Shown: positions 1 to 64,000 of the stretch, one piece after another
How the letters are laid out: every line of letters begins with the position of its first letter
Position numbering within the stretch: position 1 is the first letter of the stretch
Assembly (NCBI RefSeq): GCF_900299525.1
Contig: NZ_OMKA01000029.1
Span: forward strand, 1-64,000
DNA from: Aquimarina sp. Aq78
GTDB lineage: Bacteria > Bacteroidota > Bacteroidia > Flavobacteriales > Flavobacteriaceae
Reading direction: 5' to 3'
Length of the DNA: 64,000 nucleotides
The notes under the pieces: generated by a model
Told to the model about the DNA's origin: nothing
Database searches by the model: none
The model's input: only the letters and a program-made list of their open reading frames with translations
Made by a program: the position numbers and the translations under genes

Positions 1-388
1 TTTTAAAAAAAAAAAAAAAAAACAACCCCCCATCAAAAAAAAAAAAAAAAAAAATTATTTTAAAAATTCATAATGGTTTTTTTAAAAAAAAAATTAAACA
101 AAAAAAAAAAAAATTTTTTTATTTATTTTTTATTAATAAATTTTTTTTCATAGTTGATGGTTAGTTTTATTTTTTGTTTATTAAAAAAAACCGCCTCTAT
201 TATTAGAGGCGGTTTTTAATTATTTAATATTTTGTTAAAGTCAAAATAAGGTGTAACAGAATGGTTTTACCGTCGTCTTACACTTATAACACGATTAATC
301 ACAGTGTCAATTTTGTAAACAATCACGTATTTGTATTATGTAATACAAAGTACAATGCATAACAATTATCAATCAAATAAACGTTCAG
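1..388. other. AT-rich gene-free leader region
   Basis: No coding region is supported here. The first 180 bases are almost pure A/T, with several homopolymer runs of 10 to 22 A or T, broken by one short C run near 27. A bidirectional terminator-like hairpin lies at 184..217. The remaining 170 bases lead into the outer-membrane receptor at 389 and presumably carry its promoter, though no clean TAnnTTTG box was found. The homopolymer tract could be a real intergenic region or could contain assembly errors. Confidence 0.6.
184..217. terminator. Bidirectional rho-independent terminator
   Basis: The stem ACCGCCTCTA/TAGAGGCGGT closes a short loop and has an A run on the left and a T run on the right, so it could terminate transcription in both directions. 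It probably serves a gene beyond the left edge of the window. Confidence 0.75.
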
Positions 389-2758
389 ATGAAAACAATC
401 AATCAAAGAGTTATTTTATTTTTTCTGTCATTTTGGTGTCTATTTCTAACAGCACAACCAAGTAATGAAGCTGTAGTAGGTACTATACAAGGAAAAGTAA
501 TAGACAAAAACTTACAGCAACCCATACCCTATGCTACTGTAGCAATTCATGATGGAACAGATAAAATTATAAGTGGAGGTATCAGTACCGATGATGGTAA
601 CTTCTTAATTTCTGATATCCCGAAAGGAAATTATACGTTAAAAGTGCAATTTATAGGATACAAAACGTATTCTCAACCTATCGAGATTTCTAGAAAAAAT
701 AAGGACATCAATGTTGGTACTGTATCATTAGAAGAAGAGGCCGAATCTCTAGACGATGTAACTATAGTTGCCGAACGAACTACAATAGAACAAAAAATTG
801 ACCGTAAAGTTATAAATGTAGGAAAAGATCTTACTACAACCGGAGGTACTGCAGCAGAAATCATGAATAATATCCCTTCTGTTAATGTAGATCAGGATGG
901 TAATATTGCGTTACGTGGAAATCAAAATGTGCGTATCCTCATAGACGGTAAACCTACTAATATTGATGCTACACAATTATTGAAACAAATCCCTTCTACT
1001 TCTATTAAGAAAATAGAATTGATTACTAATCCTTCTGCTAAATATAATCCTGAAGGAATGAGTGGTATCATTAATATCGTATTACATAAGAATAGTAATA
1101 TAGGTTTTAATGGTAATTTTAACCTAGGGCTTAATTTTGATAAAAATGCCCGTTTCAATAGCTCTATAGATTTAAATTACAGAACAGGAAAAGTTAACTT
1201 TTATGGTAATTATGGTAATAATATTACCAAACGACAAAATGCGGGAGGTGTTTTTAGACAAGATCAAAATTATCAAACAGATTTTAAATTCTTAGATAAT
1301 AATAAGTCTCACCTATTCAAAATAGGCTTAGATTATTTTATTGATGACCACAATACTATCTCTGTATATACTAATCAAAACTTGTTTGACGGACTTACAG
1401 ATGGAACTACGGATATTACTTTTTTCAATAATGATCAGAATAATTTATCCCAAAAACTATTAAGTGATAGTGATAATCAAGGTTCTACATATAACTTCGA
1501 TTATAAACATGATTTTAAAAAAGAAGGACATAATATTGAATTAGAAGTTGATTATAATGTTTTTGAAAGTGATAGTGATGATCGTTTTAATTTTGTAGGA
1601 GGAGACGGATCGTTCACAAATTATAATGACCTTATTAATAATGAGCGAAAAAACACCACAATAAACCTTGATTATGTAAACCCATTATCAGAAAAGACTA
1701 AATTAGAATTAGGATATGAAACTCGTTTAAGGAGAACAGACAATGACTATCGTTCTACACTTTTTGAAAATTCAAAATATAATTATGACCGAAACATACA
1801 TTCTTTTTATGGTACATATGGTCAAACTTTTGAAAAGTGGTCATATCAGCTAGGTGCACGTCTTGAAAACTATGAAGTTGAAGCTGTTTTTGATGGAGAA
1901 AAAATATTTGAAGATGATATCTTTACTGTATACCCTTCTGGTTTTATTAGTTATACTCCAGGAGAGAAAAACAGCTATCAATTAAGTTATAGTCGACGAA
2001 TTGATCGACCTGGATTAAATCAGGTAAATCCTATACGTGAATGGAGTACACCAAGAATAGTCTCTATTGGAAATCCAGAGTTGAATCCTCAGTTTACTAA
2101 TTCTATAGAAGCTAATTACACACGAAAATTAGGAAAGGGATCAATAACCGGAGGAGTATTTTACCGAATTATCAATGATGAAATAAGTCAGGCACTTATA
2201 GAAAATCCAGATGTTGAGGAAGGTCAGATATTAACATTCAAAAATTTTGATAATAATTCTTCTTATGGAGTTGAGATATCTAGTAACTATAGAGCTACAA
2301 AATGGTGGAGTTTTAACGCTAGTTTTGATCTGTATTCGCAAACGCAAAAAGGTGTGGTCGATAATATCAATAGAGAAGTAGATGCTGTAGTTTACAATTT
2401 TAGACTCAATAATAGTTTCAAAGCGACAAAAAACTTGACTTTTCAGGTATTTGGATTTTATAGAGGAGAACAGGAAGGTATATTATTTAAAACCAAACCA
2501 TTCTATTTTGTAAATACAGGAGCTCGTTATAATTTCTTAAAAGGTAAAGGTACCTTTAGTATCAACTTTAACGATATTTTTAACACAATGCGTTTCAGAT
2601 TTTCTGCAAACAACCCATATCCGCAAAACGGAGAGTTTCAAGGTGAAACACAAACCGTTTTCCTAGGCCTGTCCTACCGATTCGGAAGTGGAAAAAACAG
2701 AAAAGCTTCAAGAAAACGAAGAGATAATAATGAAAAATCTGGCGGAGGAATATTATAA
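389..2758 (+). CDS. TonB-dependent-receptor-type outer membrane beta-barrel protein
   Basis: This 789-residue protein has a signal peptide (residues 1 to about 23, ending LFLTAQ). A CarboxypepD-regulatory-like beta-sandwich follows (about 30-105, GKVID...PIPYATV...), then a TonB plug domain (about 115-230, with ALRGN, VRILIDG and NPSAKYNPEG), then a long barrel ending in an aromatic-rich segment (FLGLSYRFG). This architecture matches the outer-membrane beta-barrel family common in Flavobacteriia, which imports or binds unknown ligands with TonB/ExbBD energy. The C-terminal tail beyond the last strand is basic (KNRKASRKRRD). The protein at 12027 is a distant paralogue with the same layout. The gene is monocistronic, followed by a convergent terminator at 2979..3010. 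The substrate cannot be told from sequence, and no SusD partner is adjacent. Confidence 0.85.
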   Translation: MKTINQRVILFFLSFWCLFLTAQPSNEAVVGTIQGKVIDKNLQQPIPYATVAIHDGTDKIISGGISTDDGNFLISDIPKGNYTLKVQFIGYKTYSQPIEISRKNKDINVGTVSLEEEAESLDDVTIVAERTTIEQKIDRKVINVGKDLTTTGGTAAEIMNNIPSVNVDQDGNIALRGNQNVRILIDGKPTNIDATQLLKQIPSTSIKKIELITNPSAKYNPEGMSGIINIVLHKNSNIGFNGNFNLGLNFDKNARFNSSIDLNYRTGKVNFYGNYGNNITKRQNAGGVFRQDQNYQTDFKFLDNNKSHLFKIGLDYFIDDHNTISVYTNQNLFDGLTDGTTDITFFNNDQNNLSQKLLSDSDNQGSTYNFDYKHDFKKEGHNIELEVDYNVFESDSDDRFNFVGGDGSFTNYNDLINNERKNTTINLDYVNPLSEKTKLELGYETRLRRTDNDYRSTLFENSKYNYDRNIHSFYGTYGQTFEKWSYQLGARLENYEVEAVFDGEKIFEDDIFTVYPSGFISYTPGEKNSYQLSYSRRIDRPGLNQVNPIREWSTPRIVSIGNPELNPQFTNSIEANYTRKLGKGSITGGVFYRIINDEISQALIENPDVEEGQILTFKNFDNNSSYGVEISSNYRATKWWSFNASFDLYSQTQKGVVDNINREVDAVVYNFRLNNSFKATKNLTFQVFGFYRGEQEGILFKTKPFYFVNTGARYNFLKGKGTFSINFNDIFNTMRFRFSANNPYPQNGEFQGETQTVFLGLSYRFGSGKNRKASRKRRDNNEKSGGGIL

Positions 2759-2978
2759 TCGGGTTTTTCTCAAAAAAAATGTTAATATTATAACTAATAA
2801 CTCAGATATTTGTTAAATTTAATACAGTTTTCTTAAAAACCTTATTAAAGTTAAATAAATGCAAAAAAATAACAAATTCTGTAACACTTTACATTTTACA
2901 ACGTTTAATATAGTATAGTCATGGTTATGATTTATTTGAATTAGCCTTTAAAAAATTAATAACCGAGTTATTAGATAA

Positions 2979-3010
2979 GAAAACGCGAAGCTTAATTGCT
3001 TCGCGTTTTT
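2979..3010. terminator. Bidirectional terminator
   Basis: The stem AACGCGAAGC/GCTTCGCGTT has a short AT loop. It is flanked by A-rich sequence on the left and T runs on the right. It sits between the convergent receptor gene (plus) and ketoacyl synthase gene (minus) and fits both. Confidence 0.8.
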
Positions 3011-3031
3011 CATTTTTTTTACTTTACCAGG

Positions 3032-4039
3032 TTACCATCTAATAATAGCACTACCCCAGGTAAACCCACTACCAAAGGCCGCTAAGACTACTAAATCTCC
3101 TTCTTTAATTTTACCTTGCTCCCAAGCTTCTGTCAATGCTATAGGAATAGATGCAGCTGTAGTATTACCATATTTCTGAATATTATTATAAACTTGATCA
3201 TCAGATAATTTAAATTGTCGTTGCACAAATTGAGAAATTCTCAGATTTGCCTGATGTGGTATTAACATATTTATATCTGTGGCTGATAAATTATTGGCCT
3301 GTAATCCTTCATTAATTACTTCAGAAAAACGTACAACTGCATTTTTAAACACAAATTGACCATTCATATATGGATAGTAAGGAATATTTTCTTGAGGATT
3401 CTCTGAAATAATTTCTGGCACCCAATGTTCTGTACTAGGACCTTCTAGAGATAGTTCTTTGGCATGGGCTCCTTCACTATGCAAATGTGTAGACAAAATC
3501 CCTCTCCCCTCTTCTTCACTTCTCGTTAATACTGCAGCTCCTGCTCCATCACCAAAAATTACCGAAACTCCTCTCCCTCGAGTTGTCATATCCAAACCAC
3601 CACTATGGTTTTCACTCCCAATTACCAATACGTTTTTATACATACCTGTCTTGATGAACTGATCTGCTACAGATATAGCATATACAAACCCGCTACATTG
3701 ATTACGAACATCCAATGCCGGAATAGTTCTCATGTTCATCATTTCCTGAACTCTAACTCCACCTCCGGGAAAATACATATCAGGACTAAGAGTCGCAAAA
3801 ATGATAAGTTCTATATCATCTGTAGTAAGTTTAGCTCTTTCTAAAGCAATTTTAGCAGCTTTAACCCCCATAATAGAGGTACTATTACCATCTCCTTTTT
3901 TGATATGACGTCTTTCTTTTATACCGGTACGTTCCTGAATCCATTCATCATTTGTATCCATCACCTTAGATAGATCATCATTGGTTACGACATTTTCGGG
4001 GACATAAGACCCTAAACCTGATATTTTTGAAGTATACAT
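3032..4039 (-). CDS. 3-oxoacyl-ACP synthase III (FabH-like)
   Basis: This 335-residue thiolase-fold enzyme condenses an acyl-CoA starter with malonyl-ACP in the first step of fatty-acid elongation. The full FabH catalytic triad is visible: Cys115 (RNQCSGF), His262 (IPHQAN) and Asn292 (YGNTTAAS). The N-terminus has the usual GLGSYVPENVVTNDDL start and the DEWIQERTGI motif. Length and motifs match the family closely. It starts at ATG 4039 and is transcribed alone. Flavobacteria often encode more than one FabH, and this copy is not beside plsX, rpmF or other fab genes. It may therefore be a paralogue for a special starter unit rather than the housekeeping FabH, so no symbol is assigned. Confidence 0.9.
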   Translation of the reverse strand: MYTSKISGLGSYVPENVVTNDDLSKVMDTNDEWIQERTGIKERRHIKKGDGNSTSIMGVKAAKIALERAKLTTDDIELIIFATLSPDMYFPGGGVRVQEMMNMRTIPALDVRNQCSGFVYAISVADQFIKTGMYKNVLVIGSENHSGGLDMTTRGRGVSVIFGDGAGAAVLTRSEEEGRGILSTHLHSEGAHAKELSLEGPSTEHWVPEIISENPQENIPYYPYMNGQFVFKNAVVRFSEVINEGLQANNLSATDINMLIPHQANLRISQFVQRQFKLSDDQVYNNIQKYGNTTAASIPIALTEAWEQGKIKEGDLVVLAAFGSGFTWGSAIIRW

Positions 4040-4284
4040 GTTGTTAATTTATTGTGTGTGTTGTGAGTTATTTTATACTTAACTAAAAGTTATCACACAA
4101 TATATGTATTCTTAACATTTTGATAAAAGAAACCCTAATTATATTATATGCGTGCATAATAAAAAAATCTTGAACAACTGTATTTCAAACTTCTAAACTA
4201 ATTTAAAATACAGACTCTCCATATTTTCAACTTAATATCTCGAATCGGGAATAGAAAAACGCGCTAAAAACGTGTATAAAAAAG

Positions 4285-4309
4285 AGACTACTAATTAAAA
4301 TTAGTAGTC
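4285..4309 (-). terminator. Terminator downstream of the orphan sorting-domain gene
   Basis: The stem GACTACTAATT/AATTAGTAGTC is followed, on the minus strand, by TCTCTTTTTTATA. It lies just past the stop codon of the short minus-strand gene at 4333. Confidence 0.65.
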
Positions 4310-4332
4310 CCCATTCCCCAATCTTCCTAAAA

Positions 4333-4614
4333 CTAGAGTTTTAGAAATTTCTTTATCACTACCCTATTACCATCACATACCTTAATGGTATACATTCCTG
4401 ATGGAAAGGAGGTAAATGAAATTGTATTTTTAATCGACAAACTTTTGTTCCCTGCAATTAAATGCCCTTTTAGGTCGAAAACTTCACAACTAGCATTAGG
4501 TATTTCAGTTTTACAATCAATATAAACCTCCCCTTTTAAGGGATTTGGATAAACTGAAAATGAACTACCCCTAGAACTATTTATTTCAGTAATAATATCC
4601 TGCATCGACTTCAT
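4333..4614 (-). CDS. Orphan T9SS type A C-terminal sorting domain
   Basis: The product is about 93 residues and is almost entirely a type IX secretion sorting domain: FSVYPNP near the start, then VFDLKGHLI, FPSGMYTIKV and a terminal KKFLKL. These are the hallmarks of the type A C-terminal signal recognised by the T9SS after Sec export. I chose ATG 4614. A TTG at 4653 would add 13 residues but sits directly after an in-frame TAG. With either start there is no signal peptide and no cargo domain, which a functional T9SS substrate should have. It may be the remnant of a larger secreted protein, or a mis-started gene. A terminator hairpin follows at 4285..4309. Confidence 0.6.
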   Translation of the reverse strand: MKSMQDIITEINSSRGSSFSVYPNPLKGEVYIDCKTEIPNASCEVFDLKGHLIAGNKSLSIKNTISFTSFPSGMYTIKVCDGNRVVIKKFLKL

Positions 4615-4741
4615 TTCTTTTCTATTGTCAAAATCAAAAAGATTTCTATTCAACTATTATATAGACAAATATATAGATATTCATCTCCTCAAAACATACG
4701 TAGCCCCACGTAATTAGGCAACAATAGTAAGTACATTAAAG

Positions 4742-5374
4742 TTAGAGTAGTAGTTGTTTATTTTTCTGGGACCAGATAAGCAAAGCATTTGGCTTTTGCT
4801 CAAGAGTAAGTTTTCGGATTATATTTGCTCTATGTTTTTCGACTGTTCTCACAGAAATACTCAGAAGATCTGCAATTTCTGTGCTTGTCATCTCTTCTGC
4901 AATACGTTTTAGGATTTTAACTTCGGAAGGAGTCAGTTTTTCTATGTCCGGATTACGCTCTGAAACATTTGTGAAACGTTTGTATATTTTTTCACTAAAA
5001 TATGGTTCTCCTCTACTAACGCTTGCTATACAAGCTTCGATCTCTGTTAAAGCAAATTCTTTTAATAGGTAGCCATGAATATTATATTTTACGGCATCTT
5101 CAAAAAATTTCTTTTCTTTATGAAGAGTAATCAAAATGATTTTGGTATCGATATGGTGTCGCTTACAATTTTTGGCAATATCTACACCGGTTAGATTAGG
5201 CATTTCGATATCCAAAATAGCAATATCCGGTTTATCTTTAATGATTGCGTTATATGCAGAAAGCCCATCAGAATGAGTATTTATGATGTTATATTTTCGT
5301 TCTTTCAAAAATTCCTCTAACCCTCTTAATAATAAAGGGTGATCATCTGCAATAAGTATATTAGGTTTAAGCAT
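4742..5374 (-). CDS. LuxR/NarL-family response regulator
   Basis: This 210-residue two-component regulator has a receiver domain (about residues 4-120). Asp10-Asp11 form the acidic pocket (LIADDHP), and the phosphoacceptor is Asp55 (AILDIEMPN). A LuxR-type helix-turn-helix follows at about 145-205 (LTPSEVKIL, ISVRTVEKHRANI). The start is ATG 5374, which overlaps the kinase stop codon by 8 bases (ATGCTTAA) and indicates translational coupling. An upstream TTG at 5413 would add an implausible 13-residue extension. It is surely the partner of the adjacent TPR histidine kinase. Target genes are unknown. Confidence 0.9.
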   Translation of the reverse strand: MLKPNILIADDHPLLLRGLEEFLKERKYNIINTHSDGLSAYNAIIKDKPDIAILDIEMPNLTGVDIAKNCKRHHIDTKIILITLHKEKKFFEDAVKYNIHGYLLKEFALTEIEACIASVSRGEPYFSEKIYKRFTNVSERNPDIEKLTPSEVKILKRIAEEMTSTEIADLLSISVRTVEKHRANIIRKLTLEQKPNALLIWSQKNKQLLL

Positions 5375-7421
5375 GTTTCGGAATATTAAATATAAGCGTA
5401 GTCCCCCGATCAATTTCAGACAGTATATTGAAAGTAGCTTTCAAAAATTTTGAACGCTCATTTAATGTTTTAAGACCTATTTTAGAAATCGATATTTTTT
5501 CTTTAGAAACATCAAACCCCGTACCATTATCTTTAATAATTATTTCAACATCATTTTCTTTATTAATCACTTTAATTTCTGCAGATCTTGCTTTAGAATG
5601 CTTAATAATATTATTAAAGCTTTCTTGCACCAATCTATAGATATTAACTTCTTTTTCTTGATCAAACACTTGGTCAATATTATCTATTTCTGCCGAAATA
5701 AAAATATCATAATTTTCATCGATCATCTCTACACTACTTTGTATAGTTACCGTAAGACCTAGTTCTTCTAACTTAAATGGATGTAGACTTCTTGATATTG
5801 CACGTACTTCGTCAATTACACCATCTACCACAGTAGCAGTCTTGGTATCTTTATTCTGTAAAATTCTGTTCTTAATGAGTAACAAACTTTGGCCAACACT
5901 ATCATGAAGGTCTTTAGAAATACGTTTCCCAACTCGCTCCTGGGTTTGCAAAAGTTCTTGTAAAAATGATTGTTGTAGTTTTTTATTTCGAATCAGAAAT
6001 ATTCTATTTCTATATAAATAGATCAATAAAAACAAAAGACTTAGACCTATACCGCCAAATATCAATAGGTTTTTCTTTGCTTTATCCTTTGCTTCAAGCA
6101 TCTCGATATTAGCTTTCTGAATTGCAATTTTACTATCTCTTTTTTCGGCCTCATAGAGCGTTTGATAATAAATAACACTATTAGATCTGGTTAAATTATA
6201 GATAGAATCCTTCAATAATTGATACCTATCTAAATGGATTAGAGCTTGTGGTAGTTTATTTAGATTTTTATTTGCTTCATAGAGTTCTTTTTCCAAATGT
6301 ACCTGTCCCTGAATATCATTCGAATTCTTAAAAATTTCAATCTCTTCTTCAAAAACAGGAATCGCTTCTTTATACTTACCCTTTGCAACTTTATATCTAC
6401 CTAATGCTTTTAAATAAAATATTCTATCATAAGGGCTATTTATTAAATCAGGAGAAAGTTCGAGGGTGTCTAAATACTTTTTGGCAATATCTGGCTTGCC
6501 TTGTTTAGAGTAAAATTCTGAAACATATGCCCTTAACCTAAACATATTGCCATGGCGACCTTTCTCTTTTCTCATCAATGCAAGGGCAGTTAGATAAGCT
6601 TCTCCTTCTTTTTTATATTCTTTTTTCTTTACAAAATCACGAGCATCATTTACACTTAACTCAGATAAAGCTTGAAAATCCTTATTCTTTTGACTATTTA
6701 ATAATGCTCTAATTTTCTGCCTTTCTTCAAAAGATTTCTCCAAAAGATAAAGTTGGCTAAAAATTCCGGATACTGCCAACCCACTATATGCTATATAAGC
6801 AGTATCTTTCATTTTGGTATATAATCGATTAGCTGCCTGATATTTTAAAATTGCCTTAGAAAGTTTACCCAATCGCTCATATGCCTGTCCATTAAAATAA
6901 GTTGCATCTGCCTCAAAAATAGAATCTTTGGTCTGATGATATATTTTCTCTGCATTAGTATAATCTACAATTGCTTTTTCTAAGTTATCAATTTGATAAT
7001 TCGCTCCCGCCCTTTTAATATAGAGATGTCCCAGGTTAATTTTATTTTTAATTTTGAAGCTATCTTTAATACTATTATTTACAATAACCAATGCAGAATC
7101 AGGTTTACCAACTACTTGAAGATAGTGAAATGTAAGTCGCGAAGTCTTAAAAGCTGCCAGATCAAAGCTATCCAGTTGTTTAGCCAAATCGATGTATTGA
7201 AGTGTGTATTTCGGATAGTTTTGTTTATAAAACTCAAAATCTGAATTCCTCCTCTCGTTTAATACATTCGATAGCGAATCTAATAAATAAAGCTTTTCTT
7301 CTTTATTTGTTACATTTTCTACTTTATCGATTAATTCTAAAACAGTCTCTTTTTGCTGCGAAAAAGCATAAAAATGAAATGCAGCAACAATAATAAATAT
7401 GTATATTTTGCTTCTTAACAT
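5367..7421 (-). CDS. TPR-containing sensor histidine kinase (HisKA_3 type)
   Basis: This 684-residue membrane kinase has a signal peptide (MLRSKIYIFIIVAAFHFYAFS). A long extracytoplasmic region of TPR-like helical repeats follows (about residues 40-430), then a coiled-coil stretch and one transmembrane helix (about 451-471). The C-terminal kinase core has the HisKA_3 dimerisation domain with phospho-His506 (KDLHDSVGQ) and an HATPase domain with an N box (FNNIIKHSKA) and G1 box (DNGTGF). This is the standard Bacteroidota NarX/LiaS-like layout. The start is ATG 7421, because an in-frame TTG at 7466 would break up the signal peptide. It overlaps the response regulator gene by 8 bases. The signal sensed is unknown; TPR sensor regions of this type usually contact other proteins. 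Confidence 0.9.
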   Translation of the reverse strand: MLRSKIYIFIIVAAFHFYAFSQQKETVLELIDKVENVTNKEEKLYLLDSLSNVLNERRNSDFEFYKQNYPKYTLQYIDLAKQLDSFDLAAFKTSRLTFHYLQVVGKPDSALVIVNNSIKDSFKIKNKINLGHLYIKRAGANYQIDNLEKAIVDYTNAEKIYHQTKDSIFEADATYFNGQAYERLGKLSKAILKYQAANRLYTKMKDTAYIAYSGLAVSGIFSQLYLLEKSFEERQKIRALLNSQKNKDFQALSELSVNDARDFVKKKEYKKEGEAYLTALALMRKEKGRHGNMFRLRAYVSEFYSKQGKPDIAKKYLDTLELSPDLINSPYDRIFYLKALGRYKVAKGKYKEAIPVFEEEIEIFKNSNDIQGQVHLEKELYEANKNLNKLPQALIHLDRYQLLKDSIYNLTRSNSVIYYQTLYEAEKRDSKIAIQKANIEMLEAKDKAKKNLLIFGGIGLSLLFLLIYLYRNRIFLIRNKKLQQSFLQELLQTQERVGKRISKDLHDSVGQSLLLIKNRILQNKDTKTATVVDGVIDEVRAISRSLHPFKLEELGLTVTIQSSVEMIDENYDIFISAEIDNIDQVFDQEKEVNIYRLVQESFNNIIKHSKARSAEIKVINKENDVEIIIKDNGTGFDVSKEKISISKIGLKTLNERSKFLKATFNILSEIDRGTTLIFNIPKHA

Positions 7422-8373
7422 TCTAGGGGGTTCTAATTGTGAAGATACATATAATTGTATTTTCAAATTGCATGATAGCCCTCAATTTTTTTGTATCTAA
7501 ACCTCTTTCTTATTGAGAAATATAAAAAATTAATAGATAGCCACATACTAAACCCCTTTCAAAACACTACATTAACACCTGTAAATCAACAACATAGATA
7601 CACATCAAAATTCCTATTGTATTATAAAAAAATGACCTCAACTCCTTGACTTACCACATTTACCACACCAGAAAACCCCTACAAAACCTTAATCAAGTGC
7701 GGCCATAAAACAATATTAATTCGATCAACTGTTTTATCATACTTTACATATCAGGAAACATCATACCTGATATAAGTAGATTCTGCTCTACTATACACTT
7801 AATTTCATCATTATTTATGGCTTTGCACTTAAAACGATCAGAATCTAAAACGAGAAAGATGCGCCAACCACAGCGCATCTTTCTAACAACCTAACCAATA
7901 AATAAACAAACCAAGCCAGTCGGGTGACTGACTATAGTACTCTTCAAAATCTCTACTTTTAGATCAAGTAACAGATCGTATTTTCAAAAAATATATGATT
8001 GATATATTTTTAAGTATTTTTATTTTTTAGTCTTTTTTAAAACTAATCATCCTGATGGCGATAGTAAAAACCATCGCCAAATCAGAATTTATGTTGTTTA
8101 TAACTCAAGGGTATTTATTCTCATAGCAAAGTTTCTCCCTTCTAAATTGGCTATGCATATCCGACCAATACTCATAGCATTTATATATTGAGTTGTAAAC
8201 AAATTATATGCTTCAAAAAACCTATTTATATTCTTAGTCCATTGTGTCAACAAATCATTACAATAGATATAAAAAAAACTTACTTCAATGCCAGTTTGGC
8301 AGATACATATTATTGGTATTTTTTTTGAATACACCATACCATAAGATGACAATTAAACTAAAAACAATATAAA
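7422..8373. other. Long gene-free region with hairpins
   Basis: No convincing protein gene is seen in these 950 bases. Three inverted repeats stand out: TATCAGG-10-CCTGATA at 7749..7772, a perfect 12-bp stem at 7853..7884, and TGGCGAT/ATCGCCA at 8056..8079. The 3' end presumably contains the htpG promoter. A minus-strand frame at 8098..8352 was judged unconvincing. A small RNA or structured leader is possible. Confidence 0.5.
7853..7884. other. Strong hairpin in gene-free region
   Basis: AGAAAGATGCGC and its exact reverse complement GCGCATCTTTCT are separated by 8 bases. There is no T run next to it on the plus strand and only a short one on the minus strand, so it is a poor classical terminator. 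No gene ends nearby. It could be part of a structured RNA. Confidence 0.5.
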
Positions 8374-10260
8374 ATGGCAACAGGAAGTATTAATGTATCT
8401 GTAGAGAACATTTTTCCATTAATTAAAAAATTCTTGTATTCTGATCATGAGATTTTTTTACGAGAACTTATTTCGAATGCAACAGATGCAACTTTAAAGC
8501 TAAAACATTTAACAAGTATTGGTGAAGTTAAAGTAGAATATGGTAATCCTCTTATCGAGATTAAAGTCGATAAAGACAAAAAACAGCTACATATTATCGA
8601 TCAGGGAATTGGTATGACTGCAGAGGAGGTTGAGAAGTATATTAATCAAGTAGCTTTTTCTGGTGCTGAAGAATTTCTAGAAAAATATAAGGATAGTGCT
8701 AAAGATTCTGGAATAATAGGACACTTTGGTCTTGGGTTCTATTCGGCCTTTATGGTGGCAGACAAAGTAGAAATCATTACAAAATCCTATAAAGATGAGC
8801 CCGCAGCACATTGGATTTGTGATGGATCTCCAACCTATAGTATAGAGGAACATGATAAAACGGAAAGAGGAACAGAAATCATCCTGCATATTGGAGAAGA
8901 TGATACCGAGTTTCTTGAAGATGGTAGAATAAGTGAGTTATTGGTGAAGTACAATAAATTCATGCCAGTATCTATAAAATTTGGTACTAAAACGGAAACG
9001 TTACCAAAACCAGAGGATGCCAAAGAAGAAGATCCTGCACCAACTCAGGAAGTTGATAACATTATCAATAATCCTAATCCTGCTTGGACAAAACAACCTG
9101 CTGATCTAAAAGATGAGGATTATAAAGGTTTCTATCGCGAATTGTACCCTATGCAATTTGAAGAGCCTCTTTTTAATATCCACCTTAATGTAGATTATCC
9201 TTTTAACCTAACCGGAATTCTGTATTTTCCAAAACTGGGTCAGGATATGAATATGCAAAAAGATAGAATCCAATTATATCAAAATCAAGTATTTGTTACT
9301 GATAATGTAGAAGGTATTGTTCCAGAATTCCTTACCATGCTTCGTGGTGTGATTGATTCTCCAGATATCCCTCTTAATGTATCTCGATCTTATTTACAAG
9401 CCGATGGTAATGTAAAGAAAATATCAAGTTACATTACTCGTAAAGTAGCTGATAAACTAAGCTCTATGTTTAAAAACAATAGAGAAGATTTTGAGCAAAA
9501 ATGGAATGATATTAAAATTGTGATCGAATACGGAATGCTTTCAGAAGACAAATTCTTCGAAAAAGCTGACAAATTTGCATTATACCCAACAGTGGATGGT
9601 TCTTTCTTTACGTTTGAAGAATTACAAGAAAAAATTAAAGATTCTCAAACTGACAAAGATGGTAAGCTTGTTCTTCTTTATGCTTCTAATAAAGATGAAC
9701 AACACTCATACATATCTGCTGCCAAAGATAAAGGATACGAAGTACTCCTTTTAGACTCTCCTATTGTTTCTCATTTGATCCAAAAAATGGAGACTAGCAA
9801 AGAAAATATTTCTTTTGCACGTGTAGATGGAGACCACATTGACAATCTTATCAAAAAAGATGAAGAAACTATCTCTAAGCTATCAGATGAAGAGAAAGAA
9901 GCTCTTAAAACTGATCTTGAAAAAGTAGTTCCAAAAGAAACATATACAGTACAACTAGAAGCTATGGATAGCAATGCCTCTCCATTCATGATTACTCAAC
10001 CAGAATTTATGCGTCGTATGAAAGAGATGCAACAAACTGGAGGAGGAGGAATGAACATGTTTGGTAATATGCCAGAAATGTACAATTTGATTATTAATAC
10101 AAATCATGAACTTATTGGGCAAATTGCTGCTACCAAAACAGATAAGAAAAAAGAACGCTTAATAAAACAATCTTTGGATCTGGCCAGACTCTCTCAAAAC
10201 TTATTAAAAGGAGAAGAGTTGACAGATTTTATTAAACGTAGTTACGATATGATAAAGTAG
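8374..10260 (+). CDS. htpG: HSP90-family chaperone HtpG
   Basis: This 628-residue cytosolic ATP-dependent chaperone helps late-stage folding of client proteins. The GHKL ATPase domain at the N-terminus has the family motifs FLRELISNATDA, DQGIGM and GIIGHFGLGFYSAF. The middle domain contains DIPLNVSRSYLQ, and the C-terminal dimerisation domain is Gly/Met-rich (TGGGGMNMFGNMPEMYNL). Length and motif order are normal for bacterial HtpG. It starts at ATG 8374 and ends in a clear terminator at 10292..10325, so it is transcribed alone. The long upstream gene-free region may hold heat-shock control, but no specific operator was recognised. Confidence 0.97.
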   Translation: MATGSINVSVENIFPLIKKFLYSDHEIFLRELISNATDATLKLKHLTSIGEVKVEYGNPLIEIKVDKDKKQLHIIDQGIGMTAEEVEKYINQVAFSGAEEFLEKYKDSAKDSGIIGHFGLGFYSAFMVADKVEIITKSYKDEPAAHWICDGSPTYSIEEHDKTERGTEIILHIGEDDTEFLEDGRISELLVKYNKFMPVSIKFGTKTETLPKPEDAKEEDPAPTQEVDNIINNPNPAWTKQPADLKDEDYKGFYRELYPMQFEEPLFNIHLNVDYPFNLTGILYFPKLGQDMNMQKDRIQLYQNQVFVTDNVEGIVPEFLTMLRGVIDSPDIPLNVSRSYLQADGNVKKISSYITRKVADKLSSMFKNNREDFEQKWNDIKIVIEYGMLSEDKFFEKADKFALYPTVDGSFFTFEELQEKIKDSQTDKDGKLVLLYASNKDEQHSYISAAKDKGYEVLLLDSPIVSHLIQKMETSKENISFARVDGDHIDNLIKKDEETISKLSDEEKEALKTDLEKVVPKETYTVQLEAMDSNASPFMITQPEFMRRMKEMQQTGGGGMNMFGNMPEMYNLIINTNHELIGQIAATKTDKKKERLIKQSLDLARLSQNLLKGEELTDFIKRSYDMIK

Positions 10261-10291
10261 TAGTTAAAACTGCTAGTAGATATAGATATTG

Positions 10292-10325
10292 AACCGCTTC
10301 ATTGTTAAACACATTGAAGCGGTTT
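10292..10325 (+). terminator. htpG terminator
   Basis: The stem AACCGCTTCA/TGAAGCGGTT is followed by TTTTTTATTTTTG, 30 bases after the htpG stop codon. Confidence 0.85.
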
Positions 10326-10349
10326 TTTATTTTTGTTTATAACACTTAG

Positions 10350-10775
10350 TTAATCCTTAAACAATTTTATAGTAAGCTTACCATATCGTTGGGCAGAGTC
10401 GTTAGCTCCTATTTCATAAGTATACTTCCCCGGAGTCAATTTAGTTTCTCCTACATAATCAATAGGTTGGATTGTAAATATTTGTCCATTGATTTTTAAC
10501 TCTACAAATGCATATCTGTATGCAAAATCAAAACCTCCATACTTCGTGGTCTTACTAGCAGAAATATTTCCATAATTGTTTTCTCCTCCATTAGTATTTA
10601 CCAGAATATTCGAATAATTATATTGACTTGCATTCTTTATTCTAATTTGAACCGCGCCTGTAGTTCTAATTTGCACTTCATCAGAAGTTGAAGAGTCGTC
10701 ATCCCGTGAGCAATTAAATAGTAAAAATTGAAATCCAATTATAGTAATAACCAAAATAATTCTTTTCACACCCAT
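10350..10775 (-). CDS. Small lipoprotein, function unknown
   Basis: This protein of about 141 residues has a lipoprotein signal (MGVKRIILVITIIGF... with lipobox LFNC) and an acidic linker rich in Asp and Ser. A beta-rich domain follows, with VQIRIKNASQYNYSNILVNT, SASKTTKYGGFDFAYRYAFVEL and a C-terminal GKLTIKLFKD strand. I chose ATG 10775 because it puts the hydrophobic signal at the N-terminus; a TTG/ATG pair at 10838 would add 21 non-signal residues. It is transcribed convergently towards htpG and divergently from the membrane-bound regulator at 10954. No known domain was recognised. It probably sits on the periplasmic or outer face of a membrane. Confidence 0.7.
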   Translation of the reverse strand: MGVKRIILVITIIGFQFLLFNCSRDDDSSTSDEVQIRTTGAVQIRIKNASQYNYSNILVNTNGGENNYGNISASKTTKYGGFDFAYRYAFVELKINGQIFTIQPIDYVGETKLTPGKYTYEIGANDSAQRYGKLTIKLFKD

Positions 10776-10868
10776 AACATAATCAGTTGATTTTCTACCT
10801 AATAGATGTATCATTTCACTATAAGTTGCGTGCATCAATAAGCTTTAACGTCGATTCTTCATTTTTTT

Positions 10869-10905
10869 TTTGAGATTTTAAGCAGTTTATATTTTATTAC
10901 CTTTG
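10869..10905 (+). promoter_or_regulatory. Bacteroidota-type promoter for the membrane LuxR regulator
   Basis: A TAccTTTG box (10898..10905) matches the TAnnTTTG -7 consensus exactly. A TTTG at 10869..10872 lies 25 bases upstream, slightly further than the usual 19 to 23. The box is 48 bases before ATG 10954. Confidence 0.5.
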
Positions 10906-10953
10906 TGATATATAAAAGTATAGCAGCGGTTTCAAGTTTATAGCATCAAAAAA

Positions 10954-11943
10954 ATGAGAACTAAAAATTACATTTTAATCATTTTACTATTTTTTTATGC
11001 AACCATACGTAGTCAAGATGGTGTTTCGGGATATGTACATATTGAAGATCCGGAAAAATGGGAGCAAAAAGTTTATTTAAGTCAAATCCAACTCGAAGAA
11101 AATACGAATACCTACAATACAACAGCCATTGCTTCGACTCTCTTAACAGAGGATGGTTTCTTTGCTTTTAACAAAAATTTATTTACTTCAAAAGATCATA
11201 TTTATAAGGTACAACTTAACCCTATATCTGGCGAAGAAAAAAATAAACTTTCAAACAAAATAAAGAATTTTCAACTATTTATACTATCCAAAAAAGACAC
11301 TGTTCACTTCACTAAAGGGGAAAGAATGTTTGGGGAGTATACCACAAATAATACTGCAGATTTAGAATGGCAAAAATTAAAAAAATTTGAAGCCAAATAT
11401 GAAAACCTAACCGATGATTTTGACCCTAAACAATACCTCATAGAGACCAAAGGGTATGTAAAAGATTCTCTGCAGATACTTTTGGTGAAACTTATTGGTA
11501 TTAAAAAACTAGATGACCAGAATCTATTAGAAAAAGATGCTAAAGCCAATCCAGAATATTACTTGAGCTTTCTAAAAGAATTAAAATCCAGTGAACTTGA
11601 TCCATCTACCTATGCTTATCTTGAAAATAAACTCAACTTTATTACTCAAGAAATCGTTAATCATAAATACAAAGTAAGCTTATGGGTTAATGGTGCAGCT
11701 TCTTTGGTTATTATTTTATTAATCGGGTTTATTCTAAAATCTAGAAGAACCATAAAAGTCCTTGCTCCTACCCCTTTAAGTAAGCAAGAAAAAGCGGTAA
11801 AAAACCTCATCATATCAGGAAAAAGCAATAAAGAAATTGCAAATGAATTATTTATCAGCTTAAGTACTGTAAAAACACATATCACCAATATTTACAGTAA
11901 GTTAAACATCTCTAGCAGACAAGATTTATTACTCAAAAAATAA
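10954..11943 (+). CDS. Membrane-anchored LuxR-type transcriptional regulator
   Basis: This 329-residue protein has a signal sequence (1-20, ending ATIRSQ) and an extracytoplasmic region of about 220 residues (21-240). One transmembrane helix follows (about 243-262, LWVNGAASLVIILLIGFIL), then a cytoplasmic LuxR-type helix-turn-helix (about 274-325: LSKQEKAVKNLIISGKSNKEIA, LSTVKTHITNIYSKL). There is no receiver or kinase domain, so it appears to carry an extracytoplasmic signal straight to DNA in one polypeptide. It lies 83 bases upstream of a TonB-type barrel gene on the same strand, which is an obvious candidate target. The N-terminal domain was not identified beyond a beta-rich start. Similar one-component regulators occur in Flavobacteriia. 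Confidence 0.8.
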   Translation: MRTKNYILIILLFFYATIRSQDGVSGYVHIEDPEKWEQKVYLSQIQLEENTNTYNTTAIASTLLTEDGFFAFNKNLFTSKDHIYKVQLNPISGEEKNKLSNKIKNFQLFILSKKDTVHFTKGERMFGEYTTNNTADLEWQKLKKFEAKYENLTDDFDPKQYLIETKGYVKDSLQILLVKLIGIKKLDDQNLLEKDAKANPEYYLSFLKELKSSELDPSTYAYLENKLNFITQEIVNHKYKVSLWVNGAASLVIILLIGFILKSRRTIKVLAPTPLSKQEKAVKNLIISGKSNKEIANELFISLSTVKTHITNIYSKLNISSRQDLLLKK

Positions 11944-12026
11944 AATCATACCGGTACTAGCACCTTATTCAGCTTGGTATAATTACTCTTTTTCTCGATT
12001 TCAATAGTTATTTGTTTCAAAAAACA

Positions 12027-14345
12027 ATGAAGCGAATTATATATTTCTCATTTCTGTTACTCTCTTATATTGGATATGGGCAATCAGAATATTCATTATC
12101 CGGAACCGTTTTGGATCAAAATAATACCCCGATAGAAGCTGGGGACGTCATTCTTTATGACAAAAATTCAAATCTTGTAAAATATACTTTTATAAAAAAT
12201 GGGAAATTCATTTTCGACAGATTAAAAGCTAATGAATATACTTTATCTATAGTTGCCATAGGATATACAAAAAATTCAGAAGTAATTCTACTAGACAGTA
12301 ACAAAACCATTACTATTGAACTCAAAGAAAACACAGTCATATTAGACGAAGTAACCGTTAAAACTATTAAAAACAATATCATAGTGGGAAATGGTAATTT
12401 GAAAATAAATATTGAAAACTCTGTTTTAGAGTCATTACCATCAACTGTAGATATATTATCTAAGCTTCCAGGAATTCAAATCAGTCCTAATCGAGAATTT
12501 ATTTCTGTTGTGGGAAGAGGGGCTCCTCTAATTTATATAGACAACCAAAAGACTGACTTAGATCAACTTAAATCGTTATCTGTAGAAAACATAAAAGATA
12601 TAGAACTTATCGATAATCCATCTGCAAAATATGAAGCCGAAGGAAGAAGTCTTATCCTAATCACTAGAAAACATAATTCGGTCGATGGTTACAAGGTTCG
12701 ATTATCAGAAATTATTTCTTTTAAAAAGCGATTTAATAATTATTTAGGGATACACTCCAACTATAAAAACAATAAATTAGAATTACGAGGTAACTTTAAT
12801 TACAATCAACTTGGTCCATGGGAAGGTGTAGACTCCAGGCTTAATGTTTTAGATCAAGATATTAAATCTCAATATCAAGTAAGAGCAACCGGTCCCAGGC
12901 CACAATTTATCACTGGGAGTGGCTTCTTTTATCAACTCGACAAAAATGATTATATCTCGGGACAAGTAAATCTGAGAGCTCAAACTGACAAATTTCCAAT
13001 CAAAACAAATACGCTTCTGCAAGATCAATCTATAGAAGATCATATTATTACCGAAGGGCAAAATGATGAGAAAAGAAACTTTTTAACTAGTAATATAAAT
13101 TTCAATAAAAAAATCACTCGTACCTCAAATTTGTTTTTTGGGCTTCAGTATTCAAATTATATCAGACACCTAAAAAGTCATATTTTTAATAATATAAATG
13201 AAACCGGGTTTGAATTATCACAAAACAGAAATCAGAAATACGAAATTAGTGTCTTTGCCAGTAAAATTGACATTGACAAAAACTTTAATGATCATATAAA
13301 ATTAGAAATTGGTGGTAGCCTTTCAAATGCCAATGGTCTTGCATTTTCAGATTTCGAATTCATAAATCCTGTAGACAAAAAGGTTTCAAAATACGATTAC
13401 CGAGAATCTATTTATGCATCTTATATACAGCTATCAGGAAATCTAAACAAAATAGAATATTCTACTGGTATAAGATCTGAAACGAATATTATAAAAGGTG
13501 GTTTTAGAAATGCCAATGAACTATTAGTAGATAGAAAACAAACACGTCTTTTTCCTAAAATAAGGATAAATATCCCCATAGATAGTACCAAAAGTATTGC
13601 TTTAAATTATGGTACAATCATAAATCGACCTAATTATCTTAATGCCAGTTCTATTAGTACATTTATCAATCCATTTGTAGAATTTTCAAGAAATGTTAAC
13701 TTAAAATCTACTACAATTGAAGAAATATCAACTACTCTTCAATACAAAAAATACACATGTAATATCAGTTATTATGAGGAAAATGATCCTGTTTTTTATA
13801 ACGTAGCATATGATAGTATTGAAAACAGAGTTATATCTTCTCCTCAAAACTTTGAAAAAGAATCAGGATATCAAATCCGATTTACTAATACTGCCACGTA
13901 TAGGTTTTGGAATACTACAAATTCACTAACAGTAATTCACAATAAAATTAAAAATCCAACAGCAGTTATTAAAGAAAGTAAGCCGTATCTCTATTATTAT
14001 TCAAATAATGAATTTAAACTTGCCTCAAAAACTACTCTTGGATTAAATTTTTGGGGATTCACTCAACGAAACCAAGGTGTTTTTAAAAGAAATGCGCTTT
14101 TTATTATGAGTGCTTCCTTTTCAAAAACATATTTTAAAAATTTACAAATTGCTGTAAATTTTAATGACATTTTTAAGAACATGACCTATAAAGACAAGTA
14201 TACTTCTAATAATATTGATGTTCAGGATACTTTTTATGTAGATGGAAACGAAATTTCATTTTCTATCAAATACGCTTTTGGTAAAGTCAAAAAGCTATCC
14301 TTCAAAAATAAAGATGTAGATGATAACCTGGATCGAATACGGTAA
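12027..14345 (+). CDS. TonB-dependent-receptor-type outer membrane beta-barrel protein
   Basis: The 772-residue product has a signal peptide (MKRIIYFSFLLLSYIGYGQ). A CarboxypepD-regulatory-like domain follows (about 25-105, LSGTVLDQNNTPIEAGDV), then a plug (about 115-225, ILSKLPGIQI, LIYIDNQ, NPSAKYEAEG) and a long beta-barrel. The start is ATG 12027; an in-frame TTG at 12012 adds five residues before the signal peptide and is less likely. It is a diverged paralogue of the receptor at 389. The plug lacks the glycine-rich GIINI segment and reads GRSLILITRK instead. It follows the membrane-bound LuxR regulator at 10954, which may control it. The ligand is unknown. Confidence 0.8.
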   Translation: MKRIIYFSFLLLSYIGYGQSEYSLSGTVLDQNNTPIEAGDVILYDKNSNLVKYTFIKNGKFIFDRLKANEYTLSIVAIGYTKNSEVILLDSNKTITIELKENTVILDEVTVKTIKNNIIVGNGNLKINIENSVLESLPSTVDILSKLPGIQISPNREFISVVGRGAPLIYIDNQKTDLDQLKSLSVENIKDIELIDNPSAKYEAEGRSLILITRKHNSVDGYKVRLSEIISFKKRFNNYLGIHSNYKNNKLELRGNFNYNQLGPWEGVDSRLNVLDQDIKSQYQVRATGPRPQFITGSGFFYQLDKNDYISGQVNLRAQTDKFPIKTNTLLQDQSIEDHIITEGQNDEKRNFLTSNINFNKKITRTSNLFFGLQYSNYIRHLKSHIFNNINETGFELSQNRNQKYEISVFASKIDIDKNFNDHIKLEIGGSLSNANGLAFSDFEFINPVDKKVSKYDYRESIYASYIQLSGNLNKIEYSTGIRSETNIIKGGFRNANELLVDRKQTRLFPKIRINIPIDSTKSIALNYGTIINRPNYLNASSISTFINPFVEFSRNVNLKSTTIEEISTTLQYKKYTCNISYYEENDPVFYNVAYDSIENRVISSPQNFEKESGYQIRFTNTATYRFWNTTNSLTVIHNKIKNPTAVIKESKPYLYYYSNNEFKLASKTTLGLNFWGFTQRNQGVFKRNALFIMSASFSKTYFKNLQIAVNFNDIFKNMTYKDKYTSNNIDVQDTFYVDGNEISFSIKYAFGKVKKLSFKNKDVDDNLDRIR

Positions 14346-14442
14346 TAAATCACTAATTTCTTATTTGTTATCGTACAATCTTGTGTAGATAGATGAATAA
14401 AGCACTCTTTTTGTATAAAAATAGTGAAAATCTTTTTTTTAG

Positions 14443-14464
14443 TTAGGATTCCTTACTATATTTG
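14443..14464 (+). promoter_or_regulatory. Palindromic operator abutting a -7 promoter box (site 1)
   Basis: AGTTAGGATTCCTTACT (14441..14457) is a 17-bp near-perfect palindrome. It runs directly into TATATTTG (14457..14464), an exact match to the TAnnTTTG -7 element, 36 bases before ATG 14500. Highly similar palindromes occur at 14752 and 15857. The position between the -33 and -7 elements suggests repression, probably by the MarR-type protein at 15912; that assignment is inference. Confidence 0.7.
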
Positions 14465-14499
14465 CATTGCAATTTTGCATAACCTTAAAATATATACAA

Positions 14500-14733
14500 A
14501 TGAGTAAATCAATTTTTTATCATGCTGGATGTCCAGTATGCATTAGTGCAGAACATGATATTGTTAATCTAATCGGATCAGACAATGTAGAGATTGTTCA
14601 TTTAGGAGAAGATCGTTCTCAAATCAAGAATGCTGAAACGGCAGGAGTTCAATCTGTTCCTGCGCTACTAACATCTAATGGAAATGTGCTACATATCAAC
14701 TTTGGGGCTTCTATGGCAGATGTTAAAGGGTAA
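14500..14733 (+). CDS. Small thioredoxin-like protein with CPVC motif
   Basis: This 77-residue protein has a thioredoxin/glutaredoxin-like fold. A CPVC redox motif lies at Cys11-Cys14 after the first strand (KSIFYHAGCPVC), and a cis-Pro motif at Val53-Pro54 (VQSVPALL). It has no signal peptide, so it should act in the cytosol in thiol-disulfide exchange. The start is ATG 14500, because a TTG at 14467 would overlap the promoter. The gene sits behind a palindromic operator and -7 box. A second palindrome and a terminator follow it. It is shorter than classical thioredoxin (about 105 residues). The neighbours DUF2024 and MarR are also cysteine-bearing, suggesting a shared thiol or oxidant theme. 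Confidence 0.8.
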   Translation: MSKSIFYHAGCPVCISAEHDIVNLIGSDNVEIVHLGEDRSQIKNAETAGVQSVPALLTSNGNVLHINFGASMADVKG

Positions 14734-14751
14734 TTTTTTTAATCTAAATAG

Positions 14752-14764
14752 TTAGGAATCCTAA
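14752..14764 (+). promoter_or_regulatory. Perfect palindromic operator (site 2)
   Basis: TTAGGAATCCTAA is a perfect 13-bp palindrome, almost identical to sites 1 and 3. It lies 18 bases after the thioredoxin-like stop codon and 17 bases before a terminator hairpin (14782..14818). No good -7 box follows it, unlike the other two sites. Confidence 0.65.
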
Positions 14765-14781
14765 TTGTTTAGATCAACTCT

Positions 14782-14818
14782 AAAATGAGCCAATCATTGA
14801 TAATTGTTGGCTCATTTT
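14782..14818 (+). terminator. Terminator or attenuator between thioredoxin-like and lipoprotein genes
   Basis: The stem AAAATGAGCCAA/TTGGCTCATTTT has a 13-base loop. It separates the CPVC gene from the lipoprotein gene at 14843, only 24 bases before that start codon. It may end the upstream transcript or act as an attenuator for read-through. Confidence 0.7.
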
Positions 14819-14842
14819 AACTAACAATACAACTATAAAAAG

Positions 14843-15568
14843 ATGAAAAATACAATTATAACTATAGTATTCATGGCACTTAGCAGCACTCTAACTGCCT
14901 GCGATGAATGTAAAAAATATAATAATGATGATGTACAGATAGTAAAAGCTTCTGTTATACACAATACCGATATTAATAGTACTATTTGGGAAATTAATGT
15001 CAAAGGAAACGCGGGAAAAACAACCCCGGTTCCAGCAGGACAATTGCATGGCGCTCCTGTATTGGGTTATGTTTTCCCTACTACTCTAAAACCAACTGAT
15101 GTAGGATTTAATGATACTCAGGGTATTGTAGCATTGGCTTTAACATCTCACCCCGACTTTGATGATACCCCACTATGGGATGAGAACAATGATTTTATCT
15201 ATGATAACGATGGAATTATATGGCATCCACATTGGGTAGTTCTTCATAAAGATGATCGGGTTGATGGTGGATTATCTGTAAAGCAATTCAAAAAAACAGA
15301 TACATCTGTAAAATTACCTCCCACTAATCCAGGAATGCCCATGTATATGGATTCTCCAGGATTTCAGGTCACTACCAATAAAACCAGTATTAAAGTAGTA
15401 ATACCAGATTATAGGATAAACAATAAAACCGATTTTAAGTTCGATGCTGTTTCTGCCTATATGCAGGTAAATACCGAAACAAAAGATAAACCTATGCTTG
15501 GTGTTTATAAGGTATATAGTGTTTTAAGCAAAGATTTATCTCTTCCATATACTGTACAATCAAAATAA
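14843..15568 (+). CDS. Uncharacterised lipoprotein of the thiol-related cluster
   Basis: This 241-residue protein has a lipoprotein signal (MKNTIITIVFMALSSTLTAC, Cys20). A second cysteine lies at residue 23 (ACDEC). The mature part is rich in Asp, His and Trp, with distinctive segments PVPAGQLHGAPVLGYVFPT, DGIIWHPHWVVLHKD and PGMPMYMDSPGFQV. The clustered His, Met and Trp residues (WHPHW, GMPMYMD) could suit metal or ligand binding, but no family was recognised. It is followed 8 bases later by the DUF2024 gene, so the two are probably cotranscribed. A terminator-like hairpin lies just upstream. It should sit in the periplasm or outer membrane. Confidence 0.75.
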   Translation: MKNTIITIVFMALSSTLTACDECKKYNNDDVQIVKASVIHNTDINSTIWEINVKGNAGKTTPVPAGQLHGAPVLGYVFPTTLKPTDVGFNDTQGIVALALTSHPDFDDTPLWDENNDFIYDNDGIIWHPHWVVLHKDDRVDGGLSVKQFKKTDTSVKLPPTNPGMPMYMDSPGFQVTTNKTSIKVVIPDYRINNKTDFKFDAVSAYMQVNTETKDKPMLGVYKVYSVLSKDLSLPYTVQSK

Positions 15569-15575
15569 TACTATA

Positions 15576-15839
15576 ATGACAAAAATAGCCGTTTGGGATA
15601 CTTACGTACAACGAGATGATGGGGTCATAATGCATTTTGACATACTCGTCCCCGATTCTATAACAGATCAGAATATTGTGTTTAAATTCGGAGAAAATTA
15701 TCTGGAAACTAAACCCTTTAAAACAGAGAAAATTACCACTAATGAATGTAAACTCTGTCATATCGAACAAGCGACTCCAGAAATGAGTAATGATATCGAA
15801 ACCAAAGGATATTCGATTATCGAAATGGAAAATTGCTAA
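15576..15839 (+). CDS. DUF2024 family protein
   Basis: This 87-residue small cytosolic protein matches the DUF2024 pattern: AVWDTYVQRDDGVIMHFDILVP at the start, KFGENYL in the middle and a CKLCHIE motif. Cys58, Cys61 and His62, with a C-terminal Cys87, could bind a metal or cycle as thiols. No enzymatic role is established for the family. It lies 8 bases after the lipoprotein gene and just before the palindrome and promoter of the MarR-type gene. The long opposite-strand open frame over it was rejected as a shadow. Confidence 0.85.
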   Translation: MTKIAVWDTYVQRDDGVIMHFDILVPDSITDQNIVFKFGENYLETKPFKTEKITTNECKLCHIEQATPEMSNDIETKGYSIIEMENC

Positions 15840-15856
15840 AAACGACAAATAAATAA

Positions 15857-15874
15857 TTAGGATTACTAACTTTG
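15857..15874 (+). promoter_or_regulatory. Operator overlapping -7 box of the MarR-type gene (site 3)
   Basis: TTAGGATTACTAA (15857..15869) is the third copy of the palindrome family. Its last three bases are the first three of TAACTTTG (15867..15874), an exact TAnnTTTG -7 element. This layout fits autorepression of the MarR-type gene at 15912. Confidence 0.7.
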
Positions 15875-15904
15875 CTTAAGAGAAGGTGACACTTTCTCTT
15901 AAGC
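15874..15904 (+). other. Hairpin in the 5' leader of the MarR-type gene
   Basis: GCTTAAGAGAA and its exact reverse complement TTCTCTTAAGC flank a 9-base loop. The hairpin starts at the last base of the -7 box and ends 7 bases before ATG 15912, so it would form at the extreme 5' end of the mRNA. The following ATTTTAT is a weak T run, so it might instead terminate the DUF2024 transcript. Confidence 0.6.
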
Positions 15905-15911
15905 ATTTTAT

Positions 15912-16517
15912 ATGAGCAAGAGCATTTTTGACATATCATTTCAACATAAAGATATCAATAGCAAAATTGTAATTGGCCTGGAGCGTATTTCTGAGGTCTT
16001 TAGAACTTTGTTATGGGAACATGCAAAAACTGTAGGTTTAAGTCCCATACAGATACAGATTATAATTTTTATAGCATATCATAAAGAAGATTTATGTACA
16101 GTTAGTCATCTTGCAAAAGAATTTAATGTAACTAAACCTACGATTAGTGATGCTGTTAAAGCATTAGAAAAAAAAGAAATGATCTTCAAAAATAAGACTT
16201 CGGCAGATAATAGAAGTTATTATATAAGCTTAACTCCAAAAGGTCAAAAAAATGTTTCTGAGGCTGAAAATTTTGCAGACCCCATTAAAAAACAACTTTT
16301 AAGTTTTAATACAGAAGAACAAGAATCTTTGTTAAAGACCATAAACATCTTAATTTATCAGCTAAACAGATCAGGAATATTATCTGTACAAAGAACTTGT
16401 TATGCTTGTAAGTTCTATAAAAAAAACAAAAACAATCATTATTGTAATTTTATACAAACAGAGCTTGAAGATGTGGATATTAGATTAGATTGTGCTGACT
16501 TTGAAGAGAGGCCGTAA
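15912..16517 (+). CDS. MarR-type winged-helix regulator with C-terminal cysteine cluster
   Basis: This 201-residue DNA-binding regulator has a MarR winged helix at about residues 25-150 (LSPIQIQIIIFIAYH, VSHLAKEFNVTKPTISDAVKALEKK, wing with TSADNRSYYISLTPKG). An unusual C-terminal tail follows, with CYACKFYKK, HYC and RLDCADFE, giving Cys163, Cys166, Cys178 and Cys194. That spacing could hold zinc or an iron-sulfur cluster or act as a thiol switch. An extra Cys62 lies near the recognition region. Its promoter overlaps palindrome site 3, and two related palindromes lie in front of the CPVC gene and behind it. It is the most likely repressor of this small regulon. MarR proteins usually bind such 15 to 20 bp palindromes as dimers. 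Confidence 0.85.
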   Translation: MSKSIFDISFQHKDINSKIVIGLERISEVFRTLLWEHAKTVGLSPIQIQIIIFIAYHKEDLCTVSHLAKEFNVTKPTISDAVKALEKKEMIFKNKTSADNRSYYISLTPKGQKNVSEAENFADPIKKQLLSFNTEEQESLLKTINILIYQLNRSGILSVQRTCYACKFYKKNKNNHYCNFIQTELEDVDIRLDCADFEERP

Positions 16518-16645
16518 GAAATTTATCATATAGATGCATTACACTTCGCCCCTAATCATGAATATGTTTTAAAAGATTTTTCGGTCATTGGTAACCAAAG
16601 TCGAATATAAACGTCATACAAATACATCAATTAAAAATAAGTATT

Positions 16646-18295
16646 ATGATATCTACAAAACATCGACTAGGGATTACATTTTTGTTACTATTATTATGTA
16701 TTGCTATACCACTAACTTCTTTTTCACAAAGTATTGAAGAAAAATTTGATACTCTTCTACAAGAAAGATATAAACCAGATGGACCAGGAGCTACTGTTTT
16801 GGTAGCCAAACAGGGAAAAATCATTTACCATAAAGCTTTTGGACTTGCTAATATAGAACTCCAGGTTCCTATGAAGCCCAATAACGTTTTCGAAATAGGT
16901 TCTATCACAAAACAGTTTACCTCTGTTGCTATCCTAATGCTTATGGAACAGGGTAAGCTTACCATCCAAGATGAAATTACCAAATTCATCCCAGACTATC
17001 CTACACATGGAAAAAAAATAACAATACATCACCTCTTAAATCATACTTCGGGGATTAAGAGCTATACCTCTATGAATTTATCAGAGATAGCCGCAAAAGA
17101 TATGACTCCTACCGAATTGATTAATTATTTTAAAAACGAACCTATGGATTTTGATCCTGGTGAGAAATGGTTATATAATAACTCTGGATATATTATCCTG
17201 GGTTTTATAATCGAAAAAATTTCGGGGCAATCTTATGAGGATTTTGTAGAGCAAAATATTTTTACACCTTTAGCGATGAATAATTCATATTACGGCAGTA
17301 AAAGGGAAGTTATCAAAAACAGGGCTTCGGGATATCAAACTCGAGAAGGGTATGTTAATTCTGCTTACCTAAGCATGACATTACCTTATGCTGCTGGTTC
17401 ATTGATGAGTACAGTAGAAGATCTACATAAATGGCAAAATGCAGTTAACACCAATGTCTTGGTCAAAGCTGAGACAATTAAAAAAGCATTTCAGAATACA
17501 ACTCTAAAAAACGGAAAACCTACTTATTATGGATATGGATGGAGTGTGAATGAGATCAAAGGAATACCCACAATTGAACATGGTGGGGGAATCTTTGGAT
17601 ATACATCTTATCAGATTTATATTCCAGAAGAAGATGTGCATGCAGCAATATTAACCAATTGTAACTGCAATAGTCCTACAGATATTACAATTCGTATTGC
17701 AGCAATAGCAATAGACAAACCATATGGTAAAGAGAAAATAGCAGATGTTTCTGCCTCAGCATTAAAAAAATTAACTGGTGTATATGAATTTGAGGATGGT
17801 GCCGTAAGAAGTATTAGCCTAAAAGATGGTCAATTATACAGTCAAAGAGATGCTGGTAAAAAATTTAAAATTTTTCCTAAAGCAGAAAACACATTTTTCT
17901 TTGAGGATAGTTTTTCTGAAATCTTGTTTAAAACAGATAGTAAAAAACCCGAAGCTATTTTTAAAAATAGAGCTAAAGAATCTAAAGGTTTTAAAACAAA
18001 TGCACCTATCCCTGAAGACAAAAAGGCAATTACTGTATCAGAAAACATACTTAGCCAATATGTAGGTATTTACCAGATTAAAGAAGGATTTAATCTTACA
18101 ATATCTTTAGAAAACGGACAGCTAATTTCACAAGCAACGGGTCAAAAAAGCTTTAAAATATACCCAGAAAGTGAAACTGTATTTTTTGTAAAAGAGTTCT
18201 CTGCTTCTCTGGAGTTTATAAAAGAAAATAATAAGGTTGTTAGAGCTGTCCTTGAACAAGGAGGCAAAAAAACTCCTGCCAAACGTATGGATTAG
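16646..18295 (+). CDS. Serine hydrolase (beta-lactamase class C / PBP-like) with duplicated C-terminal domain
   Basis: This 549-residue exported enzyme has a signal peptide (about 1-28, ending TSFSQ). The catalytic domain shows the SxxK motif Ser86-Ile-Thr-Lys89 (EIGSITKQF), the YxN motif Tyr177-Asn-Asn179 (WLYNNSGY) and an HGGG motif near residue 313. This is the serine beta-lactamase/D-Ala-D-Ala peptidase fold. In Flavobacteriia such proteins are usually peptidases or esterases of unknown substrate rather than resistance enzymes. After the catalytic domain come two tandem repeats of about 95 residues (LTGVYEFEDG...SISLKDGQLYSQ and YVGIYQIKEGFNLTISLENGQLISQ), resembling the DUF3471-type C-terminal domains of this family. 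It appears monocistronic. Confidence 0.88.
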   Translation: MISTKHRLGITFLLLLLCIAIPLTSFSQSIEEKFDTLLQERYKPDGPGATVLVAKQGKIIYHKAFGLANIELQVPMKPNNVFEIGSITKQFTSVAILMLMEQGKLTIQDEITKFIPDYPTHGKKITIHHLLNHTSGIKSYTSMNLSEIAAKDMTPTELINYFKNEPMDFDPGEKWLYNNSGYIILGFIIEKISGQSYEDFVEQNIFTPLAMNNSYYGSKREVIKNRASGYQTREGYVNSAYLSMTLPYAAGSLMSTVEDLHKWQNAVNTNVLVKAETIKKAFQNTTLKNGKPTYYGYGWSVNEIKGIPTIEHGGGIFGYTSYQIYIPEEDVHAAILTNCNCNSPTDITIRIAAIAIDKPYGKEKIADVSASALKKLTGVYEFEDGAVRSISLKDGQLYSQRDAGKKFKIFPKAENTFFFEDSFSEILFKTDSKKPEAIFKNRAKESKGFKTNAPIPEDKKAITVSENILSQYVGIYQIKEGFNLTISLENGQLISQATGQKSFKIYPESETVFFVKEFSASLEFIKENNKVVRAVLEQGGKKTPAKRMD

Positions 18296-18398
18296 TTTTT
18301 TATAAGATTAGCATATCTTCTGTTACATTTTTCCTAAAAACTGTTTGTTGAAGTATTGGTTTTAGTAATTTTAATACTTGTAACACAAACTATTATTT

Positions 18399-19253
18399 AT
18401 GAAAAACCTATGGATTTTTATTATGGCTATTATCATTTCAAGCTGTGGTAACAATAAAAAAGAAGAAAGCCACGCTACAGATGCTATAGATGATAAAACT
18501 GAAAAGATTCCGGTAGAACCGGATGGTGGTATGGGGGATGGTGCTGTATCCATTATGGATCATCATATTAAAAACATTGAGAAAGCACATAAAAAGGCTG
18601 ATTTCCTAAAGCATAAAGCAGTAAGTTTTAACATTGCTATTTCCTTTGGCGGTAAATTACGCCTGGATGGTAAAATTACCATGTTAACCAATTCGACAAA
18701 AATTAGAATCGACAAAAAAGATGAGAGTAAATTGATTTATACTGGCGAAAAAGTTTTTTTGTGTCCAGAAGATGCAAGCGATAAAGGAGCTCGTTTCGAT
18801 ATCTTTACCTGGACTTATTTCTTCGGAATGCCATATAAGCTAAATGACCCTGGCAGTAAATTAGAGCTTGAAAATATGAGAGCTTTAAACGAAGTAGAAT
18901 ATCAAACAGCTAAACTTACTTTTGAAAAAAATATTGGTGATTCACCCGATGATTGGTATATTATTTATACAGATCCCAAAGACCACACTTTACAAGCCAC
19001 GGTCTATATTGTTACATTTGGAAGCAAAGGCGATATTACCAAAGCAGAAGGTGATCCGCATATTATCCAATATCAGGATTTTAAAACTGTAGAAGGAATT
19101 CCATTTGCTACTAAGTGGAAGTTTTATGGTTGGACCGAAGAAAAAGGAATAACCAATAAACTAGGAGAAGCAACTATTACAGATATTACTTTTCTAGAAG
19201 ACGAAGGTTCTATTTTTGAGACTCCGGATAACGCTAAAGAGATAAAGTTATAA
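18399..19253 (+). CDS. Lipoprotein with DUF6503-like domain
   Basis: This 284-residue lipoprotein has a short signal and lipobox (MKNLWIFIMAIIISSC, Cys16) and a Lys/Glu/Asp-rich linker. A beta-rich domain follows starting at about residue 58 (HHIKNIEKAHKKADFLKHKAV). The pattern LRLDGKITMLTNSTKIRIDKKD, VFLCPEDAS and FDIFTWTYFFGMPYKLNDPG resembles the DUF6503/outer-membrane lipoprotein-sorting-like domains of Bacteroidota, which form half-barrels that can bind lipid. That assignment is from memory of the family and is moderate. The gene stands alone with a bidirectional terminator at 19271..19302. Confidence 0.65.
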   Translation: MKNLWIFIMAIIISSCGNNKKEESHATDAIDDKTEKIPVEPDGGMGDGAVSIMDHHIKNIEKAHKKADFLKHKAVSFNIAISFGGKLRLDGKITMLTNSTKIRIDKKDESKLIYTGEKVFLCPEDASDKGARFDIFTWTYFFGMPYKLNDPGSKLELENMRALNEVEYQTAKLTFEKNIGDSPDDWYIIYTDPKDHTLQATVYIVTFGSKGDITKAEGDPHIIQYQDFKTVEGIPFATKWKFYGWTEEKGITNKLGEATITDITFLEDEGSIFETPDNAKEIKL

Positions 19254-19270
19254 TATAGCTTGAATACTAA

Positions 19271-19302
19271 AAATCCCTCAAGAACAAGTTCTTGAGGGAT
19301 TT
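19271..19302. terminator. Bidirectional terminator
   Basis: The stem AAATCCCTCAAGAAC/GTTCTTGAGGGATTT has a 2-base loop and lies between the convergent DUF6503-like and astacin genes. A T run follows on the plus strand and an A-rich stretch precedes it. Confidence 0.85.
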
Positions 19303-19336
19303 ATTTTTCATACTACTCTTTTATAAAAATGAAGTT

Positions 19337-20395
19337 CTAATTTTTTGCTACATCGTTAAGATGGGGTACATCTTGAGTGCTTGATGATTTTGAGCTACCA
19401 CATTGTCCTATTCGAGTCCAACCACTAGAAGTTCTTTCATACAAATACCCTCTATATGTTACACGATCTCCCACCTGATAATTTTGCGAACTAGACCAAG
19501 GAGCTACTCCATCACAAATATCATTTCCGCCACCGCCAGGGTACATCGTTTTTATCCCAGCGATATCTCCGCTAGAAAGTCCATTCCTTTGTGCATTATA
19601 TGTAGATCCATTTTTTTTCACAATAGTAGGTTGACCATTTGCAGAAAAAGCATAAGAACCGTATAACATGATCGAATTAAAATCTAACGAATTAGTATAC
19701 TCATCACCATCATATCCTTGTTGAGAATATGTTTTAAAATTGAAGTCCCTATTAGCTTGTATATTCTGAAAATTGATTGTGATATATTGATCTCTGTCTT
19801 TTCTGCTTTGCTCATGCCATAACCCAACAGCATGACCTATTTCATGAATTGTATTCCCTGTAGAGCATCCATTTGCCAGATTGATATTTTGTCTTCTTCC
19901 TGTGCGACCTACAGAAGATGAGCAACCACCACCTGTTCTAAAATAGATATAAGCAGTCTGATTTGTTCTTCTTACAAATTTAAGACTGGTATTTGCTTCC
20001 CAATGTGCAATCGCATTAGTTACCCTTGCTTGATTTGGTAAACTACTTTGTATTTCATAATACACTGTATTATTTGGCCACCTGCTTCCGGTACGCCCTG
20101 TGCTTTTTCCATTTTTTGATGATACCATATCATCAGGAATAACATGCATATCGCCCCCCATAATAAATTCGCCATTAATTTTTTCGACTTCAACAGATTG
20201 TCCATTGAGTTGAATAGTGACGACTTCTCCTTTTTGACCAGGATAAGCTTGTTCCTGTAAGAGTCTTTTTTCGACTGTTGTCTGGTTTTCTAATTGTTCG
20301 TGAGAATTGTCCTGATCATTCTCGCATGACGTGAAAGTTGTGCACGCAGCGAATGCTAAAGCACCTAGTAAGGTGCTCTTAAAAACTGTTTTCAT
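19337..20395 (-). CDS. Astacin-family (M12A) zinc metalloprotease, lipoprotein, with carbohydrate-binding-like C-terminus
   Basis: This 352-residue protease has a lipoprotein signal (Cys24 in FTSCEND) and a propeptide-like segment (about 30-105). The astacin catalytic domain carries the zinc motif His184-Glu185-x-x-His188-x5-His194 (HEIGHAVGLWHEQ) and a Met-turn Ser241-Ile-Met243-Leu-Tyr245. The C-terminal 60 residues (CDGVAPWSSSQNYQVGDRVTYRGYLYER) look like a chitin-binding-type CBM5/12 module. Astacins cleave proteins extracellularly, and this one is probably tethered to the cell surface and directed at a glycan-associated substrate. The gene is monocistronic, with a shared terminator downstream. 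Confidence 0.92.
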   Translation of the reverse strand: MKTVFKSTLLGALAFAACTTFTSCENDQDNSHEQLENQTTVEKRLLQEQAYPGQKGEVVTIQLNGQSVEVEKINGEFIMGGDMHVIPDDMVSSKNGKSTGRTGSRWPNNTVYYEIQSSLPNQARVTNAIAHWEANTSLKFVRRTNQTAYIYFRTGGGCSSSVGRTGRRQNINLANGCSTGNTIHEIGHAVGLWHEQSRKDRDQYITINFQNIQANRDFNFKTYSQQGYDGDEYTNSLDFNSIMLYGSYAFSANGQPTIVKKNGSTYNAQRNGLSSGDIAGIKTMYPGGGGNDICDGVAPWSSSQNYQVGDRVTYRGYLYERTSSGWTRIGQCGSSKSSSTQDVPHLNDVAKN

Positions 20396-20594
20396 AATTA
20401 ATATTTTTAAGTTTGTGTTATAAGGTTAACTATGATTTTCTCGTTTTTATTGTTCTGTAATAAATAATAATTATGAGTAACTAAATCTACATAAAGAACT
20501 GATATTTATCAACTTCCAAAACATCTTACATATAAAATGACAGGTTTTTTTTGTATCTTTAAAAGACACAAGTTTTGTTCTAAAATTTATTCTC

Positions 20595-21056
20595 ATGACA
20601 CCACTCTTCAAAAAATTACAATTACCGTTCTCACTAGATGAGATATTGATTCTTAATGAACCCGAAGGGTTTTGTGAAGACCTTGATTGCCTTAAAGGTG
20701 TAAATGTTAAAGAATCCTTGATTCAGGTATCAGAAGTTGATTTTGCCATTATATTTGTTACTGAAAAGAAACAAATAGAAAATCGTATAGAAACCGTATA
20801 TCCAAAACTAGTAGGAGATGCAATACTTTGGTTTGCATACCCCAAAAAAAGTTCTAAAAAATATACTTCAGAAATTAATAGAGATTACGGTTGGGGAGTA
20901 CTTGGGGATTATAACCTCGAAGCCATAAATCAAGTTTCTATCAACACAGATTGGAATGCTCTGCGTTTTAGAAAGATAAGTTTTATTAGAATGATGGGTG
21001 GCAACAAAAATCATGCACTAAGCAAAGCTGGAAAAGAGAAAACTACTGAGATTTAA
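20595..21056 (+). CDS. DUF3052-like protein
   Basis: This 153-residue protein is probably cytosolic. The pattern of an N-terminal LNEPEGF, a central FAIIFVTEKKQIE and the segment ILWFAYPKKSSKKYTSEINRD, ending with DWNALRFRKI, resembles DUF3052-like proteins, which have no established activity. The gene ends in TAATG, overlapping the ATG of the DoxX-like gene by one base, so the two are translationally coupled. The assignment rests on motif recall. Confidence 0.65.
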   Translation: MTPLFKKLQLPFSLDEILILNEPEGFCEDLDCLKGVNVKESLIQVSEVDFAIIFVTEKKQIENRIETVYPKLVGDAILWFAYPKKSSKKYTSEINRDYGWGVLGDYNLEAINQVSINTDWNALRFRKISFIRMMGGNKNHALSKAGKEKTTEI

Positions 21057-21403
21057 TGAGTTGGCATTTATATATTTTATCATTCATTTTTGGTATTGCA
21101 GGAGTTTTTCATCTAATCCGTCCTAAGGCATTCATGAGAGTAATGCCATTGTATATTCCTTACCATAAGCTATTGGTATATTTAAGCGGTATTGCAGAAA
21201 TTTTTGTGAGTCTTGGTCTGTTATTTACACCAACCAGAACATTTTCTGCATGGAGTATAATTTTTATGCTTATTCTATTTTTTCCGGTTCATATACATAT
21301 GCTTGTACATAAAAAAGCTAGTTTAAATTTTCCGAAATTCGTTTTAGTTACTAGATTGTTACTCCAATTCGGTTTGATCTATTGGACATATCTTTATCTT
21401 TAA
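21056..21403 (+). CDS. DoxX-like small membrane protein
   Basis: This 115-residue protein has four predicted transmembrane helices. It resembles the DoxX/MauE-like group: FIFGIAGVFHLIRPKAFMRVMP in helix 1, YLSGIAEIFVSLGLLF in helix 2, and PVHIHMLVHKK before the last helix. The conserved arrangement of GIAGVFHL, P and AEI is typical. It lies in the inner membrane and its substrate is unknown. It is coupled to the upstream DUF3052-like gene and followed by a terminator-like hairpin at 21444..21477. Confidence 0.75.
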   Translation: MSWHLYILSFIFGIAGVFHLIRPKAFMRVMPLYIPYHKLLVYLSGIAEIFVSLGLLFTPTRTFSAWSIIFMLILFFPVHIHMLVHKKASLNFPKFVLVTRLLLQFGLIYWTYLYL

Positions 21404-21443
21404 TTTTTTTTATTCACTTCAAAATGTGATCGATACTTCATCA

Positions 21444-21477
21444 AAAAAAGCCCCTACATCACTGCAAGGGCGCTTTT
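21444..21477 (+). terminator. Terminator after the DoxX-like gene
   Basis: An AAAAGC-CCT...AGGG-GCTTTT imperfect hairpin, 40 bases after the stop codon, is followed by TTTT. Confidence 0.55.
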
Positions 21478-21508
21478 AACAACAAACAAAATTAACTTAT
21501 GAAAAAAA

Positions 21509-21524
21509 CCTCTCTGCAAAGAGG
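21509..21524 (-). terminator. Terminator for the minus-strand DoxX-like gene
   Basis: A short CCTCT/AGAGG hairpin is followed on the minus strand by TTTTTTTC. It lies 20 bases past the stop codon of the gene at 21544. Confidence 0.6.
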
Positions 21525-21543
21525 CAGCTATTTTTTTTATATT

Positions 21544-21960
21544 TTATGACATGACTTGATATGAATCTTTATCATAGTTTATAGAGTTCATATCATAATT
21601 ATCTTTCTTTAGCAATACTATAGCAATACCACAAAAAACAAGATGGGCAAATGCGAAAAGCAAGCAATCTGCATCAACTAAAAACAAAGTAAAAAAAGTA
21701 AATAGTATGATGATAGCGATTAAAGCCTTCCTAACGAAAATCTTTAAAATCAAAAACATTCCTAATACAAATTCTTCAAAAGGTACTAATGGAGCAAGGG
21801 CTTCTATATAAGCTATATTAAATACTCCAGCATTACCAAAATATATGTCTAGCCTCTCTAAAAACTCAGAATACCTAATTACATTATAAGTACCGTACAA
21901 CACCAGCAACACCCCAAATACCAATCTGGTGAGATGATATAAATAAATTCTAATTTTCAT
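21544..21960 (-). CDS. DoxX-like integral membrane protein
   Basis: This 138-residue inner-membrane protein has about four transmembrane helices (HLTRLVFGVLLVLYGTYNVI, PFEEFVLGMFLILKIFV, ALIAIIILFTFFTLFLV, LLFAFAHLVFCGIAIVLL). The pattern fits DoxX/MauE-type proteins, where a central EEFxLG segment is common. I chose ATG 21960; a TTG at 21990 would add ten residues without support. A polar tail follows the last helix (DNYDMNSINYDKD). It stands alone, convergent to the other DoxX-like gene and divergent from the AraC regulator. Function is unknown. Confidence 0.65.
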   Translation of the reverse strand: MKIRIYLYHLTRLVFGVLLVLYGTYNVIRYSEFLERLDIYFGNAGVFNIAYIEALAPLVPFEEFVLGMFLILKIFVRKALIAIIILFTFFTLFLVDADCLLFAFAHLVFCGIAIVLLKKDNYDMNSINYDKDSYQVMS

Positions 21961-22133
21961 GATAGATTTGTGTGTAATTTTGAGCGGCAAATTTAAATCT
22001 TACCTTCGTTCTGGTACTTGTATAATTTTGTATATAACTTGTACAAAAAATGACGTAACCAATTAGATATCAATACAATCAAAAGGATCTACCCAAAAAT
22101 ACTTGTATAAAAGAATTACTGTTTTATTGATTT

Positions 22134-22141
22134 TATTTTTG
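22134..22141 (+). promoter_or_regulatory. -7 promoter box upstream of the AraC-type gene
   Basis: TATTTTTG matches TAnnTTTG exactly and lies 28 bases before ATG 22169. No -33 element is well placed. Confidence 0.45.
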
Positions 22142-22168
22142 TAACTTTAAAATGTTAAAGAATTGTTT

Positions 22169-23026
22169 ATGAACCGTTATACCTTGAATGAGACTTTTGT
22201 AGTAAATCAATATGCTATTGATGAATGGGAAGCGGAACCTCATAATCATAATTATTTTGAAATCATTTTTATTGAAAAAGGAAATGGATATCACACCATT
22301 AATGATATACGGTTTCCTTATAAAGAAAACAATATCTTTTTACTTGCACCAGAAGATACTCATCACTTCGAAATTGAAAAACGCACTAATTTTACTTATT
22401 TCAAGTTCACAGAACTTTTATTTTCTAGTAAAGTCAATCTTCCTGACAGGAAATATTGGTTACAACGTATTGAGCAATTATTACACCAACCCAATATTAT
22501 ACCAGGAGATGTAATTTCTCATGAAGAAGATCGAAGTATTATTTGGGACATTCATAATGTTGTCTTAGAAGAATTTAAAAATGAGAAAGTATATTATCAA
22601 GAAATCATTTCTAATGCGATAAGTACTATCCTAAGTATAATAGTTCGTAATATCTCTGAAAAATATAATTCACATCAAAAAAACATGCTTGTTTCTCACA
22701 ATAAAATAGATTCGATCTTGAGTCATATTAGACAACATGTTTATGACAATGATCTTACCAAGATTAATTTTTTGGCAAATAAGTTTAATATGTCTCAGAG
22801 TTCAATTAGCACATATTTTAAGAGAAAAACAGGAGAATCTATACATCAATACGTTACAAAGTACAAAATGAAATTGGTAGAGTATCGCTTACAACACACC
22901 GAATTTACTATTGCAGAAATTGCATATCAATTGGGATATACAGATGAGAGTCACCTTACCAAAACTTTTAAAAAGCATTTTTCGATGTCTCCCAAACAAT
23001 ACCGTAATGAGATTTCTATTAGTTAA
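22169..23026 (+). CDS. AraC-family transcriptional regulator
   Basis: This 285-residue protein has an N-terminal cupin-like sensing domain (EPHNHNYFEIIFIEKGNGYHTIN, then NNIFLLAPEDTHHFEI). The C-terminal AraC double helix-turn-helix lies at about residues 185-282 (KINFLANKFNMSQSSISTYFKRKTG and FTIAEIAYQLGYTDESHLTKTFKKHFSMSPKQYR). Such proteins bind small ligands and activate nearby genes. The start is ATG 22169; an in-frame TTG two codons earlier is possible. It ends 8 bases before the convergent S1/P1 nuclease gene. The divergent neighbour is the DoxX-like gene at 21544, which could be a target. Confidence 0.9.
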   Translation: MNRYTLNETFVVNQYAIDEWEAEPHNHNYFEIIFIEKGNGYHTINDIRFPYKENNIFLLAPEDTHHFEIEKRTNFTYFKFTELLFSSKVNLPDRKYWLQRIEQLLHQPNIIPGDVISHEEDRSIIWDIHNVVLEEFKNEKVYYQEIISNAISTILSIIVRNISEKYNSHQKNMLVSHNKIDSILSHIRQHVYDNDLTKINFLANKFNMSQSSISTYFKRKTGESIHQYVTKYKMKLVEYRLQHTEFTIAEIAYQLGYTDESHLTKTFKKHFSMSPKQYRNEISIS

Positions 23027-23034
23027 TAGTAGTA

Positions 23035-23817
23035 TTATCCAAAAATTTCATTTAATATTTTGGCCAGTCGTATTCCTCCTTTTTGTAATTGAGAGCGTAC
23101 TATAGGAAAATAATCATACATATATTTATAGCCAAGTTTTTCACCTACATTTGCTGATCCATAAACCTGTTGTGCAAGCTTTTGAGATTCGTGTATCCAG
23201 TCTACTATACCACCGTTTTGAATCGTTTTAACCTCATCATTAGATAAATTTGTCTTGTTTATAGACAACTCTGTATAGCTCATCCCATAATAATCTATCA
23301 TATCACTATCCCAAACTCTATGCAAATTAGATCCATCTCTAAACCAACGTACCTGGATATCATTTCCTCCTTTATCCTCTCCCCTTCCTACATGAAGTGG
23401 TTGATGTAAATCCCCAACAAAATGCACTAGCATTTTAAGATGAAATACAACATCTTCTTTAGATGATTTTTCATCTTTTAATACCGATATACATGTATTT
23501 ATTCCTTTTACCAAGTCACCATATTCACTAGGTTTTTCTTCCCCATATTTCTTATCAAATGGAAAATTAACATAATGCCAGGGGCTATAACCTCTATATT
23601 TTTTGTCACTTTTAATTTCATCAGCAAATGTAGAAATCAAGGCAAGGCTTTGACCGTTAAGAAGTCTTGCAATATTACGTTTTGCTTTCTTAGTCAGATA
23701 TGAATCTGCAATCTCACCCGTAGCTCTATGCCCTGTTTTTCCCCAATCATAATCTGCAGAAAATCCAGATAAAGAAATTATGAATAAAACAAGTAGCCAT
23801 TTATATTGAAGTTTCAT
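23035..23817 (-). CDS. S1/P1-type zinc-dependent nuclease
   Basis: This 260-residue secreted nuclease has a signal peptide (about 1-20). Processing leaves Trp25 close to the mature N-terminus (YDWGKTGH), as required for zinc binding by this family. The zinc ligands are all recognisable: Trp25, His30, Asp66 (STFADEI), His81 (WHYVNF), His132/Asp136 (HFVGDLHQPLH), His142 and the GGND...LHRVWD segment with His166 and Asp170. The enzyme degrades single-stranded DNA or RNA, probably for phosphate or nucleotide scavenging. The gene is convergent with the AraC-type gene and has no cotranscribed neighbour. Confidence 0.93.
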   Translation of the reverse strand: MKLQYKWLLVLFIISLSGFSADYDWGKTGHRATGEIADSYLTKKAKRNIARLLNGQSLALISTFADEIKSDKKYRGYSPWHYVNFPFDKKYGEEKPSEYGDLVKGINTCISVLKDEKSSKEDVVFHLKMLVHFVGDLHQPLHVGRGEDKGGNDIQVRWFRDGSNLHRVWDSDMIDYYGMSYTELSINKTNLSNDEVKTIQNGGIVDWIHESQKLAQQVYGSANVGEKLGYKYMYDYFPIVRSQLQKGGIRLAKILNEIFG

Positions 23818-24077
23818 TTATATATATTTTGAAGCAAAGATAAAAAAGGGTATGTTAGTGATTCGTTAAAAATGATTAATTACACATAAATAATATTAAA
23901 AATAACAAATAGTAATTGTCTCAAATCAAAATATGCTTTCAAATTTGTCGTTTTAGCTGTTTATGTATCTAGTGTTTACTTATCAAACACAATTCAATTC
24001 ATATTAAACGTTTAGCCAATATCAATTTGATTATTATTCATTTTTTTATTTGCTATATAAACAAACCCTACGCTACT

Positions 24078-25004
24078 ATGAAGAGTAAACTTTATTTATT
24101 TATGATCTTGATTTCTGCATTGAATTTTGCTCAAAAAAAAGAATTTAACTCTGCAGTGGTTAAAATCAATAGATATATAGAAGGTTCTCTGGTAACGCCT
24201 TATTCTGAAGATAATGTTCCTTTGGTTATTTTTATAATGGATGCCGGAGCGATTAATAGAGATGGTAATGATCGAATGTCTAAAAATGATACTTTTAAGC
24301 AGCTATCCTATGAGCTTGCAAAAGAAGGCATTGCAACCTATCGTTATGACAAAAGGCTTTTTAAGATGGATGGTTTAGGTATTAAGGAACATGAAATTTC
24401 TTTAGATCATTACATTGAAGATGCGATATCAATAGTAGATTATTTCAATAAAAACGGAAAATACAAAAAAGTCATTATTGCTGGTCATGGTCAAGGTTCT
24501 CTAGTTGGTATGATTGCTGCCAAGGGGAGAGCAGATGGTTTTATTTCTATCACAGGAAATGCAATATCAATAGATCAGGTAATTATAGAACAAATTGCAA
24601 AGCAAGCTCCTGGTTTGGATAAAAGCGCTTCTGTTGCTTTTAAACAATTAAAAGAAAATGGTAGAGCTACCAATTATGATCCAGCACTAGAATCTATTTT
24701 TAGATATAATTTACAACCATTTATGAGTTCCTGGGTAAAATATAATCCTTCTGAGGAAATTTTAAAATTAGAAATGCCAGTTCTTATAATTTACGGTGAT
24801 AAAGATATCCAGGTAGAATTGGTACAAGCAGAAAAATTTAAAGAGATTATACCACAAGCCGAATATCTATTTGTTATGGATATGAATCATATTTTAAAAG
24901 AAATTAAAGGAGGTCGACTAGAAAATCACAAATCATATAATGAACCCTATAGAAAAATAATGCCCGAAGTTCTGACCGGGATTACTAACTTTGTGAATCA
25001 ATAG
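24078..25004 (+). CDS. Alpha/beta-hydrolase-fold protein with altered nucleophile elbow
   Basis: This 308-residue exported protein has a signal peptide (MKSKLYLFMILISALNFAQ). Alpha/beta-hydrolase features include PLVIFIMDAGAINRDG (oxyanion region), a nucleophile elbow IIAGHGQGSLVG (136-140), an acidic strand LIIYGDKD (Asp241) and His271 (DMNHILKE). The elbow reads Gly-His-Gly-Gln-Gly where GxSxG is expected: the nucleophile serine is glycine (codon GGT), with a serine only at position 141. It may be non-catalytic or use another residue. The start is ATG 24078; an in-frame TTG at 24027 would displace the signal. It is followed closely by the HAD and M61 genes. Confidence 0.8.
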   Translation: MKSKLYLFMILISALNFAQKKEFNSAVVKINRYIEGSLVTPYSEDNVPLVIFIMDAGAINRDGNDRMSKNDTFKQLSYELAKEGIATYRYDKRLFKMDGLGIKEHEISLDHYIEDAISIVDYFNKNGKYKKVIIAGHGQGSLVGMIAAKGRADGFISITGNAISIDQVIIEQIAKQAPGLDKSASVAFKQLKENGRATNYDPALESIFRYNLQPFMSSWVKYNPSEEILKLEMPVLIIYGDKDIQVELVQAEKFKEIIPQAEYLFVMDMNHILKEIKGGRLENHKSYNEPYRKIMPEVLTGITNFVNQ

Positions 25005-25045
25005 TTTATTTTAAAAAATTATATAACCCTAATCCAATACACCTA

Positions 25046-25852
25046 ATGCCACATCGCATTATATTCTCTGATATTGATGGAACGCTATTAAATTCTGAAA
25101 GAGAGCTTTCTGAACTTACGATTTCAGAAATCAGGAGAGTTAAGAACACTATACCTGTAGTTTTAATCTCTTCCAGAATGCCAGATGCTATGAATCATTT
25201 GCAGGAAGAGCTAGATATAAAAGACCAACCAATGATATGCTATAATGGAGGGTTAATTTTGATAGATCAAAAACCTGTTCATTCTACTTTTATATCTCCA
25301 GATATTATAGAAGAATTAAGTAATTTTAATAAACATCAAAAATTTCATATAAGTTTATATCACAATAATGATTGGTTTGTTCCCGAGATGGATTTTTGGG
25401 CAAATCGAGAAGCAAATAACACCAAAGTGAATCCGGTGGTAAAACCAACTCAACATGTGATACAAGAATGGAAAACTGATAACAAAGGGGCCCATAAGAT
25501 TATGTGTATGGGTGAAGAATCCTATATAGATCAAGCTTATGCTTTTTTAGAAGATAGTTTCAAAGACACTCTTCATTTATACCGTTCTAAACCAACATAT
25601 ATAGAGATTGCTCATAAAAGTATTTCAAAGTTAACAGCTATAGAAATTCTGCTTGACTCTTATTTTAAGATTCCTATTTCTGAAGCAGTTGCATTTGGAG
25701 ATAATTATAATGATATTGCAATGCTCCAAGCAGTAGGAACTGGTGTAGCTGTAGCAAATGCAAAACCAGAAACGTTACAAGTAGCAAATGTTATTACGCT
25801 TTCGGGAAAAGAAAACGGAGTAGCAACGTATATTCAAAAAAACATTTTATAA
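25046..25852 (+). CDS. HAD-superfamily Cof-type phosphatase
   Basis: This 268-residue cytosolic hydrolase belongs to the Cof/YbiV type IIB group. Motif I is FSDIDGTLLNSE, with nucleophile Asp9 and acid/base Asp11. Motif II is VVLISSR, and motif IV is AVAFGDNYNDIAML near residue 220. The cap domain lies between motifs II and III. Such enzymes dephosphorylate sugar phosphates, nucleotides or cofactors such as PLP or FMN; the substrate cannot be read from sequence. It starts at ATG 25046 and is followed after two bases by the M61 peptidase gene, so the two are in one operon. Confidence 0.92.
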   Translation: MPHRIIFSDIDGTLLNSERELSELTISEIRRVKNTIPVVLISSRMPDAMNHLQEELDIKDQPMICYNGGLILIDQKPVHSTFISPDIIEELSNFNKHQKFHISLYHNNDWFVPEMDFWANREANNTKVNPVVKPTQHVIQEWKTDNKGAHKIMCMGEESYIDQAYAFLEDSFKDTLHLYRSKPTYIEIAHKSISKLTAIEILLDSYFKIPISEAVAFGDNYNDIAMLQAVGTGVAVANAKPETLQVANVITLSGKENGVATYIQKNIL

Positions 25853-25854
25853 CT

Positions 25855-27753
25855 GTGCAAAGAACGATTCATACCATAAAAAACCTAGTATTTGCATTTG
25901 CTATATTTAATCTGGCTACTGGTTGCAAAACCACACAACATCCTGTTACATCAAAAAACGTATCTACTATACGCGCTTCTATTGATCTTGTTAATGTAAA
26001 AGACGATAAAGTAAAAGTAGAAATCCAAATCGATAACTTGAATTCGGACACAATAAGTTACTACTTACCAAAAATTGTCCCCGGTACTTATCAAAATAAC
26101 AGCTTTGGAAAATATATTGACGATCTTAAAGCATTTGATCACGAGAGCAATTCTATTTATGTTCAAAAATATGGTGACAATCGTTGGAAAATAAGCGATG
26201 CCAAACAATTAGATAAAATTACATATTGGGTAAATGACACTTTTGATTCTGAAAGTTCTCACGATGTTTTCTCTCCAACAGGGTCTAATATTATAAAAGA
26301 TAAAAATTACATTCTAAATCTATACGCGTTTGTAGGTTATTTTGGTGGGATGGAAGAAAATAAATACAAATTATTTATTAAACATCCTTCTTCTCTGGAA
26401 GCTTCGGCTTCTATCGAGGAAATACTTTTTGACAACGCAACAAATACTTCTAAAAACGATATCGATTATTTTGCGTTTAAAAGATATGCCGATGTAGTAG
26501 ATAATCCAATTATGTACTCTATTCCGGATAAAGCAAGCTTTAAAGTCAATGACATAGAAGTACTTCTAAGTGTTTATTCTAAAAACAAAACTCACAAAGC
26601 AGCAAGAATAATGCCTCAGATGGAACGCATGATTAGAGCACAAAAGGATTTTCTGGGCAATATTAATTCTACAAAAAAGTATAGCATATTACTTTACCTT
26701 TCTTCTGCAAAATCGGATGACGCACATGGTTTTGGAGCTTTAGAGCATAATACCTCTACGGTAGTGGTATTGCCAGAATCACTATCTCATGAAAAACTTA
26801 ATGAAGCACTTATCGATGTTGTTTCTCATGAGTTTTTTCATATTGTAACACCATTAACCATCCATTCTAAAGAAATTCACAATTTTGATTATAACAGTCC
26901 AAAAATGTCTGAGCATTTGTGGTTATACGAAGGTACTACAGAGTATTTCTCAATGCTATTTCAAATTACACAAGGACTTATTACTAAAGATGAATTTTTT
27001 GAACGAATCGTTGGTAAGATTGAAGCATCTTCCTCGTTTGATGATTCTATAGCTTTTACAACTATGAGTAAAAACATTTTGGTTGATCCTTATCGTAATA
27101 GCTACAGAAATGTTTATGAAAAAGGAGCATTAATCTCTATGTGTCTGGATATTATAATGCGCGAAAAAAGTGACGGAGTTTATGGACTGCTTGATCTTAT
27201 CAAAAATTTATCGGTTCGATATGGTATTGATGTCCCTTTTGATGATAAAGAACTTATTAACGCAATAGAAGAAGATTCATATCCAGAGGTGAGTGCTTTT
27301 TTACAAACACATGTTATGAACAACACTCCTATTGATTATGAATTTTATCTTAATAAAGCCGGAGTACTTTATGGAATAAAGAATGCACCTTCTTCTTATT
27401 TTATTTTTAAACAAGACCCTTTTGTAACAGGTTCAGAAGTTACCAAAGAAGTTATTTTCACATCAGACATCCCATTTAATAGCTTTCTAAAAGAACTTGG
27501 GATTTTAGAAGGAGATGTTTTACTAAGTATTAACAAAAAAGAATATAATCTTAATAATATATACGATCTGTTTGGTGATTCTAATAAATGGAAAATAGGA
27601 GATGAAATTACATTTAGAATTAAGCGTAATAACGAGATTATGACGCTTAAATCCAATGTAACCAAACCTACTGTAGAGAAAATAATTTTAGAACAAGATC
27701 CAAAGATTTCAGAACAACAAAAGATGTTACTAAAAAAATGGATTAATGACTAG
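25855..27753 (+). CDS. M61-family glycyl-aminopeptidase-like lipoprotein with PDZ domain
   Basis: This 632-residue predicted lipoprotein has lipobox TGC at Cys24. An N-terminal beta domain typical of M61 follows (about 40-235), then the gluzincin domain with His325-Glu326-x-x-His329 (VSHEFFHIV) and the third ligand Glu359 (WLYEGTTEYF). A C-terminal PDZ-like domain (about 530-610, LGILEGDVLLSINKKEYN, WKIGDEITFRIKRN) completes the family layout. The start is a GTG two bases after the HAD stop codon; no ATG would preserve the signal sequence. M61 enzymes act as aminopeptidases with glycine/alanine preference. Confidence 0.9.
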   Translation: MQRTIHTIKNLVFAFAIFNLATGCKTTQHPVTSKNVSTIRASIDLVNVKDDKVKVEIQIDNLNSDTISYYLPKIVPGTYQNNSFGKYIDDLKAFDHESNSIYVQKYGDNRWKISDAKQLDKITYWVNDTFDSESSHDVFSPTGSNIIKDKNYILNLYAFVGYFGGMEENKYKLFIKHPSSLEASASIEEILFDNATNTSKNDIDYFAFKRYADVVDNPIMYSIPDKASFKVNDIEVLLSVYSKNKTHKAARIMPQMERMIRAQKDFLGNINSTKKYSILLYLSSAKSDDAHGFGALEHNTSTVVVLPESLSHEKLNEALIDVVSHEFFHIVTPLTIHSKEIHNFDYNSPKMSEHLWLYEGTTEYFSMLFQITQGLITKDEFFERIVGKIEASSSFDDSIAFTTMSKNILVDPYRNSYRNVYEKGALISMCLDIIMREKSDGVYGLLDLIKNLSVRYGIDVPFDDKELINAIEEDSYPEVSAFLQTHVMNNTPIDYEFYLNKAGVLYGIKNAPSSYFIFKQDPFVTGSEVTKEVIFTSDIPFNSFLKELGILEGDVLLSINKKEYNLNNIYDLFGDSNKWKIGDEITFRIKRNNEIMTLKSNVTKPTVEKIILEQDPKISEQQKMLLKKWIND

Positions 27754-27837
27754 AAACTTCTATTTTGATATCATTTTTGGCTTCTTCAAATTAAATGTAT
27801 TTTGCGAGATATCTTTTTTAAAACTAAATAATTAATA

Positions 27838-29142
27838 ATGGAGAACGTTCCTTTTTTTACAGATGACACCATAGTTTTTGGAATTTTAATGCTTTGTTTA
27901 GGGTTAGTTTTTTATACATCTTCTATTCGTAATAATTTCTGGAAAACCTTCTATAAATTTGTTCCTGCATTACTACTTTGTTATTTATTACCTGCAATAT
28001 TCAACTCGTTAGGAATCATTTCTCCAGAATGGAAAGAACTAGATGCAGAAGGGGTATTAGTAAAGAAATCTTCTAATGTATATTATGTTGCCAGTAGATT
28101 TTTACTTCCTGCTTCTTTGGTATTAATGACATTAAGCATCGATCTCAAAAGTATTTTTAATTTAGGTCCAAAGGCGTTAATTATGTTTTTAACAGGAACC
28201 CTTGGTGTCATTATTGGTGGTCCTATTGCAATCCTACTTATTTCTCTCGTTTCACCAGAAACTGTTGGCGGAGCTGGTTTTGATGCCATTTGGAGAGGTT
28301 TATCCACCTTAGCTGGTAGTTGGATTGGTGGAGGAGCAAATCAAGCTGCTATGCTAGAAATTTATCAATATAATCCCGAAAAATATGGGGGAATGGTATT
28401 GGTGGATATTGTTGTTGCCAATATATGGATGGCCATACTATTATTGGGTATTGGTAAGAGTGATAAAATCGATCGTTGGTTAAAAGCTGATAATAGCGCC
28501 ATCGAAGCCTTAAAACAAAAAGTATCCAGTTATGCAGAAAGCATAACCCGAACCCCTACTCTATCTGATTATATCATTATGCTTTCTATTGCATTCACCG
28601 TAGTGGGAATTGCACATTGGGGAGCAGCAGGAATTTCTAGTCTATTATCTGATAATTTTGAAATCTTTAACGATAAGAGTTCTGCATTATCTTCGTTTAC
28701 TTCTAAGTTTTTCTGGATGATTACCATTGCTACTGCAATTGGAATTCTGTTATCATATACCAAAGTCAAGCAATATGAAGGAGCTGGAGCTAGTAAACTA
28801 GGAAGTGTTTTTATCTATATCCTGGTAGCTACCATAGGAATGAAAATGGATATTGGTAAGATTTTTGAAAACCCTGGACTTATCGCCATCGGACTTGTTT
28901 GGATGGCCATACATGTTTTGCTTCTTATAGGAGTAGCAAAATTGATCAAAGCTCCTTACTTTTTTCTTGCCGTAGGCAGTAAAGCTAATATCGGAGGAGC
29001 AGCATCTGCACCGGTAGTTGCAGCAGCATTTCATCCTTCACTGGCAACAGTAGGTGTACTTCTTGCCGTTTTTGGATATGTTGTAGGAACATATGGAGCT
29101 CTTTTATGTACTATTCTTATGCAAATAGCTTCTGGAAGCTAA
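27838..29142 (+). CDS. DUF819-family integral membrane protein
   Basis: This 434-residue inner-membrane protein has about 10 to 12 transmembrane helices. It matches the DUF819 (YjcL-like) family: an early EWKELDAEGVLV loop, a glycine-rich segment LSTLAGSWIGGGANQAAM, and a C-terminal SKANIGGAASAPVVAAAFHPSLA followed by GVLLAVFGYVVGTYGALL. The two Gly/Asn-rich segments suggest a pseudo-symmetric transporter. A long hydrophilic insert (KIDRWLKADNSAIEALKQ) divides the halves. Some family members have been suggested as peptide or amino-acid transporters, but no substrate is established here. It lies downstream of the M61 gene with an 84-base gap. Confidence 0.88.
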   Translation: MENVPFFTDDTIVFGILMLCLGLVFYTSSIRNNFWKTFYKFVPALLLCYLLPAIFNSLGIISPEWKELDAEGVLVKKSSNVYYVASRFLLPASLVLMTLSIDLKSIFNLGPKALIMFLTGTLGVIIGGPIAILLISLVSPETVGGAGFDAIWRGLSTLAGSWIGGGANQAAMLEIYQYNPEKYGGMVLVDIVVANIWMAILLLGIGKSDKIDRWLKADNSAIEALKQKVSSYAESITRTPTLSDYIIMLSIAFTVVGIAHWGAAGISSLLSDNFEIFNDKSSALSSFTSKFFWMITIATAIGILLSYTKVKQYEGAGASKLGSVFIYILVATIGMKMDIGKIFENPGLIAIGLVWMAIHVLLLIGVAKLIKAPYFFLAVGSKANIGGAASAPVVAAAFHPSLATVGVLLAVFGYVVGTYGALLCTILMQIASGS

Positions 29143-29183
29143 TAAAAAAAGAGAGCACGTTTTTAACCATTAGATTCTATTTT

Positions 29184-29216
29184 TTTGTTTCATTTAAAAT
29201 AAAACTCGCATCTTTG
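29184..29216 (+). promoter_or_regulatory. Promoter for the DUF4369-like lipoprotein gene
   Basis: TTTG (29184..29187) and CATCTTTG (29209..29216, one mismatch to TAnnTTTG) are separated by 21 bases, the usual Bacteroidota spacing. The -7 box lies 29 bases before ATG 29246. Confidence 0.55.
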
Positions 29217-29245
29217 TGGCCCTACTAAAAAACAAAAATCAGTAC

Positions 29246-29983
29246 ATGAAGTATTTTTCTATTCTATTATTTTTAACTGTATTATTAACAAATTGCAGTT
29301 CACCTACTAAGAAAGGGAATGTAACAGTAATAGGTAACATCAAAGGATTAAAAAAAGGAAAAGTATACTTACAAAGAATACAGGATACTCTATTGGTGAA
29401 TGTGGATTCTGTAAGTATTGATGGTAATTCTGAATTTGTACTTACATCTGAGGTTAAAGAACCTGAAATTCATTACCTATACCTTGACAAAAACGACGGA
29501 AAACAATATAATGATCGTATCGACTTTTTTGTAGAACCAGGAGAGATTACTATAACCACTAATTTACTTGATTTTGAAAATGATGTAAAAATAAAAGGTG
29601 GAAAAAATCAAGAGAAGTATACTGAATACAAAAAAATGCTTAAACGATTCAATGAAAGAAATCTTAGAATCATTAAAGAAGATTTTGAAGCCAGTAAGCA
29701 AAAAGATGATGAAAAACTCATTGAAAATGATAAAGCATACAAAAATTTAATGCGCCAAAAATATCTATATACTATTAATTTTGCTGTAACAAATAGAAAG
29801 CTAGAAGTTGCTCCTTATATCACACTTAATGAAGTTTTTGATGCTAACATAAAATTTTTGGATACCGTTGCCAGATCTTTAAGTCCTAAAGTAAAAAAAT
29901 CTTTATACGGAAAACAATTGATTAAGTATATTGATGATCGCAAAGCCAAAGAAGCAGAAGTAAAGGTTAATATAGAAGAATAA
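29246..29983 (+). CDS. Lipoprotein with DUF4369-like domain
   Basis: This 245-residue lipoprotein has a signal and lipobox (MKYFSILLFLTVLLTNC, Cys17). A beta-sandwich (about 25-120) with VIGNIKGLKKGKVYLQRIQD, VDSVSIDGNSEFVL and DFFVEPGEITI is characteristic of the DUF4369 domain. That domain usually sits at the N-terminus of TlpA-like thioredoxins in Bacteroidota. Here no thioredoxin domain follows; the C-terminal half is a charged helical region (YKKMLKRFNERNLRIIKEDFEASKQKDDEKL). The start is ATG 29246; a GTG at 29216 lies inside the promoter. It should be anchored in the outer or inner membrane. Role unknown. Confidence 0.75.
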   Translation: MKYFSILLFLTVLLTNCSSPTKKGNVTVIGNIKGLKKGKVYLQRIQDTLLVNVDSVSIDGNSEFVLTSEVKEPEIHYLYLDKNDGKQYNDRIDFFVEPGEITITTNLLDFENDVKIKGGKNQEKYTEYKKMLKRFNERNLRIIKEDFEASKQKDDEKLIENDKAYKNLMRQKYLYTINFAVTNRKLEVAPYITLNEVFDANIKFLDTVARSLSPKVKKSLYGKQLIKYIDDRKAKEAEVKVNIEE

Positions 29984-30091
29984 CTTTTTAAAATTCTGCA
30001 GATTTTCTAATATTTAAAGTGTTTTTTGATTCTTAAAGCCATAAGTTTTCGATACAAGAACTATTAAGTAAATTCCACAAAAATTTGAAAT

Positions 30092-30123
30092 CATAAAAAA
30101 AGAAAAGCGAACCGAAGTTCGCT
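30092..30123 (-). terminator. Terminator of the small double-glycine peptide gene
   Basis: On the minus strand AGCGAAC-TTCG-GTTCGCT is followed by TTTCTTTTTTT. The loop is a cUUCGg tetraloop, which is unusually stable. It starts 5 bases after the peptide's stop codon. Confidence 0.85.
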
Positions 30124-30128
30124 AAGTT

Positions 30129-30275
30129 TTATGGCCAACATTTTTTAGGACATGTACGCATAAAAGATTCAAAATCGCAATCGTCAGTTGCTCTCCCTCC
30201 TTTAATATGAGTTAAACCCAATTTAGAAATAGATTTTTTGTTAAGTTTTAACGACTTAATATCTACTTTTTTCAT
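30129..30275 (-). CDS. Double-glycine-leader RiPP precursor peptide (48 aa), class I lanthipeptide-like
   Basis: This short gene runs from ATG 30275 to TAA 30129. The leader, MKKVDIKSLKLNKKSISKLG then LTHIKGG, matches the LKLNKKSISKL...GG leaders of Bacteroidota natural-product precursors, often annotated as class I lanthipeptides. Cleavage after Gly27 would release a core of about 21 residues starting RATDDCDF and ending TCPKKCWP. The core has three Cys and several Thr/Ser, the raw material for thioether rings. A strong tetraloop terminator follows directly, supporting a real short transcript. No modifying enzyme or exporter lies in the window, so the modification type is inference. Confidence 0.8.
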   Translation of the reverse strand: MKKVDIKSLKLNKKSISKLGLTHIKGGRATDDCDFESFMRTCPKKCWP

Positions 30276-30343
30276 GATATATATGTAAAGGTTAATAATC
30301 TAACCAATATAAGAAAGAAATACGAATAACTAAAAATCTTAAG

Positions 30344-30382
30344 AACTGTGATCAACGTCCCATTGAGACATCGATCACAGTT
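30344..30382 (+). other. Orphan terminator-like hairpin
   Basis: AACTGTGATC and its exact reverse complement GATCACAGTT enclose a 19-base loop, followed on the plus strand by TTTCTTAA. No plus-strand gene ends just upstream. It lies between the divergent RiPP-like peptide and the M43-type protease gene, in the leader of the latter. It could be a 5' UTR element or the end of a small RNA. Confidence 0.5.
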
Positions 30383-30439
30383 TTTCTTAATATCCTTTCT
30401 TAGCTTAGCATCAATACTAACTTAAAAAAACACAAACTC

Positions 30440-31459
30440 ATGAAAAGTAACTTTCTTTATTTGGCATTTCTATTTTTTGCAGTATTCTTTAGTTCTTGTT
30501 CAGAAGAGCAAATTGAAGAAAAAGATATAAACGAATCTAGGATCGAGCAAGAACAAACTAAAAAAACATACTGTACTGTTGATGAAATACAGAAAATAGC
30601 TCTAAAGAAAAACCCACAACTAAAAAGTATAATTCAGCAATCTAATGACAAAATTGCAGAAATCATAAACTCTGATGAATTCAAAAAATCTAAGAATAAT
30701 ATCATAACCATACCTGTAGTATTTAACATTATTAAGCCAATAAAAGAATCAAGTTGGCAAGATGACTGGCATACAATTGAACGTAGTCAAATCATAGGGC
30801 AGTTAAATACTCTCAATAGATTCTTTACCCAAAAAGGTCCTAGAATTAATAATCTGCCAAACCAATTTGCAAAATTAAGAGGAAATCCAAGAATAAAATT
30901 TGTTTTAAAAAAAATCCAGCGTACAACGGTAAAAAAGAGTTGGAGAGTATTTAATGACGAAATGAAAGACTCTGCAACAGATGGTATTGATGCTTTCAAA
31001 CCAAACAAGTATGTGAATATATGGGTATGTAATATACACTACGCTGGTAGTGCTTATAAACCAGGCATGGCTCCTTCAAAAAAATATGATGGGATATTAA
31101 TCGATTATAGATACTTTGGGATAAATCCAAGAAATCTTAGCGATTATAATCAAGGAAAAACATTGGTTCATGAAATGGGTCATTATTTCAATTTAGATCA
31201 TCCGTTCCTAGGTTCTTGTGGTTCTGGAGATGATGACCATGTAGCTGATACCCCAAAAATGACAGAACCGAACCCAAGGAGGGGCGAATTCCTTTGCGAA
31301 GGAATACCCAACAGAAATACTTGTGGATCTTTGGATATGACCATGAATTTAATGAGCTATGCACATGATGAATGCCTAACCATCTTTACTAAGGGGCAAG
31401 TTACCAGAATGAGAGCTACCTTAGCCCCTGGAGGCCCTAGAGCGGGTATGATAGAATAA
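30440..31459 (+). CDS. M43-type (cytophagalysin/pappalysin-like) zinc metalloprotease, lipoprotein
   Basis: This 339-residue lipoprotein has lipobox SSC at Cys20 and a charged pro-region (about 25-90). The metzincin domain begins near IPVVFNIIKP (about 91). The zinc motif is His244-Glu245-x-x-His248-x5-His254 (HEMGHYFNLDH). The usual HExxHxxGxxH glycine is Asn251. A Met-turn LMSYA at Met305 and paired cysteines (GSCGSGDDDHVADTP, CEGIP, NTCG) support the M43 family. It would act on the cell surface or in the periplasm. It lies between two double-glycine peptide genes, but no functional link is shown. A strong terminator follows at 31523..31557. Confidence 0.88.
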   Translation: MKSNFLYLAFLFFAVFFSSCSEEQIEEKDINESRIEQEQTKKTYCTVDEIQKIALKKNPQLKSIIQQSNDKIAEIINSDEFKKSKNNIITIPVVFNIIKPIKESSWQDDWHTIERSQIIGQLNTLNRFFTQKGPRINNLPNQFAKLRGNPRIKFVLKKIQRTTVKKSWRVFNDEMKDSATDGIDAFKPNKYVNIWVCNIHYAGSAYKPGMAPSKKYDGILIDYRYFGINPRNLSDYNQGKTLVHEMGHYFNLDHPFLGSCGSGDDDHVADTPKMTEPNPRRGEFLCEGIPNRNTCGSLDMTMNLMSYAHDECLTIFTKGQVTRMRATLAPGGPRAGMIE

Positions 31460-31828
31460 CAGAAAGAATATATTTTAAAAGGATTCAAAATATATTGACA
31501 ATTTTTAGATAATTTATATTTAACCTGTGAAGCTAGCTAGCTTCACAGGTTTTTTTGATACATAAATCAGATGTTCATAATTAAGACTAAAATGAGTTTT
31601 TTTGTCTTTTTTAAAAGATTCAAAAAAAGGTTCTCATTCTTTTTTACCAAGAAAGCAAACAAAAAAATGGTTAAGAGCATCAATGAAAAAATAATATTCA
31701 TCTAACCTTGTTACCATTTTGATTTATAATTACCCTGCCACTATCACAAAATGTTAATTGAGGTATTACCGTATATCATCGATATGTATTTTCCTTAATT
31801 TAGTAATGAAACTTAAAACCTAAACATC
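31460..31828. other. Gene-poor intergenic region
   Basis: It holds the terminator of the M43-type protease (31523..31557) and otherwise AT-rich sequence. A 46-codon, lysine/phenylalanine-rich plus-strand frame at 31571..31711 lacks any family signature and was not called. The promoter of the cysteine-rich peptide at 31829 must lie here. The closest match to a -7 box is TAATTTAG at 31796..31803, with one mismatch. Confidence 0.45.
31523..31557 (+). terminator. Terminator of the M43-type protease gene
   Basis: The stem AACCTGTGAAGC/GCTTCACAGGTT has a 6-base loop and is followed by TTTTTTG. Confidence 0.9.
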
Positions 31829-32044
31829 ATGTTAAAAACCATCTTAAATTTAGAAGGAACAAAAAGTCTTAAAAAAAGTGAACAAAAAGGAATAAACGGT
31901 GGTCGTATTCCAGTACTTCGAAAATGTTGTAATCCTGCATTACGATGCTGTACAACTTCTCATGTAGCATTAAACAACCCTAGTTGTGGTGCTACTTATA
32001 TTCCTGGATGCTCTTATCATCCATCAAACGGTTGCTGTATCTAG
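31829..32044 (+). CDS. Cysteine-rich double-glycine-leader (bacteriocin-type) peptide
   Basis: This 71-residue peptide has a bacteriocin-type leader, MLKTILNLEGTKSLKKSEQK then GINGG, like the leaders recognised by C39-peptidase ABC exporters. Cleavage after Gly26 would give a core of 45 residues starting RIPVLRKCC. Eight cysteines lie in the core, arranged CC, CC, C, C, CC (RKCCNP, LRCCTT, PSCG, PGCSY, GCCI). These could form disulfides or be targets of modification. A perfect terminator follows at 32111..32140. No dedicated transporter or immunity gene is nearby. It differs from the leader type of the peptide at 30129, so the two may use different exporters. Confidence 0.85.
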   Translation: MLKTILNLEGTKSLKKSEQKGINGGRIPVLRKCCNPALRCCTTSHVALNNPSCGATYIPGCSYHPSNGCCI

Positions 32045-32110
32045 ATTTTTTAAACAGAATAATTCGTTCTTTTTTAAGACATTTTGAATTCATTCTCTAT
32101 TTAGAAAAAG

Positions 32111-32140
32111 AAAAGTCCTAAACATAAGTTTAGGACTTTT
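32111..32140 (+). terminator. Terminator of the cysteine-rich peptide gene
   Basis: The stem AAAAGTCCTAAAC/GTTTAGGACTTTT has a short loop and is followed by further Ts. Confidence 0.9.
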
Positions 32141-32148
32141 TTTTAAGA

Positions 32149-32221
32149 GCCGATAGAGGGACTCGAACCCACGACCTGCTGATTACAAATCAGCTGCTCT
32201 AGCCAGCTGAGCTATATCGGC
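32149..32221 (-). tRNA. tRNA-Thr (anticodon TGT)
   Basis: Read on the minus strand, this 73-base sequence folds as a tRNA. The acceptor stem is GCCGATA/TATCGGC, the D-arm GCTC-AGCTGGCTA-GAGC, the anticodon stem GCTGA/TCAGC with loop TTTGTAA, and the T-loop TTCGAGT. The central TGT anticodon reads ACA threonine codons. CCA is not encoded. The T-stem has one T-T mismatch. It is flanked by two terminator-like hairpins, one from each neighbouring gene. Confidence 0.95.
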
Positions 32222-32258
32222 AAAAACGGTTGCAAATATAATTTCTACAACCGTTTTT
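32222..32258 (-). terminator. Terminator between the small conserved gene and tRNA-Thr
   Basis: AAAAACGGTTG and CAACCGTTTTT flank a 15-base loop. On the minus strand the hairpin lies 21 bases past the stop of the gene at 32280, and its T run leads straight into the tRNA. Confidence 0.7.
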
Positions 32259-32279
32259 ACAAATATTTTTTAAAGAAAA

Positions 32280-32546
32280 TTACAATGCATTTACTTTTTT
32301 AACCAAAGCCTTAGCCGTTTTTTCTAAATCCTCACGAAGAGATTTGAAATGTTTTTTAGGGTTTTCAAGTTTTCGTTCATTAGCCCTAGCCATAAATCCA
32401 TCAAAAGATGTAATTGCTTCATCAATGATTGCTTCTCCAGATTTACCATCTTTACCAGGATTTTCTAATTCCCACATATAAACTTCTTCTATAATATCTC
32501 CTAAAACGTAATTTATATCTTTTTTAAGGTCTCTCTTATTTGCCAT
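32280..32546 (-). CDS. Small conserved helical protein, function unknown
   Basis: This 88-residue protein has no signal peptide. The sequence is charged and helical: MANKRDLKKDINYVLGDIIEE at the start, a central EAIIDEAITSFDGFMARAN and a lysine-rich C-terminus (KTAKALVKKVNAL). It resembles short uncharacterised proteins kept across Flavobacteriia, often near tRNA or translation genes, but no domain name is recognised. It is followed by a terminator and tRNA-Thr. The 162-bp inverted-repeat element begins 82 bases upstream of its start. Confidence 0.75.
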   Translation of the reverse strand: MANKRDLKKDINYVLGDIIEEVYMWELENPGKDGKSGEAIIDEAITSFDGFMARANERKLENPKKHFKSLREDLEKTAKALVKKVNAL

Positions 32547-32627
32547 ATCTAATTTGTTTTGTGCAAAATTAGTGTTTTCAATTCAATAATGAGTATGTAA
32601 AAGACGAACTCCTTCCCAAATTTTTAT

Positions 32628-32789
32628 TGAACTCGTCTCGACTTTTTATAATTTCTTATAAAAATGTCTTTTTTTACTCAAAATTGCCTTTTCATTGTTC
32701 CGTAGCGATGCTATGCAACGCTAAAAAGCCTTCTCTTGTACAAAAAAATCTTATTTTTCGGTTGAATCAAAAAAGTCGAGACGAGTTCA
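32628..32789. repeat. 162-bp element bounded by perfect 20-bp inverted repeats
   Basis: The left arm (32628..32647) and right arm (32770..32789) are exact reverse complements: TGAACTCGTCTCGACTTTTT and its complement. The 122-base interior is non-coding, with a run containing CCGTAGCGATGCTATGC. The element lies between bcp (stop at 32807) and the small protein gene (start at 32546). The size and termini suggest a MITE-like or repetitive extragenic element, but no clear target-site duplication is seen. No second copy was found in this window. Confidence 0.7.
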
Positions 32790-32806
32790 TTTTAAGAAAG
32801 AGCTTG

Positions 32807-33268
32807 TTACTTATTTGCCATTTCTTTTATTTTTTCTATTGCTTTACCTAAATGTTCTGAAGCTTTCATACTATTAAATTTTAGTTGTATGATTCCTTTT
32901 TCATCTATCACATAGGTTTCTCTTCCTGGTAGTAATCCCAATAACTCTGATTTCACGCCAAAAAGATTTCGTAATTCACCTTTAGGATCAGACAAGAACA
33001 TAAAGGGAAGTGCATATTTACTTTTAAACCTCGCATGTGATTTTACACTATCAGCACTTATACCTATCACTTCTACGCCCATGTTTACAAAGTCTACATA
33101 ACTATCTCTAAAGCTGCAGGCTTCTTTTGTACAACCAGGAGTAAAGTTTTTAGGATAAAAATAAAGTATCAGATTTTTTTTTCCGATAATATCAGAACTC
33201 AAAAATTGTTCTCCTTTATCATTAGTAGCGATAAATTCGGGAATCTCATCACCTACTTGCAACCCCAT
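32807..33268 (-). CDS. bcp: Thioredoxin-dependent peroxiredoxin (Bcp/PrxQ)
   Basis: This 153-residue cytosolic peroxidase reduces hydrogen peroxide and organic hydroperoxides using thioredoxin. The peroxidatic Cys46 and resolving Cys51 (NFTPGCTKEACSFRD) have the five-residue spacing of the PrxQ group, and the conserved FYPK precedes them. A YVIDEKG segment follows near the C-terminus. Length is normal. It lies 3 bases after queD in an idi-queD-bcp operon. Confidence 0.95.
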   Translation of the reverse strand: MGLQVGDEIPEFIATNDKGEQFLSSDIIGKKNLILYFYPKNFTPGCTKEACSFRDSYVDFVNMGVEVIGISADSVKSHARFKSKYALPFMFLSDPKGELRNLFGVKSELLGLLPGRETYVIDEKGIIQLKFNSMKASEHLGKAIEKIKEMANK

Positions 33269-33271
33269 ACC

Positions 33272-33682
33272 CTATTCTCCTTTATAGATTACAAAATTGC
33301 GAGGTGTTTCATATAGTGTAACTTCAATATCGTATTGTGAAGTTATCTTTTTACGCAATCTATTCCATATTACAAAGGCTATATTTTCTACAGTAGGATT
33401 TAAACTCTCAAACTCTTCAACCTCTTCGTTAAGATTTTTATGATCCATATAGTCTTCGACTTCTGTTTTAATGTACTCTTTTAAAATCTTAAGATCCATC
33501 AAAAAACCTGTTTCTGGGTCAGTCTCTCCTATTACAGCCACAATAAGTTCATAATTATGACCGTGATATTTTGGATTGCTACACTTGCCAAATATTTGAA
33601 GGTTTTTTTCATCACTCCAATCCTTTCTATACAATCGATGTGCTGCATTAAAATGAGCTTTTCTACAGGCTTTAATCCTCAT
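33272..33682 (-). CDS. queD: 6-carboxy-5,6,7,8-tetrahydropterin synthase / PTPS family
   Basis: This 136-residue protein is of the T-fold pterin synthase family. The zinc ligands are visible as His in FNAAHRL and the two histidines in YHGHNYEL. The catalytic cysteine lies in FGKCSNPKYHGHNY, and a glutamate in the C-terminal VTLYETPRNF. QueD makes 6-carboxytetrahydropterin from dihydroneopterin triphosphate for queuosine; the wider family also includes tetrahydrobiopterin synthases. The ATG overlaps the idi stop codon by four bases (ATGA), so the genes are translationally coupled. The other queuosine genes are not in this window, so QueD is preferred by family frequency only. Confidence 0.85.
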   Translation of the reverse strand: MRIKACRKAHFNAAHRLYRKDWSDEKNLQIFGKCSNPKYHGHNYELIVAVIGETDPETGFLMDLKILKEYIKTEVEDYMDHKNLNEEVEEFESLNPTVENIAFVIWNRLRKKITSQYDIEVTLYETPRNFVIYKGE

Positions 33683-34245
33683 AAGGTTATGTGTGAATAA
33701 AATTTTTCAAAAATGATTTTAAACCATTCTGTGTATTGTTCGGGATGTACTACTATATCATGTTTAACAGCTTCTATAGGCATCCATTTCCAATCGACTA
33801 CTTCTTCAGTATTAATGACGGGATCTTCTTCATACTCTCCTAATAATACATGATCGTACTCATGTTCTGTAAGTCCATTATCAAAAGGAGCTTTATATAT
33901 AAACGAAACAGAATCTTTTAATGAGGTGGTAAACCCCATTTCTTCTTGTAATCTTCGTATTCCTGCTTCTACATTAGTTTCTCCTTCTCTTTGGTGACTA
34001 CAACATGTATTAGTCCATAAACCAGGTGAATGGTATTTATGAAGCGCCCTTTGCTGAAGCATTAATTCGTTTTTACTATTAATAATAAATACCGAAAAGG
34101 CTCTATGCAATACAGCTTTTTGATGTGCTTCTAGTTTAGGCATCAACCCGATTTGCTCGTCATTTTCGTTAACCAGGATAACTTTTTCTTCTTCTTTCAT
34201 TGCTTTTAATTGCTCCAAAATTACAAAATCATAAGAGTAATTCAT
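33679..34245 (-). CDS. idi: Isopentenyl-diphosphate delta-isomerase, type I
   Basis: This 188-residue Nudix-fold enzyme interconverts IPP and DMAPP in isoprenoid synthesis. Recognisable parts are VNENDEQIGL, the catalytic-cysteine motif TNTCCSHQR, the Nudix-type helix GIRRLQEEMGF, and the conserved acidic EHEYDHVLLGEYEEDP. The start is ATG 34245; an alternative ATG at 34200 (MKEEEKVIL) would give a product closer to the usual family N-terminus. It is the first gene of the idi-queD-bcp operon. Confidence 0.93.
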   Translation of the reverse strand: MNYSYDFVILEQLKAMKEEEKVILVNENDEQIGLMPKLEAHQKAVLHRAFSVFIINSKNELMLQQRALHKYHSPGLWTNTCCSHQREGETNVEAGIRRLQEEMGFTTSLKDSVSFIYKAPFDNGLTEHEYDHVLLGEYEEDPVINTEEVVDWKWMPIEAVKHDIVVHPEQYTEWFKIIFEKFYSHITL

Positions 34246-34420
34246 AATCCATCTTGTTTATAGATGTTAATTTAGCTGTATCTGTTCTTAGTGAAAACTT
34301 TACTATAAAATTTTAAAATAGTAAAGCAAAAAATCTACCATATCTCAGAATTGGTTTTAATATTTATTTTGAGCTTATTATCCTGTAGTTTTTCAAAAAC
34401 AGAATTTTTTCAATAAAAAA

Positions 34421-34440
34421 CGCCTCAACAGTATGAGGCG
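34421..34440 (-). terminator. Terminator downstream of the PorE-like gene
   Basis: The hairpin CGCCTCA/TGAGGCG is followed on the minus strand by TTTTTTATTG, 35 bases past the stop codon at 34477. Confidence 0.85.
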
Positions 34441-34476
34441 TCTTTTATATATGTACAGAATTTATCGTTATAAAAA

Positions 34477-36438
34477 TTATTTAATGATGATAAATTCGCT
34501 TCGTCTATTTAATTGGTGTTTATCTTTTTTACAATTCGATTCATTACCACAGTCATTAACCAATTGCGTTTCTCCATATCCTTTTCCTGTTAAGCGATCT
34601 GCAGATATACCATTATTGATCATATAATTTACTGTAGCTTCAGCTCTTTTTTCAGACAAATACAAGTTATACTGATCTTCTCCATGACTATCTGTATGTG
34701 ATCTTATTTCTAGTTTCATATCAGTATATTGATTCATCACTTCAATTACTTTTGCCAGTTCTACTTTCGCGTCAGAACGTATTGTATATCCATTAAAATC
34801 AAAATAAATTGGCTTAAGCGATAATATCTTTGTTAAGTCGTCTCCTACATCTGCAGATTTAATTTTCTTTTCTAATGCAAGTGGAGTATCTATCGTTTGA
34901 GATTTATCGGATGTATTCACAAGCTTCTCCAGAGTGTTATACTCTTCTTTCTCTGCTCTTACAAAGTAACTGGATTCACATTCTACTAGTTGTGAGTAGG
35001 TAGCCTCATCACCCATAACAAAACTTTGTATTAAGTTATTATTACTATCATATATAGAGACTTTGGTTCCTGGCAGTAATTCGTTAGTATCCTTATCAGT
35101 AACCAATCCCGCAATTGTAGTTTCACAAAAATCTTTTAAATCCTCTAGCTCTACGAAGCTATAAATATCATCACTTCCTTTTCCTCCTTCACGATTGGAT
35201 GAAAAGTATCCTTTCTTGGTGTTTTCATCAATTATAAACGCAAAATCATCTTTAGGTCCATTAATTGGTCTACCAACATTAACTACTAATTTTTCTTTGT
35301 CTGTTTGCGGATTAATCTTAGTTACGTATACATCTAGTCCTCCTAAGCCCACATGTCCATTGGACGAAAAATATAACTCATTGTCTGCTCCTATAAATGG
35401 GAATGTCTCTTTTCCTTCTGTATTAATTCTATCTCCCAAATTTTTTGGCTCTCCAAAACTACCATCTCCATTAATAGCTACTTCATATAAATCAGAAAGT
35501 CCTTTTCCTCCAGGCATATCTGATGAAAAATATAGTATTTTTTCATCACTACTTAGTGTAGGATGTGCTACAGAATATTCATCACTATTAAATGGTAAAT
35601 TTTGCGGTGTTGTCCATCCTCCCTCTGGATTTTTATAGGAACGATATATTTTCAACTTATTTGTTCCTCTTTGATCACGACCTAGTTTTCCTTCTTCAAA
35701 ATTATTTCTTGTAAAGTAGATAGTTCGTGTATCTTTTGTAAAAACAGGTGTTGACTCGTGAAATTTGGAATTTATTTTTCTATCAAACCTTCTTATTTTC
35801 GAAAAGCTTTTATTTACAGAATCATATTTTGCTTCAAAAAGATTTAAAAAAGCCTCTCCATTCCATTGATGAATAGCCTTTTTAAATGTTAATGTATCCC
35901 TAGAAGAGCTAAAAACTATACTTTTTCCATAAAAAGCGGTTCCAAATTCAACAAAAGAAGAATTCACTGAGGCATTTTCTATCTCAAATCTACCTGATTG
36001 AAAATCGATACGTTTTAGATAATCAGATCCATCTAAAAACAATTTTGCACGTTGGTCATTTCCATTAGCAGCTGCAAATTTTTGCATGTACGTATCAGAA
36101 TCCTGATACCTTTCTACCGTTTTTAGGGTTTGCGCATATCTAAAGTAGTACTCGGGCTCAACTTGATCAGGATAAGAATTCATTAATTCTTCATACCATT
36201 TTAGTGCCTCTTCAAACTGGCTATTAAAATAATAACTATCTCCCAGATTCATAAAAAGATCCGCACTCTTATATCCTTTTCTAGCTACTTTAAGATACGT
36301 TTCCTGTGCATCAATGTATTGATACTTGTCGTATTGTTCTTTGGCTTTTTTGAGTTTTTTTTCTTGAGATAAAAGAGTATTGTTTCCGAAAAACAACAAC
36401 ATAAAAATCAATAATGATTTAAGTAAATATTTCCCCAT
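34477..36438 (-). CDS. PorE-like OmpA-family protein (TPR, beta-propeller, CRD, OmpA)
   Basis: This 653-residue exported protein has a signal peptide (about 1-25). TPR helices follow (about 30-130), then a WD40/PD40-type propeller (about 140-430, repeats with IVFSSSRDT, IYFTRNN, LYFSSDMPGGKGLSDLYE, LYFSSNGHVGLGGLDVYV, GYFSSNREGGKGSDDIY). A CarboxypepD-regulatory-like domain (about 438-510) and a C-terminal OmpA peptidoglycan-binding domain (about 540-650, YFDFNGYTIR, IRSHTDSHGEDQYN) complete it. This order matches PorE of the type IX secretion system. It is the last gene of a cargo-PorP-PorE-like operon. It may link the surface complex to the cell wall; it could be a paralogue rather than the core PorE. 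Confidence 0.85.
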   Translation of the reverse strand: MGKYLLKSLLIFMLLFFGNNTLLSQEKKLKKAKEQYDKYQYIDAQETYLKVARKGYKSADLFMNLGDSYYFNSQFEEALKWYEELMNSYPDQVEPEYYFRYAQTLKTVERYQDSDTYMQKFAAANGNDQRAKLFLDGSDYLKRIDFQSGRFEIENASVNSSFVEFGTAFYGKSIVFSSSRDTLTFKKAIHQWNGEAFLNLFEAKYDSVNKSFSKIRRFDRKINSKFHESTPVFTKDTRTIYFTRNNFEEGKLGRDQRGTNKLKIYRSYKNPEGGWTTPQNLPFNSDEYSVAHPTLSSDEKILYFSSDMPGGKGLSDLYEVAINGDGSFGEPKNLGDRINTEGKETFPFIGADNELYFSSNGHVGLGGLDVYVTKINPQTDKEKLVVNVGRPINGPKDDFAFIIDENTKKGYFSSNREGGKGSDDIYSFVELEDLKDFCETTIAGLVTDKDTNELLPGTKVSIYDSNNNLIQSFVMGDEATYSQLVECESSYFVRAEKEEYNTLEKLVNTSDKSQTIDTPLALEKKIKSADVGDDLTKILSLKPIYFDFNGYTIRSDAKVELAKVIEVMNQYTDMKLEIRSHTDSHGEDQYNLYLSEKRAEATVNYMINNGISADRLTGKGYGETQLVNDCGNESNCKKDKHQLNRRSEFIIIK

Positions 36439-36467
36439 TTTTTTACTATTACATTTTAAATACTTAA

Positions 36468-37424
36468 TTAAAAGAAACGCGGTGTCAGCATTCTATTATA
36501 TTTTTTGAAAAGTTCAAATCGCAGCATTACCTCATAACTTCCATCATTAAATTGTGATTGTCCTAACTGTGTTGTTTCTCGATCATAGGCAAATCCAATC
36601 ATCATTGAGTCTGATATCTGAAAACCTACCATACCACTTAGTGCTGCACTCCAACGATATGCTGCTCCTAAGGTTAAACGATCATACAATAAAAAGTTTG
36701 CAGATACGTCTACTTGCAATGGTGCTCCAAATACTAGTTTGCTTAAAACAGCAGGTTTAAATTTTATATCATCACTCAAATCAAAAACATGACCAGCTAT
36801 CAAATAATAGTTGATTCGCTCTTCTGCCAAAAAACTCACTGCCGTACTATTAACATCTGTAGTACTTTCATCAAAATGATCTGTTTCTAGTAGATTAGGA
36901 GCACTTAGTCCCACATAAAAACGATCTGTATGATAATAGACTCCAACTCCTACATTAGGGCTAAATTTATTATCAATATTGTTTTCGAATAAAGCATCAT
37001 TACTATTAAACCGGTTTAGTTTTTGAAAATCTACATTTAACAAATGACCACCCGCTTTTAATCCAAAACTTAGTTTTCCTTGTTCTGAAGTAGGAATAGA
37101 ATAGGAAAAATCAATATCAAAATACGTTTCATCGGTAGGGCCAATCTCATCATTAACAATAGATACACCTAAACCAAGACGTTCATTACCTCCTATGGGA
37201 GTATTAAGAGTAAGGGTTTGAGTACGTGGCGCACCATCTAAGCCAACCCATTGACTACGATGAAGTCCCATAATACTTAATACTCCACGACTACCAGCAT
37301 AAGCAGGATTAACACTTATCGTATTGTACATGTATTGGGTATATTGGGCATCTTGTTGTGCGCAAATAGAAGTTGTAGCAAAACCTAAAACTACAAGCAG
37401 AAACATTATTGACGATGTATTCAT
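36468..37424 (-). CDS. PorP/SprF-family type IX secretion membrane protein
   Basis: This 318-residue outer-membrane barrel has a signal peptide (about 1-22). The family N-terminus is QQDAQYTQYMYNTISVNPAYAGSRG, followed by LHRSQWVGLDGAPRTQTLTLNTPIG. It ends in an aromatic strand (VMLRFELFKKYNRMLTPRFF). SprF helps the T9SS secrete SprB, and PorP/SprF homologues are often paired with type B-signal cargo. Here it sits between the large type B cargo gene and the PorE-like gene, 29 and 52 bases away. The likely role is export or surface anchoring of that cargo. Confidence 0.92.
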   Translation of the reverse strand: MNTSSIMFLLVVLGFATTSICAQQDAQYTQYMYNTISVNPAYAGSRGVLSIMGLHRSQWVGLDGAPRTQTLTLNTPIGGNERLGLGVSIVNDEIGPTDETYFDIDFSYSIPTSEQGKLSFGLKAGGHLLNVDFQKLNRFNSNDALFENNIDNKFSPNVGVGVYYHTDRFYVGLSAPNLLETDHFDESTTDVNSTAVSFLAEERINYYLIAGHVFDLSDDIKFKPAVLSKLVFGAPLQVDVSANFLLYDRLTLGAAYRWSAALSGMVGFQISDSMMIGFAYDRETTQLGQSQFNDGSYEVMLRFELFKKYNRMLTPRFF

Positions 37425-37476
37425 AAGTATTTAATTCGATTTAGGGAATAACAAATATATGATATTCCAGATACAT

Positions 37477-40400
37477 TTATCTATTTATATACAAGTAACC
37501 AGCTTTGGACATGTTGATTCCACTAGCGTTTTCATATTCTAAAACATAAAAATAAGTCCCTACTGGCAGTTCTTTATTACTACCTATTGTAGCTCTTCCT
37601 TCGCTAATTCCTTCAAAGAATCTAGTTCCGGATTGTTCATATCGATCCTGTTCAAATATCTTAACTCCCCAACGATTGAATATCTGTAATGTATTATTAG
37701 GAAAATTATCTAATCCTACTATTCTAAACTGATCATTAATACCATCTCCATTAGGAGAGATCCCGGTATATACAACAATTTGATCATCAACATCAGCAAT
37801 TACAACAAATCCATTATTTTCTTCTATCGTTATTCCGGTTCCTATTACAGTTACTGTTGTTGGATCGGTTCCTTCTGTTTGTAAACTCCCTAACGGAAGT
37901 GTTGTATTGTCGATATCTACTACAGTTGCCCCTACAGGAACATTCGCAATATAATCTCCGTTTAGATCTGTAGCTACGATTTGTTCTACCCCATTAACAT
38001 CGATAATTTTAACATCCACTCCTTCTAAGTCTGGCTCACCAATATCCTGTGTGCTATTATCATTTAAATCACTATACAAATGACCAGTTATAGTACCATT
38101 TGGAGCAGTAACTACTGTTATTGTAATCACTGCATCATCGCAGGCTAATGGGATCGCTACACTACATAGGGTATAGGTAATGGTATAATCACCCGGTGGA
38201 GTATTTGGTAAAACTGTTACTTCTCCTGTACTTGGGTTTAGGCTAACACCATCTCCCGGATTGGGATCTGCAACTGTTGTTATCGTAACATCGACCCCTA
38301 GTGTAACTCCATTTCCATCTAAAATATCATTGTCATTAACAACATTGATAGAATTACCACCTGTATCACCATCTATAGTCACCGTATCATCATTTGCTAT
38401 CAAGCATGACAAAGGTATATTAACGGGTAGTATTCGTTTACAACCATTAATCGCTGTTGCTGTAACATCAATGTTTACTCCTGGGGTTATCCCTTCAATA
38501 CTCCATACATTACCAGAAATATTGTTTACGGTCCCCGAAGTACTAGTCACCGTACCCGAGTCTACGGTTACCTCTAGAGAATATGTTGTTGAATCAGCCG
38601 AGCAAGTTGGAGCACTTGTCACGTTAATAGTTGGAGCAGCATTAACTGTAAGTATTCTTTCTGCTGAAATCTTAGAATCACATGCATATGTCGAACTGGA
38701 GGCAATTACTCGATATCGATTTCCATCATCAGATACTGAAGCATTTGTAATTGTTAATGTATTGGTAGTTGTAGTACTATAAATACCACTATCTGTTAAA
38801 TCATCCCAGGAACTACCATTAAATAATTGCCATTGATATGTATCTGCATTAGAAGTCAATATGGTAAACGTAGTATCTGTTCCTTCGCATATTGTAGAAT
38901 TAGATGGCTGCGTAGTAATAATCGGAGCAACTCCAGCGGTAATAACATTAGTATTAGTCCCGGTATAACCATCACTTCCCGAGGTAACTAAGCCATTTCC
39001 ATCAACGGTAAGTCCAGCTCCAAAAGTACCATTCCCCAAAAGCCCATTATCATTATCATCTGTAAATCCTGCTTCAATAACATCATTACAATTATCCCCA
39101 TCACTATCTAGATCGTGATAATCCGGAATCCCATCATTATCTGTATCAGTACTTTTACAGGTAAATACTATTAATTCTAAACGATCATATCCTATTCCAC
39201 TTCCACCAACCTGAATAAATTGGAGTGTAAAAGAAGAAATCGCTCCTTGTATCTGTAAAGAACCAGAAGCAGTTCCATCGGCATCATTCATACTACTTTC
39301 TCTGGTATAAATACCTAAAAAAGAAGAGTCTGCTCCTCCATCCCTTGCAGTTGTTGATGTTGTATGAAAATCATTCGTTCCTCCTAGTTTTCTCCATGTT
39401 AATCCTCCCAGCAGAGTAATATCTGCAGAATTTTGGGTAGGCCCACTAAATGATCCTATACGATCTAAATGTAATATTGGATTATCTACAATTACAGGAT
39501 TTCCCAAAGCATCTTCAAAACTAATAGTTAGTGTTGAATTCCAATTATAATCGCTTTGTAATGAAACATTTCCTGCCAAATTTTCTGACCAAAAACCTGT
39601 ACCTATAGGGTTGAAATTTCCATTAGAAAACGCCGTGGTTGTATTTGTAGTAGCTCTAACAATTAAATTTGGAGCAATTACTGTTGTATTATTAAAGCCA
39701 GTACCACTCCAATTTCCAGATTGTATTGGTGTACATATCCCTTCTTCTGTATCCAAAATACCATCGTTATCATCATCATTATCACATATATCTGAAACAG
39801 TATCTCCGTCTGTATCAATATTTCCTGAAATTGTAGAGTCACATGAATCAATTACAGGACAACAAATACTATAATCTTCTGATATCCATATTGTTTGATC
39901 TAAGCCACTTCTTGCTACTCCTGCGGCATAGGAAATCACTAATTTATCAATTGCATTTCCATTAGAGTTAACCAATACAGATCCGTTATCATTCGTACTC
40001 GATGGATTATCTGATTGTCCGTCGGCCGTTTGTCCAATAATCGTAAAAGTAGGTATATCTCCAGCTGCAGTAAGTATTAAAGGAACATTTACACCTCCAA
40101 CAGATGCGGTAAAAGTTACATTATCATCAAAAGTAACATTATAATCAATATCATCAACCTTAAAATCATTGATCATAACAGGCGTAGAAAAATCTATAGT
40201 AAGGCTCATTTGATCTCCTACAGCTACATCTCTTATAGCCATTTTATATCGTTTATTATCGATTTCTGTTCCACTAGTACTTAAAACATTATCAGGATCT
40301 TGTAACGTTAATGTTAATGTTGCAGGAGCCGAACACACCGAAGTCGTATAAGTAGAGTTTAGAATTGTTGTTTCATCCCATGGATTGGGAGTCAAAAGAC

Positions 40401-40536
40401 TCCAATCAAAAGTTTGAGAATTACCAAGACATTGTGCTGTAACACCTGTAAATGAAGCACTAAAAAAAAGAAATAATACAAATACTTTAATTCTGAATGT
40501 TGATCCAGAATTTCCCCCAAAAGTAATTTTTTTCAT
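37477..40536 (-). CDS. Large T9SS type B cargo with Ig-like and thrombospondin-type-3 repeats
   Basis: This 1019-residue surface protein has a signal peptide (about 1-35, SASFTGVTAQ). Two calcium-binding-type Asp-rich repeats (DTDGDTVSDICDNDDDNDG and DTDNDGIPDYHDLDSDGDN) lie near 240-260 and 470-490. Ig-like modules (PSNSTICEGTDTTFTI, TYQWQLFNGSSWDDLTD) and an SdrD-B-like segment (LYSDLNDNSTQDIGEPDLEGVDVKI) follow. The C-terminal about 95 residues form a type B sorting domain: VYTGISPNGDGINDQF, IFNRWGVKIFE, GTYFYVLEY. T9SS proteins of this class are adhesins or gliding-related filaments. The first gene of the operon, it has a palindrome-bearing region upstream. Confidence 0.9.
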   Translation of the reverse strand: MKKITFGGNSGSTFRIKVFVLFLFFSASFTGVTAQCLGNSQTFDWSLLTPNPWDETTILNSTYTTSVCSAPATLTLTLQDPDNVLSTSGTEIDNKRYKMAIRDVAVGDQMSLTIDFSTPVMINDFKVDDIDYNVTFDDNVTFTASVGGVNVPLILTAAGDIPTFTIIGQTADGQSDNPSSTNDNGSVLVNSNGNAIDKLVISYAAGVARSGLDQTIWISEDYSICCPVIDSCDSTISGNIDTDGDTVSDICDNDDDNDGILDTEEGICTPIQSGNWSGTGFNNTTVIAPNLIVRATTNTTTAFSNGNFNPIGTGFWSENLAGNVSLQSDYNWNSTLTISFEDALGNPVIVDNPILHLDRIGSFSGPTQNSADITLLGGLTWRKLGGTNDFHTTSTTARDGGADSSFLGIYTRESSMNDADGTASGSLQIQGAISSFTLQFIQVGGSGIGYDRLELIVFTCKSTDTDNDGIPDYHDLDSDGDNCNDVIEAGFTDDNDNGLLGNGTFGAGLTVDGNGLVTSGSDGYTGTNTNVITAGVAPIITTQPSNSTICEGTDTTFTILTSNADTYQWQLFNGSSWDDLTDSGIYSTTTTNTLTITNASVSDDGNRYRVIASSSTYACDSKISAERILTVNAAPTINVTSAPTCSADSTTYSLEVTVDSGTVTSTSGTVNNISGNVWSIEGITPGVNIDVTATAINGCKRILPVNIPLSCLIANDDTVTIDGDTGGNSINVVNDNDILDGNGVTLGVDVTITTVADPNPGDGVSLNPSTGEVTVLPNTPPGDYTITYTLCSVAIPLACDDAVITITVVTAPNGTITGHLYSDLNDNSTQDIGEPDLEGVDVKIIDVNGVEQIVATDLNGDYIANVPVGATVVDIDNTTLPLGSLQTEGTDPTTVTVIGTGITIEENNGFVVIADVDDQIVVYTGISPNGDGINDQFRIVGLDNFPNNTLQIFNRWGVKIFEQDRYEQSGTRFFEGISEGRATIGSNKELPVGTYFYVLEYENASGINMSKAGYLYINR

Positions 40537-40622
40537 ATGACGAACATTTATAATATCATTTACAAAAATTCTATGAAATGAATTTTTACAAATTATTTAT
40601 AAAACATAATTAGTATCACACA

Positions 40623-40651
40623 GTAAAACCGTAATAAAAATACGGTTTTAC
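40623..40651. promoter_or_regulatory. Palindrome upstream of the T9SS cargo operon
   Basis: GTAAAACCGTA and its exact reverse complement flank ATAAAAA. The right arm and its flank (ACGGTTTTACCATAATATGG) closely resemble sequence at 47818..47837 upstream of the phosphoglycosyltransferase gene. Could be an operator or an mRNA hairpin. Confidence 0.5.
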
Positions 40652-41118
40652 CATAATATGGTTACAAAACTAAGAAAATAAATTTCTTAACTATTTAATA
40701 AAATTTATTTTCCAGTTTTCTCGATGCAAATCACTTTTAACCGGTGAAATACACATGCTCGCCAAAGTTTTTATATATATTAAAAAAAGGAATCCCCTCC
40801 TTGTTGTTTAATTCTAATTGCACTCAACATTTCTAATTCTATAAAGCTATAATCTTCATTTTTCAAGCAAAATATAAGAAGTTGTACGCATAAGCTGCTA
40901 ATTAATCTTCCCCAATAACACCTTAATAATTACGAAACTAGATATAAATCTAATCGTTTTAACATTTAGCTTTATATCAAATTTTGAAATAATCGATAAA
41001 AAATTATTTTTATCGATTAAATACATACAGACAAATCTTCAAATCTATTTTTTCGTACCAGACATTTCAATGTTCCTACACTATCAAATCGTAGGAGCTT
41101 TATTGTCTATTTTAATAT

Positions 41119-41126
41119 TATATTTG
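41119..41126 (+). promoter_or_regulatory. -7 promoter box upstream of prfC
   Basis: TATATTTG matches TAnnTTTG exactly, 150 bases before the prfC ATG. No -33 element at normal spacing is obvious. Confidence 0.45.
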
Positions 41127-41276
41127 CATCCTCATTTAGATATAAGGGCAGATAATAAACATATCATCAAACTTATAGGAATCATAAAATGAATAGGTAG
41201 CTAAGAGCTTATTTTGATAAGAAATTTGGTGCTATTGAGAGTGTATCTAAATATTTAGAATAATAAACAAAATCAA

Positions 41277-42863
41277 ATGAAATTTATAGACGAAATTGGG
41301 AGAAGAAGAACCTTTGGGATCATCTCTCACCCTGATGCAGGTAAGACTACATTGACCGAAAAATTATTACTTTTTGGGGGTGCTATTCAAGAAGCAGGGG
41401 CCGTAAAATCAAATAAAGTTAAAAAAGGAGCTACCAGTGATTTTATGGAAATTGAACGTCAAAGAGGTATATCTGTTGCTACTTCTGTATTAGCTTTTGA
41501 GTACAAAGGCATTAAGATTAATATTCTGGATACTCCCGGGCATAAAGATTTTGCCGAGGATACATTTAGAACATTAACTGCTGTGGATAGTGTAATTGTT
41601 GTGATTGATGTTGCAAAAGGTGTTGAGGAACAAACCGAAAAATTAGTTTCTGTTTGTAGAATGAGAAATATTCCTATGATTGTTTTTATTAACAAACTGG
41701 ATCGTGAAGGAAAAGATGCCTTCGAACTTCTGGATGAAATAGAGCAAAAACTAGGCCTTACCGTTACTCCATTAAGTTTTCCTATTGGAATGGGATATGA
41801 CTTTAAAGGAATTTATAATATTTGGGAGAAAAATATTAATCTTTTTAGTGGAGATAGTAGAAAAAACATTGAAGAGACCATTGAAATATCTGATTTATCT
41901 TCTCAGGGTCTCAATGATATAATCGGGGATACTGCTGCAGACACATTACGTGAAGAAGTAGAATTGGTAGAAGGTATATACCCAAAATTTGAAAAAGAGC
42001 AGTATCAGAATGGTGATTTACAACCTGTGTTTTTTGGATCGGCATTAAATAATTTTGGTGTTAGAGAATTATTAGATTGTTTTGTTACCATTGCTCCTCC
42101 ACCAAGACCTAAGGAAAGTGATGTACGATTAGTGCATCCTGAAGAAAAAGATTTTACAGGATTTGTGTTTAAAATCCATGCAAATATGGATCCAAAACAT
42201 AGAGATAGACTGGCATTTATAAAAATTGTATCCGGAACCTTCGAAAGAAACGTTCCGTATCTACATACAAGACATAATAAAAAGCTTAAGTTTTCTAGCC
42301 CTAATGCTTTTTTTGCTGAAAAAAAAGAGATTGTAGATATATCATATCCAGGTGATATTGTTGGATTACACGATACCGGAAATTTTAAAATTGGGGATAC
42401 GCTCACCAAAGGAGAAATTTTGCATTATAAAGGAGTACCTAGTTTTTCTCCAGAGCATTTTAGATATATCAACAATGCAGATCCTATGAAGTCTAAACAA
42501 CTAGCAAAGGGGATTGATCAATTAATGGATGAAGGAGTTGCCCAGCTTTTTACTTTAGAATTGAACGGAAGAAAAATTATTGGAACGGTTGGTGCCTTAC
42601 AATATGAAGTAATTCAATATAGGCTAGAGCATGAATATGGCGCAAAATGTACTTATGAGAATCTTAATGTTCATAAGGCTTGTTGGGTAGAAGCTAAAGA
42701 TCAGGACAATGATGAGTTTAAAGAGTTTAAACGTGTAAAAAGTAAATTTCTGGCAAAAGATAAACACGATCAATTGGTATTTTTGGCTGATTCTTCTTTT
42801 AGCCTACAAATGACGCAACAAAAATATCCGTCGATCGAGTTTCATTTTACCTCAGAGTTTTAA
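41277..42863 (+). CDS. prfC: Peptide chain release factor 3
   Basis: This 528-residue translational GTPase recycles RF1/RF2 from the ribosome after termination. The G1 motif is SHPDAGKTTLTEK, followed by the switch I region (GATSDFMEIERQRGISVATS). The G3 motif is DTPGHKDF, and the NKLD motif lies in VFINKLDREGKDA. The RF3-specific RTFGIISHPDAG start separates it from EF-G. Length is normal for RF3. The gene is monocistronic, has a long leader, and is convergent with the methyltransferase gene. Confidence 0.97.
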   Translation: MKFIDEIGRRRTFGIISHPDAGKTTLTEKLLLFGGAIQEAGAVKSNKVKKGATSDFMEIERQRGISVATSVLAFEYKGIKINILDTPGHKDFAEDTFRTLTAVDSVIVVIDVAKGVEEQTEKLVSVCRMRNIPMIVFINKLDREGKDAFELLDEIEQKLGLTVTPLSFPIGMGYDFKGIYNIWEKNINLFSGDSRKNIEETIEISDLSSQGLNDIIGDTAADTLREEVELVEGIYPKFEKEQYQNGDLQPVFFGSALNNFGVRELLDCFVTIAPPPRPKESDVRLVHPEEKDFTGFVFKIHANMDPKHRDRLAFIKIVSGTFERNVPYLHTRHNKKLKFSSPNAFFAEKKEIVDISYPGDIVGLHDTGNFKIGDTLTKGEILHYKGVPSFSPEHFRYINNADPMKSKQLAKGIDQLMDEGVAQLFTLELNGRKIIGTVGALQYEVIQYRLEHEYGAKCTYENLNVHKACWVEAKDQDNDEFKEFKRVKSKFLAKDKHDQLVFLADSSFSLQMTQQKYPSIEFHFTSEF

Positions 42864-42942
42864 TTGTCTCTATAGACTGTATCTGAAATTTTATTAAAAA
42901 ATTAAGCGTATCTAAATACAAATCACTACGATTGTATTAACG

Positions 42943-43641
42943 CTATTTTGTCATGACCAATAAAGAACATCCACCTAATAGTTTTACGGTTATATCTTTA
43001 TTGGCTTTATACATTATTTTTTTGGGTAAATATGTGATTTTTGAGCTTATCGTTTTTCTTGGGAAATCCAGAAAACTTGTGGTGTAAAAGAAATCAACGA
43101 TTTCATACCCGCAATCTTTCAGTGTAGCTATTGCTGTTTCTTTTGTGAAATGATGTAAATGTCCCACAGATTTTCGTAAAGACATAAGATCATTTTTCAA
43201 TAGTCGGTTAACAGATATATCTAACGGGATATGAAATATTGTATTTTTTGCTTTATGCTTACATAGTTTTAAGAATCCCAGATAATCATCAACATGTTCA
43301 AAAACATCTATCATGAGTAACAAATCAAATTTAGCATCTGTTTTTAAAAAATCCTCAGATTTAAATTCTAATCTAGATTTTTCTCTTTGTCTGGCAATAT
43401 TGATAGCATCATTCGAAATGTCATATCCAGTAAAGCTTACATCATCGGGCATTGATCCATGTAATTGATTTAATATCTCACCTGCACCACAGCCAACTTC
43501 TGCAATAGATTTTGGATGAACCGGATTACGATCTAACATTTTGATGATCTGTTTAGCTTTCCAAGGTGAGTCTTCGGCGTGCCAGGTAGGATTCTTTTTT
43601 AAATACTCGCTATTTTCTTCTGTGTAAATTTTTTCAGCCAT
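42943..43641 (-). CDS. Class I SAM-dependent methyltransferase
   Basis: This 232-residue methyltransferase shows motif I SIAEVGCGAGEILNQL, an acidic motif II (FTGYDISNDAINIA), motif post-I DLLLMIDVFEHVDDY and a C-terminal YTTSFLDFPRK. It has no signal or membrane helix. The pattern fits UbiG/Methyltransf_11/23-like enzymes, many of which act on small molecules or sugars. It lies downstream of the exopolysaccharide locus on the same strand, but a 346-base gap separates it from the Wzc-like gene. A link to glycan methylation is possible but unproven. Confidence 0.85.
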   Translation of the reverse strand: MAEKIYTEENSEYLKKNPTWHAEDSPWKAKQIIKMLDRNPVHPKSIAEVGCGAGEILNQLHGSMPDDVSFTGYDISNDAINIARQREKSRLEFKSEDFLKTDAKFDLLLMIDVFEHVDDYLGFLKLCKHKAKNTIFHIPLDISVNRLLKNDLMSLRKSVGHLHHFTKETAIATLKDCGYEIVDFFYTTSFLDFPRKTISSKITYLPKKIMYKANKDITVKLLGGCSLLVMTK

Positions 43642-43987
43642 TGTTATATATCGTTTTTACATAAAAGCACAAGTGTCCTATGTAATTGTATTAAGTTGTT
43701 TTCTGTTTTGTAATTCAAAATAATGATTACAAATTCTACTGGTAATTCAACTTATTTACTTGAGAAGACATAAACTTCTTTTAGAGTAAATTTTTGATTG
43801 ATTAAAGATTATATGACAGACTGTATTTACAATATGAATATAGCAAAAACTCAATTCTTATACAATAAAGAAACTTGTTTTATACTAAGATCATTATTTA
43901 TGTGCATACTATTGTAAAGTATATATAAGGTGTAGTGAATAAAACGGTTTTGGTTTATTAAAATTCTAATGTTTATAGATATTTAAA
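43642..43987. other. Gene-free intergenic region
   Basis: These 346 AT-rich bases contain no supported gene and no clear terminator. The methyltransferase promoter must be here or further upstream. An AACGGTTTTGGTTT stretch near 43944 partly resembles the GGTTTTACC elements seen elsewhere; I could not support more. Confidence 0.4.
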
Positions 43988-46354
43988 TTATCTACTAATC
44001 ATTAAGTCTAACACTCTTCTAAAGAATCCTGACTTTTGTTTTTCTCCGTATCCGTATCCGTATCCATACCCGTATCCATACCCGTATCCAATTTTTCTAA
44101 AATCCACATCATTAAACAAAATTGCTATAGAAGTAAATCGTTTTTCTTGATTTAATGTTTTAGGGATATCTAAAAGTCTTTTGTCTGAAAACTTTTGTCT
44201 TACTACATAGACACACAAATCGGCATAAGAACTTAATAATAATGTATCTGCCACAACAGTAATAGGAGGCGTATCTATTAGAATATAATCGTATTCTTTT
44301 TTTAGATACTTAAACAGTTCTTCAATTCGTTCATGTTTTAATAATTCTGCAGGGTTTGGAGGTTTAGGTCCCGAAGTAAAAACGTCTAAATTCTTAAAGC
44401 CTTTCATATTAGACATTATATCCTCGATCTGTATAGATTCATCTCTAATGTAATTGGTAATTCCTTTTTTACCATCAACATCCATTCGTTCTTTTAACTC
44501 TGCAGATCTTAAATCCATTTCTAACAAAGCTACCTTATTTCCCGAACGCCCAAGAGTTATCCCTAGGTTACTGGCTGCAAAAGATTTCCCTTCTCCTTTA
44601 ATACTAGAAGTAATCAAAATAGTTTTTCCTTTTTCTTTAGAATGTGCCAATAGGAAATCCAGATTGGTTTCTAACAGTCTAAATGCCTCAGCTAATATTG
44701 ATCTATCTGCCTTAGGTGTTACCAATCTTTTATCCTCTGGAGATGAAGGAATACTACCTAGTAGTGGTAATTTTAACTTCTTTTTTAATTCCTTTATATC
44801 ATTAACTTTAGTATTCATTAAATCCTTAAAGAAAACGATAACTATAGGTGCAATTAAAGCTGCAAGAACGCCCGTTAGAAATACAATATTTTTTTTCGGT
44901 TTTATAGGGCTACGAGAAATATATGCTCTTTCGATTACCTTTACATTAGAAACGGTTGCAGCAAGGGAGATCGCAGTTTCTTCTCTTTTTTCTAACAAAT
45001 ACAGAAACAAGGTCTCTTTGATTTGTTGTTGTCGCTGTATATCTCTTAGTTTTCTTTCTTTTTCTGGTAATGATGAAATTTGAGCATTTACTTTGGCATC
45101 ACTATGTTTAAGATTATCAATTTTAAGCTGAAGTGTTTTTTTTAGATTTATGAGACTTTGTTGTATGCTTTTTCTTAAATCAAAAAGCTTACCATTCAAG
45201 TTTATTAATAGTGGATTTTCTACCCCCGAACTCTTAAGTATTCTATTTCTTTGCAATGCTATATCATTGTACCGGGAAATCATTGTAACTGCCTTACGGT
45301 CTTCAAATCCAAGATTCACAGGAAGGAGATCATTTTTAGAATTTTCTAAATAATCCATTAAATAATCTGTTAATCCAATTTGTATTGTTGCGGCTAGCTG
45401 TTCTTTTTCATTAACAAAAGACTTTTCTAACATTAGAGAAGCTTCTGAAGATAAATTTGTTAAGTTGTTTTCGGTCTTAAAGAATTCGACATTTTTTTCT
45501 AAGTTATCTAATTCTTGATTAATAATATGTATTCGTTCTTTTATAAAATCGGCAGTATTAGCAGAAATTTGGTTTTTATCTTTAATAACATCTTTATTAT
45601 ATTCTTCAATAAGGCTATTCAAAATTTCCTTAGCTCTATCTTGAGCTATTGTAGTTAGTGTTAAAGTGACCACACTTGTATTTTGATCTGTAAGGCCTAT
45701 TTTTATCGTCGACTTATATCTTTCTACCATATCCAAGAGAGGAGTACTATTTACATAGATATTAGTACCAACATACTCATTAAGAATTTTAAAATCTGGT
45801 TCAATCAAAATATCCCCAAAGGGAGAACCTATACATTTTCCATATTCCCCTTTTAGAATGAAATTTTCTTGAGCATCTTTAATAACAAATTGTCCTTCAG
45901 GTAAGATCGTTATGATAAAATTTAATCCCAGTTCATAATATGAATCTTCCAGGAATTTAACTTTAACAGGTGGATTTTTAGTAAGTTCTACAAATCGTTT
46001 AGAGTATTTGGTTTTACTAAAATATTGAATATTTAAGTGTAGTTTTCTAACAACATTTTCGAGTAAAGGTCGAGATTTAAGTATTTCTATCTCATTCTCT
46101 ACTTCTCTTTTAGCATTTTTAAAAATAGAGAGGTCTTCAAAAGCAGAAAGTTCAGACATTGCTCCATTATTTTCTGACTTAATCAATATAGTAGATGTAG
46201 CGCGATACATCTTAGGAGTATATCTTAAATAGAAAAAACCTATCACAAAACAAATTACAAAAGAAACAATAAACAACCTCCAATGAGCTATATATCTTTC
46301 TAGTAATTCTTTGATGAATAGATTTTCAGAATCATCATCGATCTCATAATTCAT
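43988..46354 (-). CDS. Polysaccharide co-polymerase / tyrosine autokinase (Wzc-like BY-kinase)
   Basis: This 788-residue inner-membrane protein has a first transmembrane helix near 35-50 (LFIVSFVICFVIGFFYL). The Wzz-type periplasmic region is rich in coiled coil, and a second helix follows near 490-510 (IVFLTGVLAALIAPIVIVFF). The cytoplasmic BY-kinase has Walker A at 583-591 (SSIKGEGKS), Walker A' around Asp614 (LLEMDLRS) and Walker B at 690-697 (YILIDTPP). The C-terminal tyrosine tail is a perfect GY repeat with seven tyrosines (757-769), for autophosphorylation. It controls chain length and export of the exopolysaccharide. It is 141 bases downstream of the phosphoglycosyltransferase. Confidence 0.93.
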   Translation of the reverse strand: MNYEIDDDSENLFIKELLERYIAHWRLFIVSFVICFVIGFFYLRYTPKMYRATSTILIKSENNGAMSELSAFEDLSIFKNAKREVENEIEILKSRPLLENVVRKLHLNIQYFSKTKYSKRFVELTKNPPVKVKFLEDSYYELGLNFIITILPEGQFVIKDAQENFILKGEYGKCIGSPFGDILIEPDFKILNEYVGTNIYVNSTPLLDMVERYKSTIKIGLTDQNTSVVTLTLTTIAQDRAKEILNSLIEEYNKDVIKDKNQISANTADFIKERIHIINQELDNLEKNVEFFKTENNLTNLSSEASLMLEKSFVNEKEQLAATIQIGLTDYLMDYLENSKNDLLPVNLGFEDRKAVTMISRYNDIALQRNRILKSSGVENPLLINLNGKLFDLRKSIQQSLINLKKTLQLKIDNLKHSDAKVNAQISSLPEKERKLRDIQRQQQIKETLFLYLLEKREETAISLAATVSNVKVIERAYISRSPIKPKKNIVFLTGVLAALIAPIVIVFFKDLMNTKVNDIKELKKKLKLPLLGSIPSSPEDKRLVTPKADRSILAEAFRLLETNLDFLLAHSKEKGKTILITSSIKGEGKSFAASNLGITLGRSGNKVALLEMDLRSAELKERMDVDGKKGITNYIRDESIQIEDIMSNMKGFKNLDVFTSGPKPPNPAELLKHERIEELFKYLKKEYDYILIDTPPITVVADTLLLSSYADLCVYVVRQKFSDKRLLDIPKTLNQEKRFTSIAILFNDVDFRKIGYGYGYGYGYGYGYGEKQKSGFFRRVLDLMISR
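44045..44089 (-). repeat. Tandem GY-codon repeat in the Wzc-like tail
   Basis: Seven consecutive Gly-Tyr pairs plus a final Gly are encoded by alternating GGA TAC and GGG TAT codons. It forms the tyrosine-rich phosphorylation tail of the BY-kinase and could expand or contract by slippage. Confidence 0.85.
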
Positions 46355-46495
46355 TTTATGAATTCTTTCGGTTTAAAGAGAATTTAACTATTGTAAATTT
46401 AACTATTATATACGAACTATCACGAAAGAATTTCAAATTCTATGAGGTATTTGAAGCTGAATATTCTAAAAAGTTCAAAAACTAAAACAATGGTT

Positions 46496-47656
46496 TTAAA
46501 AACTTCTTTTTCCTTTTACTACAATGTTTTTAATGATTTTAAATAAATAATTAAGATCTGTCAAAATTGGGTTTCTCTCATACGCTGTTAGGTATTTCAT
46601 TTCAGATGCTATAATTTCTTCTAGTGTTTCGGGCATATCAGCATAAAACGGAGGAATGAGTCCTGGCTTAAATTTAATTCTTTTTTCCTGTAATTCTTTG
46701 GTATATAAACTAAAGTAATGGCTGCTAAGAGGGCGCCCTCCTATGAGTTTCATATCACCCTTTAAAAAATTAAGAACCATAGGAAGTTCATCTATCCAGT
46801 ATTTTCTAAGTAATTTACCTACGTTGGATATTCTAAAATCGTTTTTTAATTTTCCTCCTTTTTTCAGGTTGTTTTTTTGAAAAACATAATGCTGCAGATA
46901 TTCTGAATACGGATGCATGGTTCGCAACTTATATACATTAATTAATTTTCCATTTTTGCCTACACGTTTCAAACTAATTAAAGGGCCGTAGGTAGGATTC
47001 ATATCATACAAAGGAAGCTTTTTCTTTTTTGCTACAAAATATAATCTATTATCAATTATTTTTTCCTCTATTACATCAAAACCACAACTATATAATCTCC
47101 CTAAAACTTCTGCCTTTGTTAATACTCTACCATAGCCTTTTGTAATATTAAAATATAATTTTTTAGACCATTTTAACTTCGGACTAACCCTATGAAAGAA
47201 AAAATCACCTAAATAATACAGGTAATTTAAAGGCTTAGGAAATTTTTTAAGTATCCTTTCTTTACGAGTTTCATAGGTTTCGATAGAATTAATAAACAAC
47301 CCTTCTTCTGGTAGTTTATTATTTACCATTTCAAGAAATTTATTAATTCGTCTGTAGTGATTGACTTCCTGTAAATTTACAATTGCACGAAAAGATTCTT
47401 TTTGATAAGCATCAATATTATCTTTATCTCTTGTATCACAAAGCAGTACATCAAATAGCCTGAACTCTTGCAGATGACTACTTATAAAATCATAAGCATC
47501 ATTACCCAATTTTCTGGTAATAATCTTTTCTATCGCAACCTTACTTTTACCTCTTAGCGCATAAGATTTAGTGCCAGAAGAAATAGAATTAGTAAGATTT
47601 CTGTTCTTCTTATCCAAAATAGCATAAGCTTCAGCACTTATAGTTCTGATAATCAT
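46496..47656 (-). CDS. Sugar-phosphate transferase (PGT domain) fused to a methyltransferase-like N-terminus
   Basis: The product has 386 residues. The C-terminal half (about 215-386) has the catalytic signatures of bacterial sugar transferases that start polysaccharide repeats by moving sugar-1-phosphate to undecaprenyl phosphate: GPLISLKRVGKNGKL, VYKLRTMHPYSEY, RISNVGKLLRKYWIDELPMVLNFLKGDM and IGGRPLS. The N-terminal half resembles a degenerate class I methyltransferase (RLFDVLLCDTRD, REVNHYRRINKFLEM-like) and lacks a clear SAM motif I. The re-entrant membrane helix that normally precedes this catalytic domain is not visible. It probably initiates the glycan, and lies upstream of the Wzc-like gene in a separate transcription unit with a 469-base leader. 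Confidence 0.75.
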   Translation of the reverse strand: MIIRTISAEAYAILDKKNRNLTNSISSGTKSYALRGKSKVAIEKIITRKLGNDAYDFISSHLQEFRLFDVLLCDTRDKDNIDAYQKESFRAIVNLQEVNHYRRINKFLEMVNNKLPEEGLFINSIETYETRKERILKKFPKPLNYLYYLGDFFFHRVSPKLKWSKKLYFNITKGYGRVLTKAEVLGRLYSCGFDVIEEKIIDNRLYFVAKKKKLPLYDMNPTYGPLISLKRVGKNGKLINVYKLRTMHPYSEYLQHYVFQKNNLKKGGKLKNDFRISNVGKLLRKYWIDELPMVLNFLKGDMKLIGGRPLSSHYFSLYTKELQEKRIKFKPGLIPPFYADMPETLEEIIASEMKYLTAYERNPILTDLNYLFKIIKNIVVKGKRSF

Positions 47657-48125
47657 ACTTCAATACTAGATTTAAAAGATGGAAACGATGTAGAAAACAA
47701 ACAATCTGATGAGCTGAAGACAAGTGAATTTGTCCTCAGAAAACTATGTTTTAGTAGCATAGGTATTTAGATTTGGTTAACAGTTTAAAGATACTACAAG
47801 AAGAGTAAAATCGGTAACGGTTTTACCGCAAAATAGTTATGTAAACATCTTGTTTTACAAGATGTTACAGGTAAAAACCAAGAAAAATAATGGGTTTTAA
47901 CAGGAAGAAAAGTTAACCTTAACAAAAAAAACTTACATTTTTTGTTAAATAATCGATTAAACATCGACAAAATGATACAAAAAAAAGATGAAATAACTTT
48001 ACACAACAATCATATTATTGATCTTGAGTTAAAAAAGAATAGTTTCATCTAGTTAAAAATGTATAATAGTATCCTATGGTTAAAAGAAAATGGTATGTAA
48101 TTAACATTGTTTTTAAATGTTATTG
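47657..48125. other. Intergenic region with palindromes
   Basis: These 469 bases separate the main exopolysaccharide operon from the phosphoglycosyltransferase/Wzc unit. GGTAACGGTTTTACCG lies at about 47813..47828, the perfect palindrome AACATCTTGT-TTT-ACAAGATGTT at 47844..47866, and GGTAAAAACC...GGGTTTTAAC at about 47870..47900. No gene was supported. They probably carry the promoter and operators of the downstream pair. Confidence 0.55.
47844..47866. promoter_or_regulatory. Perfect 10-bp inverted repeat upstream of the phosphoglycosyltransferase gene
   Basis: AACATCTTGT and its exact reverse complement ACAAGATGTT are separated by three Ts. The tight spacing favours a dimeric repressor or activator site over a terminator. 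It is flanked by two GGTAAAACC-like elements. Confidence 0.5.
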
Positions 48126-49061
48126 TTAGATGCTTTTTAATGCTCTACTAGATTTTAATTTTTGAATCATTTTTTTTGTATGAATCGATCGACCTTTTTG
48201 ATTTAGATGATAAACACTATCATAAAAATATGAGGTCGGATATACAAAATCGTCAATATCCATTATCATTTCTATGTTTAGATTTTGTTTCATTTTTTTA
48301 TGTGTTTTTTTAAGTGCATTCATGTTTTTTTTATACTCTGATGCTTCATATGCTCCGTAAGAAAAAACGACTTCTATTCCTTTGTCTTTAGCAAAAGCAT
48401 AAAAATCATTTAATACTTTAATTTCTTCATCTTTATTATCTTTTATAATCGACTTACTTCCTAGTTTATCTTTTTTTTCTAGCCCTAAATGATTTATACC
48501 ATCTCCATATTTATTTAGGCCATTTCTAGTATAAACAGGATCGTTTTTAGCTTTTTCGACAGTATTTGAAATTAGTTTTTTAAATAACATGTGGTGATTA
48601 TCAAGTTCCATTTTAAATTGAGCACTCCAATTGTTATCCTTTTGATGGTAATATTTGTATGCAAATGGGTTGTAATACGAAGTCATCGTTTGTAATTCTC
48701 GATCTCCTTCTACAGTCATTAAATGTTCTATGGATAGAACGATAACATCTTTGGAGGCAGCTACATCTTTTAATTCATTTAGAATAAATGTCAAACCTAA
48801 TTTTGCATGCAATCCTAAATTAACCACAGGAACATTAAATTCCTTTTCTATTTGTTGACTATCAATTCCAAATACCAGATTAGAGCCTCCCGCCAGGATT
48901 ATTTTTTGTCTCTTTACATCTCTTATTCTTTGATGTTTGTCTGTCATCGAAGCTAAGTACTCTGTTGTATTTTCATGGCTTTCTTCAAACAAAAACAAAG
49001 TGCTAGCTAATAGTACTACTAGACCAAAAAACAGGCAGCTTTTTATGATAAACCTTTTCAT
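48126..49061 (-). CDS. SGNH-hydrolase-like protein paired with MBOAT acyltransferase
   Basis: This 311-residue membrane-anchored protein has one N-terminal helix (about 5-25). The SGNH-type block I is LAGGSNLVFGIDS with Ser60, and the block V-like motif is FYDSVYHLNQKG with Asp281 and His285. This fits AlgX/AlgJ/DltD-like partners that transfer acetyl groups from an MBOAT protein onto a polysaccharide in the periplasm. It lies one base downstream of the MBOAT gene stop codon, so the pair is coupled. It is the last gene of the main operon. Confidence 0.75.
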   Translation of the reverse strand: MKRFIIKSCLFFGLVVLLASTLFLFEESHENTTEYLASMTDKHQRIRDVKRQKIILAGGSNLVFGIDSQQIEKEFNVPVVNLGLHAKLGLTFILNELKDVAASKDVIVLSIEHLMTVEGDRELQTMTSYYNPFAYKYYHQKDNNWSAQFKMELDNHHMLFKKLISNTVEKAKNDPVYTRNGLNKYGDGINHLGLEKKDKLGSKSIIKDNKDEEIKVLNDFYAFAKDKGIEVVFSYGAYEASEYKKNMNALKKTHKKMKQNLNIEMIMDIDDFVYPTSYFYDSVYHLNQKGRSIHTKKMIQKLKSSRALKSI

Positions 49062-49062
49062 A

Positions 49063-50499
49063 CTAAAATTGAAAATAAATGAATTGTTGTACTTTTCCTG
49101 AGTAATAAAATATCATTCCAATTAGCATAAGATAACTAACCCACCTAACAGGAATAGGAAGCCTATAGCTAATATTTTCTATTGCAAATTCGTTTTTACG
49201 ACCTAACCACTCTAGCCCCATAAACAAGATAATGAGTAACAACACTTTTTTTGGAAATATTTCTGGGTATTTAAATAGTGACAAAGAAAAAATTTCATCT
49301 ATATAATTAAAGGCATGAGTTACGTTTTCTGCTCTAAAAAAAATCCAGGCAAAAACAGTAAGTCCAAAGGTGACAAGGACACTTATTAGTTCACGAAAGG
49401 AAGGAAGAACACTATTTGAAGCTACAACATTAAGATTCGAACGGTTCTTGTTCAATAAAAGAAGTGGAAGAAAATATATAGCATTTAATGCACCCCAAAT
49501 AATAAAGGTCCAGTTGGCGCCATGCCAAAATCCACTAACAAGAAAAATAATAAAGGTGTTTCTTATTTTCATCCAACTCCCTCCTCTACTTCCTCCCAAT
49601 GGGATGTATAGGTAATCTCTAAACCAGGTAGATAATGAAATATGCCATCGTCTCCAAAACTCGGCAATATCTCTCGAAAAATAAGGGTAGGCAAAATTAC
49701 GGTTAAGATTAAATCCAAATAATCTAGAAGTACCAATTGCAATATCTGAGTATCCAGAAAAATCTCCATAAATCTGAAATGTAAAAAACAAGGCTCCGAT
49801 AACTAAAGTACCGCCTGAGAACATTTCTGAATCATTAAATATCGTATTTGCATACCCTGCACAAGTATCGGCAATAACTATCTTCTTAAATAATCCCCAT
49901 AAAATCTGTCGTAAACCATCTGTGGCTTTATCATAACTAAAGCTTCTCTTTTTATAAAATTGGGGTAAGAGATTAGTAGCTCTTTCTATAGGCCCTGCAA
50001 CCAGTTGAGGAAAAAAAGCAACAAAAGCAGAAAATGCAATAAAAGATTTTGTAGGCTCCAATTTATTTCTATAAACATCAATGGTATAGCTTAGTGTTTG
50101 AAAAGTATAAAAACTAATTCCGACCGGAAGAATAATATTGAGTGAATTGCCTTTAATGTTGGCTCCCAAAAAAGTAAAAGCTGTGATAAAATTATCCAGG
50201 AAAAAGTTATAGTATTTAAAAAAACCTAAAAACCCGAGATTGACTAAAATACTTGTCCACAGTAATAGCTTTCGTTTGGATGTTTCTTCGTATTTTTTTA
50301 ATCCCAATCCAACAGAATAATCAACGATGCTACTAAAAAAAATCAAGGATAAAAACCTCCAGTCCCACCAGCCATAAAAAATATAACTGGCAATAACGAT
50401 AAGAAGGTTCTGTATTCTTAGATTTTTATTAAATATAAACCAATACAATACAAATACGATTGGTATAAATAATGCAAAATCGATTGAATTAAAAATCAT
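49063..50499 (-). CDS. MBOAT-family O-acyltransferase (AlgI/DltB-like)
   Basis: This 478-residue polytopic membrane protein has about 10 helices. Family hallmarks are WDWRFL, ILPVGISFYTFQTLSYTID, FPQLVAGPIERA, FWRRWHISLSTWFRDYLYIPLGGSRGG and VSGFWHGANWTFIIWG. His326 in the last is the catalytic histidine, and His286 is also conserved. AlgI-type proteins bring an acetyl group across the membrane for polysaccharide O-acetylation. The next gene encodes an SGNH partner. It overlaps the deacetylase gene by four bases (ATGA). Confidence 0.93.
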   Translation of the reverse strand: MIFNSIDFALFIPIVFVLYWFIFNKNLRIQNLLIVIASYIFYGWWDWRFLSLIFFSSIVDYSVGLGLKKYEETSKRKLLLWTSILVNLGFLGFFKYYNFFLDNFITAFTFLGANIKGNSLNIILPVGISFYTFQTLSYTIDVYRNKLEPTKSFIAFSAFVAFFPQLVAGPIERATNLLPQFYKKRSFSYDKATDGLRQILWGLFKKIVIADTCAGYANTIFNDSEMFSGGTLVIGALFFTFQIYGDFSGYSDIAIGTSRLFGFNLNRNFAYPYFSRDIAEFWRRWHISLSTWFRDYLYIPLGGSRGGSWMKIRNTFIIFLVSGFWHGANWTFIIWGALNAIYFLPLLLLNKNRSNLNVVASNSVLPSFRELISVLVTFGLTVFAWIFFRAENVTHAFNYIDEIFSLSLFKYPEIFPKKVLLLIILFMGLEWLGRKNEFAIENISYRLPIPVRWVSYLMLIGMIFYYSGKVQQFIYFQF

Positions 50500-51260
50500 A
50501 AGCTGTTTTTTACATAAAAATGCTTCTTAACTATATTTTTTACATTTTGTAAAACTAATTCCTTACTCCATTTTATGATATTATCATTCCATCGTTGAGG
50601 ATGAAATGTAAACATGACCTGGTTAGGAAAAGCTCCATTTTTTAATGCTTCAATAATTTCGGGAGTGCTATGAAAAGTTTTGGTAAATTTAGTGTGTACC
50701 CGATCTCTTACACTGGTTTTATGACCGTCCCATTTTCTTCCGGTATCTGTTAAGTAGTACACTTTATCATAATCTACATCAAAATAAGGTTCTCCAATGA
50801 TATCAAAATCCTGATATTGATATGTTTTCCATAGGTCTTTAGAATCATGTTTAGATAATGGTGAACCATGCATACAAATAGTAGATACAGGAGCAAGTTC
50901 TCTTAGCGCAAAAAGGTTATTTCTAAAATCCTGAATTCCAGATTTCAAATCGCCTTGTGTAGTTGTTAAACATTCATAGTGATATCCTATTTCATGGCCA
51001 AGTTCTGCAATTTTTAAGATTATTTTTTCATTCCAACTTTCTGGAACTGCCCTAAAATAATAGGTTCCCTTAATTCCTTTAGAAGTCTGAATTTTTGCAA
51101 AAGCCAATGAGTTCTTAGGTAATAAATCTACATCATGCCTTAGAACAATGCTTTTCTTTTCTGGTTTTGCTATAAATTCTGCAAAAGTTTGAAATTGATA
51201 ACCATTGTTCATTAATGCTCGTAGCAGTTCTCTATATCGCTGTACGGTAAAATCTATCAT
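50496..51260 (-). CDS. Polysaccharide deacetylase-like (NodB/CE4) protein
   Basis: This 254-residue protein has no signal peptide. The CE4 metal site appears as VLRHDVDLLP (Asp43, Asp45) and GHEIGYHYE (His89, His94), with TYYFRAVPESWN between and a CMHGS segment further on. CE4 enzymes remove N-acetyl groups from glycans; without a signal it would act in the cytosol on a sugar precursor or lipid-linked intermediate. It overlaps the DUF354 and MBOAT genes by four bases each, indicating tight translational coupling. Confidence 0.85.
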   Translation of the reverse strand: MIDFTVQRYRELLRALMNNGYQFQTFAEFIAKPEKKSIVLRHDVDLLPKNSLAFAKIQTSKGIKGTYYFRAVPESWNEKIILKIAELGHEIGYHYECLTTTQGDLKSGIQDFRNNLFALRELAPVSTICMHGSPLSKHDSKDLWKTYQYQDFDIIGEPYFDVDYDKVYYLTDTGRKWDGHKTSVRDRVHTKFTKTFHSTPEIIEALKNGAFPNQVMFTFHPQRWNDNIIKWSKELVLQNVKNIVKKHFYVKNSL

Positions 51261-52324
51261 TTATACTCAAGTTGTATTTTTGGATTCTCAATTATAGCTT
51301 TTTTACTTTGGGGATAATTTTCTACAAACCATACCATAAAAGAGGTAACATCAATTTTGTCTTCTAATAATTTCTCTAGTCTTTTTTTAAAAACTTCTTT
51401 CACATCCGGGATCTCATCAAGTTCTTTAATTTTAGACAATACACCTTTTCCATTTTTAAAACTAAACAGCAACCCGTATTTTTCTTGTTCCCTGATTGTT
51501 CCTGCCATGATACTATTTATATATAGTGCAGGTGTACCAAGCACGGCACATTCTGAAGCCATTGTAGCTCCTTCTCCAATAAACATACAGGTATAAGCCA
51601 ATACATTATGCATCTCTTCTGGGGGTATACTTATCTGATATTTTTTGAACTCATCGGGTAATTTGCCTTCAGAAGATATAAAGACAGTATATTTCTTTTC
51701 TAAATAATCGATTAGCTCTCGTTTTTCTTGTATAGACAACCCCGATTGATTTACATCATGACTTGCGTTCCATGATACAAATCTGAGTATAACAAATTTA
51801 GTATCAGGATCAATTTTTAGAATATCATAAATACCAGGGTCAGGAACAAACCTATTAGGATGTAGGTAGGCCAATTCATGGTATCCATTATACCATATTT
51901 GCTTATTTCCCAAATCTTTATGAAACGCATTAGACGTTAACACACTATTTGTAAAAGGTAAATATAAACGTACTTGTTCCATATTTCCTGTATCTTCCAT
52001 TGATATATGTGGTTTTCCTAATATAGCCGATGCATGTGCTGCGTAAGGAGAGCCATGGCTCATCAAAATGTCTGGACGAAACTTTAATCCATGAAGAATT
52101 TCCATAATATCGAACTTTACTAAGCCAAATATTTTTCCAATAGTGGTATTATATTTTTTACCAAATGAAATAAAGCGAAGCCCAGCAGCTTTCAATAATT
52201 CGATCTCAAATTCTTTTTCACGGCATGTAAAAAGGAATTCATGTCCTTTTTTTTGCATCTCAAGTGCAAAATTTTTAAACAAATGAACATGACCTGGATG
52301 ACCTATATCGATAAGGATCTTCAT
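51257..52324 (-). CDS. DUF354 family protein (GT-B-like)
   Basis: This 355-residue cytosolic protein belongs to DUF354: MKILIDIGHPGHVHLFKNFALEMQKKGHEF at the N-terminus, GKPHISMEDTG in the first domain, and MFIGEGATMASECAVLGTPALYIN in the C-terminal domain. The fold is GT-B-like, related to UDP-GlcNAc 2-epimerase and MurG, and members sit in polysaccharide loci of archaea and bacteria. A glycosyltransferase or epimerase role is likely but unproven. It overlaps the downstream deacetylase gene by four bases. Confidence 0.85.
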   Translation of the reverse strand: MKILIDIGHPGHVHLFKNFALEMQKKGHEFLFTCREKEFEIELLKAAGLRFISFGKKYNTTIGKIFGLVKFDIMEILHGLKFRPDILMSHGSPYAAHASAILGKPHISMEDTGNMEQVRLYLPFTNSVLTSNAFHKDLGNKQIWYNGYHELAYLHPNRFVPDPGIYDILKIDPDTKFVILRFVSWNASHDVNQSGLSIQEKRELIDYLEKKYTVFISSEGKLPDEFKKYQISIPPEEMHNVLAYTCMFIGEGATMASECAVLGTPALYINSIMAGTIREQEKYGLLFSFKNGKGVLSKIKELDEIPDVKEVFKKRLEKLLEDKIDVTSFMVWFVENYPQSKKAIIENPKIQLEYK

Positions 52325-52349
52325 ATGCGTTTAGTTTTTTATTTTCTAA

Positions 52350-53351
52350 TCAATTGTTTTTTAAAATTTTAACTGCCCTTTTCCCCAAACTATACAAAAA
52401 TGGATTAGCTACATAAATAAACCTACCATGCTCTACTAAATCTCCCCCAAATTTTGATTTAAATTCTCTTACTCCATAATCCTCTTCTGGTTTTCCTGCT
52501 CCCATAAAATCAAATCTCCTTATGTTATTTTCACATGCATATAACATAGCAGACCATGTAGCCAGAATACTAGGGTACATATTCTTATATTCTCTATCTT
52601 TACCACACACATACCATTCATAGATTGCCTTATCTCTAAAAACTGGAAAAACAATCCCTCCAATAACTTCATCTTTATAAAAAACCAAAAGAAATTTAGC
52701 TACTCTCTGACTCCATAAAGTGGTAAAGAAGTACAATTTTGGAAGTGGTGTTTTTACTTTTGTTTTATATAAATCCTCAAGAATTGTATAGTATGCTTCT
52801 ATCTCTGATTGATGTTTGGCTTCTCGTACTACTGCGCCTTCTTTTAAACTCTTTTTAACTTGCCTTAGTTTACTACTGCTAATCCTCTGTTTTACTTTTT
52901 CTTCTGTATCGCATGCTACATGAAAATTTAAATGAGGGTGGTACACAAACCCTATTGTATTTAGAGCATTTTTATATTGGTTATAATCATTAAAATTGCG
53001 AGTTTCGATATAAATTACTTTATGTTTTAAATGTTTAATCACCGTTTTAAACAGTTCTGTAACATGAAGCTCTTCTACTTCTTTAGAAAAAACAGGTCCT
53101 CCGAAAATGATCGCCCTACGAGTAAAAGAAGATTTAATTCCATTTTCCTTTTGAATGATTCCAGAAACAAATGCAGTGATTTTTTTGTCATACTCTATAG
53201 CAAAAGTAAAGGTCTCATGTCCAGCAGTGATAAAAAAGGAAATTGCTTCTGGTGTTTGGAAAAAACTTGCAGAATCATTTTCAAAAAGCACTTCTAATTG
53301 CTTAGGATCTAGTCCGCTGGTACTTGTATGTATGGTGAGCGTTTTAGTCAT
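52350..53351 (-). CDS. FemAB/GNAT-like peptidyl- or acyl-transferase
   Basis: This 333-residue protein resembles the FemAB-like (Acetyltransf_6) group. Two GNAT-like halves are evident: an N-terminal one (FFQTPEAISFF, FVSGIIQKENG, RRAIIFGGPVF) and a C-terminal one (RVAKFLLVFYKDEVIGGIVFPVFRDKAIYEWYVCG, FDFMGAGKPEEDYGVREFKSKFGG). The segment SSKLRQVKKSLKEGAVVREA is also typical. FemX-type enzymes attach amino acids from aminoacyl-tRNA to sugar-linked peptides, and relatives in exopolysaccharide loci are thought to acylate sugars. Its start overlaps the GT4 stop codon by one base (TAATG). Confidence 0.8.
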   Translation of the reverse strand: MTKTLTIHTSTSGLDPKQLEVLFENDSASFFQTPEAISFFITAGHETFTFAIEYDKKITAFVSGIIQKENGIKSSFTRRAIIFGGPVFSKEVEELHVTELFKTVIKHLKHKVIYIETRNFNDYNQYKNALNTIGFVYHPHLNFHVACDTEEKVKQRISSSKLRQVKKSLKEGAVVREAKHQSEIEAYYTILEDLYKTKVKTPLPKLYFFTTLWSQRVAKFLLVFYKDEVIGGIVFPVFRDKAIYEWYVCGKDREYKNMYPSILATWSAMLYACENNIRRFDFMGAGKPEEDYGVREFKSKFGGDLVEHGRFIYVANPFLYSLGKRAVKILKNN

Positions 53352-54277
53352 TATAAAGCTTCTTTATAAATAGATATTAGTTTAGGAGCAACAACTTCTG
53401 AATCCAGATGAGAGATACGAATTCTACCTTCCGTTCTTTTTGGATATTGCAATGCTTCATCAATTTTATTAGCTATATCTGTTTTGCTAAAATTGGTAAC
53501 AAAACATCCAGGTGTATTTCTAATAGTCTCTTCTATATCCCCTACATTAACAGCTACAATTTTACAATTACATGCCATTGCTTCTTTAATTACATTGGGA
53601 GAACCTTCCCAAAAACTTGTTAGAACAATTACATCTGCTGCATTAAAATATGCGGGCATTTGTTTGTTAGGAATATCTACGAGTGATTGTAATTCTATAT
53701 TTTCGTGATTAAGCAATTCGAAAGCACTTTTTGCTAACTGATAGTTTTTCACTTTTCTTTTTGGGTTTGCTGCAAAAAGGATGTGTCGTTTATTAGAATC
53801 CCATTGCGTAATTTCTAAGGCTTCTTTCTTCGAAAATGGTCTAAATTTTTTAAAATCTACTCCGTTGGGTAAGACATTTGCTGTTTTAATACCAGAAGAT
53901 GCTTTCATATCCTGGGATTTTACAATAATCCTTTTCCAGAAAAAGAAATTGAATATTCTGATCAGGTATTTTAATAAAAAAGAAGCTTTTACATCACTTC
54001 CCATTAGTGAGACCACCAATGGTTTTCCTCCTGCCAAAGCTGCAACTACAGCGCTAAGGGAATAGTGCGCATGAACAATATCATAAGAATGGTGTTTCAG
54101 AAATTTTCTTAGTATAAAAACATGTTTTAGATATCCACTAAGTCCTTTACCTTTGATGGTAAAGAAAGAAACATCATGCCCTAGTTTAATCAGAGAATTA
54201 CCTTGATTAAAAACAATAGGGGATATTCCATTCTTTGTATTTCCGCTACTTACAAAAAGTACTTCCATAAAAGGCAT
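53351..54277 (-). CDS. Family 4 glycosyltransferase
   Basis: This 308-residue cytosolic GT-B enzyme has an N-terminal NTKNGISPIVFNQGNSLIKLGHD and a linker VLPNGVDFKKFRP. The donor-binding motif is LTSFWEGSPNVIKEAMACNCKIVAVNVGDIEE, with the EX7E arrangement of GT4. It adds one sugar of the repeat unit from a nucleotide-sugar donor. The start is ATG 54277, with an alternative ATG three codons in. It is 13 bases from the ATP-grasp gene. Confidence 0.92.
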   Translation of the reverse strand: MPFMEVLFVSSGNTKNGISPIVFNQGNSLIKLGHDVSFFTIKGKGLSGYLKHVFILRKFLKHHSYDIVHAHYSLSAVVAALAGGKPLVVSLMGSDVKASFLLKYLIRIFNFFFWKRIIVKSQDMKASSGIKTANVLPNGVDFKKFRPFSKKEALEITQWDSNKRHILFAANPKRKVKNYQLAKSAFELLNHENIELQSLVDIPNKQMPAYFNAADVIVLTSFWEGSPNVIKEAMACNCKIVAVNVGDIEETIRNTPGCFVTNFSKTDIANKIDEALQYPKRTEGRIRISHLDSEVVAPKLISIYKEAL

Positions 54278-54290
54278 TATTATTTAATTA

Positions 54291-55349
54291 TTAACTGTGA
54301 TATATATGCTCGGTATTTTTTATTTTCTTTTTTTCTAAATGTTGCACGATACTATCTGCATATACTTTCTCTACCTCTAGTTTTTTGGTTACAAATTCCC
54401 AGTTGTCATTTTTGTGCGTAAAATATCCTTCAGAATAGGGAATCCCTGCTGTACCAAAATACAGGGATTGGAACTCAATCAGATAAAATTCGTTTCCATC
54501 AAATACAATATCAATCGAGATATGAGGAACATTCATTTTGGTATAGATTTCTTGTGCAAAATCAAAAAGGCCATCAGGTGCTTCGGCTTCTAATCCGTAG
54601 AAATAATTATCATATCCTCCTCCACTGGCTTTAATACCACGCCCTTTTAGCAATGGTCTTTTAAACACATATAGTTTTTCTCCAAAAATGTAAATCTTCC
54701 AATCATTTTGAAGATTTGGTATAAAATCTTGTAGTATAAATTTTTGCCGATATAAGGATTCTCTTATGTATCCTTTATGTTTAAGAGATCTTCCATAATC
54801 TCTTAGGTCACTATTATAATCACGTTGATTTATTTGTTTTACTTTAGCGAGTAGTTCTTTTTCGGATTTTATTAAGCAAACTCCTGTTCCCGAAGCCCCT
54901 TCAGAAGTTTTAAAAACAATAGGGTAAGTGATCTTATCCAAATGCATCAAAAGATCTTTCATAGAGCCATAGACCTGAGCATTAATATTGTTTGTTAAGT
55001 CTTCGAACTGCCTCATGAGTTCCATAAAAACTTTATTATTATTAGCCCTTAAGTGTTTGTATGCAGGAACTACATTAGCACCAGATAGCTCTAATGCATA
55101 AATCATATCTTCTATATAGGATTTATATTTATACCCTATATCCTCTGAAGAGGTGTAGATCACATCTTTACCTTTAAAAGTATTTTTGCTCAGGCTAATT
55201 TTGTTGAAATACATATACTCCAACCGAAATCCTATATCACTAAAATAATCAGACAGTTTATCTTTATCCATCCCGCTACGATAAGGACTATCAAAATGTT
55301 TAGATCCAAATTTTGCTTTATAATCCATTAATGCTATTATAGACTTCAT
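54291..55349 (-). CDS. ATP-grasp ligase of the glycan locus
   Basis: This 352-residue cytosolic protein has an ATP-grasp fold at about residues 130-320. The features are the lysine and glycine-rich loop YPIVFKTSEGASGTGVCLIK, the FILQDFIPNLQNDWKIYIFGEKLYVFKRP strand pair, and metal-binding residues in HISIDIVFDGNEFYLIEFQS. ATP-grasp enzymes join a carboxylate to an amine or thiol through an acyl phosphate. Its start overlaps the asparagine-synthetase-like gene by 32 bases (or 11 from an alternative ATG at 55328), so the two are coupled. The substrate is unknown; attaching an amino acid to a sugar or peptide is inference. Confidence 0.82.
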   Translation of the reverse strand: MKSIIALMDYKAKFGSKHFDSPYRSGMDKDKLSDYFSDIGFRLEYMYFNKISLSKNTFKGKDVIYTSSEDIGYKYKSYIEDMIYALELSGANVVPAYKHLRANNNKVFMELMRQFEDLTNNINAQVYGSMKDLLMHLDKITYPIVFKTSEGASGTGVCLIKSEKELLAKVKQINQRDYNSDLRDYGRSLKHKGYIRESLYRQKFILQDFIPNLQNDWKIYIFGEKLYVFKRPLLKGRGIKASGGGYDNYFYGLEAEAPDGLFDFAQEIYTKMNVPHISIDIVFDGNEFYLIEFQSLYFGTAGIPYSEGYFTHKNDNWEFVTKKLEVEKVYADSIVQHLEKKKIKNTEHIYHS

Positions 55350-57087
55350 AGGTGTTTATTTTTGATGAAACAGAATGATTAGACATATTATGTAGTATCG
55401 ATAAAGACATTAATAATGTGTCTCGATTTTTTTCTGGTGTATAGGGAGATAAATTGGTAAACATTGTATCTAATAGCTTACTATCAAAAAGCAATTGATC
55501 ATTATTCATTATCGAGCGTAACTCTTTCTCATTTGCTTTGACTCCAGAAATGATACCCAGATTGTCCAAATTGGTTTTTGTAACTTTTTTAAGTAGTTTT
55601 TTCTTTAAAAACGGAAGAATAATATTATAAATATACTTAGGGTCTCTTACGTCTATAGGACGATATCCTTTTCCTGTTACCTGGGTGTAAATTTGTTGAT
55701 TCGTTTTCTTTATGATATCTGTATACAAGTATTGACCTTTCATCCTTTTTATAGGGTTGTCTGTAAAAAAATCATTATTAGCGCCTGCATACTTTGTAGT
55801 AAGTAATATTTTTACAAAATTGTAATCTAGAAATGGTGTTCTAACCGAAACGTATTTTTGCTGTAGTGTAATCCACTGTCCAAAGAATTTTCTGAATATC
55901 TCTTCAAATACAAAAATGTAAAATTGTTGATTCCTCGTTATATTTTGAGGAAGAGATTTTTTATATTCTATAATTTCTTCAATAAGCTCATCTAATTCTA
56001 CAGTAAATTCGGATCTATTTAAAACGCGAAGAGGCTCTGCATTTTTAATAGTTTCTACTAATTCTTCTTCGTTTTGTATTTTAAAAACATTTGTCAATGT
56101 TTCTGAAGTAACTGCACCAGCAGCATGTAATGCTCTAAACAATTCGCTACCTCCTGCTCCAGACAGTAAATATTTAGAGTTTTCTGATATTTTTTTTGTG
56201 CTATATAAAAAATGAGGATATAAAAACCCATTTCCCAGATAACCAGAAGTTGTGTATTCTAGTGCATTTTGGTAATACTCTGACGCTGTATATTTAGTAC
56301 CCCCAAGATCAAAATATTGATATGGTATTTTTAGAGTTTTGGCATTGGCCAGTGGAATACTTACATCATCATTTTCTGGTTTACCAAAGGAAAATGTTTT
56401 AAACTTTTGATGGTGATATGTAGCGCAACTAACCAATGTTCTCCCATCAAAACCACTCGTAAATGCAATATCGAATTCTTCTTTCGGAAAATATTGTTTT
56501 GTATTTTTTATGAATAGATTACTTAAGAGATCTACTGTTTTTTTACCTCCTTTTGGATACGGAACAAACAAACTAGAAATATCAAAATGTTTGGTAACAG
56601 TAATTTTATCGTTTTTTAAGGTAATAAAAGAATGACAGGCAAGTAAGTTGATATTTTTATATAGTGTTCTATTAAAAAAGCCGTAGTTAAACAAAAGGTT
56701 TTCTAGAATATACTTTTTGTCTATTTCTAGTTTTGTAGTAAGATGTTCTTTAATTAAGTGTAATGATGATGAGATTAGGCAATCATTATTCGCATAATAA
56801 ATAGGTAACATGCTAAAAAAGCTATTGTATATTTTTATAGAATTCTCTTTTGCTACGATTGCATAAAAATGACCTTTAAGTTTAGCAATTTCATAGTCAT
56901 TAACACTAAAAACTTCTTCGACAGAGCCAATATAATCGCCAATAACTATTACTTTAAAATTTCCAATATTATATTCAAAATAGTTTGCACTGGTAAATGA
57001 CAAATACCAATCAGCAGTTAACTGGAGTAATTTTTTTTCCTCTGATTTAGAAATCAACTTTTTGTTAAGTAGTATAAAATCGCCCAT
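55318..57087 (-). CDS. Asparagine-synthetase-like protein without the glutaminase cysteine
   Basis: This 589-residue protein has an N-terminal Ntn-like half (LKGHFYAIVAK, FSMLPIYYANNDCLISSSLH). Its N-terminus is Met-Gly-Asp, so the catalytic Cys2 of glutamine amidotransferases is absent. The C-terminal synthetase half has the pyrophosphate-loop Ser211-Gly-Phe-Asp-Gly-Arg-Thr (usual SGGxDS) and adenylation-domain sequence (FKTFSFGKPENDD, YLLSGAGGSELFRA, RTPFLDYNFVKILL). Lasso cyclases and beta-lactam synthetases share this loss. It should adenylate a carboxylate and form an amide using an amine or ammonia rather than glutamine. It lies between the membrane protein gene (12 bases) and the overlapping ATP-grasp gene. 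Confidence 0.82.
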   Translation of the reverse strand: MGDFILLNKKLISKSEEKKLLQLTADWYLSFTSANYFEYNIGNFKVIVIGDYIGSVEEVFSVNDYEIAKLKGHFYAIVAKENSIKIYNSFFSMLPIYYANNDCLISSSLHLIKEHLTTKLEIDKKYILENLLFNYGFFNRTLYKNINLLACHSFITLKNDKITVTKHFDISSLFVPYPKGGKKTVDLLSNLFIKNTKQYFPKEEFDIAFTSGFDGRTLVSCATYHHQKFKTFSFGKPENDDVSIPLANAKTLKIPYQYFDLGGTKYTASEYYQNALEYTTSGYLGNGFLYPHFLYSTKKISENSKYLLSGAGGSELFRALHAAGAVTSETLTNVFKIQNEEELVETIKNAEPLRVLNRSEFTVELDELIEEIIEYKKSLPQNITRNQQFYIFVFEEIFRKFFGQWITLQQKYVSVRTPFLDYNFVKILLTTKYAGANNDFFTDNPIKRMKGQYLYTDIIKKTNQQIYTQVTGKGYRPIDVRDPKYIYNIILPFLKKKLLKKVTKTNLDNLGIISGVKANEKELRSIMNNDQLLFDSKLLDTMFTNLSPYTPEKNRDTLLMSLSILHNMSNHSVSSKINTYEVYNSINGL

Positions 57088-57099
57088 AGCTTTTCCTGT

Positions 57100-58509
57100 T
57101 TATAATAGTCCTCGATTTGATAGTTTAAATAAATTCCACATCAATATTGCTGCAAAAATGAATGTTAAATAACTCAACCAATGCTGATTACGCTTAGGAT
57201 ATTTTGTAGCGATACCGTCTGCCATAAAAATGATTAAAAATGGTAGGGATAGTATTTGAAATCGATCCTGAAATGATATACCAGATACAGCAAGAATTAC
57301 AATATATATGATGGCAAATCCGCCAACAAAAATGACTTTTCTATTTTTGGTTTTATAAGCGTTATACAATCCAAGAAATACAAAAAAGTATAAGCAGTTT
57401 CGTACTATTTCATTTTGAAAATGCGAATAGATACCTAATTGTGCAGCTTCAAAATCCAATAATGAAGGGAAAGGAGTAATAATTGCACCAGCAATTAAGA
57501 GTGGGCTTATAATAGCAGCAGTATAATTTATTCCTCGCTGTTTAGAGGTGTTACTTAACTCGTTCCCGAATTGATCTTTACTTGCCTCTATAGCTATTTC
57601 GACATGTTTATCCATTCCTAATTCATTCATTACAAAAAAACTTCCGGCAATAAATAGTATTGAAATAAATATAGATGACATTCTATAATTTTTATTAGAA
57701 GTTTTATAGAATAAGATCTGTATTAATACACAAAAGATGAGTAAGGGAGCTAAGATTACCCTGAAATAAAAGATTACTCCGAATTGAAGTAGAATAAGTA
57801 GGGAATATAGAACTCTAAACTTCTTCTGTATAATGATTAACTGGGTTAGGTATGCAATATTTGCAATAAGAAATATCATAAATGTTTCTTTTAACAAAAA
57901 ACCTGTAAACCATAACAATGCAGGCATTAACATCGTAATAATTCCTGCCAGACGAGCTCTTTTTTCATCATATGAAATCCTGGTTATTTGATATATTCTT
58001 ATCACTGTGATACTCCCCAATACCGCATTAAATATTTTAATAATTAAAATATTCTTTCCAAAAATGAAATAGAAAAAACCAATAATAATAGAAAATCCAT
58101 AATCAGATTCATTTTTCCAAAAACCAGATAAAACGCCAAATATGTGTCTTCCGTCTTCTATCGCATCTGCTACTAATGATCCAGAATAATGATAGTTCCA
58201 GGAGTCTGATGCTGCTATTTCCATCGGCAAATTTGCTGGATCATAGAGCATTGTAAGTACATATAGAACTCCAATCGAAATTAGACGATAAATAAGACTG
58301 TGAAGGAAGATTCTTTGTATAAAATTGTCTTTTCTCTCCCAGGATTGAGAATAATATTGTAACCCTGTAACAAAAAGAATAATGGTTCCGAAACCAGCAA
58401 ATAGAATTGGCAATGGCATAATGTAGGCTGGAAATACCACTATGTGAAGTAACAGTATACCTACTGTAAAAAACATGATAACATTAGTATTTCTCTTTGT
58501 CCAGTACAT
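57100..58509 (-). CDS. Polytopic membrane protein (Wzy- or GT-C-like)
   Basis: This 469-residue protein has about 10 to 12 transmembrane helices and an early extracytoplasmic loop with ASDSWNYHYSGSLVADA. The first loop acidic residue and the helix pattern fit a GT-C glycosyltransferase (family 39-like). As the only such protein in the locus apart from the flippase, it could also be the Wzy polymerase. Its start overlaps the GT4 stop codon (TAATG), so it is in the operon. The exact role cannot be set from sequence. Confidence 0.7.
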   Translation of the reverse strand: MYWTKRNTNVIMFFTVGILLLHIVVFPAYIMPLPILFAGFGTIILFVTGLQYYSQSWERKDNFIQRIFLHSLIYRLISIGVLYVLTMLYDPANLPMEIAASDSWNYHYSGSLVADAIEDGRHIFGVLSGFWKNESDYGFSIIIGFFYFIFGKNILIIKIFNAVLGSITVIRIYQITRISYDEKRARLAGIITMLMPALLWFTGFLLKETFMIFLIANIAYLTQLIIIQKKFRVLYSLLILLQFGVIFYFRVILAPLLIFCVLIQILFYKTSNKNYRMSSIFISILFIAGSFFVMNELGMDKHVEIAIEASKDQFGNELSNTSKQRGINYTAAIISPLLIAGAIITPFPSLLDFEAAQLGIYSHFQNEIVRNCLYFFVFLGLYNAYKTKNRKVIFVGGFAIIYIVILAVSGISFQDRFQILSLPFLIIFMADGIATKYPKRNQHWLSYLTFIFAAILMWNLFKLSNRGLL

Positions 58510-59600
58510 TATGCTGATTTACTTTGATAGGATTCGTTTACCTTTTGTATTTCATAATAGTCTTCAAAACATGATCTGGCATTCGCAGCCATTAATTTTT
58601 TATTTTCTTGCGATAATTCAATAAATTTTAGAACAGCGGATGTTAGAGAGGAAACTTCAAAATCTTCAATAAGAAATCCATTATAACCGTCTATGATAAT
58701 ATCTTTAATTCCTCCTGCTGGGGTACTAATTATTGGCACTCCCATTGATAAAGCTTCCAGAATTACAATAGGCATACCCTCTTGGACAGAGCTTACAATC
58801 AAGGCATCTGCATCTAGCAAAAAGTCTGCAGCATTTTTTTTTGGCCCAGCCAGGAATACATTAGGAGTATTAATTTTCTTAAGTTCGTTAACCAGAATCG
58901 TATCTGTTTCACGCCCTATTTGAATACACATAGCACTAGGGCACTTAACATATACCTCTCTAAAACTCAAGGATAATAGTTTATAGTTTTTATGACGATT
59001 TATATTCCCTATCGCCAAAAAACGTTGCCCTTTTTGTGGTTGAATTGGGAAACTATTCCAAAATGTTCTTATTTCACTTTCGGCTCTTTCTGGACAGTGA
59101 CTTTTTATTCCGTTGGGTATGACTGTTGATTTTAGTTTTGGTAAGTTTTTCTTAAGATCATTATAAATGGTGGGAGCTACACATACGTGTAAAATTCTAT
59201 TGTTTAAAAAACGAAGTTTATTTAAATACCCAAGTACTAATTTCCAATTTTCGAAACTACTGTGAATAGTATGTATGTAAGACATTTTGGGTTTTACTAT
59301 TGAGATTCCGTAGATATAGTATAACGGATTATGCAAGTGTACAAAAACAGTTTTTGGAGCCAATTTACCAAGGAGAATATAAAGGCCAATAAATTGTTTT
59401 ATACTATACTTTTTGGTCCAACCTAATTGATATAGGTCAATGCCTTTTTTTATTTTATCAATATAATTTTTATCCGGATCTGTTTTTTTTAAAGTAACAA
59501 TACATACATCATTTGATTTTGATTGTTCATTAGCAAGTTGAACAACAAAATTTTCTGCTCCTCCAATATCCAGAGATGATATGACATGTACAATTTTCAT
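58509..59600 (-). CDS. Family 4 glycosyltransferase
   Basis: This 363-residue GT-B enzyme has the N-terminal motif HVISSLDIGGAENFVVQLANE, the linker STVIPNGIKS and the donor site VSSVQEGMPIVILEALSMGVPIISTPAGGIKDII. These are typical GT4 features, with the glutamates of the EX7E motif. It adds a sugar to the lipid-linked repeat. Its start is directly adjacent to the FkbM stop codon with no gap. Confidence 0.93.
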   Translation of the reverse strand: MKIVHVISSLDIGGAENFVVQLANEQSKSNDVCIVTLKKTDPDKNYIDKIKKGIDLYQLGWTKKYSIKQFIGLYILLGKLAPKTVFVHLHNPLYYIYGISIVKPKMSYIHTIHSSFENWKLVLGYLNKLRFLNNRILHVCVAPTIYNDLKKNLPKLKSTVIPNGIKSHCPERAESEIRTFWNSFPIQPQKGQRFLAIGNINRHKNYKLLSLSFREVYVKCPSAMCIQIGRETDTILVNELKKINTPNVFLAGPKKNAADFLLDADALIVSSVQEGMPIVILEALSMGVPIISTPAGGIKDIIIDGYNGFLIEDFEVSSLTSAVLKFIELSQENKKLMAANARSCFEDYYEIQKVNESYQSKSA

Positions 59601-60431
59601 TTATAGTTGTTTTCCATATATCCAGCTATCTATTACCCGATGTCCTGTTTGATTATAGGAAACCTGAAAGTTATTAGCTTCTAGGAATTTTGACATTGTA
59701 ACTTTAATCTCTCGATCATCCTCAAAAAGAAAATCATGGCAGGAGATAGCAATATTCTTAGTAATCTTAATTGCATTTTCCATACCTTCTATCATATGTA
59801 GTTCGGACCCTTCAATATTAACCTTAAGAAAATCAATGTTTGTTATATTATTTTCTTCTACAAAATGATCTAAAGTGACCCCGTCTACTTCGATTCCCTT
59901 AGATTTTTTATTTATATAATCAACTTGATAATTATTCGTTTCTTCAATCCACAACTTTTGATTGCTATTAGTAATGGCCAGATTTAAATTTTCGGAAGTC
60001 TTAATTTGGTTTTTGGCACATAATTCTACAAGTTTTTGATGACTTGCTCTACTAGCTTCTATAGAATATATTTTACCTTCATTTTCTGTTTTTTCATCAA
60101 AAAACAACGTTTCTGTTCCTATACCTGCACCAATATCTACAATTACGTCACCTTTTTTAGGTATATAATATTGACATGCTATCCTTTCGATACTTTGATA
60201 AAGTTTCTTTTTACTAAAATTGAAATATGGTTGCTGTACCAGATAAAGATATTGCTCTCCATTTTTTAACCAATACATATCATAATCTACATCATATTCT
60301 ACCCGGTTATTAGAGTCTTCTAACACTCTGCTAATCCATCCTAAAAAAGATGCTTTCCGGGTTTTCCCCGGAATCAAAGTCATAATACCATTAAGTATTC
60401 CCGATATTATTTTTTTTAAGATCTGTTTCAT
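59601..60431 (-). CDS. FkbM-family methyltransferase
   Basis: This 276-residue SAM-dependent methyltransferase shows motif I VIVDIGAGIGTETLFF, the acidic YSIEASRASHQKL, and the FkbM hallmark segments VDGVTLDHFVEENNITNIDFLKVNIEGSELHMIEGME and AISCHDF. FkbM enzymes O-methylate sugars or polyketides. It adjoins the GT4 gene without a gap and probably methylates a sugar of the exopolysaccharide. Confidence 0.92.
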   Translation of the reverse strand: MKQILKKIISGILNGIMTLIPGKTRKASFLGWISRVLEDSNNRVEYDVDYDMYWLKNGEQYLYLVQQPYFNFSKKKLYQSIERIACQYYIPKKGDVIVDIGAGIGTETLFFDEKTENEGKIYSIEASRASHQKLVELCAKNQIKTSENLNLAITNSNQKLWIEETNNYQVDYINKKSKGIEVDGVTLDHFVEENNITNIDFLKVNIEGSELHMIEGMENAIKITKNIAISCHDFLFEDDREIKVTMSKFLEANNFQVSYNQTGHRVIDSWIYGKQL

Positions 60432-60449
60432 CTCTTTAGATTTTTAATA

Positions 60450-61892
60450 TTACCTTGTCATTATCTTACTCGTAATAAGGTTTTTAATTTCAATTAATTC
60501 TCTAAATTTTAGCATATAGGATAGTACATAGTATATCCCTAAACTTATTCCTGTTCCTAAGATCAGTTGGATTAAATAGCTACTAAACATTTCACTAATA
60601 AAAAATCCTATTCCTGTAGCTACTATACTAACTAACAGATATGGAAGAAGATCTATTAATTGATCGAAACCTGAATAATCGACATACTTCTTGGTATAGT
60701 GTGAGTTAATAAAAAACCCGAAAAAAGAAACCAAAACGTAACCTATACTTAAGGGGATCAATCCAAATCTATAGGTCACCAGAATTGCAACAACAGTGAG
60801 TACATTTTTTATGAGTTCTAATTTCAAGAATAAATCAGATCTTCCTTTAGCATTCAAAAAATTAAGATTGATATATTGTAGTGGATGAAAAATAATTTCT
60901 AACGATAATATCTGAAGTAGAATAACTGTGGGCAGCCATTTACTAGTAATTAAAACCAAAATAATAGGTTTGGCATAAAATATAAGTACTGTAATAATAG
61001 GAAATAACAGGAAACCAGTAAGTTTAACACTTCGCTCTAAAAGGTTCTTAACCTTTGAGTCCTCATCAATAACTTTTACTAAAACAGGAAAAGTAACACT
61101 TTGAAGAATCGTGGTTACCAAAGTTTCTGGAATTTGTTTAAATAAAGTAGCTCTGGTAAAATATCCCAATTCTTCTGCTTTATAGATTTTACCAATTATA
61201 ATAAGGTAAATGTTCTTAAAAAATATTTTAAGTAATCCAGAAATCATTAGTTTAGAGCCAAATCCAAAAAGGGTCTTAAAAGATTGTTTATCAAAAATCA
61301 AACTAGGTTTCCATTGATTTAAGACCCAGAATAAAATTGCAATTGATAGACTTCTCACAATAGTTTGATACACTAAAGTCCAAACGCCATATCCATTAAC
61401 TGCCAGATAAATACCAACAATTCCTCCAAGTAGTGCAGAAACAATATTGATTATAGCCAGTGTTTTAAAATCAATTTTGGTGGTAAGAAACGCTCTATGA
61501 ACAATGGTTGTGGATACAATTATAATATTGATCCCAATAACTTTTATAATATCTACTAGTATTGGTGTTTCATAGAAATCTCCTATAAAACCAGATCCAA
61601 TAAATAAAATGCCATATAGAATAAAACCTACAATGATATTAAAGAAAAATATTGTAGAATAGTCATTATTATTTACATTTTTTTTCTGTACCAATGCAGT
61701 AAAAAACCCACTATCTACTAAGGACTGAGATATTGCAAGAAAAATAGCTATCATTCCGATGAGGCCATAATCTTCTGGCATAAGTATTCTTGCTAATACA
61801 ATACCTAAAATGAATTGTATCATTAGCGTCGAAAACTTATCAATACTACTCCACACTAATCCAATAGTTGTTTTTCTTTTCAAAATACTCAC
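60450..61892 (-). CDS. Wzx/WzxC-like polysaccharide flippase
   Basis: This 480-residue protein has about 12 to 14 transmembrane helices. It starts SILKRKTTIGLVWSSIDKFSTLMIQFILGIVLARILMPEDYGLIGMIAIF, the standard N-terminus of the MOP-superfamily polysaccharide exporters. It then has FLTTKIDFKTLAIINIVSA and a central GFGSKLMISGLL. It should move the undecaprenyl-linked repeat unit to the periplasm. The start is GTG 61892, with no better ATG nearby. It is the gene before the WbpB/WbpD-like pair in transcription order. Confidence 0.92.
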   Translation of the reverse strand: MSILKRKTTIGLVWSSIDKFSTLMIQFILGIVLARILMPEDYGLIGMIAIFLAISQSLVDSGFFTALVQKKNVNNNDYSTIFFFNIIVGFILYGILFIGSGFIGDFYETPILVDIIKVIGINIIIVSTTIVHRAFLTTKIDFKTLAIINIVSALLGGIVGIYLAVNGYGVWTLVYQTIVRSLSIAILFWVLNQWKPSLIFDKQSFKTLFGFGSKLMISGLLKIFFKNIYLIIIGKIYKAEELGYFTRATLFKQIPETLVTTILQSVTFPVLVKVIDEDSKVKNLLERSVKLTGFLLFPIITVLIFYAKPIILVLITSKWLPTVILLQILSLEIIFHPLQYINLNFLNAKGRSDLFLKLELIKNVLTVVAILVTYRFGLIPLSIGYVLVSFFGFFINSHYTKKYVDYSGFDQLIDLLPYLLVSIVATGIGFFISEMFSSYLIQLILGTGISLGIYYVLSYMLKFRELIEIKNLITSKIMTR

Positions 61893-61950
61893 GAGTAGTT
61901 GTTTTTATATAAAATAACCGAATTCTAAAATCAAATCTTATGCTAAAAAA

Positions 61951-62922
61951 TTAGGTATACTGTACTTTTTTTGATCTGTTTAAAAAAGGGTGATACTCTC
62001 CTCTTAACGGGCTTAATTCTGCATTTCTAATATCATGTACTAATTGTATGGACGGTTTTGCATCAATCAACCCAAAACCATTATTATTTAGAATTTCTAT
62101 ATAACTTTTGGTGTGTAATTCTGTAAAACCAGAGCTAAATTCAATTTCTTTTCCATCAACCTGGATAGAACGATATGTTCTTTGATTTTTCATTTTAACA
62201 GACTCAGGTATATTTTCATAATCTATGGATAGAAACCATCTTACACGTGCTTTTTCTAGTTCTAAATATCCAGAGGCACTATAAAGATCATGTTTGTGCA
62301 CAATATTCTCTGTTGCTCCTCCAAATATCCAAAGTAGCATATCAAAAAAGTGAACTCCGATATTGGTTGCCATTCCTCCTGACTTGCCAATTTCTCCTTT
62401 CCAGGAGCTATTATACCAACTACCTCTTGAGGTAAGATAGGTAAGGTCTATGTCATATATTTTATCCTTGGGCCCTTCATCAATCATTTTTTTTAGAGCT
62501 ACTATACTATGGTGTAATCGCAGTTGTAAAATTGTATTTACTTTCCTCTCACATTCTTTTTCAATTTCAATTAGAGGTTCTATATTCCAGGGATTCAAAA
62601 CAAGGGGTTTTTCGCAGATCGCATTGGCTCCTCTGCGAAGTGCCATTCTTATATGCGCATCATGTAAATAATTTGGAGTACAAATACTTACATAATCTAA
62701 TATAATTCCTTTTCTTCTTTTAAGTTTTTCGAGATGTCTGTCGAAACGTTCAAATTCTACAAAAAAATCGGCATCTGGGAAATAACTATCCAATACTCCT
62801 ACACTATCAAATTTATCTAATGCAGCAAGAAGGTTATTATTTGTTTCTTTAATAGCTTTAAGGTGCTTTGGAGCCACATAACCTGCTGCGCCAATCAATG
62901 CAAAGTTTTTTTTCATCATCAT
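61951..62922 (-). CDS. WbpB/WlbA-like Gfo/Idh/MocA oxidoreductase
   Basis: The product has 323 residues. The Rossmann N-terminus is FALIGAAGYVAPKHLKAIKET, followed by DYVSICTPNYLHDAHIRMAL and EKPLVLNPWNIE, the catalytic lysine motif. The C-terminal sheet domain contains GMATNIGVHFFDMLLWIFG. It closely matches WbpB/WlbA, which oxidises UDP-N-acetylglucosaminuronate to the 3-keto sugar in UDP-2,3-diacetamido-2,3-dideoxy-uronate synthesis. Three consecutive ATGs (62914-62922) allow slightly different starts. It is immediately followed by an acyltransferase of the same pathway. Confidence 0.88.
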   Translation of the reverse strand: MMMKKNFALIGAAGYVAPKHLKAIKETNNNLLAALDKFDSVGVLDSYFPDADFFVEFERFDRHLEKLKRRKGIILDYVSICTPNYLHDAHIRMALRRGANAICEKPLVLNPWNIEPLIEIEKECERKVNTILQLRLHHSIVALKKMIDEGPKDKIYDIDLTYLTSRGSWYNSSWKGEIGKSGGMATNIGVHFFDMLLWIFGGATENIVHKHDLYSASGYLELEKARVRWFLSIDYENIPESVKMKNQRTYRSIQVDGKEIEFSSGFTELHTKSYIEILNNNGFGLIDAKPSIQLVHDIRNAELSPLRGEYHPFLNRSKKVQYT

Positions 62923-62991
62923 GTCTTTTTTAGTTACACTTTAAGAGATTCAATCACGTATCTGATATTACAGAATGGGGTATAGTAGGAA

Positions 62992-63588
62992 TTAAAATTC
63001 CTTTTTGACAGGTTGTGTTTTAAAAACTTGTTGATTCTTTAATTCATATATCTCATTGCTTTCGGGGCAGACTGCAATGCCGTCTTTATCAAACTCTAAA
63101 CGATGACCATACTCACTCATCCATCCAATTTGCCTGGCTGGATTTCCTACAACCAGTGCATATGGTTTTATATTTTTGGTTACAACGGCTCCGGCTCCGA
63201 TAAAAGCATATGTGCCAATATCATGACCACAAACTATGGTTGCGTTTGCTCCAATCGTTGCTCCTTCACCTACGTTTGTTTTACTATATAGTCCTCTTCT
63301 ATTCACTCCACTCCTAGGGTTTACAACATTAGTAAATACACACGATGGACCCAGAAATACATCATCTTCACAAACAACACCGGTATATACCGATACGTTA
63401 TTTTGTATTTTTACATTATCACCTATAATAACCTGTGGAGAGATCACTACATTCTGGCCGATATTGCAATGTTTACCTATACTACAGTCAATCATAATAT
63501 GAGAGAAATGCCATATTTTGGTATCGCTACCAATGTTGCATCCATGATCTATTATTGCAGTTTCATGTACATAATAGTTTAGTTTCAT
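62992..63588 (-). CDS. WbpD/WlbB-like left-handed beta-helix acetyltransferase
   Basis: This 198-residue acetyltransferase is built of hexapeptide repeats: [24 protein letters not shown] at the N-terminus, then [24 protein letters not shown], and [48 protein letters not shown]. WbpD/WlbB N-acetylates the 3-amino group of UDP-GlcNAc(3N)A. Placement next to the WbpB-like gene supports this reaction. The aminotransferase WbpE and epimerase WbpI expected for the pathway are not in the window and may lie beyond the right edge. Confidence 0.87.
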
Positions 63589-63616
63589 ATATTATATTTA
63601 ATTATATCTCACTTAT

Positions 63617-64000
63617 TTATAACCACATTACAACCGAAATAGAATGTTGTAAATGATTTGCGTTTCCTGGAGTATTGTTATCCATAGAAAATTTTCCTAA
63701 TGTTTGAAAATTAAGCCACATATACACCCCAAGTCTAATGTTTAAACCTAGCCCAATATTTAATGTATTATTAATAACTTCGTTAAAAAAATTTCCTCCC
63801 CATCCACCTATCAAATAACCAGTGTATTCTGCATGTCTTGGATCGTTCCAATAGTTAGATGTATAGTTTTTAACCATCAAGTCAACGGCAAAATAATTGA
63901 TAGTTTCTACACTAAAAACGCTATTTATTTTTTTGCCACTCTGAAATTTATTGATTGATGTTGATAGCTCAATTCCATAATCATAATCAAACCTTTTTTC
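63617..64000 (-). CDS. Outer-membrane beta-barrel protein, 5' part missing (window edge)
   Basis: The frame is open from the right edge of the window to the stop codon at 63617, so only the C-terminal 127 residues are visible. The alternating hydrophobic/aromatic pattern (FDYDYGIELSTSINKF, YTGYLIGGWGGNFFNEV, NIGLGLNIRLGVYMWLNFQTLG) and the end HSISVVMWL are typical of an outer-membrane barrel. Its position at the front of an exopolysaccharide operon suggests a capsule-assembly (Wzi-like) protein, which is inference. A short internal start at about 63877 would miss most of the frame and is not used. Confidence 0.6.
   Translation of the reverse strand, partial: EKRFDYDYGIELSTSINKFQSGKKINSVFSVETINYFAVDLMVKNYTSNYWNDPRHAEYTGYLIGGWGGNFFNEVINNTLNIGLGLNIRLGVYMWLNFQTLGKFSMDNNTPGNANHLQHSISVVMWL

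Follow-up and report, generated by a model that had tools for sequence, protein, structure and literature searches.

Genes and features of the locus

The locus is a compact gene cluster within the window, that is, the whole 64-kb stretch of DNA that was analyzed. Its genes are read from the forward strand and are accompanied by candidate operators, -7-like boxes and terminator-like hairpins:

14441..14457, no strand assigned: candidate operator 1, AGTTAGGATTCCTTACT, in the CPVC promoter
14457..14464, + strand: -7-like box TATATTTG of the CPVC promoter, exact TAnnTTTG, one base in common with site 1
14500..14733, + strand: CPVC thioredoxin-like protein, 77 aa; matches Pfam thioredoxin models below cut-off only
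14750..14766, no strand assigned: candidate operator 2, between the CPVC and lipoprotein genes; 13-mer TTAGGAATCCTAA at 14752-14764, 17-mer AGTTAGGAATCCTAATT
14781..14819, + strand: terminator-like hairpin with a T-rich 3' side; RNA fold -18.1 kcal/mol, without shuffle control
14843..15568, + strand: 241-aa secreted protein, in this genome lipoprotein-like; without a relative in Pfam or the PDB
15576..15839, + strand: DUF2024 protein, 87 aa, with a CxxCH motif; PF09630 E 1.4e-29, 2HFQ E 3.1e-13
15855..15871, no strand assigned: candidate operator 3, in the MarR promoter; 13-mer TTAGGATTACTAA at 15857-15869, 17-mer AATTAGGATTACTAACT
15867..15874, + strand: -7-like box TAACTTTG inside the right half of operator 3, exact TAnnTTTG, five-base overlap with site 3
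15873..15905, + strand: terminator-like hairpin downstream of the -7 box, before the start of MarR; RNA fold -19.9 kcal/mol
15912..16517, + strand: MarR-family regulator, 201 aa, named MarR4C here; PF12802 E 1.6e-11
16398..16493, + strand: four-cysteine tail of MarR4C, codons C163 to C194 (C163, C166, C178, C194)

The nearest solved relative of the CPVC protein is 2K8S chain A (E 8.1e-24), and the stretch FYHAGC.VC is invariant in a 24-row alignment of its family (A1). DUF2024 is present in 29 of 30 Thaumarchaeota according to the part of PMC6393860 that was consulted. For the secreted protein no Pfam family or PDB chain was found that explains it, while its family comprises 4417 homologues at E 0.001. 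This family has invariant His and Asp residues but, in a 29-row alignment, no invariant Cys, and the sequence-only reading of this DNA, which had seen conserved-looking cysteines in all four products, has to be corrected on this point. An adjoining TonB-type protein and a serine hydrolase were considered as members and rejected, since they do not recur with the cluster. In locus L153, a metal-ATPase-like ORF is found divergent from the CPVC gene.

The palindromes are present at all three positions reported earlier (14441, 14752 and 15857), and it is also correct that two of them, sites 1 and 3, abut or overlap exact TAnnTTTG boxes. This pattern is the -7 consensus of Bacteroidota; no exact copy is found at site 2. 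Site 2 is instead part of a longer inverted repeat, in which a 15-pair hairpin is possible. The hairpin at 15873..15905 perhaps represents the end of the upstream operon. Of the 28 loci that have a site upstream of MarR, 18 fold to -10 kcal/mol or below in the stretch from this site to the start codon, a count that has no shuffle control.

Within the 64 kb, TTAGGANTCCTAA with at most one mismatch occurs only at the three reported sites. The looser TTAGGAWTMCTAA with two mismatches is found 20 times in the window against 16.6 expected by chance, which is not above chance frequency. In the whole-genome scan that had been suggested, the loose patterns do not rise above their reversed-pattern controls: in the window's genome, TTAGN5CTAA is at or below this control, and neither TTAGGAWTMCTAA nor ANTTAGGAWNNCTAANT with one mismatch shows an excess over it. 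For this reason, no extra regulon members are claimed in this genome. Without mismatch, ANTTAGGAWNNCTAANT gives a mixture of locus sites and scattered ones in 27 genomes.

Conservation of the candidate operator and its link to the regulator

We now turn to the relatives of the cluster. Of 35 Flavobacteriaceae loci, 28 have a site with at most two mismatches upstream of the tailed MarR gene, compared to 1.4% for shuffles, and the other 7 have none within two mismatches; a TAnnTTTG box accompanies the MarR site in 18 of the 35. The CPVC gene has a site upstream in 25 of 30 loci (shuffles 0.8%) and a site at most 90 bp downstream in 21 of 30 (shuffles 1.6%). In a wider comparison, in which 76 of 80 loci could be scored, a site precedes CPVC in 71 of the 76 named loci; of 513 other ORFs, 15 have one. 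The CPVC-upstream site lies ca 57 bp before the start in the relatives, at a near-fixed distance and mostly in the form TTAGGATTCCTTA, and the -7 box is conserved in a stack of 25 such sites. Since the sites occupy places that are conserved across relatives, the three palindromes of the window are not due to chance.

The sites are also linked to the regulator. The tailed MarR is encoded at 69 of the 80 loci, and the site is present at 65 of 66 loci with MarR versus 3 of 7 without it (Fisher p 1.6e-4; 73 of the 80 loci were scored, one of the others having no found start and six too little downstream sequence). The Acidobacteria MAG locus L166 was not counted as a phylum, as it may be a misbinned Bacteroidota contig.

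In regions of more distant relatives, inspected by eye, the motif is present within two mismatches in 12 of 19, including, with one record each, Nostoc MarR/tpx, Sphingopyxis MarR, Thermus P460 and Spirosoma DUF2024; it is missing in 7, three of which have another palindrome. The candidate operator would be nearly unchanged from Bacteroidota to the single records examined of Cyanobacteria, Alphaproteobacteria and Thermus. Gammaproteobacterial relatives have a changed recognition helix, and in all three of those examined the corresponding position is taken by a different palindrome, GTATCGNNTCGATAC.

Perfect 13-mers were also counted in whole genomes. There are 15 in 28 MarR4C genomes, compared to 17 for the reversed pattern, and 3 in 37 other genomes, compared to 23. 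The total is thus not enriched in the MarR4C genomes, and only the places of the 13-mers argue for function: 11 of the 15 belong to the MarR4C locus or to a P460 operon, and a further copy is within 0.8 kb of MarR4C. Taken as a comparison of sequences, the pairing of the putative operator with the regulator is well supported. By the same comparison, site 3 at its -7 box would be the palindromic operator of the MarR gene's own promoter, in line with the compact MarR regulon suggested earlier, whose sites behave as operators would. No binding, expression-control or cofactor data on any regulon member were found.

The regulator and its cysteine tail

The winged-helix domain of MarR4C scores above the curated cut-offs of both PF12802 (44.6 bits, cut-off 27) and PF01047 (33.9 bits, cut-off 24.6). 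The C-terminal four-cysteine tail noticed earlier has the spacing C-x2-C-x11-C-x15-C and is strongly conserved, its four cysteines being the only invariant ones both in an alignment of 16 MarR sequences from four phyla (A2) and in one of 45 rows (A3). In the window, MarR4C has cysteines at 62, 163, 166, 178 and 194 only, and C62 is not invariant. Of the 24 loci at which a MarR ORF was called, a single one departs from the tail pattern, and it keeps the four cysteines at a wider spacing; they are likewise encoded at the two loci where no such ORF was called.

The PDB matches listed (60 of 129) all end no later than position 151 of the 198-position profile, and therefore none of them covers the tail. 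The PDB search gave no tail relative with a known cofactor, and no Pfam family explains the tail. Zinc in this position is about as possible as an iron-sulfur cluster. OhrR-type redox MarR proteins have a reactive cysteine near the N terminus, a feature that is absent from the MarR4C of the window; the OhrR model gives 25.8 bits against a cut-off of 200, and the NCBIfam model of the zinc MarR protein AdcR gives 37 bits against 175.

Heme-protein members in other lineages

In other lineages MarR4C adjoins genes for protoglobin, cytochrome P460 or truncated hemoglobin. All six protoglobin genes found in the 28 MarR4C genomes are within 1.3 kb of MarR4C. Of the strong P460 genes, 5 of 9 are beside it, compared to 0 of 10 weaker P460 matches. 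Samples of 395 genomes were drawn from the phylum in the same way and taken as one set; in it, MarR4C (28 genomes) is present in 5 of 16 protoglobin genomes (one-sided Fisher 0.003) and in 9 of 15 P460 genomes (4.5e-8).

Considering P460 genes at E 1e-20 or better and leaving out the weaker matches, the MarR4C genomes have 15 genes for protoglobin or strong P460. A site precedes 10 of these, two of which are unlinked to MarR4C. The numbers are 4 of 5 for the first protoglobin, 0 of 1 for a second one, 4 of 5 for adjacent P460 and 2 of 4 for unlinked P460, the last two being perfect. In genomes without a MarR4C match, a site was found before none of 20 heme genes (protoglobin 0/13, P460 0/7). 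A site also precedes truncated hemoglobin in loci L144 and L177. CPVC follows genes for RIC and hemerythrin in L131, L165 and L173, joined in L131 and L165 by truncated hemoglobin (Pfam assignment on the L131 copies).

In the window's genome no protoglobin or P460 was found, and the cluster there is without such heme proteins. The earlier description of a small cluster is accurate for the window, but the unit belongs to a wider regulon, which in other lineages includes them. According to the parts of PMC3772326 consulted, P460 detoxifies NO and NH2OH, and the ligands of protoglobin include O2, CO and NO. For truncated hemoglobin, the available portion of PMC5577044 reports that the Helicobacter pullorum protein reacts with NO and aids an E. 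coli hmp mutant, and that the H. pullorum mutant equals its parent in GSNO resistance. NO-reactive members under one operator, as expected of an NO-stress regulon, are seen in part, for protoglobin, P460 and truncated hemoglobin outside the window's genome, and not for the four genes of the window. That all three heme proteins also bind ligands other than NO, the GSNO resistance of the H. pullorum mutant and the lack of these proteins in the window speak against an NO signal.

Proposed mechanism and alternatives

On the basis of the computed sites, their conservation, the regulator link, the invariant tail and the heme-protein members elsewhere, we propose that MarR4C is an autorepressor whose tail metal site is attacked by NO or reactive nitrogen, releasing defense genes, a proposal to which we give an even chance. 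MarR4C, presumably as a dimer, would bind palindromes of the TTAGGANTCCTAA type at its own gene and in the CPVC promoter, where they overlap the -7 box or lie directly against it, and also the site between the CPVC and lipoprotein genes. In the bound state it would keep the cluster off. The C-x2-C-x11-C-x15-C tail would carry the metal site, either an iron-sulfur cluster or zinc thiolates. Damage to this site by NO or derived reactive nitrogen species would release the repressor from the DNA, and the defense proteins could then be made: here DUF2024, the secreted protein and the small CPVC thioredoxin, which perhaps frees thiols of NO groups or disulfide bonds, and in other lineages protoglobin, cytochrome P460 or truncated hemoglobin.

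The sequence-only reading had a circuit sensing an oxidant, electrophile or metal. The tail and the operators it built on are retained; the signal is better read as NO or reactive nitrogen, which is better supported than a generic oxidant, electrophile or metal because the wider regulon includes protoglobin, P460 and truncated hemoglobin. This suggests an NO-type stress response, so far undescribed, for the MarR4C and palindrome system.

A rather unlikely alternative is a repressor of a thiol-repair regulon whose four cysteines, whether or not they hold Zn, are oxidized by agents such as HOCl, peroxides, quinones or sulfane sulfur, although several neighborhoods speak for it. The core of the cluster is the CPVC thioredoxin, a redoxin lies directly 3' of CPVC in Sphingomonas and Sphingopyxis, a thiol peroxidase is divergent from MarR in Nostoc, catalase is near MarR in Hymenobacter and Pararhizobium, the latter also having TlpA, and thiosulfate transport and TusA genes are near CPVC in Thiothrix. 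The consulted part of PMC11211675 reviews the sensing of sulfane sulfur and ROS by members of the MarR family. The relatives with adjoining redoxin, thiol peroxidase, catalase or TlpA genes count against NO, as thiol oxidants fit them equally. However, a thiol-directed signal poorly explains why, in the genomes examined, the operator is at protoglobin and P460 genes only where MarR4C is encoded, and MarR4C has no N-terminal redox cysteine like that of OhrR; its lone non-tail cysteine, C62, is not invariant.

If the tail instead reported metal or heme status, with heme proteins regulated accordingly, this would agree with most non-thioredoxin members elsewhere being heme proteins, with the ability of four cysteines to bind Zn or Fe, and with the weak AdcR match; but no metal or heme transporter was recognized by eye among the recurring neighbors, the metal-ATPase-like ORF of L153 notwithstanding, and we consider a heme, iron or zinc regulator improbable. 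That the palindromes are terminators or another regulator's targets, with only incidental nearness to MarR, is very improbable. The possible hairpin at site 2, the terminator-like hairpins after sites 2 and 3 and the unenriched 13-mer number would fit such a role; what contradicts it is the near-fixed distance before CPVC together with the -7 box, the tracking of sites with MarR4C presence, the sites at two unlinked P460 genes against 0 of 20 heme genes elsewhere, and the pairing of a changed recognition helix with GTATCGNNTCGATAC in Gammaproteobacteria.

Going one step beyond the NO-released autorepressor, we tentatively suggest, with some doubt, a new MarR-family class of NO-sensing repressors, with a C-terminal four-Cys Fe-S site, a near-unchanged operator and interchangeable NO-handling proteins. 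If true, this would add a further type of NO sensor beside NsrR and ArnR and would tie orphan families to one stress: DUF2024, the small CPVC thioredoxin and the large secreted family that has no Pfam entry would all acquire roles linked to NO. The 13-bp motif would be a handle for locating further members, and there would be a testable reason for the retention of DUF2024 in nearly all Thaumarchaeota, the group with the ammonia-oxidizing archaea.

Comparison with known systems

MarR4C resembles MarR/SlyA-type autorepressors in its MarR winged helix and in the short palindrome that its promoter contains, SlyA recognizing a TTAG...CTAA palindrome, but differs in bearing a four-cysteine tail after the MarR fold. 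SufR, an ArsR/DeoR-like regulator of suf genes, likewise combines a winged helix with a C-terminal cysteine Fe-S site; no suf genes were recognized by eye among the recurring neighbors of MarR4C. In P. aeruginosa, the copy of the cluster presumably has the locus numbers PA0939-PA0942, and the papers found to name some of these do so only in gene lists.

The NO regulon of NsrR is similar in gene content but belongs to a different regulator family, Rrf2; RIC, hemerythrin and truncated hemoglobin follow an Rrf2 gene in L165, and flavohemoglobin is beside Rrf2 in Hymenobacter. BmoR of Bacteroides fragilis, described in the consulted part of PMC6158253 as a MarR autorepressor linked to thiol balance, is similar to MarR4C as a Bacteroidota MarR autorepressor, but has TTTCC inverted repeats and other targets.

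ArnR of Corynebacterium also has conserved C-terminal cysteines on a winged helix. As given in the available portion of PMC12343034, it is a MarR/ArsR-like protein that carries a [4Fe-4S] cluster at the C-terminal end and loses DNA binding through NO, a precedent for the mechanism proposed for MarR4C; it represses the NO-detoxifying gene hmp, and it has three conserved cysteines (179, 193, 223), no fourth, and occurs in Actinobacteria only. This description sets MarR4C apart, with its four cysteines, other spacing and other phyla.

Gene cluster and operator sites

The cluster consists of four genes on the + strand, and comparison with relatives adds two further elements:

14469-14479, GCAATTTTGCA, copy of a conserved element, GCAATaaTGCA, about 4 bases past the CPVC -7 box and present in most of 25 stacked promoters
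+ strand, gene for a 77-aa CPVC thioredoxin-like protein (CPVC)
14843-15568, + strand, gene for a 241-aa secreted protein or lipoprotein (the secreted protein)
+ strand, DUF2024 gene
15873-15905, strong terminator-like hairpin, also found in relatives, which begins at the -7 box and precedes the MarR start codon
+ strand, gene for a 201-aa MarR regulator with a C-terminal four-cysteine tail (with its relatives, MarR4C)

The three palindromes and the two exact TAnnTTTG promoter elements (-7 boxes) lie where the sequence-only reading had placed them. The window is Aquimarina DNA: the closest relative of the MarR protein, named A. megaterium, is 95% identical, and an A. macrocephali protein matches CPVC at 100% identity.

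Loose forms of the motif are no commoner in the window than chance predicts, and genome-wide they do not exceed the reversed-pattern control, so that sequence alone would not settle the matter; conservation does. Of 149 Flavobacteriaceae genomes, 35 (counting that of the window) have a MarR homologue at E 1e-20 or better, giving a comparison set of 34 loci plus the window. When TTAGGANTCCTAA was scored with up to two mismatches against dinucleotide shuffles, a site was found 5' of MarR in 28/35 loci (1.4% of shuffles), 5' of CPVC in 25/30 (0.8%) and shortly 3' of CPVC in 21/30 (1.6%). Of the 35 MarR loci, 30 contain CPVC, 18 contain DUF2024 and 16 contain the secreted protein; any other gene cluster recurs in at most 4.

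Stacking separates three site classes. The CPVC-upstream site keeps the form TAGTTAGGATTCCTTACTATATTTG in most stacked loci, while in the MarR-upstream site the right half is weakened and also serves as the -7 box (TTAGGATTACTAACTTTG); in most of these loci the hairpin and then the start codon follow. The middle site, 3' of CPVC, is symmetrical, with another half-site after it in about 8 of 21 cases (by eye). This arrangement of sites and genes looks like that of a self-repressing MarR, in which the operators would block the -7 region. Since the hairpin begins at the -7 box, the MarR transcript may begin within the upstream operon's terminator.

The secreted protein has 4417 homologues, and the 28 rows compared are 54-78% identical to the window copy. 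A search for Pfam and PDB relatives of this family found none. In the alignment, a SHPDFDDTP stretch is invariant together with H128 and H130, which suggests a metal site. One record is named "LexA family transcriptional regulator", apparently a misannotation.

The site tracks the regulator

We now consider 80 named genome loci gathered via CPVC, 69 of which contain the tailed MarR. Of the 76 loci that were scored, 71 have a site 5' of CPVC, compared to 15 of 513 other ORFs of those loci. Among the 73 loci with enough sequence, it is present in 65/66 with MarR and in 3/7 without (Fisher p 1.6e-4). In Gammaproteobacteria, GTATCGNNTCGATAC occupies the same place in 3/3, and the recognition helix differs. 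By eye, the motif is within two mismatches in 12 of 19 regions of more distant relatives and absent from 7. We are highly confident that MarR4C and the operator are paired.

At four loci (L170, L198, L134 and L145), operator-like sites with 0 to 2 mismatches were seen 5' of an AAA-ATPase-like ORF of about 239 aa that lies close to MarR or CPVC; three of these loci also have a YggS-type gene in the vicinity. These ORFs are possible further regulon members.

Heme-protein genes beside MarR4C

MarR4C is present in 28 of 395 sampled genomes of the phylum Bacteroidota (E 1e-25 or better). In several CPVC-less loci it adjoins a gene for protoglobin (PF11563) or cytochrome P460 (PF16694), and in two others a truncated hemoglobin, assigned by similarity to copies checked. 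Loci with none of the three exist (e.g. L261 and L269-L271); in L269-L271 an M1 peptidase lies 3' of MarR4C (Pfam on two of three). All six protoglobin genes of the 28 genomes are within 1.3 kb of MarR4C; 5/9 strong P460 genes are adjacent to it, compared to 0/10 weaker matches. Taking the three equal samples of 395 genomes as one same set, protoglobin occurs in 16 genomes, 5 of them with MarR4C (one-sided Fisher 0.003), and P460 in 15, 9 of them with MarR4C (4.5e-8).

Within 300 bp 5' of the domain and with up to two mismatches, the operator was found at 4/5 first protoglobin genes beside MarR4C (0/1 second genes), at 4/5 adjacent P460 genes and at 2/4 unlinked ones, both perfect. In G152, whose adjacent P460 gene is the one without a match, a perfect site lies farther upstream, ahead of a small CxxCH ORF preceding P460. 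By the same search, genomes without a MarR4C match have the operator at 0/13 protoglobin and 0/7 P460 genes.

The perfect 13-mer was also searched in 65 chosen genomes, 28 with MarR4C and 37 without (17 of the latter chosen for protoglobin or P460), yielding 15 and 3 sites, respectively; the reversed 13-mer gives 17 and 23. The number of sites is therefore not raised in MarR4C genomes, which speaks against the proposed regulon, and the argument is one of placement: 11 of the 15 lie at the MarR4C locus or ahead of a P460 operon, with one more 0.8 kb away from MarR4C. No perfect 13-mer was found in the f48 genomes G417, G425 and G483; the G425 protoglobin gene has TCAGTAATACTGA in place of the operator.

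Gene neighbours in other lineages

For distant lineages, the neighbours of MarR or CPVC were read from annotated plasmid records. In Pseudomonas and Enterobacter sp. 638, MarR is accompanied by CPVC, DUF2024 and a Rho-binding antiterminator (likewise in E. hormaechei, without DUF2024). Its companion is redoxin in two Sphingomonads, thiol peroxidase in Nostoc and P460 in Thermus. In Hymenobacter it stands with protoglobin, a hexameric heme protein and DUF2024, and in Pararhizobium it is near catalase, TlpA and truncated hemoglobin. The Paraburkholderia and Sinorhizobium records show no clear gene context for MarR, and in Thiothrix and Cytobacillus no annotated MarR lies within 5 kb of CPVC.

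In the Gammaproteobacterial loci L215, L216 and L221 the antiterminator gene is the last of the cluster, and the response may therefore also act on transcription termination there. CPVC relatives occur in 66 plasmid records, 56 of them from Enterobacter, and 61 of the 66 are predicted conjugative. In the E. hormaechei plasmid examined (L216), CPVC adjoins MarR inside a tyrR-tpx-mppA stretch of seemingly chromosomal origin. A tryptophan 2,3-dioxygenase-like protein is encoded immediately 5' of the RIC gene in L131 (2434-3339, a 302-aa ORF, on which the PF03301 assignment was made), and likewise in L165 and L173; the RIC-containing gene group of these loci is an apparent NO-detoxification cluster.

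The cysteine tail and the signal

Sixteen MarR sequences, one of them the window's, were compared from Bacteroidota, Pseudomonadota, Cyanobacteriota and Deinococcota; identity to the window MarR goes down to 20%, and the only cysteines that all of them share are the four of the tail. The same holds for a 45-row alignment that overlaps this set, and each of 26 additional loci taken from the phylum has the four cysteines (23 by pattern, three by reading). Being the sole invariant cysteine feature, the tail is the likely sensor. None of the 60 PDB matches listed covers it.

Concerning the signal, the genes apparently regulated in other lineages encode NO-binding or NO-removing proteins. CPVC and DUF2024 have solved relatives in entries 2K8S and 2HFQ, respectively, both from Nitrosomonas europaea. 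The ammonia-oxidising archaea belong to the Thaumarchaeota. DUF2024 is reported in 29/30 Thaumarchaeota (PMC6393860); detoxification of NO and NH2OH is ascribed to P460, and binding of O2, CO and NO to protoglobin (PMC3772326). We give NO or reactive nitrogen an about even chance of being the signal. Thiol oxidants stay the foremost alternative, since the MarR neighbours also include redoxins, catalase and thiol peroxidase.

Among open-licence PubMed Central papers, DUF2024 appears in a single one and the four exact operator forms searched appear nowhere; in the four papers that name at least two of protoglobin, P460 and the MarR family, no title or abstract opening connects them in this way.

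That the tail holds an Fe-S cluster rather than Zn is a tentative proposal, to which we assign slightly less than an even chance. The MarR4C model has a precedent in ArnR, a winged-helix protein with a C-terminal Fe-S cluster that is described, on experimental grounds, as being taken off DNA by NO (PMC12343034).
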